Source: Opitutaceae bacterium (GTDB taxonomy: Bacteria > Verrucomicrobiota > Verrucomicrobiia > Opitutales > Opitutaceae). From it: a stretch of DNA of 64,000 bases. The notes beneath the pieces are model-generated. The model was not told where the DNA came from and ran no database searches. It saw only the letters and a program-made list of their open reading frames with translations. The stretch spans positions 310,001 through 374,000 of the forward strand of contig JABTUS010000002.1 of the NCBI GenBank assembly GCA_015075305.1, given 5' to 3'. Below are positions 1 to 64,000 of this stretch, piece by piece (the stretch's first letter is position 1; each line of letters begins with the position of its first letter). Position numbers and translations under genes: made by a program.

Positions 1-437
1 GCGCGCACGGTGCGTGTCTGGACCGCGGCGTAGGGCTGGGGCTGAGCGCAAGCAGGTGCACGCGCTCCTCCGCCAGCCGGTCGAGCGGGCGGACCTTCGT
101 TTCACCGTGCTCGCGCACGTTGGCCACCGTGTCGAGCCACAGCTTCACGGCCGGATTGAGTTCGGCAAACCGTGTGATCGCGCGGCCCGAAAGGAAACTC
201 TTCTTCACATACGCGACGGCGCTCTCGACGATGCCCTTGGACTGCGGATGACCCGGCCCGCAGGCCTTGATCCGAAAGCCGTGGTGCCGGGCAAAATCGA
301 GGTACTGCGGGTTGTACACCGGCTCGGTCCCGGGCGCGTGCGAAAGAACGGCCGTCTTGCAGTTGTCGACCATCACCTCCTGCGGCACGCCACCGAGCAG
401 TTCGAACGCGCGCTGGTGGGCGCCGAGGAACCACTCC
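1..437 (-). pseudogene. istA: istA, C-terminal part (IS21 transposase)
   Basis: Second half of the IS21 transposase, running off the left edge of the window. Minus-strand translation from 437 gives QEWFLGAHQRAFELLGG followed by VMVDNCKTAV, the second part of the integrase (rve) core with its catalytic Asp, then HPQSKGIVESAVAYVKK with the catalytic Glu. The frame is open here. The residues join directly to the N-terminal part at 3985-4479: GQ-EWFL is restored across the insertion when one target-duplication copy is removed. It is non-functional because of the insertion. Confidence 0.8.
431..437. repeat. Target-site duplication, left copy
   Basis: ccactcc is repeated at 3985-3991, directly outside the two inverted ends. 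Deleting the transposon and one copy restores the istA frame (Gly-Gln-Glu-Trp-Phe). A 7-bp duplication is longer than the 5 bp usual for Tn7 and Tn5053 and nearer to Tn552 elements. Confidence 0.8.
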
Positions 438-458
438 TGTCCCGCGTCACGGAGTTTC
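438..458 (+). repeat. Left terminal inverted repeat of the transposon
   Basis: Starts TGTCCCGCGTCACGGAGTTT. The reverse complement of the right end (3984 back to 3964) reads TGTTCCGCGTCACGGTGTTT, so 18 of the first 20 bases agree. The match stops exactly at TGT, which fixes the boundary. Confidence 0.85.
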
Positions 459-586
459 CTGAAGACGGGAGTGGATTTGGTCAGGGTGGGAGCGACAGTG
501 GTCTGAAGGATCGGGTTTGGAGCGTGGCGGGGGTTGGGGTGAAGAGAGTGGCGTAAGAGGGAGAGGAGGGATTAAGAGGTTGGGGA

Positions 587-1132
587 ATGCAGCGGATCCA
601 CCCCACGGCGCTGAGTCCTGAGCAATACATCGAGACGGAGGCCCATCGGCAGGTGCGTGGTGAAGGATTGTGTCCGCGGTGTGGAAAGGGTCGGTTGCAA
701 CGGCATGGATTTTACAGTCGTGGCGTGACAGGGGTGGCGGGGCAGGAGCTGCGGGTGCTGGTGGCACGATTCATCTGCGCAGCGTGCAGGGGTACGGTGA
801 GCTACCTGCCGGGATTCGCGTTGTCGTACCGGCTGGTGCAGGTTTCGACGTTTGAAGCGTTTCTCGAGGGGGAGTTCTGGCGAAGGGAAGTGCAGCGGTG
901 GCTGTCGGTGCTGGAGGACTATCGTCGGCGGATGCTTGGCTACGCGACGGAGCTTTGGCGGCGGGTGGGATGCGGCTTGGGCCGTGCACCTCCGGCGAGC
1001 AGCAGGGCGATGTGGCCCTGGCTGAAAGCGGCGTGCGGTGGATTGACCTCCGCCGCACGCCGACTGGTGGCCGAGTTCAGGACAACCCTGTTTCGGCAGT
1101 ACCAGTGCCATCAGCCAGCGGGGGTGTGGTGA
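587..1132 (+). CDS. Zinc-ribbon protein of the transposon (DUF6431-like)
   Basis: First gene of the transposon, 181 aa and open throughout. Residues about 25-75 hold two Cys pairs, CPRC near residue 29 and CAAC near residue 65, separated by a basic stretch with HGFYSRG. This resembles the N-terminal zinc ribbons that help transposases bind DNA, and I recall proteins of this kind annotated as DUF6431. A role in end or target recognition is inference, based on its fixed place beside a DDE transposase and an ATPase. The C-terminal half is Arg/Trp-rich and unrecognised. Transcription probably starts in the left end, about 150 bp upstream. Confidence 0.65.
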   Translation: MQRIHPTALSPEQYIETEAHRQVRGEGLCPRCGKGRLQRHGFYSRGVTGVAGQELRVLVARFICAACRGTVSYLPGFALSYRLVQVSTFEAFLEGEFWRREVQRWLSVLEDYRRRMLGYATELWRRVGCGLGRAPPASSRAMWPWLKAACGGLTSAARRLVAEFRTTLFRQYQCHQPAGVW

Positions 1133-1239
1133 ACACCACGGTTGGCCCGGAGAGACCGGGTTCGAACGTGAAGGGAGTAGCAGCCCACACAACGAAAATA
1201 TCGCGATCGTGAACCGGAGCGGTGAAACGCTTTCGGGGT

Positions 1240-2509
1240 ATGAAAATCACTCCTTCGGAAGAGGAATCACGGGAAGCGAGGGCGCTGGCGCGCTTCGCCG
1301 CCGTTCAGGCGGTGATGCAGGCGGTCCGGAACGGACTGCCGTTGATGCAGGCGGCGCAACAGGCCGCGCAGCAGGCCTGGGACGGGCGGCTGTATTCGGC
1401 CGCGACGATCGAGGACTGGTACTACGACTACAGGCACGGCCAGTTTGCCGCGCTGCACAGTCAAAGGCGTTGTGACCGGGGAAAATCGAAGGCGATGGAT
1501 TCGGCCGCGGTGGAGGCGTTGTGCAGACTGAGGCGGGAGCATCCGGGCCTGACACTCAAAGCCCTGGCGGAGGAGTTGGTGCGGCAGGGGATCCTGGAGC
1601 GCGGCAGTGTGAGCGAAAGCACGCTGCGGAGGCGGCTGGTGGAGGCGGGATTGGACCGGCGCAGCGTGCGGGCCGGTTCGGGTCTTAGCGGGGGGCCGAC
1701 GAAGGCCTTCGAACTGCCGCTGCCGAATCTATTGTGGATGGCCGACTGCATGCACGGGCCGACGCTGAGGACCGGGGGGAATGCAGGGGCGCAGCGCACG
1801 TATTTGTTCGCGCTGCTCGACGACTGCTCGCGGCTGTGCGTGCACGGGCAGTTTTACGAGCACGAACGCCTGGAGGGTTTCCGGATGCGCTGCGGCGGGC
1901 GCTCCAGACCCGCAGGCTGCCGGAGAAACTCTACACGGACAATGGAGCGGCGTTCCGCAGCCAGCATCTGGCGGTCGTGTGTGGAACCTCGGCATCCGCC
2001 TGATCCACGCGAAGCCGTACCACAGCTGGTCGAAGGGCAAGATCGAGCGGTTCTTTTCCACGGTGCAGACCCAGTTCCTCCCGCCGCTGGTGTTCACGCC
2101 GGTGCACTCCATCGACGAATTGAACCGGCGGTTCTGGCAGTGGCTGGAGAGCGGGTACCATCAACACGTGCACTCGGCCCTGGCCGGCGAGGCACCGGCG
2201 CAGCGCTTCGCACGGCTGGGCACGGCGTTGAGGCTGCTGGATGCGAACGCGCCACTCGACCGCTTGTTCTTCATGCGGGTGGAGCGGCGGGTGCGCAAGG
2301 ATGCGACCTTCTCGCTGGAAGCGGGCCTTTGGGAGGTGGCGGCGCATCTGCGCGGGCAGCTCATCACGGTGCGTTTCGATCCGGTGAGCCTGGCCCGGGT
2401 GGAGGTCTGGCTGGGCGAGCGGTTCATCGGGCTGGCGGTGCGCTGTGACAAGCACCGCAACGCGAAAATCCCCTTCGTGACCAACGACTATGAGCGCGAA
2501 ACCCACTGA
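1240..2509 (+). pseudogene. DDE (rve-type) transposase of the transposon, frameshifted
   Basis: Catalytic transposase with an N-terminal helical/HTH region (LTLKALAEELVRQG and SESTLRRRLVEAG) and an integrase core. The catalytic residues are Asp in ADCMHGP (codon 1744-1746), Asp in YTDNG (1938-1940) and Glu in GKIERFF (2045-2047); the last two are about 35 residues apart, as in DD35E enzymes. The reading frame changes near 1878 and again near 1978, so the protein is split over three frames. With two corrections it would be about 420 aa. The start is the ATG at 1240; a GTG at 1222 is also possible. The end overlaps the ATPase start by 20 bases, suggesting translational coupling in the intact element. 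Confidence 0.8.
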
Positions 2510-3349
2510 AGCCCCGGCGCTGGACCTGGCGCTCAAGACGCTGTGGGGTGCCAGCCGATGGCCGGGGATGGCCGACGGCGGGGTGGTCCTTGCCCACCCC
2601 GCCTGGCAGGAGGCGTACCGACGACTCGACCAACTGGCCGTTGTGCGCGCCAGCGGTGTCCTTCACGGGCCCAATGGCGTGGGGAAAAGCACCCTGTTGC
2701 ACCGCTGGAGCGAACGGTTGAGCCCCGCAGTATCGCTTCGGTGCGGATGACGCAGCGGGCGACTCGCGGCCAGCACGACTCCGCCATCTGCTGGCGCGTC
2801 ACACCGGTGAAACTCGGTGGCCGGGAGCGAAGTACCGCAAGGCGACAACGTCGGCCTGCTGAGCGAACTGTGGCAGGTGGGGCTCCGGTGCGGCCGGTGC
2901 TCGTCATCGAGGAGGCGCAGGATCTGTCCGTGGCCGCACTGGAGGAACTGCGCCTGCTCACCTGCGCCCGCGCACCTCGACGCGGTCCCGCCGTTCTCCC
3001 TGATCCTCTGCGGGACGAGGATCTGCTCGGTCGCCTGGAACTGAATGTGAACCGCGCCCTGGTGTCGCGGCTGGGCTTCTGCCTTCATCTGGCCCCCTGG
3101 CCCGCGGAGAGTTTTTCCGAGTACCTGCACGAGCGCCTGGCCGAGGTCGGCATCCACTCCAGCCCCTTTGAGCCGGCCGCCGAAACCCTGCTGCTGCAAT
3201 CGGGACAGGGGCTGCCGCGCACGCTCAACGCCCTTTTGCAGCGCGCCATGGAGCAGGCAGCCCTGGCGAACCGGCGCGTTGTCACCACCGCGGATGTCCA
3301 GTTCGCCCTCGATGCGCTGCCGTGGCTGGCGCGAATCCGTCCGTCGTGA
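2490..3349 (+). pseudogene. AAA ATPase of the transposon (ExeA/TniB/TnsC-like), frameshifted
   Basis: Target-selection or transposase-activating ATPase. Walker A is GPNGVGKST near 2670 and Walker B is PVLVIEEAQD near 2900, followed by an ExeA-type C-terminal region (GLPRTLNALLQRAMEQA). The frame is open from 2490 to about 2725 and from about 2885 to 3349, but between and just after these blocks it changes at least three times. ATPases of this group (IstB, TniB, TnsC, MuB) load on target DNA and stimulate the DDE transposase. The ATG at 2490 overlaps the transposase end. Whether the breaks are decay or assembly error is unknown. Confidence 0.75.
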
Positions 3350-3355
3350 GGCACC

Positions 3356-3844
3356 ATGCAACCGGCCGACCCCACGTCCGTCGTGCCTGCCCTGCTCGAG
3401 GAAATCCGCCGCCGCTTCTATGCCCAAGCCGAAGCGCGCACCTTCCATCGCGACCGGCGCATGCTGCTTTACGCGCTGAGCTGGCCGGCGACCTGGCTGG
3501 AGCACCGCGCGCTCACGTGTGCCTCGGCCCGCTACACCACGCTGATCACCGACCGCCTCGACGACATCGCCGCGCACGGTGATCCCGCCCGTTACGGCCC
3601 ATACTTTCCGGCGTATCTGCTCAAATGCGTCCAGGATTGGTTCCAGCATCACGGCGACGAACTCGACGCTGAACTCAAACACATCCGAAACGCCCTCGAT
3701 CAAATCCTCGCCTCACCCTCGCTCGCCCTGACGGTCCGGCGGGACGCCCACCACCTCGCATTGCTCGCGGCCGCTCATCGGCTGCTCCACACCCAGCGCA
3801 GCCAACGCCAGCCCGCCGCCGACCGCCAGCTGTCGCTGTTTTGA
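3356..3844 (+). CDS. Transposon accessory protein ending in QLSLF (candidate sliding-clamp binder)
   Basis: 162-aa protein, last gene of the transposon, open throughout, starting 6 bases after the ATPase stop. It is largely helical and charged, with a Trp/Tyr-rich middle (YALSWPATWLEH, then YGPYFPAYLLKCVQDWF) and no family I recognise. The last five residues are QLSLF directly before the stop. Known biology: QL(S/D)LF is the bacterial beta-clamp-binding consensus, and Tn7 TnsE reaches replication forks through the clamp. Inference: this protein could couple insertion to replication. The tail position makes the motif accessible, but a five-residue match can arise by chance. Confidence 0.6.
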   Translation: MQPADPTSVVPALLEEIRRRFYAQAEARTFHRDRRMLLYALSWPATWLEHRALTCASARYTTLITDRLDDIAAHGDPARYGPYFPAYLLKCVQDWFQHHGDELDAELKHIRNALDQILASPSLALTVRRDAHHLALLAAAHRLLHTQRSQRQPAADRQLSLF

Positions 3845-3963
3845 TCTCCGCCGCGATCAACGTGGCGTCACACCGCGTCGCTTTTCCATCACGTCACGCT
3901 CCACCCGGAGCACCCGCAAACAGCTCTACTCCCGTGCCGCATTTATCACGAAAAAACGTTCCT

Positions 3964-3984
3964 GAAACACCGTGACGCGGAACA
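3964..3984 (-). repeat. Right terminal inverted repeat of the transposon
   Basis: Read on the minus strand from 3984 it begins TGTTCCGCGTCACGGTGTTT and pairs with the left end at 438. Further inside the right end there are more GTGACG-type motifs (around 3868 and 3893), possible extra transposase-binding sites; the left end shows a weaker likeness. Confidence 0.85.
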
Positions 3985-3991
3985 CCACTCC
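3985..3991. repeat. Target-site duplication, right copy
   Basis: ccactcc, identical to 431-437; see the left copy. Confidence 0.8.
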
Positions 3992-4479
3992 TGACCTTGA
4001 CCCAGTGTAAACTCGACGTGCAGCCACCGGCTGTAACCGAGCACCAGCACAAAGAAACTCAATGCGCGCACGGTGCCGTCCACCTCGACCGCGCCAGAAG
4101 CTGCCCCAGTCGACCTGGGCGCACTGGCCGGGCGCAAACTTCAGCGTCAGGAACGCCTCCGTGCGGGGTGGACGTATCCGGCGAATGTACTCCTTCACGA
4201 TCGAGTAGCTGCCCTCGTAGCCCTGCTCTTGAGCCTGCACCAAACCTGCATCGCGCTCAGCGGATGCGCCTCGATCAGCCGTGCGATCGCCGCGCGGGTA
4301 CGGATCGAGCTTGGGCAGCGGGGTCTTTGCGCGCCGCGACTGCGCTCGTACTTTCCGCGCTTGAGATTTGCCGTCCTGACAGTCTGCCAATGCAGCCCGA
4401 GTGCGGCCGCAATCTGCGTCATGTTCATTCCGGACGCCGCCGCGGCCTTGATCTGGCAGTAGTGTTCGTAGCCGATCAC
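3985..4479 (-). pseudogene. istA: istA, N-terminal part (IS21 transposase)
   Basis: Start is GTG at 4479 with a good ribosome-binding site (GGAGG seven bases upstream). It encodes an HTH (MNMTQIAAALGLHWQTVRTA), then SYSIVKEYIRRIRPPRTEAF and the start of the integrase core with FAPGQCAQVDWG, which holds the first catalytic Asp. The frame changes at least twice (around 4300 and near 4110). It stops at 3985, where the four-gene transposon has inserted; the rest of istA is at 1-437. The GTG overlaps the TGA of the upstream accessory gene (GTGA), so the two were co-translated. Confidence 0.8.
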
Positions 4480-5256
4480 GACGCCACCTCCAATCCGAGC
4501 ACCTGATACAACGGTGCCTCGTAGAGCGATCACACCTGCATCGATGAGCTGGCGGCGCTTCACCGATCGACTCCTCACCCAGGGAAAGCAGGCGCGCGAG
4601 TGTGCGGTCGGCGTAGTAGCTCAGCCCGTGTTCGTCACCGACGGTGACGAGCACAAAATGCAGCGCCCACGCTGGTGCCGTTGCCTTCATCAGGTAGTTT
4701 CCGCGGACCAGTCGATGGTCCACCCAGCTAAACTGGTGAGGCACGCGCCGCACCCGGTTGATTGCAATCAAGTGTTTTTCCATAGGCGGGCCGCGGGATG
4801 TCCTTGCCCAATACGGCCCGGCCCCCGAGTGCAGCCGGCGCGTCATTTGTGCGATGTCGTCTTGTAAGACACTTCCGGTGAGATGCGCGATAAGCCCCAC
4901 CATCACAGGGGTTTGCCTCGCCATGATGTCTTGTAAGACAAGTTCCTCGTCTTGTGGCGCAATACGCGTTCGCAGCAGGTTGTGAATCCAGGCGGTCTTG
5001 CAAGACAACTTTCGCGCCTGCGCCGCCGCTTCCAATACCCCGGATGCGCCGCCTGCCACGCCCGCGCTCGCGCCGCATTCTCCGGTCCGCAAAAGTAGTC
5101 CGCGTTCTGCCGACGACTCAGCCATCGACGCTGACTGTCGGCCTTGCGCGCCCTGCGACACGGCACCTTGCAGCAGTACCGCTGGCGCGCGATTGCGCAC
5201 ATCCGGAACGAAGAACTCCCGCAATGGCGGCACTTGCACGATCCCTTCGCATGCAT
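4476..5256 (-). pseudogene. Zinc-finger/HTH accessory gene upstream of istA, frameshifted
   Basis: First gene of the IS21-like element. The N-terminal part has Cys pairs (CRHCG, then RYCCKVPCRRARK) followed by NADYFCGPENAARARAWQAAHPGYW. The middle has a segment with SVLQDDIAQMTRRL. The C-terminal part (RVPHQFSWVDHRLVRGNYL, then LSYYADRTLARLLSLG) looks like a winged-helix or replication-initiator-type DNA-binding region and ends in LYQVLGLEVAS. I recall proteins of this layout next to IS21 transposases in environmental bacteria, but no function. Frame changes occur near 5030 and 4550, and there may be small indels near 5190-5215. Its TGA overlaps the istA GTG by four bases. Confidence 0.55.
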
Positions 5257-5448
5257 CGCCGACCAGTTTCACCACCTTCACCCCGCTCGACGATCCCACC
5301 CTCACTCACTATCCACCACCCATCCAGCAGGAAGAAAAACCACCCATTCGAAGAACCTCCACCCGCCTCCACCAAGCAAGAAAATCGCCCCAAGAAGACG
5401 TGGATTCCTACCCGCCACAAAACCATGACTTCTCTCTCGCCGCTGACA

Positions 5449-6004
5449 CGATACAGGGCACGCCATTCTGATAACACGCCTCGATCGCATGCTTCATCGT
5501 CACGCCATACGTGTACGATCGCACGCCGATGTCCTGGAGATCGATCACCAGCGCATCCAATCCCTGGAGCTGGGCCTGGGTCGGACGCCGATTCTGCCCA
5601 TAAAGCGAATAGACCGGAAGCTTCGTACCCGCATCGGCAGCGTCGCCGAACTCGGCACTCGCCAGTTCCGTGCCATGAAGCCCGTGCTCCGGAGCAAATA
5701 ATGCGACGAGTTGGACGCCACGGGCTCGGCGAAGAACATCGATGGTCGTTTCGCCGCGCCGATTGACCCCCGCAGCGTGTGTCAACAAGCCGATTCGTTT
5801 TCCCTTCACTGGCGCAAAGTCCTCCGCTTCCAGCACATCCACGCCGAGCATCACGGGAAATGTCAGATCGACCCGCATGGCCGATGCTGCGGAAGGCATC
5901 TCAAGATTGCGCGCGCCGGCGGGCTCAGCGACGACTGGATTTCTCCGGCAACCGACGGCCCATGGAAACACGACCAACAGCAAGCAGACCCAGTACAGCA
6001 GCAT
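5449..6004 (-). pseudogene. DUF1343 (NamZ-like) lipoprotein, truncated by the IS21-like element
   Basis: N-terminal half of a DUF1343 protein; characterised members (NamZ) are exo-beta-N-acetylmuramidases that trim peptidoglycan fragments. Family motifs seen are [34 protein letters not shown] and [12 protein letters not shown]. The next expected block, LDRPNPLGG, is missing: the sequence runs GVPCIV and then into the IS end at 5448. The chosen start (6004) gives a signal peptide ending in AVGC, a possible lipobox. An in-frame start at 6070 is also possible. The C-terminal half is not in this window. Confidence 0.8.
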
Positions 6005-6070
6005 CGCCCTGAAACCGCATGCCTTGATGAATGAATCTCGCAATCCGTTGCTGCCAGATAGGTTACACAT

Positions 6071-6331
6071 TCGTAATGCAGTCCGACATTAGAAGTGAAT
6101 CATAAGTTACTTGGACATAGTATTTTACGCGCCCTGCTTAGGATTCCATGCGTGCGTGTTCTGTCGCGAAAACTTACAGAACACAACCCACGTGGACCGT
6201 GGGAAATTTACTGATCGTTTTGTAGGTGTTTTTCTACCATTTGCCACATAGGTGTTTATATAAGCGTAAAAAAAATATTCAAAAATTCTAGGCCCGTGGC
6301 TCGCGTTGCGCTCAAAAGAGAGCCTTCCAGC
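6071..6331. other. AT-rich intergenic region
   Basis: About 260 bases, clearly AT-richer than the surroundings, between the divergent DUF1343 fragment and the VPDSG-tail gene. It presumably holds both promoters. No repeat or RNA is recognised. Confidence 0.5.
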
Positions 6332-6973
6332 ATGAATCTGTCTTCACGCGGCGCGGTCGCACTTGTCCTGATCCTCTGCTTGCGCGGAATCAATCTTTTC
6401 GCCGGTCCGATGCAAGGACCTGCGATCAAGTACAGCATTTACGATCGTGACCCGGACACGGGCAACGGGCCGATCAAGTTCCTTTCAGCGGGCGAAAAGT
6501 ACGCCTCTGATTTTAACCTCTTGGAAAAGGGCTTCGATCCCTTGACGATGAAAATCACGGCGGCCCGCGTCACGTTTGCATTCGCCGATGACAATGGGGA
6601 TCAGGGCAAGGAATATGCCAGCGTCTGGCTCGGCGCAAGCCTCTGGATGAATAACACTGAAGTTGATGGAAATCATAATAATGCCCCAGCCAACTACGAT
6701 TACTACTATGAGGAATGGAACATCTCCAATTCCGCGGATCTGGCTTTCCTTACTTCACTCAACTCAGGTATCCTCTACTACAGTGTTGAGAGCACGAACC
6801 CCAGCGGCAGAACAGCCGGCGACTTCTACCTCAAGATTGCGCAGCTCGAAATCAACACCGAGTGCATCGTGAAGGCAGCGGAAGGCGGATCCACCGCCCT
6901 GCTCATGTTCGCCTCGATTCTGGGAATGGGTTGGCTTCAAAAGCGGCTCCGGCGGGGCACAATCCCCATCTGA
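6332..6973 (+). CDS. Exported protein with VPDSG/PEP-CTERM-like sorting tail
   Basis: 213 aa. The start at 6332 gives a signal peptide (SSRGAVALVLILCLRGINLFAG). The body is rich in Asp, Asn and Tyr (NYDYYYEEWNISN) with beta-strand character. The last 30 residues are a small Gly-Ser-Thr motif (EGGSTALLMFAS), a hydrophobic helix and a basic end (QKRLRRG). This three-part tail matches the exosortase-type PEP-CTERM class, specifically the VPDSG variant seen in Verrucomicrobiota, although the motif here starts AAEGG and not VPDGG. Inference: it is exported, processed by an exosortase and surface-bound. Function is unknown. A strong terminator follows. Confidence 0.65.
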   Translation: MNLSSRGAVALVLILCLRGINLFAGPMQGPAIKYSIYDRDPDTGNGPIKFLSAGEKYASDFNLLEKGFDPLTMKITAARVTFAFADDNGDQGKEYASVWLGASLWMNNTEVDGNHNNAPANYDYYYEEWNISNSADLAFLTSLNSGILYYSVESTNPSGRTAGDFYLKIAQLEINTECIVKAAEGGSTALLMFASILGMGWLQKRLRRGTIPI

Positions 6974-6998
6974 CGAAACGGAATTTGGTTTCTACTCA

Positions 6999-7027
6999 GC
7001 CGGGTGCGCCTGACACCCGGCTTTTTT
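6999..7027 (+). terminator. Rho-independent terminator
   Basis: Stem GCCGGGTG / CACCCGGC (with CGCCTGA between) followed by six T. It ends the transcript of the VPDSG-tail gene 25 bases after its stop. Confidence 0.85.
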
Positions 7028-7188
7028 GCGTCAATCTTGAATCCCCCTCCGTTGGAGATGACATGCTTTGTCATGCCCAGGGCACGCCCACAGCTCCTCA
7101 GCGCCGGCATGCGCCCCTGCCAGTGCCTTCACTCCATGCATTCCGTGCAATCTGTGGTTCTCCGTTCTCCGCGATCCGACTTCCGTGG

Positions 7189-7644
7189 TCAGCCGCGGGT
7201 GCCGAGCAGTCGGAGCCGAAGTCCGTGACGTTCGTAGGCTAGAAAATCCCCATCGAGTGTGACGAAATCCAGGCCTCCCGAAATGGCGAAAGCGGCGAGG
7301 TAGGCGTCCATCCAGACCTTCGGCGAGGCGGTGTCGCGGACCGCAAACCGGCTCCAAAGGTCAGCAAGGCCGTCCGGTTCACCGGCGAAGCTCACTTGGG
7401 GAAGATCAAGAAGTTCCTCCCATTTCTGCCAGGCCGCGGCGTTTGAAATCAGCTTGGCGCCGTAGGCAGATTGCAGAGTCAGGGAGGAAAGCTGACGGAG
7501 AAACGACTGCTGGGTGGCGCGGCAAAAAACAACGGGGGCTCCGTTGTCTGCCGATTCGAAGGCAGCCTTCGCCACCCCATGATGCGGGTGGCTCCCAAAA
7601 GCCAGTGCGATCCAGACGGATGAATCAAAGAGTGAGGCCGGCAC
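7189..7644 (-). CDS. VapC-type PIN-domain toxin
   Basis: 151-aa PIN-domain ribonuclease, toxin of a type II toxin-antitoxin pair. The acidic catalytic residues are Asp in LFDSSVW near the N-terminus, Asp in KVWMDAYLAAFA and Asp in FVTLDGDF. The length is normal for VapC. The start at 7644 lies 20 bases inside the antitoxin gene, so the two are translationally coupled. VapC toxins cut tRNA or rRNA; the target here cannot be told from sequence. The gene appears intact. Confidence 0.8.
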   Translation of the reverse strand: MPASLFDSSVWIALAFGSHPHHGVAKAAFESADNGAPVVFCRATQQSFLRQLSSLTLQSAYGAKLISNAAAWQKWEELLDLPQVSFAGEPDGLADLWSRFAVRDTASPKVWMDAYLAAFAISGGLDFVTLDGDFLAYERHGLRLRLLGTRG

Positions 7645-7909
7645 GTTTCAGGTCCTCGTCCCCAATGATTTTCTGCTCCAAAGCAATCAACTCTTGAGTC
7701 GTCAGCCTGGCTGCCGGGGCACCGGGTTCGCATTCGAAAAGAGGCAGCTTCACGCTCCTTTTCCCCAATTGCGCTGAAGTCTTTTCTTCCGTTGCCAAAC
7801 CGCGACGCAACGCCGCAGCAGCCACATCCTTCAATTTTCGACGCTCATGCACGCTGCGAAGCTTCAATTCGTGAACGAGAGCATCAGGCAGATCGAAAGT
7901 CGTCTTCAC
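7625..7909 (-). CDS. VapB-like ribbon-helix-helix antitoxin
   Basis: 94 aa from GTG at 7909; an ATG at 7933 would add eight residues but gives a less typical N-terminus. The N-terminus KTTFDLPDALVHELKLRSVHERR fits a ribbon-helix-helix DNA-binding domain. The C-terminal half (LPLFECEPGAP, then LTTQELIALEQK) would wrap the toxin. It lies just upstream of and overlaps the PIN toxin. Antitoxins of this type normally repress their own promoter. Confidence 0.7.
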   Translation of the reverse strand: MKTTFDLPDALVHELKLRSVHERRKLKDVAAAALRRGLATEEKTSAQLGKRSVKLPLFECEPGAPAARLTTQELIALEQKIIGDEDLKRAGLTL

Positions 7910-8192
7910 AGAGCCAGCAAACCAGCAAACCATCTTGCCGTCAAGCTGGCTGAAACTGATACGATTTTCACCTCTTGCGAATCTCCATGCAATATGAATT
8001 CAGCAAAAACCACTGATTATCATGAGGATAAGCCACCCCTTAAAGATGCCTCCACCGGAAACCGGACGGCCGGTGGCAAATGGGCACCGGTAAATATCCA
8101 GTCCGATTGAACCCGAGCAGCCCCGATCCGTGAGCACTGCTCTGCTCAGGGACAGCTTATATCACGGCTCCCAAGGCACGCGTAGCATTCGC

Positions 8193-9863
8193 TCATGTCC
8201 GGGGCGTACCCGGCTGGCAGAAACAGGAGGATGTGATGGTGGTATCCGCCCTCGACCAGGCCGCTTGGAACTTCGCCCTGATCGCCTGGGCGTCATCGAA
8301 CTTTCGCTGCAGGATGAGGGATTCGCTCAGCCCAAAGAGAGACCAGCCATTGTTGGGCAGGCGGGCCAGGTCTTCACGATACACTCCTGCCGCTTCGGCA
8401 TACCGTTCATGGGCCATCAAGGCGGCCCCCAGTGAATGCCGGACGGGAATGAGCCAGCCCGGCGGCTCATCGTACTTGAGTTTGTCCTCCTCGGCTATGG
8501 CAGCGCGAAGCTGGGCGAAGCCCTCCTCGGTTCGCTTTTTGCCAATCAGGATTTCGCCTTCGAGCATCGGGGTGACGATGGCCAGAACCGCCTGACAGGT
8601 GTTGTTGCCCGCGGCGATCTGTTCGGCCGGGACAGCCCTGGCCGCCTCGAGATAGAGCGACTGTTCCTTGCGCGCGGAGGCGACATCGCCCTTGGCGGCG
8701 AACGCGATTCCACGCGCGGCGTGCTGAAAAGCATGGGTGAATTTCTGCGAGGCGGGGTGATCGGGCTCGGCGAGCACGTCGTCCCACAATCCGAAACGGA
8801 CCATGACCTCGAGCGGCATCGCCAGCCCGGCCTCCGCCACGACTTCGAAATCGCGCAGGAAATCCGCAGGGAGATCGCGGACCATCTCGCGGATGTGCCT
8901 GAGAGCGAGCTTCCGCTGTCCGGACATCATGGCCGCATAGGCCAGCATGTGCTGATTGTGCGCCACATACATGGGCAGTAGCCCGGTCGCCGGTCCCACG
9001 ATCCTGCGGTAGGCCTGATCGGCAGCCACTGCGCTGACATTGGAATCGATCGCCTCCTGCCACCGTCCGACGCGGATGTAGATGTGCGACGGCATATGGA
9101 CATTGTGTGCGAGGCCCGGCTGGAGCGTTAGAAGGCGGTCCGACGCAGCAAGCGCGCGCTCCGGATGGTGCGACGCTTCATTCGCATGGATGTAGAGGTG
9201 GTTCGCGAACGGATGATTCAAGTCGAGCCTCAGCACGGCCTCGAGCGTGGCGAGAATTTCCTCGGTGCCAGGCTGCGGTTCGCCGGCGGGAGTCCATTGA
9301 TCCCACGGGCGGAGGTTCATCATCGCCTCGGCGAAAAGCGCGCCGGCATCGGCATTGTCGGGAAACCGCTTCCAGACATCGCGCATCGCGCGGGCATAGG
9401 CTTCGTCAAGCGGTCTTCGGTCATCGGGTTGCGGATCGGCGTAGCGGGTGGCCAGCGCCTCGATCAACGCCTTTTCGAAAGGCGTCGCCCCGGCGGCATG
9501 CCGGCGGGCAAGCTGGATCGCCTTCCAAGCTTGTTCGGCTGCCGGAGGCGGCACCGCGGGAAAGTTGATGTGCGGACCATGGGCGAACGCGACGCCCCAG
9601 TGCGCCATGGCGCAGGTCTCATCCAGGCGGACCGCCTCTTCAAACGATCGTATGGCCGCTCCGTGATTGAAGCCGAAGACCAGGCGAAGCCCCTGGTCGA
9701 AGTAGCGCTGGGCTTGAAGCGAACGCGTCGTGACACGCAGCGTATGCGCGCCGAGACCGTCGATAAGCGGAATGGATCCGGCGGCCTGTACGCGATGCAG
9801 GAGTGTCGCCTGACACGAAATCGCCACGGCGAGCCAGGAAAGAGGGAGGAGACGGGTGCTCAT
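8193..9863 (-). CDS. Exported TPR-repeat protein
   Basis: 556 aa. The start at 9863 yields a signal peptide (LLPLSWLAVAISCQATLLHRVQA). A longer in-frame start at 10016 is rejected because that extension is an ISAs1 remnant. Tetratricopeptide-like repeats run through the protein: FNHGAAIRSFEEAVRLDETCAMAHWG, ASHHPERALAASDRLLTLQPG, and MAHERYAEAAGVYREDLARLPNNGWSLFGL. The end (TSSCFCQPG) is Cys-containing. I recall similar proteins in many soil bacteria annotated only as tetratricopeptide proteins. It probably scaffolds protein contacts in the periplasm; partner unknown. Confidence 0.7.
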   Translation of the reverse strand: MSTRLLPLSWLAVAISCQATLLHRVQAAGSIPLIDGLGAHTLRVTTRSLQAQRYFDQGLRLVFGFNHGAAIRSFEEAVRLDETCAMAHWGVAFAHGPHINFPAVPPPAAEQAWKAIQLARRHAAGATPFEKALIEALATRYADPQPDDRRPLDEAYARAMRDVWKRFPDNADAGALFAEAMMNLRPWDQWTPAGEPQPGTEEILATLEAVLRLDLNHPFANHLYIHANEASHHPERALAASDRLLTLQPGLAHNVHMPSHIYIRVGRWQEAIDSNVSAVAADQAYRRIVGPATGLLPMYVAHNQHMLAYAAMMSGQRKLALRHIREMVRDLPADFLRDFEVVAEAGLAMPLEVMVRFGLWDDVLAEPDHPASQKFTHAFQHAARGIAFAAKGDVASARKEQSLYLEAARAVPAEQIAAGNNTCQAVLAIVTPMLEGEILIGKKRTEEGFAQLRAAIAEEDKLKYDEPPGWLIPVRHSLGAALMAHERYAEAAGVYREDLARLPNNGWSLFGLSESLILQRKFDDAQAIRAKFQAAWSRADTTITSSCFCQPGTPRT

Positions 9864-9956
9864 GAGCTTGAAACTCCAGGCAGGGGGTTGGGGGGAACGA
9901 ATGATGGCCGCAGAAGTTGCGTGGGTCAAGGTCAGCGAGACAGGGTCTCTCATGGG

Positions 9957-10083
9957 CAGCGCGTATTCACGAAGGGAAGTGGCAGGAGGAGACGGCGGAG
10001 ACGGCGCGTTGGTCATGGTTTTCAGCCATGGCGGCGGCGAAGTCAGTGGTGGTTTGATGAGGTTTTCTGCGCCAGTGGATGAG
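9957..10083 (-). repeat. Solo end of an ISAs1-family element
   Basis: About 127 bp nearly identical to the left end of the complete ISAs1-family element (21006-21131). It encodes the last 37 or so residues of the same transposase (HWRRKPHQTTTDF, then CHFPS and stop). It starts with the same terminal CAGCGCGTATTC, and the rest of the element is missing. It lies directly upstream of the TPR gene and may have changed its promoter region. Confidence 0.85.
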
Positions 10084-10236
10084 GGAATCCCTCGCTAATT
10101 GCGCAGTACGAAAAACCGCCGCCCAATCAAAAAGGCGCTGGCAAATACAATTACAGCTTCCTCTCCCGGTCATTGGAAGCAGGAGACTGGACGGACAACT
10201 TGATGCCGACATCTCCATTCCTTCCAGCACAACTTG

Positions 10237-10635
10237 TCACCACACGGTCGCGACGAGGGATGCGTCGATGATGTTTGCGTCCTTGGTGATCAGAGGTACC
10301 GAATGCACCTTTGCCGTGGCGGTGATAATGCGATCGAACTGATCCCCGTGCGGGAGGGCAAGCGCTGGCGCCATGATGGCAATTTCGAGGCTGATGGGCA
10401 GCACTGTGACATGATCGAGAATTCTGCGAAGAACTGCAGCCGCTGAACCAGCCTTGAAAGCAATTTTTCCAGAATGGAAAAGCAGTCCGATCTCCTGGAG
10501 GGACACGTCCGAAACCGCCAGTTGCTCATACGGCGTCACCGCGATCGCCCTTGCCGCCTTCGCGCCCAGCCGGTCCTCATCGACGGCCGCCCATAGACAT
10601 GCGTGCGTATCGAGAATGTATTTCAATCGAGCCAC
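10237..10635 (-). CDS. VapC-type PIN-domain toxin
   Basis: 132 aa. It opens with YILDTHACLWA, the usual start of a PIN domain with its first Asp, and continues with Glu in LQEIGLL, Asp in HGDQFDRIITATA and Asp in LITKDANI. This is the sub-group usually paired with Phd/YefM-type antitoxins, and such a gene directly precedes it (stop at 10636). It appears intact. It is the second toxin-antitoxin pair within 4 kb and is of a different lineage from 7189-7909. Confidence 0.8.
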   Translation of the reverse strand: MARLKYILDTHACLWAAVDEDRLGAKAARAIAVTPYEQLAVSDVSLQEIGLLFHSGKIAFKAGSAAAVLRRILDHVTVLPISLEIAIMAPALALPHGDQFDRIITATAKVHSVPLITKDANIIDASLVATVW

Positions 10636-10857
10636 TTATGCGGATGGGCTCCAGCAATCGTTGGCAAGGGTCGGCCTGGTCAGGTCTCCCCTGAAAAGCA
10701 TCCTGCCCCTGGCGGCGCCCAAAAGCGTCTTTCGCGTCCTTGACGCGGTGAACAGGAACTCACCCTCCCTGTCCTTCACCCGAACGGTGCCGCCCTTTCT
10801 CGCCTGCGCCTTGAATGCTGCAAAATCCCTGAGGAATGTGCGGGTGTTCGTCGTCAT
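10636..10857 (-). CDS. Phd-like antitoxin
   Basis: 73 aa, one base apart from the PIN toxin. The sequence TRTFLRDFAAFKAQARKGGTVRVKDREGEFLF fits a Phd/prevent-host-death DNA-binding fold, with a short C-terminal toxin-neutralising tail. The start at 10857 is preceded by an inverted repeat (10872-10891) that is a good candidate autoregulatory operator. Confidence 0.65.
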   Translation of the reverse strand: MTTNTRTFLRDFAAFKAQARKGGTVRVKDREGEFLFTASRTRKTLLGAARGRMLFRGDLTRPTLANDCWSPSA

Positions 10858-10871
10858 GCTGCATCGATGTA

Positions 10872-10891
10872 TGACAATGTCAATGTTGTCA
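10872..10891. promoter_or_regulatory. Inverted repeat upstream of the Phd-like antitoxin
   Basis: TGACAA and TTGTCA arms with 8 bases between, 15 bases upstream of the antitoxin start. On the minus strand it also contains TTGACA-like -35 elements. Such a position suits an antitoxin-bound operator. Confidence 0.4.
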
Positions 10892-11016
10892 AGCGCAGCC
10901 CGCGGCTGGAATCGAACCGGCGCTGAATGGCCATGCGCGACACCAGGTCACGACGGAGCGTGCCCCTCCAATGAGCGTTTTTCAGTGTGATCGCATGATC
11001 CTCTTGGCCCGGGTCG

Positions 11017-12993
11017 TCAGCGGTCCGGCAGGCGCTCGAAAAAGCCGATCGAGAGTTTCACATCATCCCCTCCGACGCGCGTCCAGGAGTAGTGTGACTG
11101 AATCCGTTCACGCAGGGGGGCGAAGCGCGCATTGCCGAGCGCATTGTCCCTCACCACCCACACAATGTAGCGCACCTGGTACTTCAGCAGCCACGCCAGG
11201 GGATCCTCCATCGTGCCGGCATAGAAGGCCTTGATGTCGGCGAAGCGCTCGCGGATCTCCGGAAAATCGCCGCGCCAGGTGGTTTCATGCCAGGGCCAGC
11301 CAAGCAGGCTTTGCTTGCGGGCAAAAAGCGTCACCGCGGGAGAACTCGTGTTGGTCATCTCCAGCCCGCTTTCAATCGTCACCCCGTCGGGTCGCGCACC
11401 CAGGATCGCAATCAGATCGGCGATGACCGGATCCTTCTGCGTCCAGCCCGCGCCGCTCAGATTCCCCACCGAACGTCGCTCGGTGTTCAGGTAGCGCCTG
11501 CCCAGATCGATCGCAAACACACAGGTCGGCAGCAGCAGGAGCATTGTCCCGTACCGGCAGATGCGCGACGCCGCGCCCAGGTTCAGCGGCCCAACCGTCA
11601 GCACGATCCCGGCATAGGCCCACGGCCACCACTTCAGCGTGGTGTTGAAGCGGCTCCACGCGCCTCCGTAGAGGTCATCATTGTACAGCAGTTCAGTGAC
11701 CAGCAGGATCAGCGTCCAGGTTACGAACAGATAGGTGGAGAACGCCCGGCGCTCCTTGTTCCACCAGGAAAGCACAAGGATTCCCGCGACGGGCCAGAAG
11801 ATCATGAGCCAGCCAGGCAGAGGCGTGCGATCGACCGGCTCCACCAGGCGGATGGCCGCGTATTTCGCCGAAGTGCCGAGCGCAAATCCACGCAAATGCG
11901 GATAGACAAGCAGAGCCGCCGCCAGCGCCCCAAGCACTCCGGGAAGCAGGCAGCTCCGCTCGCGCCGGATCGTGCGATAGACAAACCATCCGCCGACAAG
12001 CAGGACTTGAAGCGGATAGATCCAGGTGTTCGACACGAGCGAAAGCGGAATCGTCGCCGCGAGCACGGCATGCAGCGCGCCGCGCCGGCGCGGCGCGTTG
12101 TCAGTTTCAAGAACCGCAATGATCAGGCAGGCCATCGCGAGCAGGAGATGTCCGGCGAGCGGCGGATGGTAATCACCGTGCGCGATCACGAAGCTCAAGG
12201 GCTCGAGCGGAAGATCGCGCGGCTGCACCCCTGGCGTGGACATCAGTGACGACACCCATTTACCGAGACCGTTGAGTTTTCCGTCGGTCATCGCCACGCC
12301 GAGAAATCGCACGCTCGAGCTGTAGTAGGCGCTGCCGTTCACGAGAAATCGCACGCAAAGCGCAGCTCCGCTTCCGCCAAGTACCAGGGCCGCAACCGGA
12401 ATCCAGCGCGTGCCGCGCGAGGGGCACAGGCGCGCCACCGTCGCAGCCATTGCTCCGACGATCAGCGACACAAGCACGCAATACCCGAGCAGGTAGCTCT
12501 GCCCCGGCCCGATGCCGATCACGCGTCCCATCAGAGCCGCGCAATAGTGCTGAAACGAATAGTAGAAATCTGCGCGGTACGGCCAGAGCCAGCGATCCGG
12601 CGCGGGCAGGCGGCCGCCCAGCATGTAACCGTCGATGAACGCGAGATTGGGCATGCGCTCCGACTCGAAATCGATGTCCGGAAAGGAGTACCGCCACATC
12701 AGGCAGTAGAGGAATCCCACAGCGAACATCGCCTCCACGCCCAGGTGTTCGATGACCACCGCACGATGCCGCCAGATCAGCCACAGCGACAGCACCGTGG
12801 TGATCGGAAGGATCGGCGGCGACGCTCCCAGCGCAAAGAAATGCTCGATGAAGAAGAGCGCGAGGCATGGAAAAACAACGCCCGCCACCCGCCCGATCGC
12901 GTAGTTGCCGAGAAGTCGCCAGCCAATCAATCCCGCACCCAGGAGATTCACCCAGATCAAGCCGACGGTCAGCGTCAGAAAGATGAGTTTCAT
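11017..12993 (-). CDS. Polytopic membrane protein, DUF2298-like
   Basis: 658 aa from ATG 12993. It has about a dozen hydrophobic segments starting at residue 4 (IFLTLTVGLIWVNLLG), with loops rich in aromatic residues. Blocks such as FPDIDFESERMPNLAFID, IAHGDYHPPLAGHLL and GAWSRFNTTLKWWPWAY resemble the DUF2298 (YYY-type) membrane family, distantly related to GT-C glycosyltransferases; FPDIDF may be the loop with acidic residues typical of that fold. The last 130 residues are soluble. A role in lipid-linked sugar transfer is only a guess. It is divergent from rarA. Confidence 0.6.
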   Translation of the reverse strand: MKLIFLTLTVGLIWVNLLGAGLIGWRLLGNYAIGRVAGVVFPCLALFFIEHFFALGASPPILPITTVLSLWLIWRHRAVVIEHLGVEAMFAVGFLYCLMWRYSFPDIDFESERMPNLAFIDGYMLGGRLPAPDRWLWPYRADFYYSFQHYCAALMGRVIGIGPGQSYLLGYCVLVSLIVGAMAATVARLCPSRGTRWIPVAALVLGGSGAALCVRFLVNGSAYYSSSVRFLGVAMTDGKLNGLGKWVSSLMSTPGVQPRDLPLEPLSFVIAHGDYHPPLAGHLLLAMACLIIAVLETDNAPRRRGALHAVLAATIPLSLVSNTWIYPLQVLLVGGWFVYRTIRRERSCLLPGVLGALAAALLVYPHLRGFALGTSAKYAAIRLVEPVDRTPLPGWLMIFWPVAGILVLSWWNKERRAFSTYLFVTWTLILLVTELLYNDDLYGGAWSRFNTTLKWWPWAYAGIVLTVGPLNLGAASRICRYGTMLLLLPTCVFAIDLGRRYLNTERRSVGNLSGAGWTQKDPVIADLIAILGARPDGVTIESGLEMTNTSSPAVTLFARKQSLLGWPWHETTWRGDFPEIRERFADIKAFYAGTMEDPLAWLLKYQVRYIVWVVRDNALGNARFAPLRERIQSHYSWTRVGGDDVKLSIGFFERLPDR

Positions 12994-13171
12994 GGTGGCG
13001 CGGGTGGGCGGACCCGATGACCGGGGAGGAAGGGTAACAACGGCACAGCGCAGCCAGCCTGTAGTCTCCCATGGGGATTTCACGTCCGAATTGGCGTCCT
13101 GGAGGGGAAATCCCAAGGAATCGTTTGAGTTGCACGGCGGCAGGCTTCAGCTCTCTTGTCACGATCTCCGC

Positions 13172-14590
13172 ATGCCCGACCCTTCGCAGCCCGATCTTTT
13201 CGCCGAGGACCCTCCGCCTCCAGCAGGCGCGCCCCCGACCGGATCCCCGCCGGCGGAGCACCAGCCGCTGGCGGCGCGCATGCGTCCTCGATCGATTTCC
13301 GAGATCGTCGGCCAGGATCATCTGACCCGGCCCGGGAGCCTCCTCCCGCGGCTGATTGCGACCGATCGCTTCGGGTCCCTCATTTTTTACGGGCCTCCCG
13401 GCTGCGGAAAAACCAGCTTCGCCGAGGCGATCGCACGCGAAACGCGCAGCCGTTTCATCCGCATCAACGCCGTCATGTCAAACGTCGCCGAGCTGCGCGA
13501 AATCCTCGCCACCGCCCGCCGGCACCCCGAGGCGCGCACGCTGCTCTTCATCGACGAGCTTCACCGGTTCAACAAGTCGCAGCAGGACCTCCTCCTCCCC
13601 GACGTCGAGAACGGATCCGTTCGCCTGATCGGAGCCACGACCCACAATCCCGGCTTTTACATCAACCCTCCCCTGCTCTCGCGCAGCCACCTCTTCCGGC
13701 TCGAGCCGCTCTCAACTGAAGCTGTCGTCCAGGTTCTGCGGCTGGCGCTGGCCGATACGGAGCGCGGACTCGGCGGGCAGCGCGTGACAGCGGGCGACGC
13801 GCTTCTCAACGATCTCGCGGTCCTGTGCGACGGCGATCTGCGCCGGGCGCTCAATGCTCTCGAGGTCATCGTCTCGGGGCTGCCCGCGGACTCCGCGCTC
13901 GCGGCCACCGACATCGAGGTCTTTGCGCGGGAGCGGCGCATCCGCTATGACGCCGACGAAGATGAGCACTACGACACCATTTCCGCCTTCATCAAGAGCT
14001 GTCGCGGCGGTGATCCCGACGCCGCCATGTACTGGCTCGCAAAAATGCTGGCCGGCGGCGAGGACCCGCGCTTCATCGCGCGGCGACTCGTGATCCTCGC
14101 GAGCGAGGATGTCGGCCTCGCGGATCCGCAGGCGCTGCCATTGACCGTCGCCGCCCACCACGCCTGCGATTTTGTCGGTCTGCCCGAGGCGGAACTCACG
14201 CTCGCGCATGCGACGCTCTACATCGCGTGCGCCCCGAAGAGCAATTCCGCCACGATCGCCCTCGGCAAGGCACGAAGCCTCCTCGAAAAGGAACCCGTGC
14301 AGGCGGTTCCCGTCGCCCTGCGCGACAAGAGCGGCCAGGCCAGCAAACGCGCCGGTCACGGCAGGGACTACCGGTACTCCCACGACTATCCGGAGGCCAT
14401 CTCCGGACAGGACTACCTCGAGAAACCCGTCGACATCTACACGCCCAAACCCGTGGCCTGGGAGGCGAAGATCGCCGAACGCCTGGCACGCTGGAAGACG
14501 CTGAAATCCGAACTTGCAGCCAGCGCTCAATGCACCATCCCTTCCCAAGCCCGATCCCGCGCCAGCAAGTCCGACGACACCCAAATCTAA
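13172..14590 (+). CDS. rarA: Replication-associated recombination protein A (AAA ATPase)
   Basis: 472 aa, normal length for RarA/MgsA (Mgs1/WRNIP1 family). A Pro-rich N-terminus is followed by PLAARMRPRSISEIVGQDHL, Walker A GPPGCGKTS, Walker B LLFIDELHRFNKSQQD, sensor 1 GATTHNP and the C-terminal MgsA region (LASEDVGLADPQALPL, YACAPKSN-type block). RarA acts at stalled replication forks and loads near ends of single-stranded DNA. The start at 13172 is the first methionine that gives the family-like N-terminus. It is divergent from the DUF2298 gene. Confidence 0.95.
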   Translation: MPDPSQPDLFAEDPPPPAGAPPTGSPPAEHQPLAARMRPRSISEIVGQDHLTRPGSLLPRLIATDRFGSLIFYGPPGCGKTSFAEAIARETRSRFIRINAVMSNVAELREILATARRHPEARTLLFIDELHRFNKSQQDLLLPDVENGSVRLIGATTHNPGFYINPPLLSRSHLFRLEPLSTEAVVQVLRLALADTERGLGGQRVTAGDALLNDLAVLCDGDLRRALNALEVIVSGLPADSALAATDIEVFARERRIRYDADEDEHYDTISAFIKSCRGGDPDAAMYWLAKMLAGGEDPRFIARRLVILASEDVGLADPQALPLTVAAHHACDFVGLPEAELTLAHATLYIACAPKSNSATIALGKARSLLEKEPVQAVPVALRDKSGQASKRAGHGRDYRYSHDYPEAISGQDYLEKPVDIYTPKPVAWEAKIAERLARWKTLKSELAASAQCTIPSQARSRASKSDDTQI

Positions 14591-14714
14591 AACTGCGTCG
14601 GCGCTGGCGAACAAATTCATTGAGGCGTTCACCCCAGTACGATTCAAAAACCTTTACCCGAACTTCACGCTGCAACCCTTGAGCCGCGTCGATTAGTAGC
14701 TAGATTTCCCGAGC

Positions 14715-15167
14715 ATGAAGCTTAGTTCCCAAGTATTGAAGACCCTGCTGATGACGGCATCCATGTCGATGGTCGTGCCGATCCTCGCGCAATCGGCCCC
14801 CTCTCCGAAAGCAAAGGTGAACAAGAAGAGCCCGGAGCTCCCGGAACCGGAGGTCAAACTCCCCGGCATCGTTGTCGCCCACGGCGACGGCTGGCTCAGC
14901 CTTTCGCTTGAAAACGGCACCTTCCGCCTCGGGCTCTACGACTCGAAGAAGCAGCCGGTCGACATGCCATACGCACGGGCAACCGCGCGCTGGAACTCCA
15001 CGCTTCGCACCAGCGAACAGCGCCTCGTCCTGAATCCCGCCGGCGACGGCAAATCCCTGAAGGGCAACAAGCCGGTGAAGCCGCCCTATGTCTTCAAGGT
15101 CTATCTGACACTGATGAACGCCGACGAAACCGTCGGGGGATCGTACGTGATCGACTTCAGGGACTGA
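14715..15167 (+). CDS. Small exported protein of unknown function
   Basis: 150 aa with an N-terminal signal sequence (VLKTLLMTASMSMVVPILAQS). After a Lys/Pro linker comes a compact beta-rich domain: GIVVAHGDGWLSLSLENGTFRLGLYDSKK, with conserved-looking aromatic and Gly residues. It is probably periplasmic. I do not recognise a family. It stands alone between rarA and the convergent transglutaminase gene. Confidence 0.6.
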   Translation: MKLSSQVLKTLLMTASMSMVVPILAQSAPSPKAKVNKKSPELPEPEVKLPGIVVAHGDGWLSLSLENGTFRLGLYDSKKQPVDMPYARATARWNSTLRTSEQRLVLNPAGDGKSLKGNKPVKPPYVFKVYLTLMNADETVGGSYVIDFRD

Positions 15168-15224
15168 TTGACCGGCTGCGGGAGGCGCGGCCCGACGGGA
15201 GGGAGGAGTCGGACTCCGTCGCGT

Positions 15225-16100
15225 TCACACGCGCTGCATGACGACCGCGACGCTGAGATTCTCGGTGTGGGTCCCCTTGAAGACTCCCCTCGTCGGCGAG
15301 CAATCGAGGTAGTCCCGCCCCATCGCCACCCTGACATGCCGCTCCTCCGCGACGCAGTTGTTCGTGGGGTCGAGCGGCCACCAGTATCCACCGGGCAGAT
15401 ACACCTCCACCCAGGCGTGGCTCTCGCTGGCGCCGATGAGCCTGGGCGATCCGTTTGTCTCCGAGGCCCTGCGCTGGGATTCGGTTTCAATGTAGCCGGT
15501 CACATAACGCGCCGGAATCTCGGCCGACCGCAGGATCGCGATCATCAACTGCGCGAAATCCTGGCAGACCCCCGCCCTGAGCTTCAGCAGCTCCACTGAG
15601 GTCGTGTCGACGCGCGTCGCGCCCGGCTGATACCGGAACGTCTCCTTGATCCAGGCATTGAGCCTGAGCAGCGCCGGTCCAAGGGGATCCCGCGCCTTCA
15701 ACATTTCGTTCGCAAGCGCATTGATCTCCGCAGAAAGCGCGATCGCCGGAGAAGGCATGAGAAATTCAAAAAGGCCCAGTTTCTCGGCCCGGTAAATCTG
15801 CGCGGCCTCCGAAATGCTGACAGCCAGCGCATGGTCCGGCGGGGCGCAGGGCATCGTCTCCACGTCGCTGATACTCTCCAGGAGCAGCTCCTCATGGCGC
15901 TGGACGATCGAGAACGTCTCGACCTGGTTGCCAAAGTAATCCGCGTACGTGTGAATGTTGCACGCCGGCTGCGTTGAAAAACTCCGGGCATTCAGGCGCT
16001 GGTGCGCATCATTGGCCGGGGTCAGCCGCGCCTCCATGAACGATTCCGACGCCGCCCCCGCATAGCGGTAGCGCGTGCGATGGCTGATTCGAAAACGCAT
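15225..16100 (-). CDS. Transglutaminase-like cysteine protease/peptidase
   Basis: 291 aa from ATG 16100. The N-terminal domain begins RFRISHRTRYRY, as in the bacterial transglutaminase N-terminal family, and is followed by a transglutaminase core with the catalytic Cys in GVCQDFAQLM, His in SHAWVEVYLPG and Asp in WWPLDPTNN. Members are found in an operon with circularly permuted ATP-grasp (alpha-E) proteins in many bacteria; those partners are not next to it here. No signal peptide, so probably cytoplasmic. Confidence 0.85.
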   Translation of the reverse strand: MRFRISHRTRYRYAGAASESFMEARLTPANDAHQRLNARSFSTQPACNIHTYADYFGNQVETFSIVQRHEELLLESISDVETMPCAPPDHALAVSISEAAQIYRAEKLGLFEFLMPSPAIALSAEINALANEMLKARDPLGPALLRLNAWIKETFRYQPGATRVDTTSVELLKLRAGVCQDFAQLMIAILRSAEIPARYVTGYIETESQRRASETNGSPRLIGASESHAWVEVYLPGGYWWPLDPTNNCVAEERHVRVAMGRDYLDCSPTRGVFKGTHTENLSVAVVMQRV

Positions 16101-16227
16101 GGGTGCGGAGATCAAATCAGCCGCGTGTCCCCTGGCAAGATTGGGGTTCTCCGGGCCCGCTTGCCCGCCTGCGCCCGGCCGCCCGCAGCGGGTTGACACG
16201 ATTTTGCGCGTTCATGATCCTCCGGCC

Positions 16228-17334
16228 ATGAGTCTCACGGCCACGTCATCGTCCTTTGACAGCGTTGAATCCGCCATTCAGGACATCGCCCAGGGCAAGC
16301 TCGTGATCGTCACCGACGACGAGGACCGAGAGAACGAGGGCGACCTGATCATGGCGGCGTCCAAGGCCACGCCACAGACGGTCAACATGCTCATCCGCTA
16401 CTGCAGCGGCATTGTCTGTGTTCCGATGCTCGAGCACCAGTTGAAGCGCCTCGGGCTCGGGCCGATGGTCGCACGGAACCGGGAATCGCACCGCACGGAC
16501 TTCACCGTGAGCGTCGATGCCGCCGAGGGCATTTCGACCGGCATCAGCGCCTATGACCGCACGCAGACGATCCTGGTCCTCGCCGGTGAGCATTCGCGGC
16601 CGGAACAACTGGTGCAGCCCGGGCACGTTTTTCCGCTTCGTGCGCGGCCGGGCGGCGTGCTTGAGCGCGCGGGCCACACCGAGGCGGCCGTCGATCTTTC
16701 GATTCTCGCCGGGCTTCATCCCAGCGGCGTCCTGTGCGAACTCGTGAACGATGACGGCACCGTGCAGCGCCTGCCGGAACTGATCGAGTTCAAGCACCGC
16801 TTCGGTCTGAAGATGATCTCGATCGCGGCGCTCATCGAGCACCGCGCCCGACGCGACCAACTGGTCGAGCGCGTGGCCAGCAGCCCGTTCCAGTCATCGT
16901 ACGGAGACTTCACCCTCCATGTTTTTCGCAGTCGCCTGGATGGCCGGCACCATCTGGCCTTTGTCATGGGTGCACCCGGTCCGGAGCCCACGCTGGTCCG
17001 AGTCCACAGCACAAACATCCTCAGCGATGTTTTCCAGGGCAGGGGCATGCACAGTCATCGCTCGCTTGAGTCCGCACTGGAGGCCGTGGCCAGGGCCGGC
17101 AAGGGAGTCATTCTCTACATGGAGCCGGCAAATGCGGGCGACCTCCTTGTCAAGCGGCTCGGCGCGAAACCTGACGAGCCGCACCCACCCATGAGCTTCC
17201 GCGACTACGGCATTGGCGCGCAGATCCTGGCGGCGATCGGATTGCGCCAAATCCGCCTGATGACAAACAATCCGCGAAAGGTGGTGGGGCTCGATGGATA
17301 CGGCCTCGAGATTGTCGAGCAGATCCAAGTCTAG
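16228..17334 (+). CDS. ribB: 3,4-dihydroxy-2-butanone-4-phosphate synthase with degenerate GTP cyclohydrolase II domain
   Basis: 368 aa, two-domain RibBA layout. The N-terminal RibB domain is intact: DDEDRENEGDLIMAA, STGISAYDR, HVFPLRARPGGVLERAGHTEAAVDL. It makes 3,4-dihydroxy-2-butanone-4-phosphate from ribulose-5-phosphate for riboflavin synthesis. The C-terminal RibA-like domain keeps the fold and the end (RLMTNNPRKVVGLDGYGLEI), but the zinc-binding Cys positions are gone: VRVHSTNILSD and GMHSHRS stand where HSECLTGD and RCDC are expected. It should therefore not hydrolyse GTP, and a separate RibA is needed elsewhere. Followed by ribH, nusB and ftsY on the same strand. Confidence 0.9.
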   Translation: MSLTATSSSFDSVESAIQDIAQGKLVIVTDDEDRENEGDLIMAASKATPQTVNMLIRYCSGIVCVPMLEHQLKRLGLGPMVARNRESHRTDFTVSVDAAEGISTGISAYDRTQTILVLAGEHSRPEQLVQPGHVFPLRARPGGVLERAGHTEAAVDLSILAGLHPSGVLCELVNDDGTVQRLPELIEFKHRFGLKMISIAALIEHRARRDQLVERVASSPFQSSYGDFTLHVFRSRLDGRHHLAFVMGAPGPEPTLVRVHSTNILSDVFQGRGMHSHRSLESALEAVARAGKGVILYMEPANAGDLLVKRLGAKPDEPHPPMSFRDYGIGAQILAAIGLRQIRLMTNNPRKVVGLDGYGLEIVEQIQV

Positions 17335-17463
17335 GCGCGACGCAGGACGCGCTGTTTGAAGGAGCAAGCTGCATGATCGGGCGACGGGCCCGTGCGAAGA
17401 GCCAGCACCTTGCATCCGGTTTGGTTTGCACCCCGCCGCACCAGCGTTCCCACTAAACGGTTC

Positions 17464-17940
17464 ATGATGAGTCTCGATTCAGCTCCCGCATCCTCCGTGG
17501 ACGCCTCCCGTCTCGCATTCGGGATCGCGGCCGCGCGCTTCAATCCGAGGCTGGTGGACGCCCTGCTTGAGCGCGCGCACGCCGAGCTGCTTCGCGCCGG
17601 AGTCCGGACGGCCCGGATTCGTGTCGAGCGCGTGCCGGGCTCGCACGAGGTTCCCTACGCCGCGCAGGCTCTCGCGCTGGCCAAAGGCGTCGACTGCGTC
17701 ATCGCGCTGGGTGTTCTCATCGGCGGGGACACCAATCACCACGAACTGGTGGGGGAGAGTGTCTCCCACGCACTCCAGCAGGTCGCGCTGCAGACACGCG
17801 TGCCGGTGATCAACGGCGTCATTGTCGCCGACACCCTGCGGCAGGCGGAGGCGCGCACGATCGGAAAAATCAACCGCGGCGTGGAGTTCGCCCACGCCGC
17901 GCTGGAAATGGCCGCGCTCCGCCGACGCCTGTCCCGCTAA
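17464..17940 (+). CDS. ribH: 6,7-dimethyl-8-ribityllumazine synthase
   Basis: 158 aa, the usual length of lumazine synthase, which joins the RibB product with the pyrimidine intermediate in the penultimate riboflavin step. Motifs are FGIAAARFNPRLVDALLERA, VPGSHEVPYAAQ and GVLIGGDTNHHELVGESV (the catalytic His region). Two adjacent ATGs occur at 17464 and 17467; the first is used. It follows ribB by 130 bases and precedes nusB by 34, the common ribH-nusB order. Confidence 0.95.
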   Translation: MMSLDSAPASSVDASRLAFGIAAARFNPRLVDALLERAHAELLRAGVRTARIRVERVPGSHEVPYAAQALALAKGVDCVIALGVLIGGDTNHHELVGESVSHALQQVALQTRVPVINGVIVADTLRQAEARTIGKINRGVEFAHAALEMAALRRRLSR

Positions 17941-17974
17941 ACCGGCCGGGACTCCCCTCGTTCTTTTCCTCTCA

Positions 17975-18421
17975 ATGAGCAAAGCCCATTTCGCCCAACG
18001 CCGTGACGGCCGGACAGCCGCACTCCAGTACCTGTTCGCGTGGAGCATGAATCCTCCGCTGAACCTTGCCGAGGACCTCCGTGTTTTCTTCGAGGGAAAG
18101 GACAAGCCGCGCGAGCACTACGCCTTCGGGGAGGAATTGATCCATGGAACCATCCAGCATCTCGCGGAGATCGACGGCTACATCCGCTCGCTCGCGCACA
18201 ACTGGGAGTTCGACCGCATAGCAAAGATCGACCTCACCATCCTGCGCCTCGCGATCTTCGAGATGAAGTTCCGCACCGACATCCCGCCCGTCGTCTCGAT
18301 CAACGAGGCCATCGATCTCTCCAAGGAATTCTCCAACGCCGACGCCAAGCGCTTCATCAACGGCATCCTGGACCGGCTGAAGGGGCAGCTCGGACGCGAC
18401 GCCCGCAAGGCCGGAGCCTGA
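17975..18421 (+). CDS. nusB: Transcription antitermination factor NusB
   Basis: 148 aa, normal for NusB, which binds boxA RNA with S10 and supports rRNA antitermination. It shows FAQRRDGRTAALQYLFAW at the N-terminus and IAKIDLTILRLAIFEMKF, then VVSINEAIDLSKEFSNADAKRFINGILD at the C-terminus, the family hallmark. It lies between ribH and ftsY, a frequent bacterial arrangement. Confidence 0.95.
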   Translation: MSKAHFAQRRDGRTAALQYLFAWSMNPPLNLAEDLRVFFEGKDKPREHYAFGEELIHGTIQHLAEIDGYIRSLAHNWEFDRIAKIDLTILRLAIFEMKFRTDIPPVVSINEAIDLSKEFSNADAKRFINGILDRLKGQLGRDARKAGA

Positions 18422-18459
18422 CAAGCCTCCCCGGCCCTCCCGCACCCTCAGCCGCCGCC

Positions 18460-19378
18460 ATGCTCGGTCTCTTCAGGAAATTCAAGGAAGGTCTCTCGAA
18501 GACCGTCGCCTCGATCACGGAAAAAACCCGGGGGTTGTTCTCGGGACACAAGATCGACGCCTCGTCCCTGGACAATCTGGAGGAGGCTCTTTACACCGCC
18601 GACTTCGGAGTCGCCACCACCGAGGAAATCCTCTCGGAGATCAAGTCCGCGTACAAAAAGGACAAGGACCTTCGCGGGCAGGAGGCCGCGCGGATCGGAG
18701 CGACCGTTCTCGAGCGCGTGCTCGCCGGCAGCGAAGGCAGGCTTCAACGCGCCGCAACATCGCCGACCACGATCGTGATGATCGGCGTGAACGGTTCCGG
18801 AAAAACAACCACCTCCGCCAAGCTGGCGTGGAAACTGAAGCAGGAGGGGGGGACCGTCACGCTCGCGCCTGCGACACGTTCGAGCCGCCGCGGTTGAACA
18901 GCTCAGGACCTGGTCGCAGCGCCTCGACCTCGAGCTGGTCGCGAGCCACACGGGTGCCGATGCCGCCGCCGTCGCCTTCGACGCCTGGCAGGCCGCGCGC
19001 GCGCGCAATCGCGACTATCTCATCGTCGACACGGCAGGCCGTCTGCACACGAAGAGCAACCTCATGGAGGAGCTCGCAAAAATCCGGCGCGTCCTCCAGC
19101 GGCACGACCCCACGGCCCCCCACCACAGCTGGCTGGTGGTCGACGGCTCGCTGGGAAGCAATTCAATCGAGCAGGCGAAGGTTTTCCACAAGGCATTCGG
19201 CCTCACCGGCCTCGTTGTCACCAAACTCGACGGCACCAGCCGCGGCGGTGCCATCGTCGGCATCTGGCGCGAACTGAAGCTGCCCATTTATTTTCTCGGA
19301 CTCGGCGAGCAGGCGGAGGATCTCCAGGTTTTCGAGATCGAAAGCTACGCCCGCGCGGTGTTTGGCATGGAACCCTGA
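18460..19378 (+). CDS. ftsY: Signal recognition particle receptor FtsY (frameshifted as read)
   Basis: SRP receptor GTPase that docks ribosome-nascent-chain complexes at the membrane. It begins MLGLFRKFKEGLSKT, has the N-domain (LDNLEEALYTADFGVATTEEIL) and G1 motif IGVNGSGKTTTSAKLA. The frame then breaks: TVTLA should continue ACDTFRAAAVEQLR, but one G near 18867 and one C near 18881 appear to be missing. The correct frame resumes with VEQLRTWSQRL and carries DTAGRLHTKSNLMEEL, TKLDGTSRGGA and GLGEQAEDL to the normal end. With both bases restored it would be about 306 aa and complete. Since ftsY is essential in bacteria, a sequence or assembly error is the best explanation. Confidence 0.9.
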
Positions 19379-19455
19379 GAATCGAGCGGCGACGGACAGG
19401 CTTCAGCCCCGGCAATCAGCCTGGAATGCGCCTCCTGCGCGCGCGCTGCGGGAAA

Positions 19456-20274
19456 TTAAATCACGTTGAGCACATCACCGACGCGCAGTGTGCCGCCCTT
19501 GGTTTCGTGGATCAGGTTCTGCGCGAAGATCACCTGCGTCGAATCCCTTGGATTGCGACGAAAGGTCGCCAGCGTGGCCAGCGGCTCCCTGCCCCGTTCA
19601 CCCGTGAGCTGATCGGTTGTTGTCATGATGCAGCGCACGCTGGGGCCGCCGGCACGAAAAACGATCTGCCCGATCTTGAATCTCGCCCAGCCATCCTCGG
19701 CAAAGGCGTCGCACCCGGAGACCACCAGGTTCGCACGAAAGCGGTCCATCGGCACCGGCTTCCCGCCCGCGGCGGTGATGCGGGCGTTGAGACTCGCAAG
19801 CGAAGCCTCGCTCAGAATCAGGAACGGAAACGCATCCGCAAACCCCACCAGGTCCCCTGCGCGCGCAACGCCTTCCCTGGACACCGGTCGGTTGAACGCC
19901 GGACCGATTCTCACCAGACCGCACGCCCGCTCCAGCACCTGCGACAGCCATGCCGCCGCCGTCGCGCCACAATCCTCCGCCTGCAGTCCCTCGCTGCGCC
20001 AGATGCTGACCGTGCGAACCGGCGCAGCGTCCTCCTTCAATGGCACGCGAATGCCGCCGTGGCCCTCCGCGGAAAGCGTCAGGTGCGTCGCATCGAGAGC
20101 TGTCGACACCCGTGCCATTTGCGGCAGCACGCGCTGCGTCAGGAACTTTCCATCGGAATCGACGACCAGAAACCGCCGGTCGCCCACCAGCCCCAAGGCG
20201 TCCACCGAAGCGGTTTGAACGGAAACACCGCGCAGTGACTTGACCGGATGGATGTGAAGCTCCTCCAGATGCAT
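19456..20274 (-). CDS. MOSC-domain protein (YcbX/mARC-like)
   Basis: 272 aa. The N-terminal MOSC beta-barrel domain starts LEELHIHPVKSLRGV with GLVGDRRFLVVD. The C-terminal MOSC domain holds FRANLVVSGCDAFAEDGWARFKIG and the Cys in SVRCIMTTTDQLTGERGREPL, matching the molybdenum-ligand Cys region of YcbX and the mitochondrial amidoxime-reducing component. It probably binds Moco and reduces N-hydroxylated compounds. The start at 20274 is chosen from the family N-terminus. It converges with ftsY. Confidence 0.85.
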   Translation of the reverse strand: MHLEELHIHPVKSLRGVSVQTASVDALGLVGDRRFLVVDSDGKFLTQRVLPQMARVSTALDATHLTLSAEGHGGIRVPLKEDAAPVRTVSIWRSEGLQAEDCGATAAAWLSQVLERACGLVRIGPAFNRPVSREGVARAGDLVGFADAFPFLILSEASLASLNARITAAGGKPVPMDRFRANLVVSGCDAFAEDGWARFKIGQIVFRAGGPSVRCIMTTTDQLTGERGREPLATLATFRRNPRDSTQVIFAQNLIHETKGGTLRVGDVLNVI

Positions 20275-20459
20275 GAGAGGCAGGATCGTCCCGTCAGCCA
20301 ATGCACGTACACACGCGCGGTCGAGCGATTTTCCAAGTTTCATGCCGCCACAATGAGCCACAGCATCAACGAGATGCACAAGCAGCGAAGAAAATTTTTT
20401 CCGCCTTCCGTAACTTTTCCGGAAGCGGCGTGTTATCTCGGCAACTCAATCAATAGCAT

Positions 20460-20690
20460 ATGAACGCTTCAAAGTTCTCACTGTTCCTCGTCGCGATCGC
20501 CCTTCTGGGCATCGGTTTCAATCTTGCAGGTGTCCTGCTCGGTTTCTTCTCGCCCCTGGCTTTCGGCGCCCTCGTCATCTCCCTGTCCCTGCTTGTCGCC
20601 GTGCGCGACTATTCGTCGCAGCGACCTGGCCTCGCGCTTGCAGACACGACTGTCCGCACTCCGCGCGCCCGCCTGCCGCTCGCCGCCTGA
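20460..20690 (+). CDS. Small membrane protein
   Basis: 76 aa with two hydrophobic segments (FLVAIALLGIGFNLAGVLLGF and LAFGALVISLSLLVAV) and a basic, Pro/Ala-rich tail. No family recognised. It is supported only by an ATG, composition and membrane character; there is no clear ribosome-binding site. Confidence 0.4.
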   Translation: MNASKFSLFLVAIALLGIGFNLAGVLLGFFSPLAFGALVISLSLLVAVRDYSSQRPGLALADTTVRTPRARLPLAA

Positions 20691-20779
20691 TCATTGGCGT
20701 CTGGCCGCATGCGTCATTGCCTTGAGGCAACCGAGACAATCATCGACAGAAGCCGCGGCGACTAAGCGTGTCGCCGCGC

Positions 20780-21005
20780 TCACTGGGCTGGTCCTGAACC
20801 CTTCTTAAGCAGAGCATCAAATCGCTTCAATGCATCTTGTAGACCCCCGATCATTGCGCAGTCGATCTCGACGTAGCCCGCCTGATCGGTAATCACGAAC
20901 CGAGGAATAGACAGACTCGCTGCCAAAACACTTGAGATGCACAAACGATTGAGCAACATGTGGCATATCGTGTCAAACCTGCGACGCGAGGGACGAGGCG
21001 ATCCC
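20780..21005 (-). pseudogene. Possible gene fragment cut by the ISAs1 element
   Basis: Minus-strand open frame ending IPRFVITDQAGYVEIDCAMIGGLQDALKRFDALLKK before a stop at 20780. It has normal protein composition and runs without a stop into the ISAs1 target duplication. With the element removed, the frame continues into 22689 and beyond. The product is not recognised. It may be the end of an older gene split by the insertion, or chance. Confidence 0.3.
20996..21005. repeat. ISAs1 target-site duplication, left copy
   Basis: aggcgatccc directly outside the CAGCGCG end; repeated at 22679-22688. Ten bases fits the ISAs1 family (8-10 bp). Confidence 0.85.
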
Positions 21006-22678
21006 CAGCGCGTATTCACGAAGGGAAGTGGCAGGAGGTGACGGTGGAGACGGCGCGTTGGTCATGGTTTTCAGCCATGGCGGCGATGAAGTCAGTGGTG
21101 GTTTGATGAGGTTTTCTGCGCCAGTGGATGAACAGGCTGTTTGCCCAGCGGTTGAAGATGGCGTGGATGCGCACGGCCCTGCGTGTGCGCAGGCGGCAGG
21201 TGTCGTCATGGCGTGAGACGTCGAGGCGTGCATGCAGTCCGTTCTCGATGCCCCAGTGCTGGATATTGGCCTTGAGCCAGTGGGCCGCAGGGCAGTTGGG
21301 CCAGTGGACGACTGGTGATCAGAGTCACCGTCTCGGATGGCTTGAGGGTGCGGTGCCGGTGGAGCCGGGCGGCTTGTGCAAGCAGGGGAAAACCGGCGGC
21401 TTCCCCGTCAAACTCGCGAGCGACAAGGGTGCGGGTGACCGGCTGGCCTTTCTCCATTGTGGTGCAGCGCACCGCCATCGGATCGTTCAGCGGGGAGAAA
21501 AAGGGGGGGAGGGATCGGGCACCGCCGCCTGCACCGTCGCGGCGAGCTGGGGCTGGTTGCCTTTGACGGTCATCAGGTAGTCGCCGCCGTGTTCGAGCAC
21601 GATCTGGCGGGCGGTCTCCGCCTGGGTGTGCAGCGCATCGATGCTGACAAGCCGCCCGTCGAGTTCGAGCCTCGAGCACAGGGTGCGCACGGCGGGTATC
21701 TCATTGGTTTTTTCAGCCACCACCTCGGTGCCCAGGAAGTGAAGGCTGGGCACGGTGACCGCGGTGACCACATTGAGTCCGCCGCTGTGCCTGGGCACCT
21801 TGCCATCGAGCACGACGATCTGCCCACTGGGCGGTGCTCCCCGCACCTGCGACTGGTGCGCGAGCAGCACCGCCTCAATCTGCTCCTCGCTCACGCGGGC
21901 GAACATCCGGCTGAATGTCGGCTGACTGGGAGCCGGATAGCCGCTCCCGGAAATGCGCCTCACACCAAGCGCGCCGCGCTGGCGCGAGGAGAGCCGGCGT
22001 GCAAACGCCGCCAGATCCTTCTGTCCCCGGGGCGCTCCGGCAAGATAGGCGCACGCGGTCAGCCCCAGCAGCGCAAAGAGCGGATACCGGCCCACACGCT
22101 GCCGGTACTCAGGCACCGCACGAAAGTGCTCCGAGAGCGACTTGAGTGCCGCGGCCTTGAGCGTGCTGCGCACCGGCACCCTGGCCTCGACCGCCGCCAG
22201 CGAGGGCTTCAGGTGCTCGGCCTGAAGGCTGCGGCGCGCGTTTCTGACCAGTTCACACACAAAAAGCCGCTTGGGCCGGTTGTGGTTTTCGTAGTAGTCG
22301 CGCCGTGTGCGTCCGTGCCCCTTGGTAAGCCCCAGCTCCGTCCAACCCGAGGCCCGGTAGACGCTGCCTTGGAAACGCTCGGGATCCACAAAGGTCTCCA
22401 CCACGAGCACCGGATGAGCGTAGCGCGCCTGCCAGTCCTCGCCAAGCCTTGCCAGTATCCGGCTGAGCACCACGGAACCCAGATTGGGCACGCTGCGTCC
22501 GGGCAATATCAGGAAGCGCACGTTGTTGGCCACCAGCGCCAGCCTCCTCCTTCTCTGCTCATCGCTCCATCCAATCCACTGCTCTCGCGCCCGCAGGTGC
22601 TGCGCGGCCGCCGCGAATATCAGCACCGCCACCCACTCACCCTGCGCATCGCTCACCGCGTAATGAATCTGCGCGCTG
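21006..22678 (-). mobile_element. ISAs1-family insertion sequence
   Basis: 1,673-bp element with ends CAGCGCG...CGCGCTG and a 10-bp target duplication (20996-21005 and 22679-22688). It carries one transposase on the minus strand. The duplication copies are identical, so the insertion is fairly recent. A solo copy of its left end is at 9957-10083. Confidence 0.9.
21016..22656 (-). pseudogene. ISAs1-family transposase with DUF4338-like N-terminus, frameshifted
   Basis: The N-terminal third (LRAREQWIGWSDEQRRRRL, FLILPG, HPVLVVETFVDPERFQGSVYRASGW, HGRTRRDYYE) resembles DUF4338, the domain of Druantia DruA. It is followed by the ISAs1 region (YRQRVGRYPLFALLGLTACAYLAGA) and the DDE core (IVVLDGKVPRHSG, VSIDALHTQAETARQI, LMTVKGNQP). 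The frame shifts near 21500 in a run of G/A and again near 21300. The true C-terminus (HWGIENGLHARLDVSRHDD) reads in a third frame to the stop at 21016. The start is GTG at 22656, inside the right end. Frameshifts may be real or indels at homopolymers. Confidence 0.85.
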
Positions 22679-22688
22679 AGGCGATCCC
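22679..22688. repeat. ISAs1 target-site duplication, right copy
   Basis: aggcgatccc, identical to 20996-21005. Confidence 0.85.
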
Positions 22689-23140
22689 CTACTGCCGTAC
22701 ATATTGTGAACCCAACATTGGCAGCACCGCACCGCTCTCATGATGTGCAACTCGATCTCTCGCCAGAAAAATTCAAATTGCTTCATCACGGAAACGAAGA
22801 TGAAGACTGCGACACGCTGCGTGCTCGCCTGCATTCCCATGATTGTCTCTACTGGAGGGACTTTTGGAACAGGGAGCAAGTTCAGAGTGTGAGGGATTCC
22901 ATTGCGAGACAGATTGACCGGGTCGGTTTTTTCTCTGGACGATGCTGTGGTTGCAGGTCGCGAAGTGAGGCGCGCCATGAGCAATCCTCCAGGTCAGCGC
23001 GATCCAGAATTGCGACATTTTGTCTTCGGTCCACGTATGCTTGATTTCTTCGCATGCTTTCTGGGCTGTAGCCTGGGTCCGCAAGCCCGGGTGTCGGATG
23101 GTGGCTTGCAGTCATCCCACAGCTGGTGCCGCATTCGCAA
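22689..23140 (+). pseudogene. Intergenic region with a possible phytanoyl-CoA dioxygenase-like remnant
   Basis: About 450 bases between the ISAs1 element and the lacI-type gene. On the plus strand, around 22815-22935, it reads LHSHDCLYWRDFWNREQVQSVRDSIARQIDRVGF, like the N-terminus of PhyH-type dioxygenases. Then, in another frame, it reads EVRRAMSNPPGQRDPELRHFVFG up to a stop at 23144. Iron-binding residues cannot be placed. It is most likely a decayed fragment. Confidence 0.3.
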
Positions 23141-24193
23141 TTAGAACTCCGATTTGTCTCCGGTGGATCTCCGGAGGTTGGTTTGCACGGGAAGAAGAAT
23201 GTGCTCGGCCTTGCGCCCTGGATTGCACAGCCGGGCCATGAGCAGGCGGTTCACCTCCTTTCCGATACGGGACCGAGGGACACCTACGCAGGAGAGCGGT
23301 GGATCGTAAAACGCTGAAACTTCATGATCGCCAGCGCCAATGACGGCGATGTCGTCCGGGATGCGCAGCTTGGCTCGCTTGATGGCATGGTAGGCGCCGA
23401 GTGCCATGCGGTCGGTCACCGCGTAGAGGGCATCGATCCGCTTGCCGGTCGAGAGAAAACGGGACATGGCCTTGAATGCGCCGAGTTCGGTGAGTTCGTC
23501 GGCGGCGATGACATGAGCTGTTTCCCCTAGTAGAGCGGCGCTGTTAGCGACGAAGCTGTCGACGCGGATAAGAGTGGTCTGGGTCAACGGATCTCCGTGC
23601 AGCACCGCAAGGCGGGAGCGCTTCTTCCCACGGACAAACACCTCGGCCGCCAGGGCACCCGCCCGAGGGTCTTCGAGGACTGACGTATAACTCGGAATCG
23701 TACGGTTCACCATGATGACGGGGTAGGTCAGGTGTGTCCTGGCGAGGTACATGTCATCCTCAGGCGTGGTGTTCGCGATGATAGCGGCGTTGAAACGATC
23801 GCCCGTGAGCAGGCCCGGGAGGTCACGCAGCCTGCCTGGGGAGAACATCTCAATCATTAACGAAAATGCACCGGGCTCGTCATCTGCGACGGCGTGCCGC
23901 AGTGTATGCATGAACTGATTGGCTACATTGAAAGGTGAACCATAGCTTGTCACAAAGGCGACGATAGGACGGTCGCCGCCACCCACGCGGCGCAGGCGGC
24001 GTGCGCCGATATTGGGCAGATAGCCCAGCTTCGCGGCTACCGCGCGAACTTTCTCCACCGTAATCAGCGAGATGCGCCGTTTGACATGTCGGTTGCTCAG
24101 CACGGCGGATACCGAGCCAACCGATACGCCCGCCTCGTTTGCAACATTCTGCAGCGTGACATTGCCCGGCAGCTGACGTTTTCCGGACTTCAT
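23141..24193 (-). CDS. LacI-family transcriptional regulator
   Basis: 350 aa. The N-terminal HTH (VTLQNVANEAGVSVGSVSAVLSNRHVKRRIS) with the hinge region (LGYLPNIGARRLRR) is followed by a periplasmic-binding-protein-like effector domain (PIVAFVTSY, DALYAVTDRMALGAYHAIKRAKLRIPDDIAVIGAGD). It is divergent from the TonB receptor gene, with a perfect 20-bp palindrome (24457-24476) between them. It most likely represses the 24532-33027 locus until a sugar ligand binds. The ligand cannot be read from sequence. Confidence 0.9.
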   Translation of the reverse strand: MKSGKRQLPGNVTLQNVANEAGVSVGSVSAVLSNRHVKRRISLITVEKVRAVAAKLGYLPNIGARRLRRVGGGDRPIVAFVTSYGSPFNVANQFMHTLRHAVADDEPGAFSLMIEMFSPGRLRDLPGLLTGDRFNAAIIANTTPEDDMYLARTHLTYPVIMVNRTIPSYTSVLEDPRAGALAAEVFVRGKKRSRLAVLHGDPLTQTTLIRVDSFVANSAALLGETAHVIAADELTELGAFKAMSRFLSTGKRIDALYAVTDRMALGAYHAIKRAKLRIPDDIAVIGAGDHEVSAFYDPPLSCVGVPRSRIGKEVNRLLMARLCNPGRKAEHILLPVQTNLRRSTGDKSEF

Positions 24194-24531
24194 GAGCTGT
24201 TGCGAGAGGATTGGAAATCCACAGCGAGCATCGTTCCTCCGAATATTGTGCTCGCAGCGTGCAGCGTCCTCAAGCCCAAAGCCCGCGTCGCCTTGGACTG
24301 GACTGATATGCGGCGATCTGATGTTGACTGGGCCGAGATGGCTCTGCCCACGCAGAATGTTCGGGTGTTTTCAGAGAGAAGATTTTATGCGGAGAACACG
24401 AAGAAGAATCATTATTTCCGCGGCCATGACGAAACAATATTGACATATTCTCAAATTTGCACAAACGTTTGTGCAATTGAGCTCGACTGTGAGTTCAGTT
24501 GGTCCCACGATAACTCTACCTCCCCTACGTT
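24194..24531. promoter_or_regulatory. Divergent control region of the lacI/TonB locus
   Basis: 338 bases. It contains a TTGACA box at 24440-24445 pointing toward the TonB gene, the operator-like palindrome at 24457-24476 beginning 11 bases after that box, and about 55 bases of leader. An open frame crosses it on the plus strand, but it overlaps the start of the lacI gene and shows no recognisable family. Confidence 0.5.
24457..24476. promoter_or_regulatory. LacI-type operator palindrome
   Basis: TTGCACAAACGTTTGTGCAA, a perfect 20-bp inverted repeat with the central CG typical of LacI/GalR operators. It overlaps the expected -10 region downstream of TTGACA (24440), so a bound repressor would block the TonB-locus promoter. 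Confidence 0.75.
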
Positions 24532-27468
24532 ATGAACTCCACCCCCATGCATCCGGTAGCGCGCCTGCGCCTCCTTCTCTTATTCGTTGTTTCCTTTGGC
24601 TCTCTCCTACTCGCGCTGCCCTCGGCCGTAGCCCAAGTCGTTGCGTACGGAACGATTTCCGGTGAAGTCCGACGCGAGGGAACCGGCGCATTTCTTGAAG
24701 GCGCCGAGGTCGACATTGTGGGCACAAACCTTCACACGCTCACATCACGCGCGGGCAAGTTTCAGCTGACTTCTGTTCCCTTAGGCCCGCAAGTCCTCCG
24801 GATCAGCTATTCGGGCCTTGATGAGGTGCGTGTGAAAGTAGATGCGAATGATCGAACACCGATAGTTGTTCGCATGGATTCGAAGGTCTATGACCTCGAA
24901 GCCATGACCATCACTACGGTCAAGGAGGGCAATGCCGCCTCGCTGGTGCGCCAGCGCACGGCCGCCAACATCCAGAATGTGGTTTCGATGGACGCTTTCG
25001 GCAACGTGGCCGACGGCAACATTGGCAACATGATTCAACGTCTGCCCGGCGTCGCGGCAAACAAGGAAGCGGGCGACATTGTCGGCGTTGGTGTGCGCGG
25101 ACTGGCGCCCGAAACCGTTTCCGTATCGATGGACGGCATGCGTGTCGCCTCGGCTGTTGCGGGTTTCTCCCCACAGGGTCGCCGCGCTGCGCTGATCGAC
25201 AAGATTCCCTCCGACTTCATCAAGGAGATCGTTCTGACCAAGGCCTCGACCCCCGACATGTGGGGCGATGCGCTCGGCGGTACCGTCGACCTCATAACGA
25301 AGTCTGCGTTCGACTTCAGCGAACGCGTCGTGACGTATCGCGCCGGCGCGACGCTCAACACCTACCGTCGCACCAATCGCTGGGGTCCGACCGGCGCATT
25401 GACCTATCTCGATACATGGGGTGCGCAGCGCAAGATTGGCATCTCATTCACGGGAAGCTACACGGAGACCATGAACAACCGCGACCGTGTGCAGACCAAT
25501 CGGCCTTCCGCCACCGATGCCCGCAGCACTTCGGCCCGCACCCTTGATGATACCAATGAGCGTTTCCGCTGGGGACTTGGCGGCAAGGTCGAATACTGTG
25601 CGAGCGATACACTTAGGCTGCAGCTGGACGTCAATTACAGCCGCTTCGACTATGACCTCACACGGTTCGACTACCAGGCATCTTCCTTCAATAACAACAT
25701 CGCGGACTACTCGGTGGTCAGCCGCGCCGCAATCGAGGCCGGTGCCACGCCGCGGACATCCTCCAAAGCGGTGGCCAGCATCGCCCCCAGCTTCACCAGC
25801 ACTTACACCGAGATCCTGAATGCGAACTACTACGCGCAGGGTTTTATCGCACATCAGACGTTCGAGCAGCATCGTATCACAGGCTCGGTAACCAAGGAGT
25901 GGGATCGCGCAAAGCTCAAGGTCGCGGTGGTGCACAACCCTGCCTATATGACCAGCATACCGGAGTCCTTCACTGCCCGCCTCAACAACATCGGCGTGGG
26001 CGTGGACATGACCAATCGCGATCGTCCTGTATATCGCCAGTTGTTCGGTGTTTCAACCGCCTTTGGCACGGATTTCTCGAAGTATCTCGGCGAATATGCG
26101 GTCAACCCGGACCGGACCGACGACCAGGTTGACACCGTGGTTGCTGACCTCACTTATGAACTCCTGCGCGGCGATCGCTCGGTCACGCTCAAGGCGGGGG
26201 GCGCGCTACGCCGGCAGGATCACACGACGGCGACATGGCGGCAGACTTGGAACTACGTCGGCGCCGACGGGGTGCGCGGCTTGAATCCCGTCACCGGCAT
26301 CAACGACGATCGCATCGCGCAGTTTGTCGAGTCCCGTCCTGGCTACGGATTGTTCAACGGGCTCTATGAGTCCCGTGACCGGATCAACTACTTCGCGGTG
26401 AGGGACTATTTCAAGGCCAACCCGATGCACTTCGTGAAGGTCCGCGACACGCGCCCTATTCCAGACGAAATTCAAGAGGATGTGGCGGCGGGATACATCA
26501 TGGCCACTGTCAAAGCAGGAAAATTCACCCTGGTCGGCGGCGTGCGCCAAGAGAAGACGGACCTCGACACGCTGGCGCCATTTACCGATCCGACCAAACC
26601 CGATCAGAAGACCATCCGTGTTCGAGGCACCTACGACAAGCTATTCCCCAGCATTCATCTTCGGTTCGAGCCGATCCGCAGGCTTGTGCTGCGAGCCAGT
26701 TGGTCCACCGGCAGCACCCGTCCGGAGTACAGCTCAATCGTGCCAACCACTACGGTCACAAATCTGACCGGCGGCCTCGGAACGGTAAGGCAAGGTAATT
26801 CCGAACTGCGACCCAACTTCAGCGACAACTACGATCTCGGCGTCGAGTACTATTTTGAGCCCGCCAGCATCATTTCCGTCGGTGCATTCCGCAAAGATAT
26901 CAAGGACTATATCGCCAGTTTCACGACCATCATCGGCACAGGCCCCGACAACGGATTCAACGGCAACTACGCCGGCTACGATCTCGTGACCTCGACCAAT
27001 CTCGGCTCAGCCAAGATCGAGGGTTTTGAGTTCAACTATCAGCAGCAGCTTCGCATGCTGCCGGCGCCGTTCGACAGCCTCAGTGTGCTGGGCAACTACA
27101 CGAGGCTCACGACGGAGGGGAGCTATGATTTCGGGGTGGCCCAGCTTGCGCTCTTCGTGCCCGAGACCGCCAACTTCGGCCTCGGCTACACTTGGCGCGG
27201 TTTCCAAGTACGCGGCGTATACACCTACAAGAGCGCTTTCGTTAACACGGTGAACAGCAATACGCCGGCGCTTTCGGTCTACGTCTCCAGCGATCCCACG
27301 TTCGATTTAAACATCCAGTATCAGTGGAAACCGACGGTGAACTTCTTCCTCGATTACGTGAATGTCTTCAACAAGTCGCCTTCATGGTATACTATTCATG
27401 GGGACCGGCGGCAGATGTCGGAAATCTATGGCGCACGCTTGAGCGTCGGCATCAGCGGACGTTTCTAA
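24532..27468 (+). CDS. TonB-dependent outer-membrane receptor
   Basis: 978 aa. Signal peptide (LLLLFVVSFGSLLLALPSAVAQ), then a carboxypeptidase-regulatory-like domain (YGTISGEVRREGTGAFLEGAEVDI through VRMDSKV, about residues 40-120). A plug domain follows (IGNMIQRLPGVAANKEAGD, VSMDGMRVASA), then a 22-strand type barrel ending in Phe (SVGISGRF). This build is typical of glycan-importing receptors in Opitutaceae and Bacteroidota. The first gene of the locus, 29 bases before the SUMF1/sialidase gene. Substrate is probably an oligosaccharide, inferred from neighbours. Confidence 0.9.
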   Translation: MNSTPMHPVARLRLLLLFVVSFGSLLLALPSAVAQVVAYGTISGEVRREGTGAFLEGAEVDIVGTNLHTLTSRAGKFQLTSVPLGPQVLRISYSGLDEVRVKVDANDRTPIVVRMDSKVYDLEAMTITTVKEGNAASLVRQRTAANIQNVVSMDAFGNVADGNIGNMIQRLPGVAANKEAGDIVGVGVRGLAPETVSVSMDGMRVASAVAGFSPQGRRAALIDKIPSDFIKEIVLTKASTPDMWGDALGGTVDLITKSAFDFSERVVTYRAGATLNTYRRTNRWGPTGALTYLDTWGAQRKIGISFTGSYTETMNNRDRVQTNRPSATDARSTSARTLDDTNERFRWGLGGKVEYCASDTLRLQLDVNYSRFDYDLTRFDYQASSFNNNIADYSVVSRAAIEAGATPRTSSKAVASIAPSFTSTYTEILNANYYAQGFIAHQTFEQHRITGSVTKEWDRAKLKVAVVHNPAYMTSIPESFTARLNNIGVGVDMTNRDRPVYRQLFGVSTAFGTDFSKYLGEYAVNPDRTDDQVDTVVADLTYELLRGDRSVTLKAGGALRRQDHTTATWRQTWNYVGADGVRGLNPVTGINDDRIAQFVESRPGYGLFNGLYESRDRINYFAVRDYFKANPMHFVKVRDTRPIPDEIQEDVAAGYIMATVKAGKFTLVGGVRQEKTDLDTLAPFTDPTKPDQKTIRVRGTYDKLFPSIHLRFEPIRRLVLRASWSTGSTRPEYSSIVPTTTVTNLTGGLGTVRQGNSELRPNFSDNYDLGVEYYFEPASIISVGAFRKDIKDYIASFTTIIGTGPDNGFNGNYAGYDLVTSTNLGSAKIEGFEFNYQQQLRMLPAPFDSLSVLGNYTRLTTEGSYDFGVAQLALFVPETANFGLGYTWRGFQVRGVYTYKSAFVNTVNSNTPALSVYVSSDPTFDLNIQYQWKPTVNFFLDYVNVFNKSPSWYTIHGDRRQMSEIYGARLSVGISGRF

Positions 27469-27496
27469 GCGGATCCCTCGCGATCCCACCGAAGTC

Positions 27497-29527
27497 ATGA
27501 TCACCAAACGTCTGTTCCTTGCTTTCGCGGTGATCGGATGCTCCACGGAACTCGCGAACGCAGCCGACTTTGTCAACTCTGTTGGCCAGCGCATGGTGCA
27601 GCTCATGCCCGGCACCTTCCTGATGGGCAGCCGGCAGGGAGATCGCGATGAGGAAACACTGCACTATGTGACGATCTCGCGGGAGTTTCACCTCGGCGCG
27701 ACCGAGGTCACCAACCGCCAATACGAGGAGTTCGACCCCGCGCATCGCAAACTGCGCGGCAAGCTCGGCTTCTCCACGGCGGATGACGAGGCAGTGGTGT
27801 TTGTGAACTGGGTGGACGCAACTGCGTACTGCGCCTGGCTCGCAAAGAAAGAGGGTAAGTCCTACCGGCTGCCGACGGAGGCGGAGTGGGAATATGCGTG
27901 TCGTGCCGGAACCACCACCGAATTCAACACCGGCGCCGAGTTCCCAGTAGAACAGCAGAATAACCAAATACTGAGTTGGTATCCGGATCCCGCCCGCTCG
28001 GACGGTGAGCTTGAGAACGTGCGTTCGCTGCATGTGGGCCAGTATCCGGCGAATGCCTGGGGACTGCATGACATGCACGGCAATGTCGAGGAGTGGTGTT
28101 CCGACTGGTACGGGCCCTACATCGCAGGAGCGCAGAAGGATCCAGTCGGACTCAGCGACGGTGAATTCCGCGTCACGCGCGGCGGTGCCCACTCGATGGA
28201 GCTACCTTACCTGCGCTCCGCCAACCGTGCTGGCACCATCCCGCAAGATCGGACGTGGGTGATCGGATTTCGCCTAGCCATGGGACCGACGTCCGCCACG
28301 CCGCCGCTTCCGCCGATGGCACCTGAGCTATATGCGCAAAACGTTGATCAAAGGCACCGGACAATCATGCCGCGTTCGGTTGATACGGCAAAACCCTTGT
28401 TCCGCGGACCTCGCACCTACGTGAGAGTTACCCCGACGCCGCGTGGACCCTTCTTCAAGCACAATCATGTTCCCTCGCTGACCGAGCTTCCGAACGGTGA
28501 TCTGCTGGCCATCTGGTATACCACGAATCGCGAAAAAACACGGGAACTGCACTATGTTGCGAGCCGCCTGCGGTACGGTGCGGCGGAATGGGAACCGGCT
28601 TCCGAGTCGTTTTTCTCACCACCCGACCGCAACGCCCATGCTGGCGTCGTCTGGTGGGACGGCGTGGATACGATCTGGCATTTCAACGGACTTAGCGTGG
28701 GCGGCACCTGGGGCAGCTTGGCACTCGTTGCCCGCACCTCGCGCGACAATGGCGTCACGTGGACCAAGTCGCACTTCATAAATGCCGAGCACGGCTCTCG
28801 GCGCATGCTTGTCGCTTCCGTCGTCCACACTAGGAGTGGTGCGATCGTTCTGAGCGCCGACGTTCCGGGCAGGAAGAAGCCTGCCGGCGATGGTGGCTGC
28901 GCGGTTTGGGTTAGCACCGACGGCGGCAAGACCTTCAATGACCCGGGTGCCGGCCGGCCCGACCCCGAGTTCGTGCCGGGCAAGACGGGCGCTTGGATTG
29001 CAGGCATCCATGCGCCGATCGCGGAAACTGCGGACGGAAGGGGCATCGTTTCATTCGGCCGTCGCGATCAGAACCCTGACAACCTGCTGCGTAGCGTCAG
29101 CTACGATCTGGGCAAGACTTGGGAATACAGTAGCAGTTTGATTGAGGCACTTGGCTCCGGCCAGCGACCAACGATCCTGCGGTTGCAGGACGGCAGCCTG
29201 TTTCTCGCCTCCTTCACCACGGGGATGGAACTGAACGACATTGCTGGCAAGACACGCATCGTGAAGGGGCTCTACGCTGCGCTTTCGTTCGACGATGGTG
29301 TCACATGGCCCTATCGCCGGCTCGTCACCGATGATCAGACGCCGCGTACGTTTGATGGCGGCGCTTGGACCGGCAAATTCGAGATGGGACCGGAGACCGC
29401 CGAGCCGAAAGGCTACATTGCCAGCATCCAAAGCCGAGACGGCACGATTCATCTCATCAGCAGTGCGCTGCACTACGAATTCAACGCAGCCTGGATTCGA
29501 GAGAAAATGCCCGCGGCCACTCCTTGA
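27497..29527 (+). CDS. SUMF1-like and sialidase-like fusion protein, exported
   Basis: 676 aa. Signal peptide (LFLAFAVIGCSTELANA). Residues about 25-265 are an FGE/SUMF1-type fold: PGTFLMGSRQGDRDEE, ATEVTNRQYEEF, YRLPTEAEWEYACRAGT, GLHDMHGNVEEWCSDW, GFRLAMG. The catalytic Cys pair of true formylglycine-generating enzymes is absent near RSANRAGT, so sulfatase activation is unlikely; it may bind ligand or calcium. Residues about 300-670 are a six-bladed-propeller sialidase-like domain with four Asp-boxes: SRDNGVTW, STDGGKTF, SYDLGKTW and SFDDGVTW. It is likely a periplasmic glycosidase or sugar-binding protein. No frameshift. Confidence 0.8.
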   Translation: MITKRLFLAFAVIGCSTELANAADFVNSVGQRMVQLMPGTFLMGSRQGDRDEETLHYVTISREFHLGATEVTNRQYEEFDPAHRKLRGKLGFSTADDEAVVFVNWVDATAYCAWLAKKEGKSYRLPTEAEWEYACRAGTTTEFNTGAEFPVEQQNNQILSWYPDPARSDGELENVRSLHVGQYPANAWGLHDMHGNVEEWCSDWYGPYIAGAQKDPVGLSDGEFRVTRGGAHSMELPYLRSANRAGTIPQDRTWVIGFRLAMGPTSATPPLPPMAPELYAQNVDQRHRTIMPRSVDTAKPLFRGPRTYVRVTPTPRGPFFKHNHVPSLTELPNGDLLAIWYTTNREKTRELHYVASRLRYGAAEWEPASESFFSPPDRNAHAGVVWWDGVDTIWHFNGLSVGGTWGSLALVARTSRDNGVTWTKSHFINAEHGSRRMLVASVVHTRSGAIVLSADVPGRKKPAGDGGCAVWVSTDGGKTFNDPGAGRPDPEFVPGKTGAWIAGIHAPIAETADGRGIVSFGRRDQNPDNLLRSVSYDLGKTWEYSSSLIEALGSGQRPTILRLQDGSLFLASFTTGMELNDIAGKTRIVKGLYAALSFDDGVTWPYRRLVTDDQTPRTFDGGAWTGKFEMGPETAEPKGYIASIQSRDGTIHLISSALHYEFNAAWIREKMPAATP

Positions 29528-29561
29528 TTTCATTTTTTCATCATTTCCGTCATCGTATTCC

Positions 29562-31007
29562 ATGTCTGCTTCCAGTCCTACTTCTCATTCCGCTCCCAAT
29601 TCTCGAGCGCGCGTCATCGTCGCGGGTGCCGGGCCGTCCGGCATCGTCGCTGCCATCGCCGCAGCGCGGGAAGGAGCGCAAACCACCCTGCTTGAGCAGA
29701 ACGGCTTTGTCGGGGGCGTCGCCGGCATGGGTCTCGGCCTTCAGGGCTTCTACGACACCTCGGCCCGTCGCGTTATCGGTGGCATCCCTTGGGAATTCGT
29801 GCGCCGCATGATCGACCGCGGCCTGTGCGTGATCATGCGCAACGACGACGATCCCAAGGACCCTTTCTACCTCTCGCGCTATATCCGCTTCAATCCCGAG
29901 CTCTTCAAACGCACCGCCACGGAAATGCTGCTCGAAGCCGGCGTGAACATGGTTGTACGCAGCATGGTCACGAACATCGTTCGCGAGGGCAGTCGCGTCA
30001 CTGGCGTGGTTGTGGAGAACAAGTCCGGTTCGTCGCAGCTCTCTGCCGACTGCCTTGTAGACTGCACCGGCGACGGGGACCTTGCAGCTCGGGCGGGTGC
30101 CCAACACGAGATAGGCAGTCGTGGCGACGGCGTGTTGCAGCCAATGACGATGCTTTTCTTCCTTTCGCATGTGAACGTGCCGCGGGCCGAGCAACACGGC
30201 GTGCTCAAACGGCAGCCTTGGAACGTCGTTGAGCCGAAGCGTCTAATCGGTAAGATCAACAGCTACCGGCTCAATCTCATGCCTTGGGTCGGACAGTTGT
30301 CTCAAGCTATTCCTGAGGTGCCTCGCATCACGGGCACAAATTTCCACGACTACGGCAATGGCATCTTCCACACTGGAAATTTCATCCATATCAGCCATTT
30401 AGATGGATCGAACGGCGACCAGCTCGCCAAGGCCGAGACAATTGGCCGCACTGTCGTGTGGCGTCTCGTCGAGTTCCTGCAGCGGAACGTACCGGGGTTC
30501 GAGAACGTCAACCTCGTGCAGATCGCTACACACGTTGGTGTGCGCGAGACGCGCCGTATTCATGGTCACTATTATCTGACCGTCGAAGACGCGCGGAAGG
30601 CGCGCCAGTTTGCGGACAACGTCGCGCAGTGCGGTAACCTCATGGACATCCATGACAATCACGCATCGGACTACGTGAGCCTAGCCTCTGGCACGCAAAT
30701 CGATGGCGGGCTAAGTTTCGGCATGCCCTATCGCTGCCTCGTGCCCCAAGGGGTGGATGCGCTTCTTATGGCGGGACGTTGCGTATCGGGCAGCCGCGAG
30801 GCCCAATCATCCTTCCGCGTGATGGGCACCTGCATGGCCATGGGGCAGGCGGCTGGTACCGCGGCGGCGCTGACGGCCCTGGCAGGGACCGTGCCGCGCC
30901 TCATTGATCCGCAGGCGCTGCGCGCGCGCCTCGTCGAGGTGGATGCCATGGTTGACAGCCCCGGCATACCCGCATTCGCCGCAGCCGAAGATGCACGGAT
31001 AAATTGA
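29562..31007 (+). CDS. FAD-dependent oxidoreductase
   Basis: 481 aa starting at 29562. The N-terminal Rossmann motif is VIVAGAGPSGIVAAIAAAREG followed by LEQNGFVGGVAGMG. The second FAD motif is VDCTGDGDLAARAGA, and the C-terminus carries LLMAGRCVSGSREAQSSFRVMGTCMAMGQAAG. This matches the FAD_oxidored family (PF12831), often found beside sialidases and sugar transporters in PVC bacteria, where it is thought to oxidise a sugar. No signal peptide is seen. Likely cytoplasmic step of the locus; the substrate is unknown. Confidence 0.85.
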   Translation: MSASSPTSHSAPNSRARVIVAGAGPSGIVAAIAAAREGAQTTLLEQNGFVGGVAGMGLGLQGFYDTSARRVIGGIPWEFVRRMIDRGLCVIMRNDDDPKDPFYLSRYIRFNPELFKRTATEMLLEAGVNMVVRSMVTNIVREGSRVTGVVVENKSGSSQLSADCLVDCTGDGDLAARAGAQHEIGSRGDGVLQPMTMLFFLSHVNVPRAEQHGVLKRQPWNVVEPKRLIGKINSYRLNLMPWVGQLSQAIPEVPRITGTNFHDYGNGIFHTGNFIHISHLDGSNGDQLAKAETIGRTVVWRLVEFLQRNVPGFENVNLVQIATHVGVRETRRIHGHYYLTVEDARKARQFADNVAQCGNLMDIHDNHASDYVSLASGTQIDGGLSFGMPYRCLVPQGVDALLMAGRCVSGSREAQSSFRVMGTCMAMGQAAGTAAALTALAGTVPRLIDPQALRARLVEVDAMVDSPGIPAFAAAEDARIN

Positions 31008-31143
31008 AGAATGTTGGCCACGGCTGAGATGAAAGACCGTCTATCACCCGCATGGCGCATTCACCGCCCAATGTCTCCCAGTCGGCGGGACCGGCGCTTG
31101 GACCGTGGCACCCTCGCCGCAAACGTCAATTTCGAGCGAATCC

Positions 31144-31365
31144 ATGGAGTGGCGCGGAGTCCTCGCGCTTGGCAGCACTGATGGGTTTCTCCTTTTCGCT
31201 CCCGAAGAGCGCAAGAAGGCAGTCTCGATCATTGCCAAATTCGCCGCCGAAATGTCAGCTATCGAGAATGACTCTGATATCCGTCCGGAGGCCGCGATTG
31301 AATTGGGGCGCTCCGCGGCGCACTATCGCGCGGCTGCGAGAGCTTTTCCAGCGCTGGAAACTTGA
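31144..31365 (+). CDS. Short open frame or remnant between oxidoreductase and symporter
   Basis: 73 codons from ATG 31144. The sequence (GVLALGSTDGFLLFAPEERKKAV, then AAIELGRSAAHYRAAARAFPALE) recalls pieces of the dihydrodipicolinate synthase/N-acetylneuraminate lyase family, in which GSTGE and PEERK blocks occur. A decayed gene of that kind would fit the locus, but the match is weak and the catalytic Lys and Tyr are missing. The rest of 31008-31476 shows nothing recognisable. Confidence 0.25.
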   Translation: MEWRGVLALGSTDGFLLFAPEERKKAVSIIAKFAAEMSAIENDSDIRPEAAIELGRSAAHYRAAARAFPALET

Positions 31366-31476
31366 CTCTCCGCTCGTTGGATCTTGAGGCCTGTTTCGGC
31401 ACCGAACCATAGCTCCCTTGATTTTCGCGGTCCCCGAAACAGTCCGCCCGACGGGATATTCTAAGAAACTTCCGGC

Positions 31477-33027
31477 ATGCGCGCCATCGACCTTATCGTC
31501 ATCTTCGGCTATTTCACCGCGATTCTTGGAGTGGGCCTCTGGTTTTCCCGGCAAAATAGCAGCACGGACCGCTATTTCCTAGGCAATCGCAATTTTCCTG
31601 GCTGGGCAGTAGGCCTGAGCTTCATCGGCTCGACCATCAGTTCGGTAACTTTCATCGCATACCCGGCAGATAGTTTCCGCACTGCTTGGGTGCGCCTCGC
31701 ACCCTCGTTTGCGTATCCGCTCGTGGTGGCGGTCGCCGCCTTCCTGTTCATCCCGTTGTTTCGCTCGGGTTCTGCACGGTCGGCCTATCACTATCTATCC
31801 CTGCGATTTGGTCCGTCGATCGCGGCCTATGCGGCCATGATTTATCTCACGGCACAACTAGTGCGCGCCTCTGCGATCCTCTATCTGCTGTCGGTACTCC
31901 TGCACACACTCACATCGTACTCCGTGCCAGTTTGCATCCTGATTGCCGCAGGCACCACCGCATTTTACACAGTCAAGGGCGGTTTCGAAGCGGTAGTGTG
32001 GACAGACGTCACGCAGGTGATAGTTCTCATCGTTGGAGCCATCGCATGTATCGTGACGATTGCCTTGGCGCTGCCTGGCGGATTGGGTCAGGTCCTTCGG
32101 GAAGCGATGGCGGCTGGAAAGCTGTCGTTCGAGGATTTGAATCGGACGACGGGCCAGCTCGAGCCGCTCTCAAATGGCCTCTCTTTGAAAAACATAACTT
32201 TGCCGATGCTCGTGCTGGTGGGCATGTCGCAATTTGTCGCTGGCCAGCTCGATCAAGATACGGTGCAACGTTGGTGTTCCGCAAAGTCCACACGCGAAGC
32301 GCGAAAATCGATGTTTGTGCTTGGTTTCGGAGCGCTGCCTGTGTGGACGACCTTCATGTTCATTGGCACCTGCCTATGGGTCTATTTCCAACACTTTCCG
32401 TCCGCGGAATCGATGGAGATTTCCAGTGGATTGCGGAAGGCGGAGGACATCCTGCCGCACTTCATCATGACGGCTCTACCGCCCGGGTTGTGCGGTCTGG
32501 TAGTCTCTGCTGCACTAGCGGCCGCGATGGGATCGCTTAGCAGCAGTATCAACAGCGCAAGCATGGTGTGGGTGTGCGATATTTATCGTGCCCACTTGTA
32601 TCGCGACGGCAACGATGCGCACTACGTGCGCATGGGACGCTGGGCTTCGATGTCCTTCGCGCTGATTATGGCATGCGGCGCTTGGGCGGTGGCGCGATGG
32701 AGTTCCCGGACGATCGTAGATCTTTCCTTCATGCTGCTATCACTCGTGGGTGGCGGTATTTCCGGCGCTTTTCTTTTTGGTCTTCTCACGCGCCGCGGTG
32801 ACGCGCGTGCGGTGTTGTGCGGCGTGGTCGCCACAATGGCGTTCACCGGCTATTCCATCGTCTCGCAGTGGGGCTTGGTCGAAGAGATATTCCACCCCTA
32901 TTACACGTCGATCCTGAGTAACGTGACGATGTTCGTAACCTGCTGGCTCGCCTCTTGCGTATTCCACACCCCAAACCGCCCGCTCACGAACCTCACTGTG
33001 TGGGATCGCACGCCAGCGAAAGACTAA
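31477..33027 (+). CDS. Sodium:solute symporter (SSS family)
   Basis: 516 aa with about 13 membrane helices. Family signatures are DRYFLGNRNFPGWAVGLSFIGSTISSVTFI near the N-terminus and GLVVSAALAAAMGSLSSSINSASMVWVCDIY (SSS signature) in the second half. Related transporters import sialic acid, myo-inositol or other sugars with sodium. It is the last gene of the 24532-33027 locus, likely moving the product of the sialidase-like step into the cell. No frameshift. Confidence 0.9.
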   Translation: MRAIDLIVIFGYFTAILGVGLWFSRQNSSTDRYFLGNRNFPGWAVGLSFIGSTISSVTFIAYPADSFRTAWVRLAPSFAYPLVVAVAAFLFIPLFRSGSARSAYHYLSLRFGPSIAAYAAMIYLTAQLVRASAILYLLSVLLHTLTSYSVPVCILIAAGTTAFYTVKGGFEAVVWTDVTQVIVLIVGAIACIVTIALALPGGLGQVLREAMAAGKLSFEDLNRTTGQLEPLSNGLSLKNITLPMLVLVGMSQFVAGQLDQDTVQRWCSAKSTREARKSMFVLGFGALPVWTTFMFIGTCLWVYFQHFPSAESMEISSGLRKAEDILPHFIMTALPPGLCGLVVSAALAAAMGSLSSSINSASMVWVCDIYRAHLYRDGNDAHYVRMGRWASMSFALIMACGAWAVARWSSRTIVDLSFMLLSLVGGGISGAFLFGLLTRRGDARAVLCGVVATMAFTGYSIVSQWGLVEEIFHPYYTSILSNVTMFVTCWLASCVFHTPNRPLTNLTVWDRTPAKD

Positions 33028-33349
33028 GCCAACCCAACTTGCGCAACTGGAGGTCGAAAATGAGGTTTTTCGGGAGCATGTGATATCCAAGGTACTGATA
33101 CATCGTGACCGCATCCTGAAACGTGCGAGTAGTGACGACCAACCCACTTCAAGAATTTCATCGTTTTGATAGTATTTCCGTGGTGCCGTCGCATCCGCGA
33201 AAGAGTCGCCTGTCATTTTGAGATTTGAGACAATTTCTAATTTTCACGGGTCTATTTCACTGCCGCTCGGGTCGACCTGCCCGCTACCCACTGAAAAGAA
33301 CGAAGGACCAATCCAGAGCATCACTCGTCGTCCGATTGTGCCGGGCAGG
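33028..33349. other. Intergenic region with a possible coding remnant
   Basis: 322 bases between convergent genes. On the minus strand (about 33190-33030) it reads YYQNDEILEVG and, in a second frame, TFQDAVTMYQYLGYHMLPKNLIFDLQLRKLGW, which has protein-like composition but no family I recognise. No terminator with a U-run was found. Confidence 0.3.
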
Positions 33350-36300
33350 CTATTGAAGGACAAAGCTTGCCGTCTCAGAACTCAGGCGAATTGCCGGAAG
33401 ATCGAGGGGGTCGGTTTCCAGCACGAGGACGTTCACTCCCGGTCTGGCCACGACGCTCAATGTCTTGCCGAGATTCACCCGCCTGCCATTCAACCAGCCG
33501 CCAGCCGATTCGCCCGAGAGTGCAAAGGTCATATTGCCTCCCTGGGGTGAATCAAAACGCGTCGAAACGAAGAAACCACGGTTGTTTCCACGCGTGGGAA
33601 AGGCAGTCTCGAGTTCGTAGACGGGCAGCGTTCCATCCGCAAGAGACACGATCTGCACCCAGTCCTTGAGCGTGTAGTCGCCCTCCACGACCCGCTGGAT
33701 GCCGAGGTGCTCGTTTGCCGCGCTAACCAGGTACGCTCTCCAAATTCGGGCGACGCCACCCTTGCCGGCGTCAAAGTCACCAGGCTTTCCGAGCGCTGAC
33801 AGAAACGCGTAGATGTCCAGCCGCTCCTCCGGCAGAAGCGAATCCCTCCACCCCGCAGGCATGAGCGAACCGATGTTGGTGCGCCTGACAATCTGCGCCG
33901 TTGGGATGGAGAATTCCTCATTGGTCGCCGTGCGCAACAGCACCTCCGTCGCTGTCTCCCGTGCAATCATGCCCATCAGCTCCTGCCCATCGCGCTTGGT
34001 GATCGAGACGGCATGGTACCCTTCCTTCACCTTCGCGGCCGGAGCAAGCAACGATTCGACAACATAGTCCCCGGGGGCGCTCGCGCCAATGCTCGTGAGA
34101 TCCGGTCCAATGTGCCCGCCCGCTCCTCCAATGGCATGGCAGGACATGCAGGCGAGATCCGGTCGCCGATAGAGCCGTTCGCCCCGATGGGGATCGCCCT
34201 TCGCTGCGGCCTCTCTCGCCAGCTCCTGAAAACGCTCGGGGGTCAGCGGCTCCGAGGACGCACTGAGGCCCGAGGCCCTGGCAAGCAAATCGGCCAGCTC
34301 CGGATAGCGGCCGCCCTCCCGCGATGGACGGAGACCCGCTTTCGCGACATCGACGGGAAGCGTCGCCGATGCCAGCAACGCCGGCAGAGCCTTTCCAACA
34401 CCCTTGATGCCAAGCAGCGCACGCCACAACGCTTCGGACTGCGCCGGATCCCGAGTCTCCGCAAGCACGGTCACAATCCGCCCAGAAACCGATTTGAAAT
34501 CAACGGTAGCGAGCGCCACAACCGCGTCACGACGGACATCAAGCGACGACTGCGGACCCGCCAGCGCCCGCAGCGCGGCAAGAGCCTCGTCGTCTCCTAT
34601 TTCACGCAAGGCTGTCATCGCCGCATCGCGCTCGGATGAATCACCCTTTGCCGCCCGTTCCTGCAACGCGGCTGTTGCGGATCCCGCCTTCCACGCGCCG
34701 AGAACCCGTATCGCCGCCACGCGAATTTTTTCCGATGGAGACTGAATCATTGCCATGGCGGGCTCCGCCGACGTCGAGGGCATCAAGGACCGCAGGCGCG
34801 TCGCGCTGAGGAGGGCATCCATCCCGCGCAAAACCGCAGACTCAGGAAGTTTCGAATCAACGATGCGCGCGTAAAGCTTGTCCAACTCCGCCACGCCTCC
34901 CGCAGCTCCTATCAATTCAAACCAGGATCCGGAGCCATCCAGCGGAACAACTCCCCTTGAAATCAGATTGCCGAGGACCCTCGTCGCGTCCACCGGTTCG
35001 ATCGCCTTCAGCGCAAACTCAAGCTGCGCCTCGCGCCCCTCGGATTTCCATTTCCCGCTCAGCACCGCATCCAGCCAGGGCTTCGACAGATCGTTGATCG
35101 ACTGCCAGATCGCGTACTCGAGAAACTCATCCGTGGGCCTGTCGATCGCGGAAAGCACCAGTTCGGCCGCCCGGGCAGTGCCGCGCGTCCCGAGGGCTAG
35201 AACCGCTTCGAGCCGGACACGGGGATGTTCATCCGCCACACGGTTCGCAAGAATGCCGATGTCCATTCCCACAGGCAGCGCACGCACCGCCGCGCCGCGC
35301 ACTCGCGAATCCCCGGATTCCGTCAGCTCCTTCACAAGAGCGGGGGGAATGCTGTCAAACACCTGGTAAATTCGCAGCGCGTGCAGCTTCGCGATGTCTG
35401 ATTGCTGCGCCGCAGTCCACCGATCCAGCGCTGGCAGCACCTTCTCGGCGCCATGGTCACGCAGCAGTCGCGTCGCCTGGGCCTGTTCGTAGCCGCTGTT
35501 GGATGTCAGCCTGTTGAGCAGTTCCGCCACTGAAAGCCGGCCAAGATCGGCCTTCACAAGCGGTCTTGATCCCTTCGGCGCTATTCTCCAGATGCGCCCG
35601 TTTGACTTGTCGCGCCGGGGATCCCGGAAATCGACCTCGCCGTGCTGAATGATGGGATTGCTCCAGTCAGCCACATAGAGCGCACCATCCGGACCGATGC
35701 GCAGGTCGATCGGCCTGAAGGAATCTCCCGTTGCGCGCACGAAATCCGGCATTTCCTGGGTGACAAAACCCGCGCCGTTTTCCGAATATCTGAATCGGAC
35801 CAGGCGATGGGCGCGGAAATCCGCCGTCACAAGATCACCCTGCCAGTCCGCGGGAAACAACGGGCTGCGCATGATCTCGGCGCCGCAAAACTTCGGGTAT
35901 TGTCCGAGGCTGATCGACGGAGCCTGACGCCTTGCCGGAGCCAGCGTGCGAAATGTCACCCGAGGAAACGCCCAACTGACCCCCTGAAAGCCCGCTCCGT
36001 CCGTGACGAACGAATCGCCATAGTTGTCAAACGCGTGCCCCCACGGATTGATCCAGCCTCGATAGACAACCTCCATGCGCGCGTTGCGCGGATCAAAGCG
36101 GAACATGCCACCCGCCTTGAGCCGAACCACGCCGGTGGGTGTCTCCGCGTTGGTGCGGGTGTACACCGATTGATTCATGTAGAGGCGTCCATCCGCGCCC
36201 CACCGGAGCGTGTGCAGATTGTGATGAGTGTCCTCCGTGCCAAATCCGCTCAGGACCACCTGCCGCTCATCGGCCCGGCCATCGCCGTCGTTGTCTCGGA

Positions 36301-37621
36301 AATGTATCAGCTCGGTGCTCTGGGCGACATACGCGCCGCCATCACCGACCTCGATGCCAGTCGGAATGAGCAGGCCGCCGGCAAATTCCGTCGACTTGTC
36401 GGCACGCCCGGCGCCCTTCGAATCTTCAAGGATGATGATCTTGTCGTTCGTTGCCTGGCCCGGCTCGATCTGCGGATAGAGTTCCGAGGTGGCGATCCAA
36501 AGCCGGCCCTTCTCGTCAAAGTTCATCTGCACCGGCTTGTGCAGCATCGGGCTCTCCGCCCAGAGCGTCACGTCGAGGTCGCTGGCGACACTCAAATCCG
36601 GCAGAGGCTGCAGCGGGGCCTGCGGTATGGGCTTGGGTGGATTCGCGACGAGATCCGCGGAAACCACAGCACCCGGCCTGCGGAGTTGAGCAATGCGGGC
36701 TTCCTCCGCCGCGATGAGCGGACGAAACTGCTCGATCTCCACGGCGTTTCGGCCCTGCTCATGTTTTCTGAAACCGAAGATATAGACGTAGTTGGCGGGC
36801 CGCGATGCGTAGAAGAACCAGTCATTCTTGCGCAGGATCGACTGGCGCAGGGCACTCATCACCGGTGAATCCTCCCGCCACGCACCGCGGGCGCTGGATC
36901 CGAAAAGCGACTCCTCAATCATTCCCGCAAGCGTGTGATATCCGGCGTCCGTGGGATGGATTCCATTGAACGTGATCGGGCGTCCGGTCCGAAGGCGGGT
37001 TTGTTCCTGAAGCGGAACGAACCGGAGCTTCCGGGAAGCGCCAATCTCCGCGAGCACCTCGGAATAGGCGCTGATCTGACGATTGTGCGCCGCAGGGTCC
37101 GGCCAGGGCGTGCCGAGTGCCTCGTGCGAAATCGGAGCAAGCAGCACGATGCGAATCCCGGGTGACACGCGTTCAAGGGTGTCGATCAGACGGTTCATCT
37201 GTTCGCGAAAAGCCGGCAGTCCCTCCTCCCCCGAGAATGAACTCGCCATGCCATAGTCCAGAAACGCAACGGTCGGCTTTGCCTCTTCAATCTGCCGCAC
37301 GAGCTGGCGCCAGCCCTCGTCGGGAGGCTCCCTTCCCGCCTGAATCAGGCTCAGGCTTGCGCGCGACCCACCTGCAGGCGTGTCGCCATTCCATCCCAAA
37401 TTTCGAAATGTGACGGATCGATCCGGAAACTGGGTCGTCAGCATCAGCTCAATCCAGCCAGCCTCCTGTTCGCCCTCGATCAGACGGTCTCCTATGAAGA
37501 CCACGCGGTCGCCGTCCCTGAGCTCAAAGGGTGCCTCCGCCGCCTGGCACACAGAGGCGAAAATCAAGCCGAGGATTGAGACGATTGCGACAGGAACGCT
37601 GCGAGCTCGAGAATAGGTCAT
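33350..37621 (-). CDS. PVC-type haem-binding CxxCH protein with N-terminal SGNH hydrolase domain
   Basis: 1,423 aa from ATG 37621, with signal peptide (VPVAIVSILGLIFASVCQA). Residues about 30-260 form an SGNH/GDSL hydrolase domain (VVFIGDRLIEGEQEAGW, RNLGWNGDTPAG, FNGIHPTDAGYH with the Asp-x-x-His-like end). Residues about 340-700 are a beta-propeller of the membrane-bound dehydrogenase type (DKIIILEDSKGAG, HNLHTLRWGADGRLYMNQS, GPDGALYVADWSNP). Then come HEAT-like repeats, a c-type cytochrome site CMSCHAIGG near residue 1155, and a C-terminal beta domain. Proteins of this family are numerous in Planctomycetes and Verrucomicrobia and are linked to polysaccharide or sugar oxidation; the exact role is unproven. 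Confidence 0.85.
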   Translation of the reverse strand: MTYSRARSVPVAIVSILGLIFASVCQAAEAPFELRDGDRVVFIGDRLIEGEQEAGWIELMLTTQFPDRSVTFRNLGWNGDTPAGGSRASLSLIQAGREPPDEGWRQLVRQIEEAKPTVAFLDYGMASSFSGEEGLPAFREQMNRLIDTLERVSPGIRIVLLAPISHEALGTPWPDPAAHNRQISAYSEVLAEIGASRKLRFVPLQEQTRLRTGRPITFNGIHPTDAGYHTLAGMIEESLFGSSARGAWREDSPVMSALRQSILRKNDWFFYASRPANYVYIFGFRKHEQGRNAVEIEQFRPLIAAEEARIAQLRRPGAVVSADLVANPPKPIPQAPLQPLPDLSVASDLDVTLWAESPMLHKPVQMNFDEKGRLWIATSELYPQIEPGQATNDKIIILEDSKGAGRADKSTEFAGGLLIPTGIEVGDGGAYVAQSTELIHFRDNDGDGRADERQVVLSGFGTEDTHHNLHTLRWGADGRLYMNQSVYTRTNAETPTGVVRLKAGGMFRFDPRNARMEVVYRGWINPWGHAFDNYGDSFVTDGAGFQGVSWAFPRVTFRTLAPARRQAPSISLGQYPKFCGAEIMRSPLFPADWQGDLVTADFRAHRLVRFRYSENGAGFVTQEMPDFVRATGDSFRPIDLRIGPDGALYVADWSNPIIQHGEVDFRDPRRDKSNGRIWRIAPKGSRPLVKADLGRLSVAELLNRLTSNSGYEQAQATRLLRDHGAEKVLPALDRWTAAQQSDIAKLHALRIYQVFDSIPPALVKELTESGDSRVRGAAVRALPVGMDIGILANRVADEHPRVRLEAVLALGTRGTARAAELVLSAIDRPTDEFLEYAIWQSINDLSKPWLDAVLSGKWKSEGREAQLEFALKAIEPVDATRVLGNLISRGVVPLDGSGSWFELIGAAGGVAELDKLYARIVDSKLPESAVLRGMDALLSATRLRSLMPSTSAEPAMAMIQSPSEKIRVAAIRVLGAWKAGSATAALQERAAKGDSSERDAAMTALREIGDDEALAALRALAGPQSSLDVRRDAVVALATVDFKSVSGRIVTVLAETRDPAQSEALWRALLGIKGVGKALPALLASATLPVDVAKAGLRPSREGGRYPELADLLARASGLSASSEPLTPERFQELAREAAAKGDPHRGERLYRRPDLACMSCHAIGGAGGHIGPDLTSIGASAPGDYVVESLLAPAAKVKEGYHAVSITKRDGQELMGMIARETATEVLLRTATNEEFSIPTAQIVRRTNIGSLMPAGWRDSLLPEERLDIYAFLSALGKPGDFDAGKGGVARIWRAYLVSAANEHLGIQRVVEGDYTLKDWVQIVSLADGTLPVYELETAFPTRGNNRGFFVSTRFDSPQGGNMTFALSGESAGGWLNGRRVNLGKTLSVVARPGVNVLVLETDPLDLPAIRLSSETASFVLQ

Positions 37622-37712
37622 GGTGGTGCCTCGCCAGCAAACGCGAGGTCCGCCAATGAAGCATCGGCGCTGTGTCGAACGCAACCACGGCCTCCGAAAA
37701 ATTCCGCGTCCA

Positions 37713-38687
37713 CTATTTCCCGGGCAGAAGCAGGACTTTCCCGGTCGTGACGCGTCCTTCCAAGGCGCGATGCGCATCCGCGGCTTTCGACAGTTGAAAC
37801 GTCGCACCCACGCGCACCTTCAGCACCGACTGCTCCACCCATGCAAACAGATCGTTCGCCCGCGCTCGTGTCTCCTCGGCGGACAGCGTGTAATGGGCCA
37901 GCGTCGGTCGGGTCATGAACAGGGATCCCTTTCTCGACAGAAGCAAGGGCTCGAAGGCAGGCACGGGCCCGCTGGAATTGCCGAATGTCACAAACATGCC
38001 CCGCGGCCGGAGGCACGCCAGGCTTCCTTCAAAGGTGTCCCTGCCAACCGAATCATAAACAACGTCTACTCCATGTCCGGCGGTGAAGGCGCGGGAGGCC
38101 TCCACGAAACCCTCCTTCGTATAGATGCAGACGGCACCCGCCCCCGCCTGCCGGGCGAGTTCAGCCTTTTCCTCCGTGCCCACGGTGGCGATCACCCGTG
38201 CCCCGCGCAGCCGGGCGATCTGAATCAGAAGCAACCCAACTCCGCCGGCGCCCGCATGGATCAGCGCGGTGTCGCCCCGCTTCAACGGAAACGTGTCGCA
38301 GGCCAGGTAGTGCGCCGTCATTCCCTGAAGCATCAGCGCCGCGGCGGTTTCAAGTGCGACAGGTGGCGGCACAGGCACGGTGTGCGCGGCCGGCGACAAC
38401 GCCTCCGCAGCATACGCTCCCTTGGCGCTGGCCGACGCCACGCGGTCTCCAACCCGGAATTCTGTCACACCGGCTCCGATGGCTGTCACGATTCCCGCCG
38501 CTTCCATCCCCGGAACAAAGGGCAGCTTCACCGGATAGAGCCCGCTGCGATGATAGGTGTCGATGAAGTTGACCCCCGCAGCCGCCACGGAAAAACGAAT
38601 CTCACCGGCCGCGGGTGCAGGCACCGGCACGTCGTCGACGATCAACTTGTCCGGGCCGCCTGTTGCATGGATGCGAATTGAAAGCAT
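37713..38687 (-). CDS. Quinone oxidoreductase (zeta-crystallin-like MDR)
   Basis: 324 aa. The N-terminal GroES-like domain (VAAAGVNFIDTYHRSGLYPVKLPFVPGMEAAGIV) is followed by a Rossmann NADPH site (ALIHAGAGGVGLLLIQIARLRGARVIATVGT) and the family end (GRVTTGKVLLLP). There are no zinc-ligand Cys residues, as expected for the quinone reductase branch. It reduces quinones by one electron with NADPH. It is the same strand as the CxxCH protein gene, 91 bases upstream of it; a shared transcript is possible. Confidence 0.9.
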   Translation of the reverse strand: MLSIRIHATGGPDKLIVDDVPVPAPAAGEIRFSVAAAGVNFIDTYHRSGLYPVKLPFVPGMEAAGIVTAIGAGVTEFRVGDRVASASAKGAYAAEALSPAAHTVPVPPPVALETAAALMLQGMTAHYLACDTFPLKRGDTALIHAGAGGVGLLLIQIARLRGARVIATVGTEEKAELARQAGAGAVCIYTKEGFVEASRAFTAGHGVDVVYDSVGRDTFEGSLACLRPRGMFVTFGNSSGPVPAFEPLLLSRKGSLFMTRPTLAHYTLSAEETRARANDLFAWVEQSVLKVRVGATFQLSKAADAHRALEGRVTTGKVLLLPGK

Positions 38688-38782
38688 GGCAGAGTCTGAT
38701 CGGAACGCGCGACCGTCGGTTTCCTTCCGCAGCGCAATGACCGGTCGTTCAGGGCGCTGCGTATCAAGGATACAACGTCAAA

Positions 38783-41719
38783 TCACGGCGTGGGCGGAAT
38801 GATGACCGACGACGTGACATCGACCCCATTCCGCTCAAGCCGCCCCTGGTTCGCCTGGGCGGACATGAGGAATCCATCGGAGCGCTGCCCCGGGTTCATC
38901 TTGATTGCGGTCGCCCCGCCAATTTCTATGGCGCGGCCATTGGATTGAAGAAGGTTTCCGCCAGTGATGAGAATATTGGTCCCCACGGTGCCGGTCACCA
39001 GCTTTGGCGATGCATTGTCGTGGGCGTCGATGTCATACAGATTGAGCGGTCCGGCAATATTCACCCCCGGCGCGTACAATCCGACATTTCCCGACGAGCC
39101 AAAGAAACTGACGTTTCCAACTCGCACACCAGCGAACTGCCCCGTCGGGCTGATGATGTTCACCAGCGCGAGATCTGCAAAACCGTCGTAGGTGACGCCA
39201 GGTTTCAGCACCAGGACATTGCCCGTCGCCGCTCCAACGCTGTACACGCCGAAGTTCGTCGTGGAATCGGCGCCGGAGATGGTCACCGTGGCATGGCCCT
39301 TCATGTAGCTGACGGACGGCTGATTGTAGTTCACCGCCACCGCCGGACCCGAGGGATTCGTCAGCGTGACCGTAAGGACTCCGGCTCCGGAGAACTCCAG
39401 CTGCACGATGTCATCCGTCAGATCCACGTAGGAAATGCGTGCGATCTGGCCCGGATCCGCAGTGATTGATGCCGCCGCTCCCGTCAGGAGGAACTGGTCA
39501 TAGACGTTCCCGGTCGCCGGGTGAACGATATCCGCAGTGTGCAGGATCGCGGTGCCGGCGGGACGCTGCGTCGGGGTCATGGACAGCGTGGCCGGATTCG
39601 TGACGACCGTGCTGCCATTGGACGTCACCGCCAGGGTGTAGCTGCCGACGTTCACAGGCTGCACGCCAGGGATCGAATACGATGAAGCCGTTGCGCCGGA
39701 AATCGGCACGCCGTTCAGCCTCCATTGATACGTGACCGCAAGCGCGCCAGGATTGTTGATGGTCGCTGTGAAAGAGGCGCCCGATCCCTGGATCACGGAA
39801 AGCGAACTGGGGTGCGTGGCGATGCTGACAGGCGTGACCGGGTTCACCGTGAGCGTCGCCGCTGAACTCGTCAGTGTGGAACCGTTGGACGTCACCGCGA
39901 CCGTGTAGCTGCCGACATGCGATGGCTGCGCCGAGGGGATCGTGTAGGTTGACCCCGTGGCTCCGGATATCGGAGTGCCGTTGAAACTCCACTGGTAGGT
40001 GACCGTCAATCCGCTGGGGTTGTTGATGCCCACCGAAAAGGATGCGCTCGCCCCCTGGCTCACTGTCTGCGCTGCGGGCTGGGTTGCGATGCTCACCGGA
40101 GTCACCGGACCTCCGCCCCCGGAACCGATGCTGGTTTCGGTGGTCGGGAGGGTCTCAAACGTCAGCGTTGTGCCAGTGACAAGCGAAGGATTGATCGACG
40201 TTGCGGTCACCGTCACATCCGCAAGGGAGAAAGTGACGTCCGTCGCGGTCAGTCCGGGATTGCTGACGGTGGGCGTTGCGTCCGTGAAGAGCTCCGTGCT
40301 GACACTCGCGCCGAAGTCATCCTTGAATGCCACAGCCTCGATCGAGTGATCCGTACTGTTGAAGAACGAGGCCACAACGTCGTCGCTGTCATAGTCGGGA
40401 GAAACCATCACCAGGCTCATGTTGTTCTTGTATTTCTTCCACTTGATGTTGCTCAGCGTCAGATCCGACAAACCCGCATAGACCGGGCGGACTGTGTCGG
40501 CCGCTGTTCCCGACGCGAGTCCCAGCCAGATCCGGCTCCCTTCAAACTGGGGCGCGAGGACATTGATTGTGCCAAAGGAAATCTGCGTTTGCGCCTCAAT
40601 CGCACCGCTGGAACTCATGACGCCAAGAACAGCGTCGATGGCAGGGTTGCTCGATCCCTGCACCGCCGTCATTGCACCCGTGAGAAGCACTCTCTCATTC
40701 GCCAATTCACCTCCCGCCGCGATCGACGCGATCCGGTCACCGCTGCCGCCGCTGATTCGTTTGCTCCAGATGACGGCACCCGCCGAAGTCACCTTTGCAA
40801 CGATTGTCCCGGGGCTTGCAGTGCCGCCCAAGGCGGGCAGTTCGACTCCGGAGAAATAGAGATTCGTCGTGGTCGCCGACGGAAGCGCATAGAAAATGGC
40901 GTTGTTGGTGGAGCGTTTTGCCCACGACACCGCGCCCGTCGAGGTGAGCTTGATGATTGTGGTTTCATAGCCAATCGAAAACGTCATCAGATTCAACTGC
41001 ATGCGCAGGACGTGCACCAGCAGCGAGCCGTCGGTCAGCGGCAGTCCATACACGACGGGGTTCGTGTTCTGTGCCGTTGTAGTAAAACCGGGCGCCGTCA
41101 GCGACCGGCCCCACGCGAGGCTGCCATCGTTGTTGAAGGCCAGCACTTCGACGGAGATGTCCAGATCGCGCACCACAAAAATACGGTTGACCGTCGAGCC
41201 CGGAATGACCGTCGTCCGCGCTGCTTCGGTTGTCATTTTTCTCTGGAATATGGGCGCGCCCCCGGCCTTCGCGTAAAGGCCAAACGTTGTTTCCGTCGGC
41301 GTGGTCTGCTTCGCGAAAAACTGACTGGCATCGGCGGCGGACAGGACGGTCACGCCCAGCTGCAGCGGCGACAGCCGGGTGACGGTGTTGCCCGCAGAAT
41401 CAAATTCCAGCAGCCCGCCAATGGTCGTGTTGTTCTGCCCATTCACGTTGGGCATGGAGTAGTAACCCGCACGATTGTAGTGAGGCATGACCGTGCCACT
41501 GTCCCAGACGGCATAATTGCTGTCGCGCGCGGTGATGCGTTTCGGAAACGCGGCCGTGGTCGCCGCCGTATTGGGCGCCGCAGTGGCACCCGTGGGAAGC
41601 GGCAGTGCCGCACTTGCGGTCCCGGCTGCGCAGAGCCCCAGACCAAGACAGGCAAAACGAATTGCCACACTTCCAAGCAACCGGCTCCGCCCAAGAAATT
41701 TCGTTGGAGTAATCTTCAT
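38783..41719 (-). CDS. Large exported protein with two Ig-like repeats
   Basis: 978 aa. The start at 41719 gives a signal peptide (LLGSVAIRFACLGLGLCAAGTASA). The N-terminal half is a beta-rich domain with repeated strands (residues about 50-470), possibly a propeller or PQQ-like layout. Two tandem Ig-like repeats follow (VSIATQPAAQTVSQGASASFSV with YQWSFNGTPISGATGSTYTI, and VSIATHPSSLSVIQGSGASFTA with YQWRLNGVPISGATASSYSI), alike enough to be a recent duplication. The C-terminal part (GVYSVGAATGNVLVLKPGVTYDG) is beta-helix-like. Typical of surface or secreted proteins of Opitutaceae. Function unknown. Confidence 0.75.
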   Translation of the reverse strand: MKITPTKFLGRSRLLGSVAIRFACLGLGLCAAGTASAALPLPTGATAAPNTAATTAAFPKRITARDSNYAVWDSGTVMPHYNRAGYYSMPNVNGQNNTTIGGLLEFDSAGNTVTRLSPLQLGVTVLSAADASQFFAKQTTPTETTFGLYAKAGGAPIFQRKMTTEAARTTVIPGSTVNRIFVVRDLDISVEVLAFNNDGSLAWGRSLTAPGFTTTAQNTNPVVYGLPLTDGSLLVHVLRMQLNLMTFSIGYETTIIKLTSTGAVSWAKRSTNNAIFYALPSATTTNLYFSGVELPALGGTASPGTIVAKVTSAGAVIWSKRISGGSGDRIASIAAGGELANERVLLTGAMTAVQGSSNPAIDAVLGVMSSSGAIEAQTQISFGTINVLAPQFEGSRIWLGLASGTAADTVRPVYAGLSDLTLSNIKWKKYKNNMSLVMVSPDYDSDDVVASFFNSTDHSIEAVAFKDDFGASVSTELFTDATPTVSNPGLTATDVTFSLADVTVTATSINPSLVTGTTLTFETLPTTETSIGSGGGGPVTPVSIATQPAAQTVSQGASASFSVGINNPSGLTVTYQWSFNGTPISGATGSTYTIPSAQPSHVGSYTVAVTSNGSTLTSSAATLTVNPVTPVSIATHPSSLSVIQGSGASFTATINNPGALAVTYQWRLNGVPISGATASSYSIPGVQPVNVGSYTLAVTSNGSTVVTNPATLSMTPTQRPAGTAILHTADIVHPATGNVYDQFLLTGAAASITADPGQIARISYVDLTDDIVQLEFSGAGVLTVTLTNPSGPAVAVNYNQPSVSYMKGHATVTISGADSTTNFGVYSVGAATGNVLVLKPGVTYDGFADLALVNIISPTGQFAGVRVGNVSFFGSSGNVGLYAPGVNIAGPLNLYDIDAHDNASPKLVTGTVGTNILITGGNLLQSNGRAIEIGGATAIKMNPGQRSDGFLMSAQANQGRLERNGVDVTSSVIIPPTP

Positions 41720-41852
41720 GGTAAAATGGATTGGCCACGATGCTTTATCAGGCATTCTGCGGCGAGTGTGAAATCATTCATCGGAAGCGATTGGCACGGT
41801 CGATGTTCGCCCGGAGAGCCCGGCGAAGCGGCGCTCGCGGAAAGGCACTGGC

Positions 41853-42560
41853 ATGAACATGGATGATACACTTCGGGTGACTTTGTTCAGCCTCGGCGTC
41901 GCGGCACTGGGCACCCTGCTGATACTGCCTGGAGGAATCGCACTGGGATGGCTTCTTGCGCGCAAGCGCTGGCCGGGAAAGACGTTGGTGGAGACACTGG
42001 TCGCCCTTCCCCTGGTGATGCCGCCAGTCGCAACGGGACTGGTCCTTCTCAAGCTGCTCGGTCGCAGGGGCCCGATTGGCGAATTCCTGGACGCCATCGG
42101 TCTGGAAATTGTGTTCACCTGGAAGGCAGTCGTGATCGCCGCCGCGGTGATGGCCCTGCCCCTGCTCGTCAGAAACGCACGGGTCGCCTTCGAGGATGTG
42201 CCCGCCCGCTTTGAACAGGTCGCTCGAACCATGGGCGCCGGCCCCTGGCGCGTTTTCTTCACAATCTCCCTCCCCCTTGCCTCGCGGGGACTTTGCGCCG
42301 GGGGAGTCCTGGCATTCGCCCGTGCGCTGGGAGAGTTCGGGGCCACCGCCATGGTGGCGGGATTCATCCCTGGAAGGACGGTGACGCTCTCGCTGGGGAT
42401 CTATCACCAGGTGCAAATGGGCCGTGACACCGATGCTTTCATCCTTCTCGCCATGTCCGCTTCACTGGCATTTTCAGCGGTGCTTCTCAGCGAACTGCTC
42501 ATGCACAAGCGCCGCTCCACGCGCGAGAGAATCCAGTCATCGAAAGCCGCGTCTTCATGA
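41853..42560 (+). CDS. modB: Molybdate ABC transporter permease
   Basis: 235 aa with about five membrane helices. The inner-membrane component loop motif is RARALGEFGATAMVAGFIPGRTVTLSLGIY, with EALGEFGA-type residues typical of ModB that contact the ATPase. GPIGEFLDAIGLEIVFTWKAVVIAAAVMALPLLVRNA is also ModB-like. Its stop overlaps the ATG of modC (ATGA), so they are coupled. No modA (binding protein) is adjacent; the gene upstream is the divergent Ig-like protein. Confidence 0.9.
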   Translation: MNMDDTLRVTLFSLGVAALGTLLILPGGIALGWLLARKRWPGKTLVETLVALPLVMPPVATGLVLLKLLGRRGPIGEFLDAIGLEIVFTWKAVVIAAAVMALPLLVRNARVAFEDVPARFEQVARTMGAGPWRVFFTISLPLASRGLCAGGVLAFARALGEFGATAMVAGFIPGRTVTLSLGIYHQVQMGRDTDAFILLAMSASLAFSAVLLSELLMHKRRSTRERIQSSKAASS

Positions 42561-43312
42561 GGCTCAAGTTCTCCTCGCTCAATTGGAACGCAGATGCGTT
42601 TTCACTCGACCTTTCACTGGAGGTTGAAGGTCGTGCAATCGGCCTCTTCGGCAATTCCGGAGCGGGCAAGACAACGTTGATCGAACTCATCGCCGGCGTG
42701 CGCCGCCCGGATGCCGGTTCAATCGCCCTCGATGGTGTCACGCTTTGCGACAAGATGGCCGGAATTTTCGTACCACCAGAATCGCGGGACGTGGGCTACG
42801 TGCCCCAGGATGGAGCGCTTTTCCCCCATCTCAACGTCCGCTCCAACCTCAACTATGGCGTTCGCAGCCGGGCACGCGGGGGGATCGCTGAAGCTGATGG
42901 AACGGAAAAACTTCCCATCACGCTTGAGTCCATTGTCGAACGGCTCGACATCGCCTCCCTTCTCGAGCGTGAGGTGACCCACCTTTCCGGCGGAGAGCGT
43001 CAGCGTGTCGCCCTCGCCCGCGCCCTGCTTGCCTCCCCCCGGCTGCTGCTGCTCGATGAACCGCTCAGCAGTCTCGACGCCGGGCACAAAGCCGCGGTCT
43101 TTCCACTGCTGAAACGCATACGCGATGAGTTCGGAGTGCCGCTGGTGTACGTGAGTCACGCACCCGAGGACTTCTTCGCACTCTGCGACCAGGTTGTCGT
43201 GCTGTCGGACGGCCGCTGCCGTTCCGTTGGCGCTCCAGGGGAAATCTTCTCCACGCGGCCGGCAATTGGCTACGAGCTGGTCCGGTCAACCGACCTCTGC
43301 AAGCTGAAGTGA
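42557..43312 (+). CDS. modC: Molybdate ABC transporter ATP-binding protein
   Basis: 251 aa. Walker A FGNSGAGKTTLIELIAG, Q-loop YVPQDGALFPHLNVRSNL, signature LSGGERQRVALARALL, Walker B LLLLDEPLSSLD and H-loop YVSHAPEDFFAL are all present. The C-terminal MOP (molybdate-binding) domain of many ModC proteins is missing; the chain ends soon after the NBD. It powers ModB. Next to a Moco-linked MOSC gene only in a broad sense; no regulator site seen. Confidence 0.9.
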   Translation: MRLKFSSLNWNADAFSLDLSLEVEGRAIGLFGNSGAGKTTLIELIAGVRRPDAGSIALDGVTLCDKMAGIFVPPESRDVGYVPQDGALFPHLNVRSNLNYGVRSRARGGIAEADGTEKLPITLESIVERLDIASLLEREVTHLSGGERQRVALARALLASPRLLLLDEPLSSLDAGHKAAVFPLLKRIRDEFGVPLVYVSHAPEDFFALCDQVVVLSDGRCRSVGAPGEIFSTRPAIGYELVRSTDLCKLK

Positions 43313-43317
43313 GTCGC

Positions 43318-43346
43318 CGCGGGAACGCAGTCGCGTTCTCCCGCAT
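43318..43346. terminator. Hairpin between convergent modC and nrdB
   Basis: GCGGGAACGC / GCGTTCTCCCGC stem with AGTC loop and a two-base bulge, in the short gap between convergent genes. It has no U-run, so it is only a possible bidirectional terminator. Confidence 0.4.
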
Positions 43347-43357
43347 CAGGCCGCCGC

Positions 43358-44443
43358 CTACAGATCGTCGTCGTGCGCCCCCTCAAGGGACGAGGCCTTC
43401 TGGTATTCGGTCACACGGCCCTCAAAGAAGTTCTGCTCCTTCTTGATGTCCATCATCTCCGCAAGCCAGGGCAGCGGGTTCTTCACGCCAGGTGAAAGCA
43501 GACCCAGGCCCACCCCTTCCAGCCGGCGGTCCGCGATGTAATCAATGTACTGCAGGAACTCGTCGACGGCGAGCCCCACCGCATTGACCGGCAGGCAGTC
43601 GCGGATGAACTCCTTCTCCAGCTGCACGGCCTCCGCCATCGTCGCGCGCAGCTCCTCCTTGAACTCCGGAGTCCAGATGTCGCGGTTCTCCTCGACAAGA
43701 TCCATGAAGAGATTGCGGAAGACCTCGATGTGATTGCTCTCGTCGCGCAGCGTGTAGCGGAACATCTGGCCGATTCCCGGAAACTTGTTCTGCCGGTAGA
43801 GCGAAAGGATCATGCCGAACAGTCCGTAGAACTGGGTGCCCTCCATGCACTGCCCGAATACAAAGATGTTCCTGGCAAGCAGCCGCTTGTTCTCCAGAAG
43901 GGTGAGGTCGAGGTCGCGGCGCAGCTTCCGGGAAATGCGCGTCACGAACTCGTTCTTTTTCACAATGGTCTGAACATCCTCGAACATCGCCTCGCATTCA
44001 TGGGGATTGATGCCAAGCGACGAAATCATGTAGAGCAGCGAGTCGGCGTGAATGTTCTCCTCGTGCGCGTGGCGCCCGAGCACCAGCTTCAGTTCCGGCG
44101 CCGTGACCAGCTCGCGCACGACGTGCTGGATGTTGTCGCCCACGATCCCCTCGGCCGCCGAGAAATAGCCGATGCCCATGCGGATGATCCAGCGCTCGAT
44201 GTCCGAAACCATCTTCGCATCCCGCCACTGCTCGATGTCCTTGCCCATCGGGATGTCCTCCGGCTCCCAATGGTTCGCCTTCATCTTCCGGTAGAGGTCG
44301 TAGGCCCACTGGTACTTCAGGGGCAGGAGATTGAAGGTCATCGTGTCGCGGCCGTTGATGACGCGCTTGGCGGCGAAGGCCTCCTCGGCCTTGGCCTGAT
44401 CGAGGACGAACGACTTGTTGCCAACAATGAAGGTCTTGTGCAT
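43358..44443 (-). CDS. nrdB: Ribonucleotide reductase beta subunit, class Ic-like
   Basis: 361 aa from ATG 44443. It holds the metal cofactor that starts deoxyribonucleotide synthesis by NrdA. Metal ligands can be placed: Glu in FSAAEGIVGDN, Glu and His in EENIHADS, Glu in CMEGTQFYGLF, Glu and His in RDESNHIEVF. The radical Tyr position (four residues after the His in ENIH) is Leu (ENIHADSL), and the first ligand is Glu, as in Chlamydia R2c. That predicts a Mn/Fe cofactor with no tyrosyl radical (class Ic). NrdA is not in the window. The C-terminus ends in acidic residues (GAHDDDL), suited to NrdA docking. Confidence 0.9.
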   Translation of the reverse strand: MHKTFIVGNKSFVLDQAKAEEAFAAKRVINGRDTMTFNLLPLKYQWAYDLYRKMKANHWEPEDIPMGKDIEQWRDAKMVSDIERWIIRMGIGYFSAAEGIVGDNIQHVVRELVTAPELKLVLGRHAHEENIHADSLLYMISSLGINPHECEAMFEDVQTIVKKNEFVTRISRKLRRDLDLTLLENKRLLARNIFVFGQCMEGTQFYGLFGMILSLYRQNKFPGIGQMFRYTLRDESNHIEVFRNLFMDLVEENRDIWTPEFKEELRATMAEAVQLEKEFIRDCLPVNAVGLAVDEFLQYIDYIADRRLEGVGLGLLSPGVKNPLPWLAEMMDIKKEQNFFEGRVTEYQKASSLEGAHDDDL

Positions 44444-44610
44444 CGGAAATGAGGCGGTTTTTCGACGTGAAGTTGAGGCACAGCCAAAACGGAATTCCCA
44501 GTCTTTTTCTCGCTTCACCCGCCGGATGATGAAGATTCTTCACCACCGGCCTGCGAGGCAGGCAGAAGGCTTGCCACCTTCAGTGAGCCGGGCAGCATCG
44601 CCCGCCGAGC

Positions 44611-45579
44611 ATGATTCGATCCTTCGTTTTCAGCGACGGAAAGCTTGTGGGGCGCGACCTTGAGTCCGAAGCCCTTCGGCTGGTGCGGGCCGACAAGGGG
44701 CTCCTGCTGTGGGTTGACCTGGTCAACCCCACCGACGAGGAGGTCCATGAAATCCTCGAGGGCGTCTTCCAGTTCCATCCGCTTGCAATCGAGGACTGCC
44801 GGACGCCCAGTTCCCTGCCCAAGGCGGAGGACTATGACGACTACCTGTTCGTCGTGACCCACGCGGTCGACTTCACCCGCTCGGAAAAGTTCAACACCAC
44901 GGAACTCAACCTGTTTCTCGGAAAGGACTTTCTGGTCACCTACCACGCCCCCTCGGTCAAATCCATCGAGACTGTCGTGGACCGCTGCGTCCGGACCACC
45001 GGCTCAGTCGCCCGCGGGCCGGACCGGCTGGCGCACCTCATCATCGATGCGCTGGTCGACAACTACCAGCCCACGACCGAGGAACTGCGGGCGGAGCTGG
45101 AGTCGATCGAGGAATCCGTCCTCAGCAGCTCGGATTCCGGCCTGACCACCCAGCTCATGGAGGTTCGCGGCGAAATCGCGCACCTCCGCCAGATCGTGAG
45201 ACCGCAGCGCGACATGATCTCCCGGCTGGCCCGCGGCGAGTCCAAGATGATCCGTTCGGTGATGCTGCCGTATTTCAGGGACCTGCGCGACAACCTGATC
45301 CGCATCGATGAGACCGCGGCCTCGTTCGCCGACCAACTGCTGATTTCCTTCGACCTTTACCTTAACAAATCGTCCTTCCAGGCCAATGAAGGCATCAAGG
45401 CCCTTACGGCGCTGACGGCCGTCAGTCTGCCGGGCATCATCATTGGCACCTGGTACGGGATGAACTTTGAACACATGCCGGAACTGACCTCACCCTACGG
45501 CTACCCGGGGGTGACGGCGGCAACCGCCATCTGCACGTTCCTGATGTGGCGGTGGTGCAAACGAAAACGCTGGATCTAG
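44611..45579 (+). CDS. corA: CorA-type magnesium/cobalt transporter, copy 1
   Basis: 322 aa. The N-terminal cytoplasmic domain contains LLLWVDLVNPTDEEVHEIL and FHPLAIEDCRTP. Long helices (IAHLRQIVRPQRDMISRL) lead to two C-terminal membrane helices with the selectivity motif YGMNF (IIGTWYGMNFEHMPE) and a basic tail. Homopentameric channel for Mg2+ or Co2+. The next gene starts 8 bases after its stop and is a paralogue. Confidence 0.9.
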   Translation: MIRSFVFSDGKLVGRDLESEALRLVRADKGLLLWVDLVNPTDEEVHEILEGVFQFHPLAIEDCRTPSSLPKAEDYDDYLFVVTHAVDFTRSEKFNTTELNLFLGKDFLVTYHAPSVKSIETVVDRCVRTTGSVARGPDRLAHLIIDALVDNYQPTTEELRAELESIEESVLSSSDSGLTTQLMEVRGEIAHLRQIVRPQRDMISRLARGESKMIRSVMLPYFRDLRDNLIRIDETAASFADQLLISFDLYLNKSSFQANEGIKALTALTAVSLPGIIIGTWYGMNFEHMPELTSPYGYPGVTAATAICTFLMWRWCKRKRWI

Positions 45580-45587
45580 CCTCCGCC

Positions 45588-46559
45588 ATGGTCACCACGC
45601 TTGTCTACAGGGACAACAAGATCGTTGCGCAGGACCCGCCGGTCGAATCGCTCGGCACGCTGCGGTGCGAACCCGGCGTCCTGCTCTGGGTCGATCTTTC
45701 GGCGCCCACCCAGGAGGAAACGCGGCTGATTCTGGAATCGGCCTTCGCGATCCACCCGCTCGCCATTGAGGACTGCGTCATTGACACCCCGTTTCCGAAA
45801 CTCGAGGAGTTCGACGACTACCTCTACCTGGTGATGCACGCGGTCGACTACACGCAGACCGAGGAGTTCACGACCACCGAGCTGAATTTCTTTCTCGGAA
45901 AGAATTTCCTCCTGACCTTCCACAAGCAGCCGTTGCGACCGGTCCAGGCCGCCCTGGAGCGATACCAGAAGAACCCATCGACCCTCGTCCGCGGGCCCGA
46001 TCGTTTTGCGCACGTCATTCTCGACCTCATGGTCGAGGCGTACAAGCCCGCGATGGACGCACTGCACGAGGAGCTCGACAAGGTGGAGCGCGGCGTGCTC
46101 CAGGGCGCGCCGGCGGGCGAGCTCTTTCCGCTCGTCATTTCGCTGCGGAAGAAATTCTCCGCGCTGCGCCAGATCGTGCGCCCGCAGCGGGAGATCGTCA
46201 GCACGCTCTCGGACGGAAAACTCAAGTTGATCCGGAGCGTCATGGTCCCGTACCTCCGCGACCTGACCGAGGATCTCTCGCGCATCGAGTCGCAGGCCAA
46301 CGCCTGGGCCGAGCAGCTCATCCTTTCATTCCGCGTCTATCTCAACCGCTCCAGCCACGAGGCCAACGAAGGGATCCGCGTGCTGAACGGCATCACCGCA
46401 CTCACCATCCCCGTCCTGATTCTCAGCGGCTGGTACGGCATGAACTTCACGAACATGCGTGAACTGGGATGGAAACACGGCTACGCCGGAGCAACGGCAC
46501 TGGTCCTCATAGGCACCATCGCGATGCTTCGTTTCATGCGAAAGCGAAAGTGGCTTTGA
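45588..46559 (+). CDS. corA: CorA-type magnesium/cobalt transporter, copy 2
   Basis: 323 aa; ATG 45588 chosen because it gives the same N-terminus as its neighbour. Corresponding blocks are LLWVDLSAPTQEETRLIL, IHPLAIEDCVID, FSALRQIVRPQREIVSTL and SGWYGMNFTNMRE. The two copies have diverged well over half their residues by eye, so the tandem duplication is old and the paralogues may differ in ion preference or form mixed pentamers. No regulatory RNA is seen before copy 1. Confidence 0.9.
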   Translation: MVTTLVYRDNKIVAQDPPVESLGTLRCEPGVLLWVDLSAPTQEETRLILESAFAIHPLAIEDCVIDTPFPKLEEFDDYLYLVMHAVDYTQTEEFTTTELNFFLGKNFLLTFHKQPLRPVQAALERYQKNPSTLVRGPDRFAHVILDLMVEAYKPAMDALHEELDKVERGVLQGAPAGELFPLVISLRKKFSALRQIVRPQREIVSTLSDGKLKLIRSVMVPYLRDLTEDLSRIESQANAWAEQLILSFRVYLNRSSHEANEGIRVLNGITALTIPVLILSGWYGMNFTNMRELGWKHGYAGATALVLIGTIAMLRFMRKRKWL

Positions 46560-46658
46560 AGTCACGCGGGACGGGACGGAAAGAATGATGGAAACATGAC
46601 GTGCGGCCTCTCCCGAAGGCGTTTGCGCTGGGGTGAAAACTCCGTCGACTATCGAGCC

Positions 46659-47648
46659 ATGCGAATTCGCCGAACCCTGGATCCAGGACTCCGACGCCGC
46701 CTGCTGGCATTCGCGGCCGCAGCCTGTTTCCTTGCCATGGCATCGGCGCAGGGGCAGGGGCAGCCGCGCGTTGATTTTCCCCGGATGGGCGGGCCCTATC
46801 CCGGCGACCGGTCAGGCACGCGGATCTGGATTGAGGGAGGCGGATGGGTGGATGAAGCCACCGTCAGGACCGCGCGTGAAACAGCCTCGCACAGCACGGG
46901 CACGCCCGACTGGCGGAATCCGCGCGAGTTCAGCCGGGACGTCTTCACGTTTGCGCGGGCCATCTTTCGCTCCGAAAGGCGTGTGCCGCGGCGCGGACCC
47001 GTGTTCGGGTGGTTTGTCGACTATCCGGATGCGGATCTCAATCTGTCCTACCGCCTGCAGCAACTGACCTCGATGAAGGTGGATCCTGATGGACGGGTCC
47101 TGCATCTCACCGATCCCGATCTGCCCGACTATCCCCTGATCTACATGGTGCACACCGAGGACATGCTCCTGCAGGAGGAGGAGGTTTCGGCCCTGCGCAA
47201 CTACCTGCAGGCGGGCGGGGTCCTGCTCGCATCGGACTACTGGGGCACGGACGCCTGGAACAATTTCTCCGCGGAGATGCGGCGCGTGCTTCCGGGAAAG
47301 GCCTGGGCGGACATTCCCATGGATCATCCCGTGTTCAAGTGCATCTACAGGATTTCGGGGCCGATGAACGAGCTTCAGATTCCCACGCTTCAGTACTGGG
47401 TGCGCAGTCACGACCCAGCGAACCCCAATTCACGCATCACGGTGGACCGCGGCGTCGGCTCGGAAAACGTCGCGGTCAAGGCGCTGCTCGACGACCGCGG
47501 GCGCATCATGGTCCTTTCCATCCACAACTCCGACATCAGCGACGGCTGGGAGCGCGAGGGGGAAAATGCGGACTACTTTCGTGAACTGTCTGAAAAACGG
47601 GCCTACCCCCTGGCGATCAACCTGATCTTCTACCTGATGACCCACTGA
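46659..47648 (+). CDS. DUF4159-domain exported protein
   Basis: 329 aa from ATG 46659; signal peptide (LLAFAAAACFLAMASAQG). The body has RNPREFSRDVFTFARAIFRSERR, YPDADLNLSYRLQQLTSM, LIYMVHTEDMLLQEEEVSALRNYLQAGGVLLASDYWG and IHNSDISDGWEREGENADYF, matching DUF4159. The fold resembles a glutamine-amidotransferase-like/ThuA-type Rossmann domain. Family members often occur with AAA-MoxR and DUF58 genes, which are not here. Function unknown. Confidence 0.75.
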   Translation: MRIRRTLDPGLRRRLLAFAAAACFLAMASAQGQGQPRVDFPRMGGPYPGDRSGTRIWIEGGGWVDEATVRTARETASHSTGTPDWRNPREFSRDVFTFARAIFRSERRVPRRGPVFGWFVDYPDADLNLSYRLQQLTSMKVDPDGRVLHLTDPDLPDYPLIYMVHTEDMLLQEEEVSALRNYLQAGGVLLASDYWGTDAWNNFSAEMRRVLPGKAWADIPMDHPVFKCIYRISGPMNELQIPTLQYWVRSHDPANPNSRITVDRGVGSENVAVKALLDDRGRIMVLSIHNSDISDGWEREGENADYFRELSEKRAYPLAINLIFYLMTH

Positions 47649-47696
47649 ACCGCGGGGATTCAGAAACTAGCGGTGAAATTGGGCTTGGCATTGCCC

Positions 47697-47720
47697 GTTG
47701 ATTGATATTTATCAATCAAC
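47697..47720. promoter_or_regulatory. Perfect palindrome before the second TonB receptor
   Basis: Arms GTTGATTGATA and TATCAATCAAC around TT, a 24-base perfect inverted repeat, 41 bases upstream of the receptor start. There is no U-run after it. It is a candidate operator for the LacI-type regulator at 50340-51413 or another dimeric regulator, though it lacks the central CG usual for LacI sites. Confidence 0.55.
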
Positions 47721-47761
47721 ACCCGTGCCATTCCAGGCCGGAATCAATCGGATCCTCCCCT

Positions 47762-50323
47762 ATGAACCTCCCCTCCGCCCAATCGCTGCGTGTCCTGGCA
47801 CGGCTGCTTGTCGTCACAGGATTTATTACTATCAACCTCCTTCGAGGCCAGATTCGATCCGGGCCGGTCACCGATGACGCCGACACGATTGAGCTCTCGC
47901 CATTTCAGGTCAGCACCACCTCCGACTCCGGCTATCGGGCCGGCAACTCCGTCTCGGCCACCCGGATCGACACGCCGATCAAGGACCTTCCCTTCTCAAT
48001 CAGCGCATTCACCGAGCAGTTCATCGAGGACATCGGCGCCCATGAGCTTCTCGACGTTGTCAGTTTCGCCCCTGGAGTGACCAGCGGTGCGAAGGAGTTC
48101 ACGCAAGGAACCAATCGCTTTTCGATTCGCGGCTTTGACGGCGATGTCACCCCGCAGCGCAACGGCTTCGTCGGCAACCGCTATGTCGATTCAGGCAACG
48201 TTCAGCGCGTCGAGGTCGTGAAGGGTCCGGCATCGCTGCTTTACGGACAGATCACGCCTGGAGGAACGGTCAACTACATCACCAAACGCGCGGAGAGAAG
48301 GAATTTCACCCGTGTGAAGGGTGAGATCGGCACGGATCACTTCTGGCGCGCCGACCTGGACATCAACCGCACGTTTGCGGACGGACGGGTCAGCGGACGC
48401 CTGATCGGCGCCTACGAGAACAGGCTCGCATGGGCTGATCCGAGTGGCGGCGACTCCCGGCTGATGGCAGGCAGCATCGAGCTGGCGCCGACCCGGTCGG
48501 TTTCATTGTTCGTGGAGTTCGAGAGCTACCGCCGTTACGAGACTCCGCTCATAAGCATGAAGCCCAATCTCGCGGTCGCCGGTTTCACCACCGCAAACGC
48601 CGCGAACTATCCGGTGCTGGCCGACCGGGCGCGTGCGCAGGCGTATGTGGACGTCGGCAACCTCAATCTCGGCTTTCTCAACTACGCGCCGCTGCCGAAG
48701 AACTTCAACTATGTCGGCCGGAATGACTATCGTCACTCCAGATTTGATTCCATCAACGCGGAGTTGAACGTGGAGTTCAGCCGGAACTGGCGCGCGCGGG
48801 CCAACTTTGGCTGGAATGACTTCAAGCTCAGCAACAAACTGACCGGCCTCGCCGAATTCACCGTCACTCCCGCCGCCGCCTACATTGCCACGGCCGGCAG
48901 GAGCCGGTTTACGTTCCGTGATGAACTCGAGAATGACCCCCGGTCGGTGCTTGCCGATCCCTCAAAAACCGCATCAGCGCTTCTGACGCGGCGCAAGCGC
49001 CTGGAGGAGTCAATGGGTGACTCCCACTCCTATCAGGTGGAGCTCGCTGGGCGCATCGATGCGGGCGCGGTGACCCTGAAGCCGCTTTTCGGCGCCTATC
49101 TCAGCAAGGTCGGCACGGGCAGTTTTCGCAGGGAAAGCACGGTTTCCCCACCGGCCGGCCTGGCCAATGCCCAGACCGCGCCCAACCAGCATTTTCAGCC
49201 ATGGAACTACAACGATCGCTCCACCTGGATCAACACGGACGACTATGACGTAAATGCGATTCCCGGCATCAACTCATTCAACGACTCCGATGGCGAGGAA
49301 AGCGCGCTCTACGGCGTGGTGACGGCGAGCATGCTGGACGAGCGGCTGATCCTCATTGGCGGCGCACGGTACAACGAGACGTGGACAATCAACACCAACA
49401 AGCTGCCGACGACGACCACGCCTCCGGGTGAGGCGGTGAAGGGCAGCAAGTTTGAGGCGACAAAAACCACGCCGCAGTTTGGCGCGGGTTACAAGCTCCG
49501 CCGGGACCTGCTGCTCTTCGCCAGCTACTCCGAGTCGTTCTTCATCGAAGACCGCAGCCTCACGTCCTTCAACCCAGCCTACAATCCCGCACTTCCCTCC
49601 GGCCCCAGCAATCGCGTCACGATCACCGAGCCCGCGGTGCCGACGACCGGCAGGGGATATGAGTTCGGCGTGAAGACGGACTTCCTCAACGGACGCGTCT
49701 CCTCAACGATCTCGCTCTTCCACCTGGAACGGAAAAACCGCATCCTTCGTTTCCGTGAAACGGCCCCGGATGGAACGTTCCCGACCATAACGCGGCAGGG
49801 GACGGTTGATCGGAGCGAGGGTGTTGAAGTCGAGGTGACCTGGTCGCCTTTGGACAACTGGCAGGTGTTCGCGACGCTGAGCCTGATGGACGTCAAGACC
49901 ATCAAGGGCACGTTCCCGTCGATCAACGTCTACTCAACTGATCCTGCGGTGCAGGCTGCCTATGTTGCGGCGTACAATGAGGCCAAGGCGCTTATTCTCA
50001 ATGCCGTGCCTGAAGGATCCGCGGAGAATCTGGCGACACTCTGGACGCGCTACGATTTCAAGAATGGACCGCTGCAGAACTGGTGGGTGGCCGGAGGTTT
50101 TGTCCACACGGGCAGGAAAGCGCAGCGAACCGCGAATCCGACTCTCTTCATCGATGCGAGCACGATCTTCGATCTTACCGTCGGCTACAACTGGAAGGCC
50201 GACGGGCTCAACTGGTCGGGTGCCCTCGCCTGGAAAAACATTGCAGACAAGGAATACTTCAACGCCAACCAGTCGCGCGGGCAGCCCGGACGCGTGATCC
50301 TGAGCATCTCGACGAAGTTCTGA
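47762..50323 (+). CDS. TonB-dependent siderophore-type receptor
   Basis: 853 aa from ATG 47762, signal sequence (VLARLLVVTGFITINLLRG). A short TonB-box-like stretch (DTIELSPFQVSTTSD) precedes the plug (RIDTPIKDLPFSISAFTEQFIEDIGAHELLDVVSFAPGV, VEVVKGPASLLYGQITPGGTVNYITKR), the signature of siderophore receptors of the FhuA/FpvA group. The barrel ends in KF (VILSISTKF). No carboxypeptidase-like N-terminal domain, unlike the first receptor. The LacI gene next door suggests sugar control instead of iron control, so the substrate is unclear. Confidence 0.9.
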   Translation: MNLPSAQSLRVLARLLVVTGFITINLLRGQIRSGPVTDDADTIELSPFQVSTTSDSGYRAGNSVSATRIDTPIKDLPFSISAFTEQFIEDIGAHELLDVVSFAPGVTSGAKEFTQGTNRFSIRGFDGDVTPQRNGFVGNRYVDSGNVQRVEVVKGPASLLYGQITPGGTVNYITKRAERRNFTRVKGEIGTDHFWRADLDINRTFADGRVSGRLIGAYENRLAWADPSGGDSRLMAGSIELAPTRSVSLFVEFESYRRYETPLISMKPNLAVAGFTTANAANYPVLADRARAQAYVDVGNLNLGFLNYAPLPKNFNYVGRNDYRHSRFDSINAELNVEFSRNWRARANFGWNDFKLSNKLTGLAEFTVTPAAAYIATAGRSRFTFRDELENDPRSVLADPSKTASALLTRRKRLEESMGDSHSYQVELAGRIDAGAVTLKPLFGAYLSKVGTGSFRRESTVSPPAGLANAQTAPNQHFQPWNYNDRSTWINTDDYDVNAIPGINSFNDSDGEESALYGVVTASMLDERLILIGGARYNETWTINTNKLPTTTTPPGEAVKGSKFEATKTTPQFGAGYKLRRDLLLFASYSESFFIEDRSLTSFNPAYNPALPSGPSNRVTITEPAVPTTGRGYEFGVKTDFLNGRVSSTISLFHLERKNRILRFRETAPDGTFPTITRQGTVDRSEGVEVEVTWSPLDNWQVFATLSLMDVKTIKGTFPSINVYSTDPAVQAAYVAAYNEAKALILNAVPEGSAENLATLWTRYDFKNGPLQNWWVAGGFVHTGRKAQRTANPTLFIDASTIFDLTVGYNWKADGLNWSGALAWKNIADKEYFNANQSRGQPGRVILSISTKF

Positions 50324-50339
50324 TCATCATTCAGCGGGA

Positions 50340-51413
50340 TCAGGACTTCGCGGAAACTGACGCGACGCTTCCAACCGGCCCGCTGGTCTCTCCCAGAAAG
50401 AGCGTGGAAGCCAGGGTCAGATCAAGATAGCTGCCTTCCTCGTTTTCCTGGGTGTCAAGCATCAGGCGGGCGGCTGACCGGCCGAGGGACTCGGCGTCGC
50501 AGCCCGCCGCCGTGAGTGTCGGGCTTTCCTCGTGCGCGAGCGAGGAATAGTCGGCGGCCGCGATGCTGACGTCGCCAGGCACCTCATATCCTTCGCGTTT
50601 GAACGTCATGACCGCACCGCGTGCCATCTGCTGGTTGTAGGTGATGAATGCGGTCGGGAAGTCCCTGCGCCTCCTGAACGGCAGGAGCAGGTACACCGCA
50701 TCGACGCCCTCGGCGCGGTCGCCCTGCTTCTGCTGGATGTCGTAGCGTGCATTGGCCTTGAGTCCCGCCGCCTGAATGGCGTTGAGATAGGCCTGGTGGC
50801 GCGCCTCGTGACGACCGAGCCCTGCGTTGCCGCCGATCCATCCGATTCGCTGGTGGCCAAGCTCGACAAGGTGCCTGACCAATGAGGATATCGCCTGCGG
50901 CTCGTTTCCGAGCACGGAATGGCAGAGGCCCGGATGCCTTGCGGACACGGCGACGATGCGCGTGGAGAATTGACGGATCTGCTGGAGAAATCCCTCATTG
51001 ACCTGGCCCAGGAGCGTCACGCCCTTGATCGAATGGCCGGCGGGAAAAAACTGGCGCAGGCGGGGCTCCGCAAGGGTGTCTTCGGAGCCGAGAAACACGG
51101 TTGCGTACCCTTTTTCGGCGAGCGCCGTGTGCAGGCCGTGGAGCACATGGCTGAAGTAGCTGCCCTGGGTGTGGAGATTGAGTCCGGAGCGCAGAACGAA
51201 ACCCACCTGGCGGCGCGCCGTTTCGATCGGGGACTGATTCAGCTTCATTCCCTTCGGCGTGTAGCCAAGGTTGAACGCGTGATCCCAGATGCGCTGGTAG
51301 GTCTCCGGGCTGATGTTCTCACGCCGCCCATTGAGCACCATCGAAACGAGACCCTGGGAAACGCCGAGGTCCTTTGCCAGCTTGGTCTGTGAAATCCGGG
51401 TCGCGCGCCCCAT
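50340..51413 (-). CDS. LacI-family transcriptional regulator
   Basis: 357 aa. HTH ISQTKLAKDLGVSQGLVSMVLNGRRENISPETYQRIW, then an effector-binding domain (VGFVLRSGLNLHTQGSYFSHVLHGLHTALAEKGYATVFLG, IGWIGGNAGLGRHEARHQAYLNAIQ, VPGDVSIAAADYSSLAHEESPTLTAAG). It converges with the TonB receptor gene; 16 bases separate the stops. It probably controls that receptor through the palindrome at 47697-47720; its own promoter region (51414-51581) shows no such repeat. Confidence 0.9.
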   Translation of the reverse strand: MGRATRISQTKLAKDLGVSQGLVSMVLNGRRENISPETYQRIWDHAFNLGYTPKGMKLNQSPIETARRQVGFVLRSGLNLHTQGSYFSHVLHGLHTALAEKGYATVFLGSEDTLAEPRLRQFFPAGHSIKGVTLLGQVNEGFLQQIRQFSTRIVAVSARHPGLCHSVLGNEPQAISSLVRHLVELGHQRIGWIGGNAGLGRHEARHQAYLNAIQAAGLKANARYDIQQKQGDRAEGVDAVYLLLPFRRRRDFPTAFITYNQQMARGAVMTFKREGYEVPGDVSIAAADYSSLAHEESPTLTAAGCDAESLGRSAARLMLDTQENEEGSYLDLTLASTLFLGETSGPVGSVASVSAKS

Positions 51414-51581
51414 CGGTTTTCATTTTTCACACGGTGATCGCAAACTCAATCAAGTATTCGAAGCCAAAGGATTTTTGAACCGGGGCCGGACGCCGCATCG
51501 TGTGGTCCCCCTGCGGACAAGCCCGGAGGCCGGAAAATTGTTCGTGCTCTTGGCCCGGCCGAACCTAGCGTGATCGCGCAT

Positions 51582-53483
51582 ATGCAGGATGCATCGCCTC
51601 CCGAAGCGCCATCGGATCAGCCCTCCAACTGGGCGCTGATACGCCGCTTGTGGGGACTCGCGTGGCGATACCGCGCCCGATGCTTCCAGGTTCTCTCCCT
51701 CCAGCTGGTTCTTCTGACGCTGGGACTGAGCGGACTGGGTCTGACGGGGCTCGGGATCGACTACATCCGCTATGTGATTGCGCGCGATCACCCGGCTGAG
51801 GGAGTGCCGGCGGCTGCGTTTCCCCACGCAAGATTCGGCCTGCAACTGTCGCAGTCGATGTCACCGCTCCTGGTGATTCTCATGGTTGCGGGATGCATTC
51901 TGGCCTTCGCGATGGTGCGCGCCTTCCTCAACTACACCTACACTGTCGCGATCAACCGCCTCGTGCAGCAGCGCCTGGTCGTCGATCTTCGATCCGAGAT
52001 ATACGACAAGCTTCAGCGACTGAGCTTCCGCTTCTTCGACGCCAACACCACCGGCTCGATCATCACGCGTGTCACGGGTGATGTCCAGAGTGTGCGCATG
52101 TTCGTGGACCAGGTGCTCATTCAGAGCCTGATCATGCTGATTTCACTCACCGTCTACATCGTCTACATGTCGAGCCTGCACGTGAGGCTCACACTCGCCT
52201 GTCTGGCGACGACGCCGATCCTGTGGCTGATGTCCATGTCCTTTTCGCGCAAGATCCAGCCCGCATACGCGAAGAATCGCACACTCGTCGAAAAAATGGT
52301 GCAAACCCTGGCGGAAAGCGTTCAGGGGATTCAGGTGACAAAGGGCTTCGGGCGGGAGGCGGAGGATCGCGCCCGTTTCGAGGCCGCAAACCAAGCGGTG
52401 CTGGAGCAGCAGCACAGCATCTTCTGGCGGGTGAGCCTGTTCTCCCCTGCGGTCGGATTGCTGACGCGCGTGAACATGATCGTCCTGCTGGGGTATGGCG
52501 GCTGGCTGGTGATCGACGGCCAGTTGCCGCTGGGCACCGGACTCATCGTCTTTGCCGGCCTGCTGGAGCAGTTCTCCGGCCAGGTGAACCAGGTGGCCAA
52601 TGTCGTGAACAGCGTTCAGCAGTCGCTGATCGGCGCGCGCCGCGTGTTTGAGATACTGGATGCATCGGTTGATGTGACTGACCGGCCCGGCGCCATTGCA
52701 CGGCCAAAGCTCGCGGGCGGGGTGCGGTTTGAGAACGTGACCTTCGCCTACAATGGCATAGAGCCCGTGCTGCGCGGTGTAAGCCTCGATGTGAAGGCCG
52801 GCCAGTGCGTGGCCATCCTGGGGGCGACGGGGGCCGGGAAGAGCGTGCTGATGAGCCTCATTCCGCGATTCTGGGATCCCAGTTCCGGCAGGGTCCTCAT
52901 CGATGGAATCGACGTGCGCGATCTCCGCGTGGACGATTTGCGGCGCAACATCGGCCTGGTGTTCCAGGAAAGCTTCCTCTTCTCAAACACCATCGCGTCC
53001 AACATCGCCTTCGGACATCCCGGGGCGACGCAGGCGCAGATCGAAAAGGCGGCGCGCATTGCGGCGGCACATGAGTTCATCATGAATCTGCCGAATGGAT
53101 ACGAAACCGTCCTCGGCGAGAGCGGAAAGAGCCTCTCGGGAGGACAGCGGCAGAGGCTCGCCATCGCCCGTGCGGTGCTGCTCGAGCCGTCGATTCTGCT
53201 GCTCGACGATCCGACTGCAGCCATCGACAGCGAGACGGAGCACGAGATCTTTGAGGCGCTTGACCGCGCCATCGCCGGCCGTACCACGTTCATCGTCGCC
53301 CACCGGCTGAGCACCCTGAGGCGCGCGGATTTCATCATCGTGATGGAAAACGGCCGGATCGTGCAGCAGGGCACGCACGATGAGCTCATGCGTGTGTCCG
53401 GTCCTTACCGTCGCGTGGCAAACCTTCAGCTCCTGGATGGGCGCGAACTCCAGCAGCAAACCCTGGCACAGTCGAGGATCTGA
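51582..53483 (+). CDS. ABC exporter half-transporter with degenerate ATPase site
   Basis: 633 aa; six membrane helices in the first 330 residues, then an NBD: Walker A GATGAGKSVL, Q-loop LVFQESFLFSNTI, signature SLSGGQRQRLAIARAVL, Walker B SILLLDDPTAAID, H-loop IVAHRLST. The catalytic Glu after the Walker B Asp is Asp (DD instead of DE). The start is ATG 51582; an upstream GTG at 51570 is possible. The stop is 3 bases before the partner gene. Together they form a heterodimeric exporter of the BmrCD/TM287-288 kind, for drugs or lipids. Confidence 0.9.
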   Translation: MQDASPPEAPSDQPSNWALIRRLWGLAWRYRARCFQVLSLQLVLLTLGLSGLGLTGLGIDYIRYVIARDHPAEGVPAAAFPHARFGLQLSQSMSPLLVILMVAGCILAFAMVRAFLNYTYTVAINRLVQQRLVVDLRSEIYDKLQRLSFRFFDANTTGSIITRVTGDVQSVRMFVDQVLIQSLIMLISLTVYIVYMSSLHVRLTLACLATTPILWLMSMSFSRKIQPAYAKNRTLVEKMVQTLAESVQGIQVTKGFGREAEDRARFEAANQAVLEQQHSIFWRVSLFSPAVGLLTRVNMIVLLGYGGWLVIDGQLPLGTGLIVFAGLLEQFSGQVNQVANVVNSVQQSLIGARRVFEILDASVDVTDRPGAIARPKLAGGVRFENVTFAYNGIEPVLRGVSLDVKAGQCVAILGATGAGKSVLMSLIPRFWDPSSGRVLIDGIDVRDLRVDDLRRNIGLVFQESFLFSNTIASNIAFGHPGATQAQIEKAARIAAAHEFIMNLPNGYETVLGESGKSLSGGQRQRLAIARAVLLEPSILLLDDPTAAIDSETEHEIFEALDRAIAGRTTFIVAHRLSTLRRADFIIVMENGRIVQQGTHDELMRVSGPYRRVANLQLLDGRELQQQTLAQSRI

Positions 53484-53486
53484 CCC

Positions 53487-55412
53487 ATGCGACGCTCCAG
53501 CCTGAAGCCCGTCGACACGAGTCCGCAGTCACCGATTCAGCCGGGAAAGCCGCTGTCATTGATTCAGCGCGTGCGGGAAAGCGATGATGACGAGGATCAG
53601 TTCCGCCCGCTGGAGTGGAGCCTGATCCGCCGGCTCCTGCATTACACGCGGCCTGTGAAGCGGAAGATGGCGACGCTGGCGGTAATGACGATAATCCGCT
53701 CAGCGCAGCTTCCAGCGCTGCCATGGCTTGTGTCGGTGGCGATTGGAAGAATCGGACAGGGCTCGATAACACTGGCTGACTCGTCCGGCCTGGTGTCAGC
53801 CCTGGTGGCGTACGGGGTGCTGGCGCTGTCCACCGACTTCATATTTCACTTCCGCCAGCGTCTGGCGCTCGAGGTGGGCGAGACGGTTGTCAATGGCCTG
53901 CGCTCCGAGATTTTTTCGAAGGTGCAGCGTCAGCCGATGAGTTTCTTCAATCGCGTGAAGCTCGGGAGGATTCTCAGTCGTGTCACCAGTGACGTGGAAT
54001 CCCTGCGCGTCGGTATTCAGGACGTGCTCTTCGTCTCGCTGATCCAGGTCGGACAGATGCTGTTCACCGCCGTGATCATGGCCTGGTGCGACTGGGTGCT
54101 GTTCCTGGTGGTTGTCGCCATGGCCCCGATACTGTGGTCCATCAACCGGCGGTTCCATCTCCGGCTGAGCCGGCTTTCCCGCGCGTCGCACGAGAGCTTC
54201 AGCCGAGTCACCGCAACGCTTGCGGAGTCGGTCAACGGCATCCGGGTGACGCAGGGTTTCGTGCGACAGGAGACGAACTCCGGGCTATTCAGGAATCTTC
54301 TTGCCGATCACTCCCGCTACAACATCGCGCTCGCGCAGACGTCGGCGCGGCTGATTCCGCTGCTTGAACTCAACAGCCAGTTCTTCATCGCGATACTGCT
54401 TCTTCTCGGGGGATGGCGGACATTCCATGGGTACATGGGAATCCAGGACCTCATCCAGTTTTTCTTCATGGCGAACTACTTTTTCTCGCCCATCCAGACG
54501 ATTGGAACCCAGTTCAACCAGGCGCTGGTGGCGATGGCCGGGGCGGAGCGGGTCTTCCGGCTCGTGGATTCGCCGCCGGACTGGACGGATGCGGACGATG
54601 CCGTGCCTCTGGCTGATCCGCGGCGCGCCGCCGAAGCGGACGGGACGCATCCCGGTTCCGCGAAGGCATGGGGAGCGCGGGTCGAGTTCAGAAGCGTGAT
54701 GTTCGGCTACACGCCTGAGCGGCGCGTGCTGCATGACATCAACTTCGTGGCCGAGCCCGGACAGACGATCGCGCTTGTGGGGCACACCGGAAGCGGCAAG
54801 AGCTCGATCATCAGCCTCGTCGCGAAATTCTACCTGCCCACGGCGGGGGAGGTCCTGATTGACGGCAGGGAGATTCGCACGCTGACGAGTCAGTCGCTGC
54901 ATCACCAGATGGGCATGGTGCAGCAGCAGAACTTTCTGTTCAGCGGCACGGTGATCGACAACATCCGCCTTGCAAAGCCCGACGCGACGGACGAGGAGGT
55001 CAGGGCCGCGGCTGCGAGTCTCGACTGTCTGGACATCCTCGAGGCGCTTCCCCAGGGCCTGCACACGGAGGTGGGCGAGCGGGGTGCCGGACTTTCAGTC
55101 GGGCAGCGTCAACTGGTGTGCTTCACCCGCGCGTTTCTTGCGGATCCGCGGATCCTGATCCTTGACGAAGCCACCAGCTCAATCGACGCCGTCACGGAGG
55201 CGCGCCTGCAGAAGGCCCTCCTCGCGCTGCTCGTCGGACGCACGAGCTTCGTCGTGGCGCATCGCCTGAGCACCATTCGCAGTGCGGATCTGGTGCTCGT
55301 TCTTGATCAGGGCCGCATCATTGAAAGAGGTCGCCATCAGGACCTCATGGCGCAAAAGGGTCATTACGCGGCGCTGTACGAGCAGTTCGTGCGGGTTGAC
55401 GACCCCTCCTGA
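53487..55412 (+). CDS. ABC exporter half-transporter, partner subunit
   Basis: 641 aa with a membrane domain in residues about 50-370 and an NBD: Walker A GHTGSGKSSIISLVAKF, Q-loop MVQQQNFLFSGTV, Walker B ILILDEATSSID, H-loop VVAHRLST. The signature is LSVGQRQL and not LSGGQ. It pairs with the degenerate Walker B of the first subunit, so one ATP site of the dimer is catalytic and one is not. A poorly conserved insertion (DPRRAAEADGTHPGSAKAWG) lies between TMD and NBD. Confidence 0.9.
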   Translation: MRRSSLKPVDTSPQSPIQPGKPLSLIQRVRESDDDEDQFRPLEWSLIRRLLHYTRPVKRKMATLAVMTIIRSAQLPALPWLVSVAIGRIGQGSITLADSSGLVSALVAYGVLALSTDFIFHFRQRLALEVGETVVNGLRSEIFSKVQRQPMSFFNRVKLGRILSRVTSDVESLRVGIQDVLFVSLIQVGQMLFTAVIMAWCDWVLFLVVVAMAPILWSINRRFHLRLSRLSRASHESFSRVTATLAESVNGIRVTQGFVRQETNSGLFRNLLADHSRYNIALAQTSARLIPLLELNSQFFIAILLLLGGWRTFHGYMGIQDLIQFFFMANYFFSPIQTIGTQFNQALVAMAGAERVFRLVDSPPDWTDADDAVPLADPRRAAEADGTHPGSAKAWGARVEFRSVMFGYTPERRVLHDINFVAEPGQTIALVGHTGSGKSSIISLVAKFYLPTAGEVLIDGREIRTLTSQSLHHQMGMVQQQNFLFSGTVIDNIRLAKPDATDEEVRAAAASLDCLDILEALPQGLHTEVGERGAGLSVGQRQLVCFTRAFLADPRILILDEATSSIDAVTEARLQKALLALLVGRTSFVVAHRLSTIRSADLVLVLDQGRIIERGRHQDLMAQKGHYAALYEQFVRVDDPS

Positions 55413-55541
55413 GGCAAAGCGCCGCGGACGTCAACCCCCCGAAACGCTGACTTGCAAAACTTTTCTCCTCTGAAAACCGGCGAAACGCCGATGAGAAAGT
55501 CATTGCTTTCCCTCTGACCGGGTCTATTGCTCAAAACCGAT

Positions 55542-55802
55542 ATGGCTAAACGCAAACCCAACGCTGCCTTCCTGAAACCGGTTCAGCCCGATGACGCTCT
55601 CGCGGCGGTTGTCGGCTCGAAACCGTTGCCTCGCACAGAACTCACCAAAAAACTCTGGGACTATATCAAGAAAAATGGCCTCCAGGACAAAAAGGTGAGG
55701 ACTCAAATCAATGCTGACGACAAACTCAAAGCCGTGTTCAACGGCAAGAAGTCCGTCAGCATGTTTGAAATGACGAAACTCGTCTCGGGACACCTGAAGT
55801 AA
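55542..55802 (+). CDS. SWIB/MDM2-domain protein
   Basis: 86 aa; almost all of it is one SWIB domain: FLKPVQPDDALAAVVG, LPRTELTKKLWDYIKKNGLQDKK, INADDKLKAVFNGKKSVSMFEMTKLVSGHL. In eukaryotes the domain sits in chromatin-remodelling complexes; small free-standing forms are known in Chlamydiae and relatives and are proposed to act with DNA or topoisomerase. The role here is inferred from the family only. Start ATG 55542; a strong terminator follows. Confidence 0.9.
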   Translation: MAKRKPNAAFLKPVQPDDALAAVVGSKPLPRTELTKKLWDYIKKNGLQDKKVRTQINADDKLKAVFNGKKSVSMFEMTKLVSGHLK

Positions 55803-55826
55803 GCGACATCAAATTCGTTCTTTCCA

Positions 55827-55859
55827 AACCGCCCTTGGAGACTGGGGCGGTTTTTTTTG
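55827..55859 (+). terminator. Rho-independent terminator
   Basis: Stem AAACCGCCC / GGGCGGTTT (loop TTGGAGACTG) with eight T, 25 bases after the SWIB stop. Confidence 0.9.
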
Positions 55860-55890
55860 CGTCAGTGTCCGCAGGGAAAGCAGGGACAAC

Positions 55891-56475
55891 TCAATCCGTC
55901 GTGCCGACAAATCTGACCTTCGGCCGGGAATTGATGCCCTCGATCTCGAGGAAGAAACTTCCAAACGTGCCGGGTTTGACCTTCACGAGACGAGGACGAT
56001 GATCGGGAGGCGAGACATAGGTCCCGCTCACGACCTGCCACTTCTGGCCGTTGCCAAGCACAAGGACCGTGCCTTCACGCCAGCCCGCGAAGGTTCCGGT
56101 CAACTCAGTCTCAAGCGTCTCATACTCGATCGTGGTGCCCGGGGTCAGCTTGATTCTGCGAAGCCAGCTCTTGCCGGAAACCTCCGGTGAAGCTGGCGGG
56201 CGATGGCTCTCACTCCGTGACTGGGATGCGAGCGCCGCCGATTCACCGCCCACAGGCGCAGGACGGGCCTGTGATCTTTCGCGGCTCTCCGACTTGAAGG
56301 CCTGCACCAAGGCATCCAGACGTGATCGTTCTGCTGCCGTCAGCTTTTCGAGCCCGGCCGAGGTGAAGTCCTCCGGTGAAAGCCGGCTGCTAAACGAGTC
56401 CTTGGGAGCCGCGCCGAGCGAGGCGGTGGCCGCGATGCCGGCGACAAACAGGCGGACCTTCGTCAAGTTGTTCAC
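55891..56475 (-). CDS. Exported protein of unknown function
   Basis: 194 aa with a signal peptide (VRLFVAGIAATASLGAAP). The first half is a charged linker (LTAAERSRLDALVQAFKSESRERSQ); the second is a small beta domain (YETLETELTGTFAGWREGTVLVLGNGQKWQVVSGTY, VKVKPGTFGSFFLEIEGINSRPKVRFVG). I recall related domains in exported proteins of Verrucomicrobiota but no function. Likely periplasmic. Confidence 0.6.
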   Translation of the reverse strand: MNNLTKVRLFVAGIAATASLGAAPKDSFSSRLSPEDFTSAGLEKLTAAERSRLDALVQAFKSESRERSQARPAPVGGESAALASQSRSESHRPPASPEVSGKSWLRRIKLTPGTTIEYETLETELTGTFAGWREGTVLVLGNGQKWQVVSGTYVSPPDHRPRLVKVKPGTFGSFFLEIEGINSRPKVRFVGTTD

Positions 56476-56749
56476 AGGTCGATGATCGGACGAAAATTTT
56501 TCGGCCGAAAGCAGAAAAGCGACCGGGGCTTCACGGCTTCAGAGCCTGGGGATTGAAATGCATCGGCGCACATGCGCCCGCCCGTTTCACGATTCTTTTC
56601 CACCGGCAAATCCGACATGCACCTGAAGTTCCTGGCCGATGGCACGATTTTATTCCCCATCCGAAACTCCGCGCTTGCCAATGAAAATGACGGAAGGTCA
56701 ATTGGTCCGACCGTTTTGCGCAAAACTCACCTTGTAGTACCTTAGCCGC

Positions 56750-57232
56750 ATGGCCGGTCGACTCACATCCCTCCTGCATCCGTCGCGAATCTCCCTGAAC
56801 ATTCAGGCCTCAAAACGCACGGTTGCGATACACGAGGTGGCCCGTTTGCTGGAGGGCTTTCCGGCGGTCACGAATTTTCAGGGCTTCTACAACGAGCTGC
56901 TCGCCCGCGAGCGGCTCGATACCACGTATCTGGGCAATGAGATAGCCCTGCCACATGCCCGCACGGAACATGTGCAATCGATAGTGATGTCCGTCGGGCG
57001 GAGCGACAACGGGGTGCTCTTCGAGAACTGCAACCAGAACGTCAGGCTGCTTTTTGTCCTGGGTACTCCGAAGTCGAACCCCGGCGACTATCTCCTGGTT
57101 GTCAGCGCGCTGTGCCGGATGCTGAAGGAGCCGGGCAATCGCGAGGCGCTTATTCGCGCGGCCACGCCCGAGGATTTCATCGAGGCCATCCGGGCTGCCG
57201 AGTCACGCGTGCAGACCCCTGCGGGTGTTTGA
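56750..57232 (+). CDS. PTS EIIA-like (PtsN-type) protein
   Basis: 160 aa. The EIIA-fructose/nitrogen fold is seen with the phosphorylatable His in NEIALPHARTEHV and the downstream LFVLGTPKSNPGDYLLVVSALCRMLKE. PtsN-type proteins regulate metabolism and potassium transport in response to the nitrogen PTS; no EI or HPr is adjacent. The first methionine fits the family. Alone in its orientation, with the divergent exported gene upstream. Confidence 0.85.
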   Translation: MAGRLTSLLHPSRISLNIQASKRTVAIHEVARLLEGFPAVTNFQGFYNELLARERLDTTYLGNEIALPHARTEHVQSIVMSVGRSDNGVLFENCNQNVRLLFVLGTPKSNPGDYLLVVSALCRMLKEPGNREALIRAATPEDFIEAIRAAESRVQTPAGV

Positions 57233-57337
57233 ATTGTCGGGTGTTTGCGGGCCCCTGCCTGGTGAAGACCGCTGCATGTTCGGCGCGGCCGCCGGCATTT
57301 GCGGATGACAGCTCGCTCGATCTCAATCGGCAGCGCC

Positions 57338-57541
57338 TCAATAGTGCGGTGGAGTTTCCCGCGCGGGGAAATTTTCGCCATCACTGACTGCAGACTGCAG
57401 CCGATCGCGCAACGATGACGATTCCCGACGAAGCCGATCAATCTCCTCGTGCAGCGCCAGCATGGCCTTGTCCTGGGCGGCGACGTGTTTCTCGAGCCAG
57501 GCGATGCGCTCCTCCAGGCGATCAACGCGTTCGGGTGACAT
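57338..57541 (-). CDS. slyX: SlyX-like coiled-coil protein
   Basis: 67 aa: VDRLEERIAWLEKHVAAQDKAMLALHEEIDRLRRESSSLRDRLQ is a continuous coiled coil, typical of SlyX, whose function is unclear. ATG 57541 chosen for family length; it lies 20 bases inside the upstream response-regulator gene, so they are translationally coupled. Confidence 0.75.
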   Translation of the reverse strand: MSPERVDRLEERIAWLEKHVAAQDKAMLALHEEIDRLRRESSSLRDRLQSAVSDGENFPARETPPHY

Positions 57542-58136
57542 TGGGTCCGGAATTCCCCCGGGCATTCCGGGTTTTCAGCTTCTGGAGTTCAGGGGCGATC
57601 ACGCGCGCATAACAATCCGGGCAGACGGAGTGGCTGAACTCCGATCCGGTCCGCGCATTGATATAGGTCTCGATCTGCTGCCAGTAGTTGCTGTCATCGC
57701 GCACCTTCTTGCAGTAGGAACAGATCGGAAGGAAAGCCTCGAGTTGCCGCACCTGAGTGGTGAAACGCAGGATGCGCTCAGCCACCCGCAACCGCATCCA
57801 CAATTCCGTCAGATTGATGGGTTTTGTGAGGAAGTCGTCGACGCCAGCCTCAGTCGCCTCCCGCTGGTTGATCTCATCGGCTGAGTGAGCCGTGAGCAGG
57901 ATGAAGTAGGTGTATTCAACATTCGTCCGCGAGCGGATCCGCCGCACCAGTTGAAGGCCGTCCATCTGTGGCATCGTCCAGTCGCTGACCACGACCCGCG
58001 GTGGCTCCGGATCGCCGAGCAGGGGCAATGCCTCCTCACCGTGGGCTGCCTCCACGATCTCATGACCGAGTTTTTGCAGCGCTTGAACCAGGATTTTGCG
58101 GGACGTGGTGTCGTCCTCAACAGCGAGAACCTTCAT
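57522..58136 (-). CDS. Response regulator with C-terminal four-Cys domain
   Basis: 204 aa from ATG 58136. The receiver domain (residues 1-125) is complete: VEDD acidic pocket, phosphoacceptor Asp in VVVSDWTMPQMDG, Thr in ILLTA, Lys in FLTKPI. After a helix (LTELWMRLRVAERILRFTTQVRQLE) follows a short domain with two Cys pairs, PICSYCKKVRDDSNYWQQIETYI and CPDCYARV. The same module ends PAS and GGDEF proteins in many bacteria and probably binds zinc; it is not a known output domain. No kinase is adjacent. Confidence 0.85.
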   Translation of the reverse strand: MKVLAVEDDTTSRKILVQALQKLGHEIVEAAHGEEALPLLGDPEPPRVVVSDWTMPQMDGLQLVRRIRSRTNVEYTYFILLTAHSADEINQREATEAGVDDFLTKPINLTELWMRLRVAERILRFTTQVRQLEAFLPICSYCKKVRDDSNYWQQIETYINARTGSEFSHSVCPDCYARVIAPELQKLKTRNARGNSGPNVTRTR

Positions 58137-58232
58137 TCTGTTCTTCCGGATTTTGCGGGCACATCGATCGCAGGCGAGCAAAACTCCGTAACTGCAAACC
58201 CTCCGTCCACCCCGCCTCGCCGCCGTCTTGCG

Positions 58233-60446
58233 TCAAGCGTCAAGCAGAGCAGCGAGTTCGTTGCCGCTGGTGACGGGCGCACGGCACGCAAAATTTTCGC
58301 AAACGTAGGCGGATGCGCGGCCATCCTGCGGCGCCATCCCGGCCATCCACGGCGCGCGCTCCGCCAGCCAGCGCTGCCCCTCTGCGCCATCCGCTGCGAG
58401 CACAATCATCGGTGGTCCAAGCGGACCCGGCAGCACGCCGGCGAGGGCTTGAAAGTCGGATGATCCAGGGGTGCCGGCGATGACGACATGACGTGGCGAA
58501 GCCAGAGCCCGCTCGACGGCAACCAGGAGACAGGGCAGCGCCTGAGGGTGCTGAGTCCAGCGCGCCTGGAAGGCATCAATCACCCGGAGAGCGCGATCGC
58601 GAAGTTCATCATTGTTCAGCGCACAGGCGAGTCGCAGCAAATTGCTGGCGGCGACGGAGCTGGCTGTCGGTTCCGCACCGTCATAGTCGTCCTTTATTCG
58701 AAGGACGAGATGCGGATCATCCCGAGGAGCCGAGAAATATCCACCGTGTGCGTCGTCCCAGAAAATCTCATCCTGAGTGCGCTGCAGTGCTTCGGCCCAC
58801 TGCAGCCAGCGGATTTCGAAGCATGCCTCATACAAGTCGAGCAATCCGGAGATCAGGAAGGCGTAATCCTCCGCAAAGCCGTGGCTCGCGCTTCGGCGCT
58901 CCCGGAACGCACGGAACAGGACACACTCCGCAGGATCGTACAGGTTCGACTGGATGAAAGCCGCCGCCGAGCGTGCCGCATCGAGGTAGGGCGTGGGACT
59001 TTCGGAAGCGGTGCCGTTCAATGCGCGGGCGGCGGTGTTTCGTTCAAGGGCGACATGGGCGCGTGCGAATGCCGAGATGGCCAGACCGTTCCAAGCCGTG
59101 ACAATCTTGTCGTCCAGATGCGGACGTGGGCGCCGTGCACGCTCGACACGCAACTTTTCCAGCACTGACCGCAGTCGCTGATCAAGCGTTTCCGGAGTGA
59201 ATCCAAGGTTCTTCGCCGTGCTGGAAAGCGACTGCTGCTGTGCAAGAATGTTCTTCCCACCGAACTCGTGATGGGGATCGAGTGCAGGCGGAACGTTGCC
59301 AGAGGCTTCAACGCCGAAATGGGCTGTGAGCAGCGCGGCATCCTCAGCGCCCGCGACCGCATTCAACTGCCCGGAGGTCCAGACGTAGAAGGCTCCCTCG
59401 GCATGCTCTGGATTGTCTCTGGAGATCTGGCTGTCGGCGTCCTCGGCTGAAAAGAAGGCGCCACCTGCATGGCGAAGGTCGCGCAGGAGGTAGTCGAGGG
59501 CATCGCGGGCGAGCCAGCCGTACCGTTCGTCACCGGTCGCCTGGCGGGCCTCGAGGTAGTTGCCGGCGATCTGCGCCTGATCATGGAGCATTTTCTCAAA
59601 ATGCGGCACGAACCAGCGTTCATCGACCGAGTAGCGATGAAATCCACCGCCGACGTGATCATGGATGCCGCCGCGCGCCATGCATTGCAGCGTGTGGGTT
59701 GCCATTCGCACCGCTTCGGAGCCCGTTTCCGAACGCGGACCCTGGACCGCCGCACAACGAAAAAGGAACGTGAGAACCGAGGCTCTGGGAAACTTCGGCG
59801 CACCGCCGAACCCCCCGTGCTCGGGATCAAAGTTCTCATAAAAATAACTGAAGGCGCGTTCAAAGGATTCCTGAGCTGTGGCGAGCAGATCCTTGCCGCC
59901 GGAGGCGGAACCTGCCGGCGGGCCGGCAGGAGCAGTGGCGGCATGCTCCTGAAGCAGGTCAATCGCCCGCACTCCTTCCGCGATGAATTTTCCGCGCGTG
60001 TCACTGTCGGCCCAGCCGTTTGCGACCGCTCGCAGGATCGTGGAAAATCCGGGGAGCCCCGCGCGATCTTCGGGAGGGAAATAAGTCCCGCCGAAAAACG
60101 GCTTCAGATCCGGGGTCAGCCATGCGCTGAGCGGCCAGCCGCCGCGCCCGGTGCGCGCCTGGACATAGGCCATGTACACGCGATCGACATCGGGCCGCTC
60201 CTCGCGATCCACCTTGATGGACACGAAGGATGCGTTCAGCAGGTCGGCCGTCCCCTGGCTTTCGAAGGACTCATGGGCCATCACATGACACCAGTGGCAG
60301 GTCGAATAGCCGATGCTCAGGAAGATGGGCTTGTTCTCCGAGCGCGCCCTCGCAAAGGCCTCATCGCCCCACTCCATCCAATCGACCGGATTTCCGGCAT
60401 GCTGCCGCAGGTACGGGGACAGCGCAGTGGCGAGGCGGTTGGACAC
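58233..60446 (-). CDS. Thioredoxin-domain/glycosidase-like protein YyaL
   Basis: 737 aa, the usual length of the YyaL/SPATA20 family (DUF255). The N-terminal thioredoxin-like domain starts [32 protein letters not shown] and carries CHWCHVM as redox site, plus [10 protein letters not shown]. The rest is an alpha/alpha toroid like N-acylglucosamine epimerases ([34 protein letters not shown] type). Biochemical function in bacteria is not settled. No signal peptide. Confidence 0.9.
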
Positions 60447-60513
60447 GGTGCAGAAGGGGCGGCTTTCGGGATGTCAGCGCCCCCAGGTGAATCGGCTCGG
60501 TTCCACGCCTGGG

Positions 60514-61563
60514 CTACTGGCCGAGGACCCAGGAGAAAATCAAGGGAGCCACAATCGTGGCGTCGCTCTCGATGATGTACTTCGGCGTTTTCGCACCGAG
60601 TTTTCCCCAGGTGATCTTTTCGTTGGGAACCGCGCCGGAGTAGCTGCCATAGCTGGTGGTGGAGTCGCTGATCTGAGCGAAGTACCCCCAGAGCGGCACA
60701 CCGGTGCGCTGAAGATCCTGATGAAGCATCGGCACGACGCAGATTGGAAAATCGCCGGCAATGCCGCCGCCGATCTGGAAGAATCCGATCGAGCCTTCGC
60801 CGTTGCGAAGGGTTTTCGCTGTCTTCGTGTACCATTCCGCCAGCCAGGTCATGTACTCGATGCCCGTGCGCACCGTGTGCACGTTCTTTACGTCGCCGCT
60901 GATCACGTGACCGGCGTACATGTTTCCAAGTGTGGCGTCCTCCCAGCCGGGAACAATGATGGGCAGGTTCTTCTCCGACGCTGCGAGCAGCCACGAATTC
61001 TTCGGATCGATCTGGTAGCTCTTCCTCAGTTTGCCCGAGCGAAGGATCTTGTACATGAACTCATGCGGAAACCAGCGCTCGCCGGCGCGGTCGGCGGCGA
61101 CCCATTCCTCAAGAACCACTTTTTCGATGCGACGCATCGCCTCCTGCTCCGGAATGCAGGTGTCGGTGACGCGATTCATGTGACGCTCGAGGAGGGCCTG
61201 CTCGTCCTCGGAGGTCAGGTGCCGGTAGTGCGGCACGCGCTCATAGTAGTCGTGCGCCACGAGATTGAAGACGTCCTCCTCGAGATTGGCGCCCGTGCAG
61301 ACGATGGCGTGCACCTTGTCCCTGCGGATCATCTCGGCGAGCGAAATGCCAAGCTCGGCGGTGGACATCGCGCCTGCGAGGGTCACCAGCATCCTGCCGC
61401 CCGCCTTGAGGTGCGCCTCGTAGCCTTTCGCCGCATCAACCAGCGCGGCTGCGTTGAAATGGCGGTAATTCAGGGCGATGAATTTGGAGATGGGGCCCTT
61501 CGATCTGGCGAGGGCCGCGTTGATGTCCTCGGGTCGTTTCCTGGTGCTGCGTTTTGCCGTCAT
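60514..61563 (-). CDS. Deoxyhypusine synthase-like protein
   Basis: 349 aa from ATG 61563. Related to eukaryotic and archaeal deoxyhypusine synthase: NAD-binding blocks (MLVTLAGAMSTAELGISLAEMIRRDKVHAIVCTGANLEEDVFNLVAH), QIGGGIAGDFPICVVPML and the Lys of ITWGKLGAKTPKY, which aligns with the catalytic Lys of the human enzyme. Bacteria lack eIF5A, so members here more likely act on polyamines (homospermidine synthase-like); this is inference. It stands alone, divergent from the DMT transporter gene. Confidence 0.85.
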   Translation of the reverse strand: MTAKRSTRKRPEDINAALARSKGPISKFIALNYRHFNAAALVDAAKGYEAHLKAGGRMLVTLAGAMSTAELGISLAEMIRRDKVHAIVCTGANLEEDVFNLVAHDYYERVPHYRHLTSEDEQALLERHMNRVTDTCIPEQEAMRRIEKVVLEEWVAADRAGERWFPHEFMYKILRSGKLRKSYQIDPKNSWLLAASEKNLPIIVPGWEDATLGNMYAGHVISGDVKNVHTVRTGIEYMTWLAEWYTKTAKTLRNGEGSIGFFQIGGGIAGDFPICVVPMLHQDLQRTGVPLWGYFAQISDSTTSYGSYSGAVPNEKITWGKLGAKTPKYIIESDATIVAPLIFSWVLGQ

Positions 61564-61694
61564 AAAGCGCCGCAGCCTTGGTTTGCGCGGGGGGATTCGC
61601 CACAAAAAACGCTCGGTTCCTCCCCGGGGATGCGGAATTGAAGCGCTTTTCGGCCAGGAGAATAGTCAACTGCTGTGAATAGACCCGAATCGAC

Positions 61695-62609
61695 ATGTTC
61701 GCGGCATTCCTCACGACGATCTTCTTTTCACTGTCCTCGATTTTTGCCAATCGAAGCATCCGGGTGGTCGGGGCGACCCATGCGAATCTGGGCCGCCTGA
61801 TGGTCGCGGCGGCCGTGCTTGGGCTCTATGCACACACGCTCGGACACGGACTTGAAGGCAACGCCACACCCTGGCTCCTGATCAGCGGCGTCATCGGCAT
61901 GGGACTCGGCGACATCGCGGCCTTTGGTGCGTTTCCGATCTTGGGCTCGCGGCTGACGGCACTCGTGACCCAGTGCCTGGCGGCCCCGATCGCCGCGGGC
62001 GTAGAGTACCTGTGGCTCGGCACGACGCTCACGGGGATTCAGGTTCTGTGGAGCACGGTGATTCTGGGCGGAGTTGGTTTTGCATTGATGCCGTCGCGGC
62101 GCAATCCCCCCCGGGTCAAGGTGAAGCCGATCGGTTTTCTCTGGGGCTTTTTTTCCGCAGCCGGGCAGGGAGTTGGCGCGGTTCTCAGCCGCAAGGCCAG
62201 TGAGGTCGCAAATTCCAGCGGGCAGACCCTTGATGGCATTACTGGAGCCTATCAGCGCATCCTCGGAGGACTTGTGATCGCCCTTCTCTTTTTTCTGATC
62301 CGGGCAGTCATCAAGAGGGCGTTTGGTGGAAAGAGTCAGGAACCGGCGCTGCCTCGATCAGTCGATCGGCCCTGGTATGCATTTCTCTGGATTCCCGCCA
62401 ATGCGCTGTCCGGCGCGGTCATCGGAGTAAGTTGCTACCAGTGGGCGCTCTTCACGACCAGCAGCGGACTCGTTCTTCCCATTGTCGCAACAACGCCCCT
62501 GGTGATCATTCCGCTCTCGTATTGGATTGAGCGGGAAACGCCCACCCTTCGCTCGATCATCGGCGCCGCGATTGCGGTCACCGGTGCGGTGGCGCTCACG
62601 CAGGTGTAG
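61695..62609 (+). CDS. DMT-family (EamA) transporter
   Basis: 304 aa with about ten membrane helices in two EamA-like halves (LTTIFFSLSSIFANRSIRVVG, WLLISGVIGMGLGDIAAFGAFPILGSRLTALV and VLPIVATTPLVIIPLSYWIERETPTLRSIIGAAIAVTGAVAL). Substrate unknown; members export amino acids or nucleotide sugars. Likely a single gene; its promoter faces the deoxyhypusine-synthase-like gene. Confidence 0.85.
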   Translation: MFAAFLTTIFFSLSSIFANRSIRVVGATHANLGRLMVAAAVLGLYAHTLGHGLEGNATPWLLISGVIGMGLGDIAAFGAFPILGSRLTALVTQCLAAPIAAGVEYLWLGTTLTGIQVLWSTVILGGVGFALMPSRRNPPRVKVKPIGFLWGFFSAAGQGVGAVLSRKASEVANSSGQTLDGITGAYQRILGGLVIALLFFLIRAVIKRAFGGKSQEPALPRSVDRPWYAFLWIPANALSGAVIGVSCYQWALFTTSSGLVLPIVATTPLVIIPLSYWIERETPTLRSIIGAAIAVTGAVALTQV

Positions 62610-62632
62610 GGCGGCTTCGCCAATTGGCGCGA

Positions 62633-62770
62633 CTAGAAATCCGCGAACAAGCCTTCCGGGGAGGCGAACGGAATCCGGTAGGTGGAGAAATCGCGCGTGT
62701 CTGTGGCGGCCACCAACGGGCCGGTATCAACCAGCACGACGCGCTTTAAGGCGATTTCGGATGGTTTCAT
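62633..62770 (-). pseudogene. VapC-type PIN toxin remnant with internal deletion
   Basis: 45 codons only. The start (KRVVLVDTGPLVAA) is that of a PIN toxin, and the end (TDTRDFSTYRIPFASPEGLFADF) is the usual PIN C-terminus. They are joined in frame with about 80 middle residues missing, including the central catalytic acids. It cannot be active. Confidence 0.7.
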
Positions 62771-62969
62771 GCGTGCTTTCTGAACGATGCGGACGACGCA
62801 CAACGCCGAACAGGTGTTCCAAGTCGGCGAACGGGCGCTCTGGCTTGCCGGTGGCACGGGCGAAGACATACATTGTTTCGCCCGACTTCACCTTGATGGT
62901 TTCGCCTCAGTCGGCGGCGGCACGCGCGGCACGGAAATTCCGCTGAAAGTCTGTCAGGGTTGTTTCCAT
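62727..62969 (-). pseudogene. Antitoxin remnant with internal stop
   Basis: Minus-strand frame from ATG 62969 reads TLTDFQRNFRAARAAAD, a TGA stop, then GETIKVKSGETMYVFARATGKPERPFAD to a stop at 62727. Apart from the stop it looks like a Phd/VapB-type antitoxin, and it overlaps the deleted toxin. With the toxin gone, the antitoxin is free to decay. Confidence 0.65.
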
Positions 62970-63254
62970 GCCCAATCAGATTGTCTGACTGATAGCGGAC
63001 GTCAAGCGGGAGCCAGTGGTCGGCAGGCGGGCGCGGACGGTTCACAAGCCGGCCGAGGACAGCCTCCGCGCGAGTCCGGAAGTTCTTGCGGAAGCGTTTG
63101 CCAACGATGCGCGCGCAGAGTTCAAACACGATTTTCGCGGAGGAATTCGTGAACTCCGAAATGAAACAAGGATTTTCCGACTCTATGATCCATTGGGCCG
63201 GTCGATGTCCAAATAGCTTGTCGGAAACCTTAACTCGCTCTTTTAGAGCGAGAT

Positions 63255-63344
<90 letters not shown>

Positions 63345-63448
63345 TGGTGGCCCTCGCGCCCGCGTCAGGCGCTGAGGGGTTTGAGACGCTGCTCATCCGA
63401 GAATGTCCGGTCAACGGAAAACCTTTCCACCACATGCCGGCGGAAACC

Positions 63449-64000
63449 TCACTTTACCGCCTCCAGATTGAGGCTCATCAGCGTGCCGTGGGTCTTGTCG
63501 AGGTGCGGCAGATAAGCCTGCGAATAGTCGTCGACCTGCGCGTGCTCTGTCGTCCTCCAATCCCAGCGCCTCACCTCGCGAAATCCAACGGAAAGCAGCT
63601 CCCGCGTCAGAAGCGGTTCGTCAAAGACCATCCTGTGATAATCATACTCGTCGCGCTGCCCTCCCACGATCAATCCCACCAGGCCCGTCAACCCGTCCTT
63701 CAATCCCTGCTCATGGTAGAGCTTCGCGCAGGCGGCAAAATCGGGCACGGCGAGGCGCAGCACGCCCCCGCGCTCGAGCACTCGAAACCACTCCACCAGC
63801 ACCGCACGATACTCTTTCCGCGAGAAATGCTCGAGCACGTGCGCGGCATAAATCAGTTCAACCGAATCGCTCGCAATCGAGGGAAGCCGTTCGACGCGCG
63901 AAACCAGATCGATGTGCGGCAAGGGGAGGATGTCGACATGGTAGAACCCAGGTATGTATTTCCGGCCGCACCCCAAATGCAGCTTCCTCGGCCCAACCCC
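63449..64000 (-). CDS. SAM-dependent methyltransferase-like protein (5' end outside window)
   Basis: The frame is open to the right edge (LHLGCGRKYIPGFYHVDILP), so the start lies past base 64000. LHLGCG is SAM motif I; VELIYAAHVLEHFSRKEYRAVLVEWFRVLERGGVLRLAVPDF holds motifs II and III of class I methyltransferases, of the kind found in polysaccharide or surface-sugar clusters. Substrate unknown. It ends 105 bases after the tRNA-Ser 5' end in window coordinates. Confidence 0.75.
   Translation of the reverse strand, partial: GVGPRKLHLGCGRKYIPGFYHVDILPLPHIDLVSRVERLPSIASDSVELIYAAHVLEHFSRKEYRAVLVEWFRVLERGGVLRLAVPDFAACAKLYHEQGLKDGLTGLVGLIVGGQRDEYDYHRMVFDEPLLTRELLSVGFREVRRWDWRTTEHAQVDDYSQAYLPHLDKTHGTLMSLNLEAVK

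Follow-up and report, generated by a model that had tools for sequence, protein, structure and literature searches.

The last gene of a compact transposon in the window (the whole 64,000-nucleotide stretch of Opitutaceae DNA analysed here) encodes a 162-aa protein that is best read as a swappable replication-fork docking subunit, resembling TnsE of Tn7 in its logic. The protein would act as an accessory transposition subunit, its helical body working with the ATPase or transposase of the element and its flexible C-terminal QLxLF tail binding the host beta sliding clamp; this hold would bring the transposition complex to DNA under replication, the job that TnsE does for Tn7. We give an even chance to the proposal that it is such a clamp-binding accessory subunit bringing transposition to replicating DNA, and we infer clamp binding, contact with the ATPase, and a role in steering insertion to forks instead of one at a later stage. 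Judged from sequence comparisons, the 162-aa protein is new and the element backbone belongs to an already known general type, that of Tn6049.

Structure of the element and its insertion sites

The 3,547-bp transposon occupies positions 438-3984 of the window, an extent that the initial annotation had placed correctly, being bounded by 26-bp inverted repeats at 438-463 (plus strand, TGTCCCGCGTCACGGAGTTTCCTGAA) and 3959-3984 (minus strand) that are 85% complementary, and flanked by identical 7-bp target-site duplications, CCACTCC, at 431-437 and 3985-3991, which the initial annotation had not listed. The left end is the same in copies L030 and L031 of the same genome and similar in L009. The gene order is a DUF6431 zinc-ribbon protein of 181 aa (587-1132, plus strand), a DDE transposase with an IS481-like core and a Mu-type C-terminus (1222-2509, plus strand), an AAA ATPase of the AAA_22 type (2490-3349, plus strand) and the 162-aa protein (3356-3844, plus strand). 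The identities first proposed for the zinc-ribbon, DDE and AAA genes are backed by profiles: PF20020 matches the first (E 4.2e-6; 27.0 bits, just over the gathering score of 26.6), NF033577 matches both pieces of the transposase below its cut-off and PF09299 its C-terminal piece, and AAA profiles match the ATPase pieces weakly, with PF13401 matching the unbroken ATPase relative in L114. Unbroken relatives of the transposase are 422 aa (L114) and 428 aa (L009) in length, and when four unbroken transposases were scanned with a simple pattern for catalytic residues, the first D was located in all four, the second D in three and the E in one. The ATPase may play a MuB/TnsC-like role.

The transposase and ATPase genes had been described as broken, and both are indeed frame-shifted in the assembly; these frameshifts, however, have for the most part the look of sequencing errors left uncorrected, since indel runs are about as many as substitutions among the three full copies of this genome (28 gap runs and 27 substitutions between the window copy and L030), the 162-aa gene is itself frame-shifted in other own-genome copies, and unbroken relatives exist (L009, L114, L011). 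The open frame of the 162-aa gene beside its neighbours, to which the initial annotation had pointed, therefore says little.

The window copy interrupts an IS21-type transposase gene (istA), whose C-terminal part lies at 2-437 on the minus strand (NF033546 at 5-388, E 1.2e-32; a fragment, hence below the cut-off) and which appears to continue on that strand beyond the element's right end, the right part being assigned by reading only. Each of the three complete own-genome copies sits within a transposase gene (IS21, IS4 and IS3 type), and L009 adjoins an IS66 transposase. For the b-type copies L011-L013, the flanks, judged by reading only, suggest positions outside transposase genes. Transposase genes as a preferred target were considered but not adopted as a rule, because the flanks of L011-L013, as read, show none and because the same pattern would result from selection favouring harmless sites. 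Target duplications vary as well, being 7 bp in the window, 5 bp in L031 and 3 bp in L011; no exact duplication was found at L030 or L009, and GAAAGCC is present on both sides of L030 with one extra base on the left.

Insertion sites that follow no common rule speak for a general clamp tether, in which the tail would raise transposition frequency without directing the landing site, and in the available portion of a study of an IS1634 element, strengthening the clamp motif increased its transposition in E. coli (PMC4549789). A tether of this sort could be part of the transposase itself, however, as in IS1634-type insertion sequences, and the fact that the protein is separate, follows the ATPase and is exchangeable points to a regulatory role; we regard a tether without site direction as distinctly improbable.

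A conserved C-terminal tail on a protein of no recognised family

The open reading frame at 3356-3844 ends in QLSLF, as first reported (codons at 3827-3841, plus strand), a predicted beta-clamp-binding peptide, and the protein still has no convincing profile match. Profile searches with it returned no Pfam, NCBIfam or PHROG family, and its 20 homologues gave two weak Pfam families and one weak PADLOC match. The structural model (pLDDT 86.5, pTM 0.79) predicts a five-helix domain of confident helices and then an end modelled with low confidence (block pLDDT 59 and 47), as expected of a clamp peptide. The best hit of a PDB sequence search was unrelated (E 0.3), a fold search of the PDB and viral models found no match at E <= 0.001, and VIA-align found no fold match (best Z 3.3). 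Searches found no relatives of the protein among phage records and none of the b-type homologue among plasmid records; a search of IMG/VR yielded one contig.

Among the 20 aligned homologues, Q occupies position -5 in 19, L or F position -2 in all, and F position -1 in 16, with entropies of 0.29, 0.72 and 1.02 bits, respectively, versus 1.9-3.25 bits at positions -6 to -18, and the linker preceding the tail is variable. A strict QLxLF, which conforms to the QL(S/D)LF-type beta-clamp-binding consensus as given in the accessible parts of two reports (PMC5371812, PMC4549789), ends half of these proteins (10/20), and a looser form, Q[LMTPRF]x[LF][FLI], drawn up after the tails had been seen, ends 19. 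The clamp-type motif is accordingly kept in distant homologues, in support of the initial interpretation. Weaker motifs occur in homologues from phage settings (QTTFF in three, ELPFG in one and QFELL in one), and the homologue of G408 (L123), a gene with an internal stop, has no tail motif. The 20-row count leaves out partial, frame-shifted or interrupted rows, comprising other own-genome copies, L034 and L113 with QLSLF tails, L042 and L043 with QLTLF, L035 with QLTLL, L124 with QRSLF (its genome and tail the same as those of L115), L123, the fragment L041 with no motif in view, L116, L122, L036 and L029 with no end in view, and G704 and G725, whose ends were not read. In a control set of 707 ORFs, each 100 aa or longer and drawn from stretches of this genome, none ends in QLxLF or in the looser form; the window's own gene is displaced in this set by a longer antisense ORF. 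Because of this control and the conservation among homologues, the QLSLF tail is, on sequence grounds, more than chance.

A conserved hydrophobic tail might instead dock onto the ATPase or transposase and not be a clamp ligand, and the homologues ending in QTTFF or QFELL would suit such a role. The exact motif in ten of the 20 homologues, placed at the very C-terminus after a variable and loosely modelled linker, argues against docking of this kind, which appears very unlikely.

Distribution and probable exchange of the fourth gene

The homologues had been expected always to sit behind the ATPase and beside a transposase, and this was borne out only in part. The ATPase gene directly precedes the homologue in nine of the 11 transposon-type rows of the alignment (the window, L009, L011-L014, L114, L118 and L120), the tenth homologue follows an ATPase remnant and the eleventh, L115, is preceded by other genes, but the remaining nine of the 20 homologues lie in phage-like or unassigned loci. 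A search based on the ATPase was set aside, its hits being mostly ATPases of weak similarity (about 21-35% identity).

The position directly behind the ATPase is common to three different backbones, designated w, b and c. Within these types, the transposases are 71, 83 and 86% identical and the 162-aa homologues 67, 75 and 59%, respectively; between types, identity falls to 30-36% for the transposase and 26-31% for the ATPase, whereas it is 51-65% for the 162-aa homologue. Across backbones the latter is thus far better conserved than the transposase and the ATPase, an advantage that it does not have within a backbone type, and given its 51-65% identity despite 30-36% for the transposases, the gene has probably moved between elements.

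Three of the nine phage-like or unassigned loci (G021, G493 and G051:C31) carry a Mu-type transposition ATPase about 6-12 kb from the homologue, and a Mu-type transposase was matched only in G021, where the homologue lies among late phage genes, adjoining the head protease and away from the transposase. The homologues in these Mu-like loci are 36-38% identical to the window protein, vary in gene position, and end in QLSLF (G021) or QTTFF (G493, G051). From these comparisons the gene seems to have passed between different transposons and phages, which hints at a use in locating DNA under replication.

A strand bias of insertion had been proposed as a check on replication coupling, and none was evident: orientation agrees with GC skew in six of the ten informative copies (two on G000 C1, and those on G000 C2, G033:C86, G524:C12 and G080:C156) and disagrees in four (the G000:C7 fragment, G062:C3, G408:C1 and G509:C26), which is no better than chance. 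The two G502 contigs and G033:C40, with skew near zero or mixed, were left out. All five copies with the full gene set agree, this subset having been picked after looking. The sign of the skew was taken contig-wide; near two copies the local skew is weak and of opposite sign, over the surrounding 18 kb for L030 and 12 kb for the copy in G033.

The Mu-like loci and the six-of-ten orientation count bear on a further explanation, namely that the tail binds the clamp after strand transfer and the protein is a repair or replication recruiter rather than a target selector, bringing polymerase and clamp to the strand-transfer product for gap filling or for the start of Mu-like replicative transposition. 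Mu-like phages amplify by replicative transposition, and the nearby Mu-type ATPases, the late-region position in G021 and the lack of a demonstrated orientation bias are all in keeping with recruitment. In transposons, however, the gene has the ATPase gene as its neighbour and seems to be exchanged as a unit in this slot, in the manner of the target selectors of Tn7-like elements. We consider a recruiter rather unlikely and retain the fork-docking subunit as the preferred reading.

Comparison with known systems

The initial annotation suggested that the element as a whole would be a new kind, which is not supported: its plan (zinc protein, DDE transposase, AAA ATPase, fourth gene) matches that of Tn6049-type elements, which are found on plasmids of Pseudomonadota and Bacillota. 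According to the excerpts available of its descriptions, Tn6049 of Cupriavidus metallidurans CH34 shares with the window element a length of about 3.5 kb and ends of the form TGT...ACA (PMC2864759, PMC4739549), as well as the order of zinc protein, IS481-like DDE transposase, AAA ATPase ('gspA') and fourth ORF; the target duplication reported for it in one of these excerpts is 4 bp (PMC4739549), compared with 7 bp in the window. The window transposase belongs to a different lineage, its w-type relative L009 being 32% identical to Tn6049 and 38% to the PGU19 element. The b-type transposases are closer to Tn6049 (57% for L011, 54% for L012), and as the fourth gene of Tn6049 differs, the slot appears to have been refilled.

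The fourth gene of the Pseudomonadota elements encodes a protein of 62-78 aa, in contrast to the 162-aa protein with its clamp-type tail, and an SSB-like acidic, F-ending tail is present in seven of eight of these small proteins. Homology between them and the 162-aa protein was rejected (hhalign probability only 0.8), and a suspected primase-like resemblance of the 102-103-aa fourth ORFs of L282 and L283 was unsupported on testing.

TnsE of Tn7 binds the clamp and directs insertion to replicating DNA, according to the consulted sections of PMC5371812, and like the 162-aa protein, in which the motif is predicted, it is a transposon accessory protein with a beta-clamp motif. General searches of profile libraries, and of the PDB by sequence and by fold, recovered no TnsE-type profile and no PDB chain for the 162-aa protein, which makes its separateness from TnsE tentative. 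Transposases of IS1634, IS608 and other insertion sequences are also described as clamp-binding in the portions seen of PMC5371812 and PMC4549789, and those of IS1634 share a C-terminal QLxLF-type motif with the 162-aa protein. In IS1634 and IS608 the clamp contact is on the transposase, whereas here the motif is on a separate and seemingly exchanged accessory protein.

It is possible, though somewhat doubtful, that the fourth-gene slot of Tn6049-type transposons serves as a socket for replication-fork adaptors that are interchangeable, non-homologous and mobile between backbones, namely the 162-aa clamp-tail protein in Opitutales and Mu-like phages and, in Pseudomonadota, a small protein whose acidic, F-ending tip resembles the SSB C-terminus. 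If so, replication coupling would evolve separately from the transposition core, and the occurrence of two tail classes, clamp-type and SSB-type, at one gene position is directly testable. Among transposon proteins that locate replication forks by way of the clamp, TnsE is the best known; if the fork-docking reading of the 162-aa protein is true, it would suggest that fork coupling arose more than once and travels as a module, and this compact four-gene element would offer a small system for testing it.

Organization of the element and its genomic copies

The element occupies positions 438-3984 (3,547 bp) of the window, which represents bases 310001-374000 of contig C2 in a 4.87-Mb genome of 17 contigs. 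It carries 26-bp inverted repeats at both ends, is flanked by a CCACTCC duplication read in the sequence, and interrupts an IS21-family transposase gene. Profile searches assigned the product of its first gene to the DUF6431 zinc proteins, that of the second to the IS481-like DDE transposases, its C-terminus being of Mu type, and that of the third to the AAA ATPases, and the fourth gene (3356-3844, plus strand) was called as an ORF for a 162-aa protein with QLSLF as its last residues, confirming the transposon proposed in the initial annotation. Adjoining the interrupted IS21 element, a repeat of 21 nt built around a GTCTTGTAAGACA-type core occurs in three copies at 67-69 bp spacing (4851-5007).

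The same genome holds two further full copies (L030:6349-9871 and L031:6604-10109) and one fragment (L032). All three complete copies reside in transposase genes of other insertion sequences (IS21, IS4 and IS3), the IS3 transposase being broken at a single point of the profile, where a match to 89-150 ends and one to 150-182 begins across the insertion; the related copy at L009:1881-5449 adjoins an IS66 transposase. The transposase and ATPase genes were originally described as broken, and their frameshifts are indeed present in the assembly. However, these are probably in the main sequencing errors rather than decay, because indel runs are about as numerous as substitutions among the full copies (27 substitutions and 28 gap runs between the window and L030, 60 and 55 between the window and L031, 64 and 48 between L030 and L031), because the 162-aa gene is also frameshifted in other copies of this genome, and because unbroken relatives exist, with transposases of 422-489 aa.

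Distribution and conserved C-terminus of the fourth protein

Homologues of the 162-aa protein were identified in 8 of the 95 nearest genomes; at family level 17 of 252 genomes carried one, at order level 12 of 372, and in a sample from across the phylum 4 of 387. These samples overlap, and the genome of the window is counted in each. A scan of genome contigs yielded seven loci and viral contigs one; no relatives were found in phage records, nor in plasmid records with a query from the b-type, one of three element backbones (w, b and c). The relatives derive from metagenome-assembled genomes labelled Opitutaceae, Opitutae or Verrucomicrobia, and from one Betaproteobacteria bin, which makes an opitutacean host probable.

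The AlphaFold model of the protein shows five helices, predicted with confidence, and a loosely modelled C-terminal end, and has no convincing match in the PDB or a viral library. Among 20 aligned homologues, the linker before the last five residues varies in length and composition, but position -5 is Q in 19, position -2 is L or F in all 20 and position -1 is F in 16; such an end occurs in 0 of 707 control ORFs of the own genome. The clamp-type motif noted initially is thus conserved, and corresponds to the beta-clamp consensus, which PMC5371812 writes as QxxL(x)F or QL(S/D)LF and PMC4549789 as QLxLF.

Eleven of the 20 homologues lie in transposon-type settings, and in nine of these, across all three backbones, the gene directly follows the ATPase gene (w-type: the window, L009 and L114; b-type: L011-L014; c-type: L118 and L120). 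An ATPase remnant precedes it in L010, and other genes precede it on the contig of L115. In L120, a 4,099-bp contig, positions 1-142 and 3958-4099 read as the same stretch, as if a left end lay about 205 bp beyond the right end of the c-type element, which could reflect a tandem copy, a circle or an assembly loop. The proposed linkage behind the ATPase therefore holds for 9/11 transposon-type homologues but not for the other 9/20, which are located elsewhere. A Mu-type transposition ATPase lies ~6-12 kb from the homologue in genomes G021 and G493 and at the G051:C31 locus, and neighbour genes at G051:C103 are, as judged by eye, common to G493 and G051:C31; the DNA examined around the homologues of G058, G010, G604, G478 and the viral locus L058 yielded no ATPase of this kind. 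G021 also has a Mu-type transposase, without match at other non-transposon loci, and its homologue gene adjoins a head protease.

Probable transfer of the fourth gene among backbones

Between types, local alignments give 30-36% identity for the transposase and 26-31% for the ATPase, against 51-65% for the fourth protein. Within types, transposase identity is 71% (w), 83% (b) and 86% (c), and that of the fourth protein 67%, 75% and 59%. Slow evolution of the fourth protein is not a sufficient explanation by itself, since within types it is the less conserved partner. On these comparisons, the simplest reading is that the fourth gene has probably been exchanged between backbones. Tn6049 has a different fourth gene, yet its transposase shares 54-57% identity with that of the b-type.

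Tn6049-type relatives

Tn6049 shares the gene plan of the window element. It is described from C. metallidurans CH34, where it is present in 12 copies of 3.5 kb with the ATPase called gspA (PMC2864759); its ends and 4-bp repeats are given in PMC4739549. The plan recurs in elements on Pseudomonadota and Bacillota plasmids; three actinobacterial elements inspected have a different arrangement or no annotated gene directly behind the ATPase, and those of Geobacillus, Thermobacillus and Planococcus likewise lack such a gene. For the A. caldus and Cupriavidus KK10 records, which have no annotated ATPase, comparison located one directly upstream of the fourth gene.

The Pseudomonadota fourth proteins are 62-78 aa long. 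Eight were scored (L218:6300-6515, L220:6263-6478, L221:5974-6198, L223:4470-4706, L224:4460-4657, L225:4532-4729, L235:4418-4606 and L236:3471-3662), with the P. phymatum copy omitted for its different C-terminus. Their tips are DNDF, DEPF, DDPF, DDPF, HPPF, DLPF, DDPF and DESF. Six end in PF (controls: 0/657 own-genome and 3/152 plasmid-locus ORFs) and in seven a final F is accompanied by two or more acidic residues within the last six positions (4/657 and 4/152), the plasmid-locus controls including some fourth proteins themselves. The C-terminus of SSB is an acidic tip with PF, which these proteobacterial tips resemble. Three Bacillota fourth proteins differ, ending in EAPF, DPI and ITI. 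Opitutacean c-like elements encode a 102-103-aa fourth protein (L282:3439-3744; L283:1846-2154, minus strand) with the stretch ...GNAIDFxVQVLGRSFHxxMT..., which matched no known family.

Possible role in target selection

Judged by titles and the beginnings of abstracts, none of the open-licence papers retrieved on transposon clamp binding and TnsE, DUF6431, Tn6049, SSB-tail mimicry by transposons, or Verrucomicrobia transposons and the sliding clamp reports the 162-aa protein or the SSB-like fourth-protein tails. The interpretation in the initial annotation is supported in part: the anatomy of the element, the conserved tail, the linkage and the discordant conservation are observed, and the transposon itself is of a known kind. 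We infer clamp binding, contact with the ATPase or transposase, and targeting. As an indicator of targeting, element orientation agrees with contig-wide GC skew in 6 of 10 cases, no better than chance. As rivals to targeting, the clamp may be bound with an effect that falls after strand transfer, or with an effect on frequency only. The 162-aa protein is a new family of accessory proteins in a known kind of transposon, and most likely it would join the ATPase or transposase of the element, hold the beta clamp and thereby bring the element to replicating DNA.
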